A DNA stretch of 5,134 bases from an archaeon (GTDB taxonomy: Archaea > Hydrothermarchaeota > Hydrothermarchaeia > JALTZZ01 > JALUTC01), in contig JALTZH010000052.1 in assembly GCA_027051265.1 (NCBI GenBank), positions 1 to 5,134 of the forward strand, read 5' to 3'. Each line of letters starts with the position of its first letter. Position 1 is the stretch's first letter. Shown here in pieces: positions 1 through 5,134 of this stretch. The translations under genes and the position numbers were made by a program. The notes under the pieces are model-generated. The model was given only the letters and a program-made list of their open reading frames with translations. It was not told where the DNA came from and ran no database searches.

Positions 1-345
1 TATTGAAGAGATTTCTCTTCTCAAAAATTTTACTTCTTCCTCAATGCTCTCGAATCTCTTATCAACCTGCTCGAACCTTTTTTCGACATAACTTCTAAGC
101 TCTCTTATTTCTTCATAAACATGCTCGAATCTCTTATCGACATAATTTTTGAGGTCATCAATTTTTTTATCGACTTCGTTGAATCTTCTGTTGGTATCGT
201 CTTTAAAATCTTCTAGAGTTTTTCTCATCTGACTAATGATTAGGAGTAGGACTTCGGCATCGCTTAGTTTCTTTCCCTCCCTGATTTTATTAACTATTCT
301 TTCAAATGCTTCTTTTATAACTGTATCGATAAGAGTTGAAATCAT
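1..345 (-). CDS. Coiled-coil protein, C-terminus beyond left edge
   Basis: An open frame of 115 codons runs from ATG at 345 off the left edge with no stop. Residues 1-50 look like a helical N-terminal domain (MISTLIDTVIKEAFERIVNK, then an acidic/leucine-rich stretch). From about residue 52 to the edge the protein is a charged coiled coil built on RRF/KRFE..V units (F55, F73, F91 and F98 in core positions). Core hydrophobics follow spacing 3-4-3-4-4, an 18-residue period. I do not recognise a specific function. Archaeal proteins with this KRFExVDKRFE style of coil include some that carry a nuclease-like or unknown domain further on (DUF3782-type), but that part would lie outside the window. 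The ATG was chosen because a TATA-like core (378-390) lies 35-45 bp upstream. The frame stays open further upstream without an ATG. The gene is divergent from the ATPase gene. Confidence 0.7.
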   Translation of the reverse strand, partial: MISTLIDTVIKEAFERIVNKIREGKKLSDAEVLLLIISQMRKTLEDFKDDTNRRFNEVDKKIDDLKNYVDKRFEHVYEEIRELRSYVEKRFEQVDKRFESIEEEVKFLRREISSI

Positions 346-373
346 ATCTATATTCAGTTGCCTTTTTATAACC

Positions 374-391
374 TCGGAAAATATTTTAAAG
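374..391. promoter_or_regulatory. Shared divergent TATA-like promoter core
   Basis: The 89-bp gap between the divergent starts (345 and 435) contains the perfect palindrome AAAATATTTT (378-387) running into TTTAAA (385-390), with a purine/A-rich BRE-like flank (GGAAAA, 376-381). Archaeal start sites usually lie about 25 bp from the TATA centre. That would put a rightward start near 412 (about 20-nt A-rich leader before ATG 435) and a leftward start near 356-358 (about 12-nt leader before ATG 345). Neither gene has a convincing Shine-Dalgarno (SD) site at normal spacing. This is inference from composition and position only. Confidence 0.4.
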
Positions 392-434
392 AATCTAGCC
401 GATATAATCTTTGCAGAAAAAAATAAAATTTTTT

Positions 435-1475
435 ATGGAATTCTTTAATCGTGAGAAAGAGATTCAAGACCTGTTGAATATGATAAAACAGGAACCGAAT
501 CTTATAACGTTTATCTATGGGCCGATAAATTCTGGCAAGACTGTTTTGATGCAATATTTAATTGAGAATGTTTTGCCGAAGGAATACGTTGCATTTTATA
601 TAAATTTGAGGAGAGAAGAGGTAACGAAGGAGGAAGAGTTCTATGAGATATTATTCGAGACGTATGAGGAAAGGGGAGATTTCTTTGACAGGGTAATAAG
701 CAGGTTGCCAAAAATTAGTTTTGGTATTCCTATTCCTTTTGGGACATTTAAATTGATGTTTGAAAAACGCGAAAAAGACTATCGCGGAGTCTTCCGTTAT
801 ATCATTAAAACCCTGCAAAAACTTAAAGAAAAAGGTCTCAAACCTATAATAATATTCGACGAACTACAAGTCATCAAGGATATTAAAATAAACGAACCTC
901 TCATATACCGGGTCTTCAATCTATTAATTTCTCTTACAAAAGAGCTCAAGCTTTGCCATGTCTTTGCGATAACTTCAGACTCAACTTTTATTGAAAGAAT
1001 ATACAATGAAGCGATGTTGCAAGGTCGTTCAAGATACTATTTGGTGGATGATTTTGATAAAGAGACTGTTAAGAGAATATTACGCGAGAAGGGATTTAGC
1101 GAAGAGGAGATTGATATGGTTTGGCATTATTTTGGAGGGAAGCCGATATATCTCGTCGAAGCTATACAATCGAAAAAAATTGGTAGAGATGTTAAGGAGT
1201 TATGCGAGGAATTTTACAAATTGAGAAGGAATCAGATACTTGATTTACTTTACATTCTTAGGAGAGAAAATGTTGAGATGTTTAAGCGAGTAATCGAAGT
1301 ATTGAAGAATTTTAAGGATAGAAACGAAATTGTATACAAGGAAATCACACCCAAAATCCTCTGGCTTATAAACAAAAACATTCTATTCCTAGAACCTGTT
1401 AATAGAATAATCAAACCTCAATCATACCTCGAACTACTCGCCATAAGAAATATCCTAAAAGAGTTTAATGTTTGA
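435..1475 (+). CDS. Archaeal STAND/AAA-family ATPase (PF01637-like)
   Basis: This is a 346-residue P-loop ATPase of the 'archaeal ATPase' family, placed in the MNS clade of STAND NTPases. Visible motifs are the N-terminal family signature FFNREKEI (3-10), Walker A GPINSGKT (29-36), Walker B IIIFDELQ (138-145, D142 and E143), a sensor-1-like strand FAITSDS (177-183), GRSR (197-200) as a possible arginine-finger region, and GGKPIYLVEA (234-243) as the conserved box after the ATPase core. Residues about 265-346 fit the helical/winged-helix C-terminus typical of the family. ATG 435 is preferred because the protein then begins at the family signature; an in-frame TTG at 411 would add MQKKIKFF. Such proteins are thought to act as nucleotide-dependent switches, but their substrates are mostly unknown. 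Strand composition switches along the gene (see findings). The 3' end converges on the vapC fragment with 12 bp between them. Confidence 0.88.
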   Translation: MEFFNREKEIQDLLNMIKQEPNLITFIYGPINSGKTVLMQYLIENVLPKEYVAFYINLRREEVTKEEEFYEILFETYEERGDFFDRVISRLPKISFGIPIPFGTFKLMFEKREKDYRGVFRYIIKTLQKLKEKGLKPIIIFDELQVIKDIKINEPLIYRVFNLLISLTKELKLCHVFAITSDSTFIERIYNEAMLQGRSRYYLVDDFDKETVKRILREKGFSEEEIDMVWHYFGGKPIYLVEAIQSKKIGRDVKELCEEFYKLRRNQILDLLYILRRENVEMFKRVIEVLKNFKDRNEIVYKEITPKILWLINKNILFLEPVNRIIKPQSYLELLAIRNILKEFNV

Positions 1476-1487
1476 TTTTTCACTTCT

Positions 1488-1574
1488 TTAGAAATTCCTT
1501 AAAAGAATCTTAGCTTGTTTATCTCCTTCTAAAACCCTAACAAAAACATTTGAATCAATAAATACCCCATTCAT
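1488..1574 (-). pseudogene. Truncated vapC (PIN toxin), 28 codons
   Basis: The ATG at 1574-1572 overlaps the end of the upstream antitoxin gene, as is usual for vapBC pairs. It reads MNGVFIDSNVFVRVLEGDKQ and then AKILLRNF before TAA at 1490-1488. GVFIDSNVFV is the classic first strand of a PIN domain, with D7 as the first metal-binding Asp. PIN toxins are normally about 120-155 residues, so about 80% is missing, including the second acidic residue and the C-terminal Asp pair. Reading one base earlier near the end gives KEFLKK and then a stop, so a small indel may also have occurred. The ATPase stop lies 12 bp further on, where the rest of vapC should be, which suggests the 3' part was deleted in a rearrangement. 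It is probably non-functional as an RNase. Confidence 0.7.
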
Positions 1575-1743
1575 TTTCCACTTCCTTTAATATTTTGGAC
1601 AAGTCTTTTCCTTTTAAAATACCAAAAGCCTCTTCCAAAATATCTTCCTTTTTAGGAGTGGAATATTTGATTAATGTTTTAACAATCTCCTTTATTAGAT
1701 TTTCATCAACACAATCCGGTACTTCAATTACTATTCTCCTCAT
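1555..1743 (-). CDS. VapB-like antitoxin (partner vapC truncated)
   Basis: This 62-residue protein starts with a beta strand (MRRIVIEVPD), as in DNA-binding antitoxins, followed by helices (residues about 13-28 and 32-40). It ends in GILKGKDLSKILKEVENEWG (41-60), a hydrophobic/acidic tail of the kind that embraces a PIN toxin. The small size, the position directly upstream of a PIN-domain start, and the overlap of its last 20 bases with that start (1574-1555) support a VapB role. An SD-like GAGATGA lies at 1759-1753, 9 nt before the ATG. A TATA box (1773-1766) overlaps the stop codon of the gene behind it. With its toxin reduced to 28 codons, it is an orphan that might still bind a VapC elsewhere in the cell; that last point is inference. 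Confidence 0.65.
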   Translation of the reverse strand: MRRIVIEVPDCVDENLIKEIVKTLIKYSTPKKEDILEEAFGILKGKDLSKILKEVENEWGIY

Positions 1744-1752
1744 AATAATAAT

Positions 1753-1773
1753 TCATCTCTTGTTTTTTATAAA
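1753..1773 (-). promoter_or_regulatory. TATA box and SD-like site of the 1555-1743 antitoxin
   Basis: On the minus strand TTTATAAA (1773-1766) is centred 26-27 bp upstream of the ATG at 1743, the spacing expected for a transcript starting at or next to the start codon. GAGATGA (1759-1753), close to the archaeal SD core, lies 9 nt before the same ATG. It would be used only if transcription starts further upstream, for example by read-through from 1767-2281. The TATA box overlaps the stop codon of the preceding gene. Confidence 0.5.
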
Positions 1774-2102
1774 TTTATTACTTCGAGGAAATCTATTCTT
1801 TTAAAGTCTTCATCGAATGTTGCTATTCTTTTTATCCCATAATATTTACATGTCGCAGCTATAAGGGCATCGTTCGGTAGCAAGCCGTATTCTTTCACGA
1901 TTTTAAACATCAATACGTGAGATGCTGGAGAGAGAACTTTTATATCATATTCCTCTACAATCGTTGATATATCGGATATAACCTCCTTAGAAATATGTTT
2001 AATGAAATCGGGATTATCTCTAAGATATTTTAACAAATCATAATGTTTTTTAATTCCAGATACAATTTTCGCTTTTTCAGTATATATTATCTTATATTTC
2101 AT
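1767..2102 (-). CDS. RelE-VapC chimera (N-truncated PIN protein)
   Basis: This 111-residue protein starts MKYKIIYTEKA, matching the usual start of archaeal RelE toxins (MxYxIxYTxKAxK). From EKAKIVSG onward it is the C-terminal two thirds of the VapC at 3237-3692: residue 12 onward aligns with residue 52 onward of that protein, with Y for H at one position and a diverged end (INL versus VEV). It keeps the C-terminal PIN acidic residues (NDALIAAT with D78; FDEDF with D97) but lacks the first Asp and the central Glu, so metal-dependent RNase activity is unlikely. Its ATG shares an ATGA overlap with the stop of the RelB-like gene upstream, exactly where relE should start. The simplest reading is that recombination replaced the body of relE with part of vapC, using a short stretch of identity at GAAAAAGC. 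The frame is intact, so a protein may still be made. It is not clear whether it binds RelB or the intact VapC. Confidence 0.75.
   Translation of the reverse strand: MKYKIIYTEKAKIVSGIKKHYDLLKYLRDNPDFIKHISKEVISDISTIVEEYDIKVLSPASHVLMFKIVKEYGLLPNDALIAATCKYYGIKRIATFDEDFKRIDFLEVINL
1797..2078 (-). repeat. 282-bp direct repeat, copy A (in chimera)
   Basis: This block matches 3267-3548 at a constant offset of 1470 bp in the same orientation. By hand alignment only 6 positions differ (1806, 1848, 1878, 1884, 1953, 2042), all transitions, giving about 98% identity. Left of 1797 the two copies are still alignable within the coding sequence but differ at 12 of 34 positions. Right of 2078 similarity stops abruptly. 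The repeat covers the central and C-terminal part of a PIN-domain gene. Confidence 0.92.
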
Positions 2103-2281
2103 TCTTCAAACAGCAATTTCTTCAAATCTTCTTCATCCTTTATTTCATAAATTCTTCCTTCTCTAATATCATGCAAACTTCTCTCTATTTGTAATTTAAA
2201 CTCCTCATTCATTAATACTTCTAAAGTTTCCATCAAAGATTCCAAAAGTTCCATCAACTCTTCAAAATCTTCTTTGGACAT
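2099..2281 (-). CDS. RelB-like antitoxin
   Basis: This 60-residue acidic protein begins with a long helix (MSKEDFEELMELLESLMETL), continues with EVLMNEEFKLQIERSLHDI, and has the archaeal RelB-type signature DIREGRIYEIKDEEDLKKLL (38-57). In this family the C-terminal arm wraps around RelE. Its stop overlaps the start of the downstream gene by four bases (ATGA), giving translational coupling. The downstream gene begins like relE but continues as vapC, so the native partner has probably been lost. No strong SD precedes the ATG at 2281; the upstream stretch is AT-rich with only a weak GAAAGG about 15 nt before it. Confidence 0.7.
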   Translation of the reverse strand: MSKEDFEELMELLESLMETLEVLMNEEFKLQIERSLHDIREGRIYEIKDEEDLKKLLFEE

Positions 2282-2424
2282 CTCAACTACATTTCCTTTC
2301 TTAATTACGGTTATTATCGCTACAAAAATATTATTATTTCTTGCTACTTTTAATTACTTCACTTCAGATAATCTTTTTAAAGAGCATATTTTTCATATCT
2401 TTCTATTCAAATTAATAAACCATT

Positions 2425-2610
2425 TGTAACAGCAAGAAACTCTTGCATATATAGGTTTCTCACTCAGCTACCTCATGTTTGTCAGTGGCTCATTCGTAGC
2501 TACATTAACAGGCACTACGGAGCCCGTCTTACGAAATATGAGGGATAATCCCTTCACGGTTCTGACCTCCTCCCGCCCTGAAGGGCGAGGGTTCCCGCAG
2601 GGAACACCCC
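2425..2610 (-). ncRNA. Possible omega-RNA (reRNA)-like structured segment
   Basis: Read on the minus strand, this segment has successive hairpins: a perfect 6-bp stem GTTCCC/GGGAAC with a 3-base loop (2605-2591); a 7-bp stem with a UUCA loop (2589-2572, core GCCC-TTCA-GGGC); GGGA/TCCC (2552-2542); the palindrome GTAGCTAC around 2496-2503; and a final 6-bp stem GCAAGA/TCTTGC (2446-2432). Overlap with a tnpB 3' end and extension to the element end match the layout of TnpB guide RNAs. The guide would then be read from flanking DNA below about 2425. If transcribed, it would be a guide RNA without its own nuclease gene. Edges and function are inferred. A different structured RNA is possible, since high G+C in an AT-rich hyperthermophile often marks stable RNAs. 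Confidence 0.35.
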
Positions 2611-2649
2611 ACTCCACCGTCTCGCAGCGGTTTCACGGGGCAGAAATGA
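2554..2649 (-). pseudogene. 3'-terminal fragment of tnpB (31 codons)
   Basis: Between an in-frame TAA (2652-2650) and TGA (2556-2554) the minus strand encodes 31 residues with no start: SFLPRETAARR, then WSGVFPAG, then TLALQGGRRSEP. The PRETA...TLALQGG pattern resembles the low-complexity tail found after the zinc ribbon in some archaeal TnpB proteins, where the 3' codons overlap the omega RNA. No RuvC or zinc-finger residues remain. The plus-strand frame over the same DNA is a by-product of the GC-rich palindromic sequence. Confidence 0.45.
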
Positions 2650-2673
2650 TTAACAATAAAAATAAACACTCCG

Positions 2674-2701
2674 TTTAAAAAGCGAAGCTTCTAAGGAGGT
2701 G
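2674..2701 (+). promoter_or_regulatory. TATA-like box and strong Shine-Dalgarno of the 2733 operon
   Basis: TTTAAAAA (2674-2681) is a TATA candidate, with a more AT-rich candidate at about 2655-2667. AAGGAGGTG (2693-2701), followed by TGAT, is the best match in the window to the archaeal SD consensus. The SD sits 9 nt before an ATG at 2711 that opens only a 6-codon frame, and 31 nt before the antitoxin ATG at 2733. A transcript starting about 25 bp after 2674-2681 would lack the SD, so the upstream AT-rich candidate fits better. Confidence 0.5.
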
Positions 2702-2710
2702 TGATTTTTC

Positions 2711-2731
2711 ATGTTAATAAAGGTTTTATAG
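2711..2731 (+). CDS. Possible 6-codon leader ORF (MLIKVL)
   Basis: ATG at 2711 has ideal spacing from the SD at 2693-2701 and is followed by MLIKVL and TAG (2729-2731). The stop lies one base before the antitoxin ATG at 2733, a geometry that would allow terminating ribosomes to restart on the antitoxin. The antitoxin itself has only AAAGG (2718-2722) as a weak SD, inside the mini-ORF. It may be a regulatory leader, or the SD and ATG may be left over from an older gene start. No protein function is implied. Confidence 0.3.
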   Translation: MLIKVL

Positions 2732-2732
2732 T

Positions 2733-2930
2733 ATGGAGGCTGAGGAAATTAAGCAGATTGTTAGAGAAGTTTTGAGGGAAGAGCTACCAAAAATCGTTGA
2801 TGAAATTTTGGGATACTTAATTCCAGAGGAAGAGCCGGAGGATGAGGAGAAAAAAATTATAGAGGAAGCTGAAAAAGATTTTGAAAAGGGTGAATATATT
2901 TCTCTTGAAGATTTCTTGAAGAAATTTTAA
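2733..2930 (+). CDS. Antitoxin of a RelE-type module
   Basis: This 65-residue, very acidic protein has helix EEIKQIVREVLREELPKIVD (4-23), a central PEEEPEDEEKK linker, and a C-terminal segment FEKGEYISLEDFLKKF (50-65). A 'GexiSledflkk' ending is typical of RelB/Phd-like antitoxins. Its TAA stop (2928-2930) directly abuts the toxin ATG (2931), so the two are co-transcribed and translationally coupled. It shows no clear sequence resemblance to the RelB-like protein at 2099-2281 beyond length and charge, so this is a different TA subfamily. A strong SD and a mini-ORF lie upstream. Confidence 0.65.
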   Translation: MEAEEIKQIVREVLREELPKIVDEILGYLIPEEEPEDEEKKIIEEAEKDFEKGEYISLEDFLKKF

Positions 2931-3167
2931 ATGTTTAACGTCATTATTAGGAAGAGTATTATAAAGAAGATTGATAAATTAAAACCTTACGAGAAAGAAA
3001 TAAAGAGAATTCTCACTTTATTATCTGAAACACCTATTATTAAAGGAAGAACGGTTAAACTTTCCGGATATGAAAACACTTATCGTATCAGAATTGGTAG
3101 GATTAGAATAATTTACAAAATATTTTGGAAGGAAAAAAATCGTTTATGTTATGGATATCGACTTTAG
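2931..3167 (+). CDS. RelE-type toxin, C-terminus frameshifted
   Basis: The protein has 78 residues as read. It shows the RelE/ParE fold pattern: N-terminal strand MFNVIIRKSI, helices (10-32), then TVKLSGYENTYRIRIGRIRI (41-60) and IYKIFWKEK, with basic residues R52, R54, R57 and R59 in the ribosome/mRNA-binding region. After WKEK the frame ends in NRLCYGYRL. Dropping one A from the A7 run (3133-3139) instead gives IVYVMDIDFREKVY with a stop at 3181-3183, which is the conserved RelE ending, including the Arg near the C-terminus needed for mRNA cleavage in family members such as aRelE of Pyrococcus. The restored length (83 residues) is normal. Either the gene is inactivated, the A-run was misread in sequencing, or slippage at A7 makes some full-length toxin. 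Confidence 0.7.
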   Translation: MFNVIIRKSIIKKIDKLKPYEKEIKRILTLLSETPIIKGRTVKLSGYENTYRIRIGRIRIIYKIFWKEKNRLCYGYRL

Positions 3168-3184
3168 AGAAAAGGTATATTAAA

Positions 3185-3220
3185 ACGCATGCCTTTATAG
3201 ATTCTAACGTATATCTTTGA
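3185..3220 (+). pseudogene. Scrap of a vapC 5' end
   Basis: Just after the restored relE stop the plus strand reads THAFIDSNVYL followed by TGA (3218-3220). AFIDSNVYL is the first strand of a PIN domain with its first catalytic Asp; it is similar in style to VFIDSNVFV at 1574-1488, but its DNA differs. There is no ATG/GTG/TTG at the expected position (ATT-AAA precedes), and only about 11 codons remain. The minus-strand vapC then begins at its own 3' end, 16 bp away. The stretch is short, so chance resemblance cannot be excluded. Confidence 0.4.
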
Positions 3221-3236
3221 GCTTAAGATATAAGCA

Positions 3237-3692
3237 TTAAACTTCCACAACCTCCAAGAAATCAACTCTTTTAAAATCTTCATCGAATGTTGCTATTCTT
3301 TTTATCCCATAATATTTGCATGTCGCAGCTATAAGGGCATCGTTCGGCAGCAAACCGTATTCTTTCACGATTTTAAACATCAATACGTGAGATGCTGGAG
3401 AGAGAACTTTTATATCATATTCTTCTACAATCGTTGATATATCGGATATAACCTCCTTAGAAATATGTTTAATGAAATCGGGATTATCTCTAAGATATTT
3501 TAACAAATCATGATGTTTTTTAATTCCAGATACAATTTTCGCTTTTTCTTTTATAAGAACATATGTTACCTCTTCAATAACATTTATAGAAGTAACCAAC
3601 TCATAATCTTTTAATTTTTCAAAAGCATCTACACCATCTATGAAGAATGCCAGGAAAACAGAACTATCTACGAATATGGGTTCTTCTGTCAT
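3237..3692 (-). CDS. vapC: VapC-type PIN-domain ribonuclease toxin
   Basis: This 151-residue PIN protein is probably a Mg2+-dependent endoribonuclease. The expected acidic residues are in place: D9 in IFVDSSVFL, E41 (or E40) in NVIEEVTYVL, D118 in LLPNDALIAAT and D137/D139 in IATFDEDF. ATG 3692 is preferred because GAGATGA (3704-3698) lies 5 nt upstream; ATG 3701 would add MKS. The start overlaps the end of the DUF104 antitoxin gene by 29 bases, showing a coupled TA pair. The central/C-terminal part is the near-identical sister of the block in 1767-2102. It is the only toxin in the window with all features intact. The target RNA cannot be inferred. Confidence 0.85.
   Translation of the reverse strand: MTEEPIFVDSSVFLAFFIDGVDAFEKLKDYELVTSINVIEEVTYVLIKEKAKIVSGIKKHHDLLKYLRDNPDFIKHISKEVISDISTIVEEYDIKVLSPASHVLMFKIVKEYGLLPNDALIAATCKYYGIKRIATFDEDFKRVDFLEVVEV
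3267..3548 (-). repeat. 282-bp direct repeat, copy B (in intact vapC)
   Basis: This is the partner of 1797-2078, offset 1470 bp, same orientation, 6 transitions apart. Here it is embedded in a full-length PIN gene, so this copy is the likely source. Homologous recombination between the two copies would delete the 1470 bp between them, including the IS remnant and the antitoxin-RelE pair. Confidence 0.92.
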
Positions 3693-3864
3693 AGATTTCA
3701 TCTCTTAGCTCAAGCATATCCACTTTTATGCTTTTATATTTTCCTCTGAGCTTCTCTATATCTTCCTCAATTCTTATTTTTAATTCCTTACCTTCCTCTA
3801 AATCAACCTTTTCCAAAGGTTTGAATACACCATTTTCGTAGATTACCCTAATTACTTTTGGCAT
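3664..3864 (-). CDS. DUF104 (AF2212-like) antitoxin
   Basis: This 66-residue protein starts MPKVIRVIYENGVFKPLEKV (1-20) and continues DLEEGKELKIRIEED, the clear signature of the DUF104 (PF01954) family. The family has a small beta-barrel N-terminus and is commonly found next to PIN toxins in archaea. The C-terminal part, with LELRDEIYDRRTHIRR (51-66), would form the toxin-binding arm. ATG 3864 is chosen because it begins the family consensus and sits about 26 bp from a TATA box centre. A longer frame from 3930 adds 22 residues with no family resemblance and would run through the promoter. It forms a coupled operon with the VapC that overlaps its 3' end. Confidence 0.85.
   Translation of the reverse strand: MPKVIRVIYENGVFKPLEKVDLEEGKELKIRIEEDIEKLRGKYKSIKVDMLELRDEIYDRRTHIRR
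3698..3704 (-). promoter_or_regulatory. Ribosome binding site deciding the vapC start
   Basis: GAGATGA on the minus strand lies 5 nt before ATG 3692 and inside the antitoxin coding sequence. It overlaps the alternative ATG at 3701, which has no SD at usable distance. This favours 3692 as the toxin start. The same heptamer precedes the antitoxin at 1743. Confidence 0.5.
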
Positions 3865-3886
3865 ATTATAATCGTTTATCTTAACC

Positions 3887-3892
3887 TTATAA
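3887..3892 (-). promoter_or_regulatory. TATA box for the DUF104-VapC operon (leaderless)
   Basis: On the minus strand TTATAA (3892-3887), with an A/G-rich BRE-like upstream flank (GAAAGATTC), is centred about 26 bp from ATG 3864. The transcript should therefore start at or next to the ATG. No SD precedes the antitoxin, in line with leaderless translation, while the downstream toxin uses an internal SD. Confidence 0.55.
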
Positions 3893-3973
3893 GAATCTTT
3901 CTTCCTGCTTCCAATTAAGAGAATCAACAAGAAAAAACTTCTCGTATTTGATTACGAAATGTCGCTAAGAAAG

Positions 3974-3993
3974 CCCCGCTTTTCAAAGCGGGG
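3974..3993 (+). repeat. Subterminal hairpin upstream of tnpB
   Basis: CCCCGCTT (3974-3981) and AAGCGGGG (3986-3993) form a perfect 8-bp stem around a TTCA loop, extendable by one T-A pair. It lies 72 bp before the tnpB ATG and is the strongest small palindrome in the window. IS200/IS605 elements carry such subterminal hairpins as TnpA binding sites. The TTCA loop and GC stem also resemble the stem at 2572-2589 (read on the minus strand), so an omega-RNA-related origin is an alternative. Confidence 0.65.
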
Positions 3994-4027
3994 ATGAATT
4001 AATGAAGGTTTGGAAAAGCAACGACAA

Positions 4028-4044
4028 GCGAAACATTTATATAA
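4028..4044 (+). promoter_or_regulatory. BRE/TATA promoter of tnpB
   Basis: GCGAAACA (4028-4035) followed by TTTATATAA (4036-4044) is close to the archaeal BRE plus TATA consensus. The TATA centre is about 25 bp from ATG 4065, so the mRNA is probably leaderless. This supports ATG 4065 over the internal ATG codons at 4086 and 4098. Confidence 0.65.
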
Positions 4045-4064
4045 TGAATTATAAATTAATTAAT

Positions 4065-5134
4065 ATGCAAAAAGCGGAGAAACAAATGCATAAAACGATG
4101 AAAAGAACCAACGTATTTAAGCTTCATCCAACAAAGGAACAAGAAAAACATCTTTTTAAGATCTGCGAGATGTCCACGATTCTTTGGAACAAGCTAAACT
4201 ATATAAGAAGACAAGCGTTCTTCGAAGGGAGATTTGATTGGAAGAAAGGAGTTAATGATCTATACGAAGAGTTTAAATCAATTTTAGGCTCAGCTACTGC
4301 ACAGCAAATAATAAGGAAGAACAACTTCGTTTGGAAAAGCTTCTTCAAGCTCAAATGGCTTCAAAGCAAAAATATGCTACCAAAGCACATTAAGAACATA
4401 TCCCCTCCTCGTTACTGGAAAGATAGAGAAGCTGGTAAAAGAAAACTTATGACAATAGTAAGAAACGATTGCTATCGAATAGAAAAAAACTCCAAAGGCA
4501 AAAAATACTTAATATTTAAAGGCATGAGAATTAGAATAACTGGCAAAGCTAAATGGCAGGGTAAACAAGGACAATTAGAAATCTTCTACGATGACTTAAC
4601 TAAAAACTGGTATGCTCATCAAACCATCGAAGTTGAAAAGCCTGAAGCAAAAAGTTACAAAAAAGCTTTCGTCGATATCGGTGCTATCTGCTTAATAACC
4701 GCTTGGATCGAAAACGAAAGACAAGCCATTGCTTTCAGTGGCAAACCCCTACTATCAGACTGGTGGTATTGGAACAAAAAAATCGCCCAACACCAAAGCC
4801 TCCTTAAAAAAATTAATAACAAACATACCTCCAAAACCCTTAGAAAGTTATACAGAATAAGACAAAAAAGGTTTAGGCATTACGTTAATACTGTCGTGCA
4901 TAGATTCGTTAAGCTTTGCTTGAAAAAAGGCGTTAAAATAATCTTCGTCGGCGATCCCAAAGGTTTAAGAATAAACAACAACAAAAGCAATAGCAAAAAG
5001 GTTAACGCTATCATCCACAACTTCTTCAGCTATAGGTATATCATCCAAAGAATTAAAATAACAGCCGAAAACTTCGGTATTAAAGTTAAACCTGTCGATG
5101 AACGTAATACCTCCTCTCGTTGCCCTTGGTGTGG
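4065..5134 (+). CDS. tnpB: TnpB RNA-guided nuclease, C-terminus beyond right edge
   Basis: The frame is open for 356 codons to the right edge. TnpB proteins are RNA-guided RuvC-type DNA nucleases encoded by IS200/IS605 elements and related to Cas12. Visible are the N-terminal wedge start MKRTNVFKLHPTKEQEKHLF (12-31), with TILWNKLNYIRR (38-49); RuvC-I at AFVDIGA (201-207) with D204; the bridge-helix-like region GKPLLSDWWYWNKKIAQHQS (226-245); RuvC-II at IIFVGDPKGLR (292-302), where the acidic residue appears to be D297; and TSSRCPWC (349-356), the first zinc knuckle, at the window end. The second knuckle and RuvC-III Asp should follow outside. Typical full length is about 370-430 residues, so most of the protein is here. 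ATG 4065 fits the TATA spacing; a start at 4098 (M12) would also retain all known domains. No frame disruptions are seen. Confidence 0.88.
   Translation, partial: MQKAEKQMHKTMKRTNVFKLHPTKEQEKHLFKICEMSTILWNKLNYIRRQAFFEGRFDWKKGVNDLYEEFKSILGSATAQQIIRKNNFVWKSFFKLKWLQSKNMLPKHIKNISPPRYWKDREAGKRKLMTIVRNDCYRIEKNSKGKKYLIFKGMRIRITGKAKWQGKQGQLEIFYDDLTKNWYAHQTIEVEKPEAKSYKKAFVDIGAICLITAWIENERQAIAFSGKPLLSDWWYWNKKIAQHQSLLKKINNKHTSKTLRKLYRIRQKRFRHYVNTVVHRFVKLCLKKGVKIIFVGDPKGLRINNNKSNSKKVNAIIHNFFSYRYIIQRIKITAENFGIKVKPVDERNTSSRCPWC

Follow-up and report, generated by a model that had tools for sequence, protein, structure and literature searches.

A 111-residue open reading frame (ORF) on a short archaeal contig joins the start of a relE gene in frame to the C-terminal two thirds of a VapC toxin. 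The best explanation, with a probability of about 0.8, is that recent recombination among decaying, clustered toxin-antitoxin (TA) genes produced this ORF, which most likely has no function. A first-pass annotation of the same DNA had described an in-frame RelE-VapC chimera behind a RelB-like antitoxin, which synteny and DNA alignment support, and it had allowed for simple debris, which now appears to be the most likely reading. The chimera preserves, on a small scale, a clear record of recombination between toxin genes that are unrelated to each other. It matters chiefly because following it up revealed something measurable: vapC 3′ ends undergo concerted evolution.

Organization of the Locus

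The window is an entire contig of 5134 nt (C52), one of the 257 contigs in the MAG of an uncultured vent archaeon. Six elements follow one another in the order of minus-strand transcription. The first is the gene of a 66-residue DUF104/AF2212-like antitoxin (3664–3864), a family that we take to be COG2880. It overlaps the start of an intact vapC (3237–3701), which encodes a PIN toxin of 154 residues. Next come a RelB-like antitoxin remnant (2099–2281), which has homologues in relatives and whose frame stays open upstream to about 2329, and the chimeric ORF (1767–2102). Directly downstream lie a VapB-like antitoxin (1555–1743; sub-threshold PF02697) and a tailless VapC head of 28 residues (1488–1574). 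A second relBE-like pair (2733–3167), encoded on the plus strand, sits between the two vapC-derived ORFs. It comprises a small acidic ORF in the antitoxin position (2733–2930) and a relE/parE-like ORF (2931–3167; sub-threshold PF05016).

Other features surround the TA genes. An archaeal ATPase_2 family protein with an MJ1010-like C-terminal domain is encoded at 411–1475 (plus strand) and adjoins the TA cluster. A match to the Rfam HgcC RNA (RF00062; 61 bits, cut-off 50) lies at 2549–2669 on the minus strand between two TA clusters, and DNA around it (parts of 2440–2680) is repeated on eight further contigs of the genome. A TnpB-like IS605 OrfB gene (PF01385; 4002–5134, plus strand) runs off the contig end; contig C232 carries an 84% identical copy of it close to an orphan VapC tail.

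Three Parts of the Chimeric ORF

The ATG of the chimera overlaps the TGA of the RelB-like antitoxin frame as ATGA (2099–2102), as the first-pass annotation had stated. Position 2078 is where DNA identity with the intact vapC sets in, and from there residues 10–111 of the ORF correspond to VapC residues 53–154. The homology is not due to chance, extending over 299 nt at 96%. It falls into two regimes: from 2078 to 1807 there are 5 mismatches in 272 nt to the vapC segment at 3277–3548 (98.2% identity), and from 1806 to 1770 there are 13 in 37 (65%). The difference between the regimes is sharp (Fisher p = 7e-10, at a split point picked after seeing the data), and a second breakpoint near the 3′ end is strongly indicated. 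The abrupt end of identity at 2078 had been recognized before, but this second break, near 1806/1807, had been missed. Since identity starts at 2078 and the regimes split at 1807/1806, the ORF is a three-part mosaic of a relE start (2076–2102), a near-copy of a vapC interior (1807–2078), and a diverged vapC end (1767–1806). The end region, which reads ...FKRIDFLEVINL, is slightly nearer in DNA to the vapC 3′ ends on contigs C232 (41/48) and C209 (40/48) than to that of the neighboring vapC (39/48); these counts suggest descent from another vapC lineage and say little about which lineage was the donor.

Family profiles agree with this division. Pfam detects only the C-terminal PIN half in the chimera (PF01850, profile positions 67–119, E = 4e-12) and the whole PIN domain in the intact VapC, and the RelE/ParE family profile has no match in the 111-residue ORF.

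Origin of the RelE-like Start

Homologues of the RelB-like antitoxin occur in two Hydrothermarchaeia relatives (G013:C45, 54% identical; G018:C51, 53%) and in Archaeoglobi (G064, G079); a first scan of the named genomes with the 60-residue antitoxin as query had given no match. In both Hydrothermarchaeia relatives the last antitoxin codons overlap a toxin gene starting MKYKLKFTK (MKYKLKFTKTFHKN; loci L035 and L036), and the overlapping toxin of G013 matches ParE_toxin at 46 bits (cut-off 23). The Archaeoglobi homologue at G064:C45 (L147) reads IYKIKFTSTFQKN but is degenerate. This relE is frameshifted and has no standard start, an instance of the same relBE pair decaying elsewhere.

The RelBE-type overlap of antitoxin and toxin genes is thus present at the chimera as it is at the homologous loci. 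Because homologous antitoxins are overlapped by a toxin gene with the same start, synteny supports derivation of the chimera N terminus from relE. The RelE consensus had been read as MKYKIIYTEKA. Of this, the 8–9 residues MKYKIIYT(E) match the relE starts of relatives, but the EKA does not, since relatives continue with (K/S)TF. Similarity to RelE at the N terminus, on which the chimera interpretation depends, is therefore found at the homologous loci. The ancestral relBE pair had been sought as well: homologous pairs exist in G013 and G018, but the ancestral relE of the chimera locus itself was found neither by family nor by DNA in 60 relatives.

These data suggest a route to the chimera. An ancestral relBE pair would have stood beside vapBC units, and a deletion or template switch would have fused the relE start to internal sequence of a vapC that, in its middle part, was nearly identical to the neighboring intact gene. 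The far 3′ end may have been acquired from another vapC lineage via the widespread exchange of vapC 3′ ends described below. More generally, gene conversion or crossing-over of vapC 3′ ends in tandem arrays, combined with deletions, would generate orphan tails, tailless heads, and, now and then, in-frame captures of other gene starts, the chimera being one example. A single event (template switch) or two events (3′-end exchange, then deletion) would both fit. The first-pass annotation placed the crossover in a shared stretch, GAAAAAGC. Homologous relE genes have ACGAAGACTTTT at the equivalent position, which leaves this microhomology a conjecture.

Active Site and Predicted Fold

Half of the PIN active site is gone, as had been noted earlier. 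The chimera has no counterpart of VapC residues 1–52 and thus lacks D12 and E44, both invariant among 37 aligned VapCs, and it keeps D121 and D140/D142. The complete PIN domain with four conserved acidic residues that defines a VapC is not found in it. AlphaFold predicts five short strands in the intact VapC (residues 9–11, 35–38, 98–100, 135–137, and 150–152), two of which are kept in the chimera, where the relE-derived residues form the start of a helix. The remaining helices are modeled as a confident but partial fold (mean pLDDT 92.6, pTM 0.71), although the alignment behind this model held intact VapCs, which biases it and leaves it saying little about real folding. A search of solved structures with the VapC sequence gave no match. 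With the first two strands and two of the catalytic acids missing, the chimera is very unlikely to be a nuclease.

Decay of the Neighboring Genes and Lack of Evidence for Function

Several neighbors of the chimera are damaged. Homologous antitoxins start MMIEILRTKEVDGKIVLSKEDF; the frame in the window reads IFVAIITVIKKGNVVEMSKEDF and has no ATG, GTG, or TTG at the equivalent place. The complete antitoxin gene of a RelBE-type operon is therefore not present, the N-terminal part being open and without a standard start. The second relE lacks its expected end owing to an apparent frameshift, read from the sequence. The VapC head stops after 28 residues and resembles a different vapC subfamily, with 14 of 22 residues identical to the head of such a gene.

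Four observations speak against debris. Two are the confident partial fold in the AlphaFold model and the failure to find the ancestral relE of this locus. The others are the intact frame with its proper ATGA translational coupling signal, and the fact that four of the five differences between the near-copy tract and the intact vapC are synonymous. Together with C-terminal residues nearly identical to those of the neighboring VapC, the intact frame and the synonymous differences could indicate a functional decoy that dimerizes with the intact VapC or titrates the DUF104 antitoxin, tuning the module. However, the intact frame is no evidence of function, because simulated random substitutions leave it open by chance in 94% of cases after one substitution and 83% after three (74% after five). 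The single amino acid difference is Tyr in the chimera versus His in the intact VapC. Tyr is probably ancestral and the change probably occurred in the intact gene, since G028 and G017 carry Tyr at that position. The substitutions are too few to show selection on the chimera, and a dN/dS argument was rejected, as only five differences exist and most cannot be assigned to one copy; the source vapC is functional in any case. Moreover, the chimera has no conserved homologue, core strands are missing from its predicted structure, and the preceding antitoxin gene has no start. No evidence of function was found for the chimera, and the decoy or dominant-negative role proposed in the first-pass annotation is improbable given the chance of an open frame, the lost antitoxin start, and the decayed neighbors.

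An assembly artefact, in which the contig wrongly joins two vapC copies, is very improbable. The sequence is a short contig of a MAG and carries long near-identical repeats 1470 nt apart, circumstances that could produce a false join. The relE/vapC junction, however, shares at most about 9 bases, too short for an assembly overlap, and the copies differ at 18 positions, including the diverged end, which marks them as distinct sequences. Hardly any credence can be given to a swap of toxin class, by which the RelB-like antitoxin would control a shortened PIN toxin as a newly formed, functional TA pair. In its favor, the ATGA overlap persists along with the antitoxin frame, and antitoxin families pair with different toxins (PMC2701414). 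Against it, the chimera has lost strand 1 and two of the four acidic PIN residues, which do not vary among 37 homologues. Nuclease activity is therefore very unlikely, and the antitoxin lacks the expected start.

Concerted Evolution of vapC 3′ Ends

Neighboring genes in the vapBC arrays of archaea, Archaeoglobi among them, encode VapCs whose N-terminal parts are about 20–30% identical, and the 3′ ends of these genes are nearly identical. Synonymous codon identity was assessed for 41 pairs of vapC genes at 18 loci, both members of a pair coming from the same locus. The members were no more than 40% identical over the first 100 residues, and pairs within one array are not independent. The measure was the fraction of identical amino acids encoded by the same codon, set against the value predicted from local codon usage. 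This fraction is 0.30–0.45 up to about codon 122, close to the predicted 0.31–0.43, and it rises to 0.58–0.63 at codons 123–152, where 0.40–0.45 is predicted. It lies above prediction at 17 of the 18 loci in the C-terminal part and at 9 of the 18 in the N-terminal part, and there is no rise in pairs drawn from different loci (0.39–0.45). The loci were found with peptide patterns taken partly from the tail, a choice that inflates amino acid similarity but is not expected to raise synonymous identity between genes of one locus.

The same pattern appears in arrays on larger contigs, some of which are the same genome regions as in the 18-locus set, and in the single-contig genome G061 (2,178,400 nt). 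There the tails are 75–93% identical in DNA and the upstream 60 codons, compared without gaps, 26–42% identical, one recent duplicate apart. Near-identity of the last ∼30 codons of neighboring vapC genes, synonymous sites included, was also seen at L184–L192 and L051–L058; the former are vapBC arrays of G110, G061, G113, G064, G068, G067, G063, and G118, in which the N-terminal two thirds are unrelated. Taken together, these comparisons indicate that in many archaea concerted evolution affects the 3′ ends of neighboring vapC genes but not the rest of the gene. Keyword searches of the open-access literature returned no report of vapC 3′-end homogenization, which is weak evidence of novelty.

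Concerted 3′ ends offer a testable route for the diversification of TA arrays. A broader proposal, tentative and rather doubtful at present, is that vapC 3′ ends are a recombination hub of archaeal vapBC arrays. The ∼90 nt after the NDA motif would be continually exchanged among neighbors whose N-terminal parts are unrelated. Toxin heads would be shuffled in this way and the starts of other genes (relE, DUF104) captured now and then, and such shuffling might be a selected route to new TA specificities rather than passive gene conversion.

Other Fusions and VapC Fragments

No other genome searched carries the fusion. Full-length homologues with the same N terminus, which would have marked the ORF as an established family, were absent from 66 loci of named genomes, as was any second RelE-VapC fusion. 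Viral contigs scanned with the chimera held no relative, a DNA search of 60 related genomes did not find the fusion, and NCBIfam supplied no useful names. Many orphan VapC tails are present among the same 66 loci, and in two of them (L113 and L062) the start of a DUF104 antitoxin is fused in frame to a VapC tail. These two fusions are a second kind of TA chimera, located near 4001–4060 in L113 and, in L062/L191, as a 63-residue ORF. In 59 Archaeoglobi-class genomes, 39 of ∼116 VapC-tail matches, about one third, lie in frames shorter than 110 residues (orphan or truncated tails). Orphan tails and DUF104-VapC-tail fusions are probably common by-products of 3′-end exchange. Concerted 3′ ends would explain the abundance of orphan VapC tails, and caution is warranted before such tails are annotated as toxins.

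Comparison with Known Systems

Families of toxins and antitoxins occur in many combinations (PMC2701414), so exchange of toxin class under one antitoxin is not surprising. The first-pass annotation considered such swapping unusual; it is fairly ordinary, as class exchange is known (PMC2701414) and fusions to vapC tails are found repeatedly in related archaea. Pairs of PIN toxins with COG2880 antitoxins are among those listed (PMC2701414). The C-terminal 102 residues of the chimera come from a toxin of the kind that pairs with DUF104 (COG2880, AF2212-like) antitoxins, and the donor-like copy at 3237–3701 is such a system, with a complete PIN domain and its own DUF104 antitoxin in front. The chimera departs from these pairs in its position behind a RelB-like antitoxin and in the loss of VapC residues 1–52, which carry two strands and two catalytic acidic residues. 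With the RelBE/ParE-like pairs of G013:C45 and G018:C51 it shares an antitoxin about 54% identical, the stop overlap, and the start MKYK(I/L)(I/K)(Y/F)T, but it retains only 8–9 relE codons and no RelE body. Solitary and truncated TA genes and TA relics have been discussed (PMC2701414), and the chimera resembles them in being a small, incomplete, unpaired toxin fragment in a TA-rich region. What sets it apart is that it fuses two toxin classes in frame and that its breakpoints are mapped.
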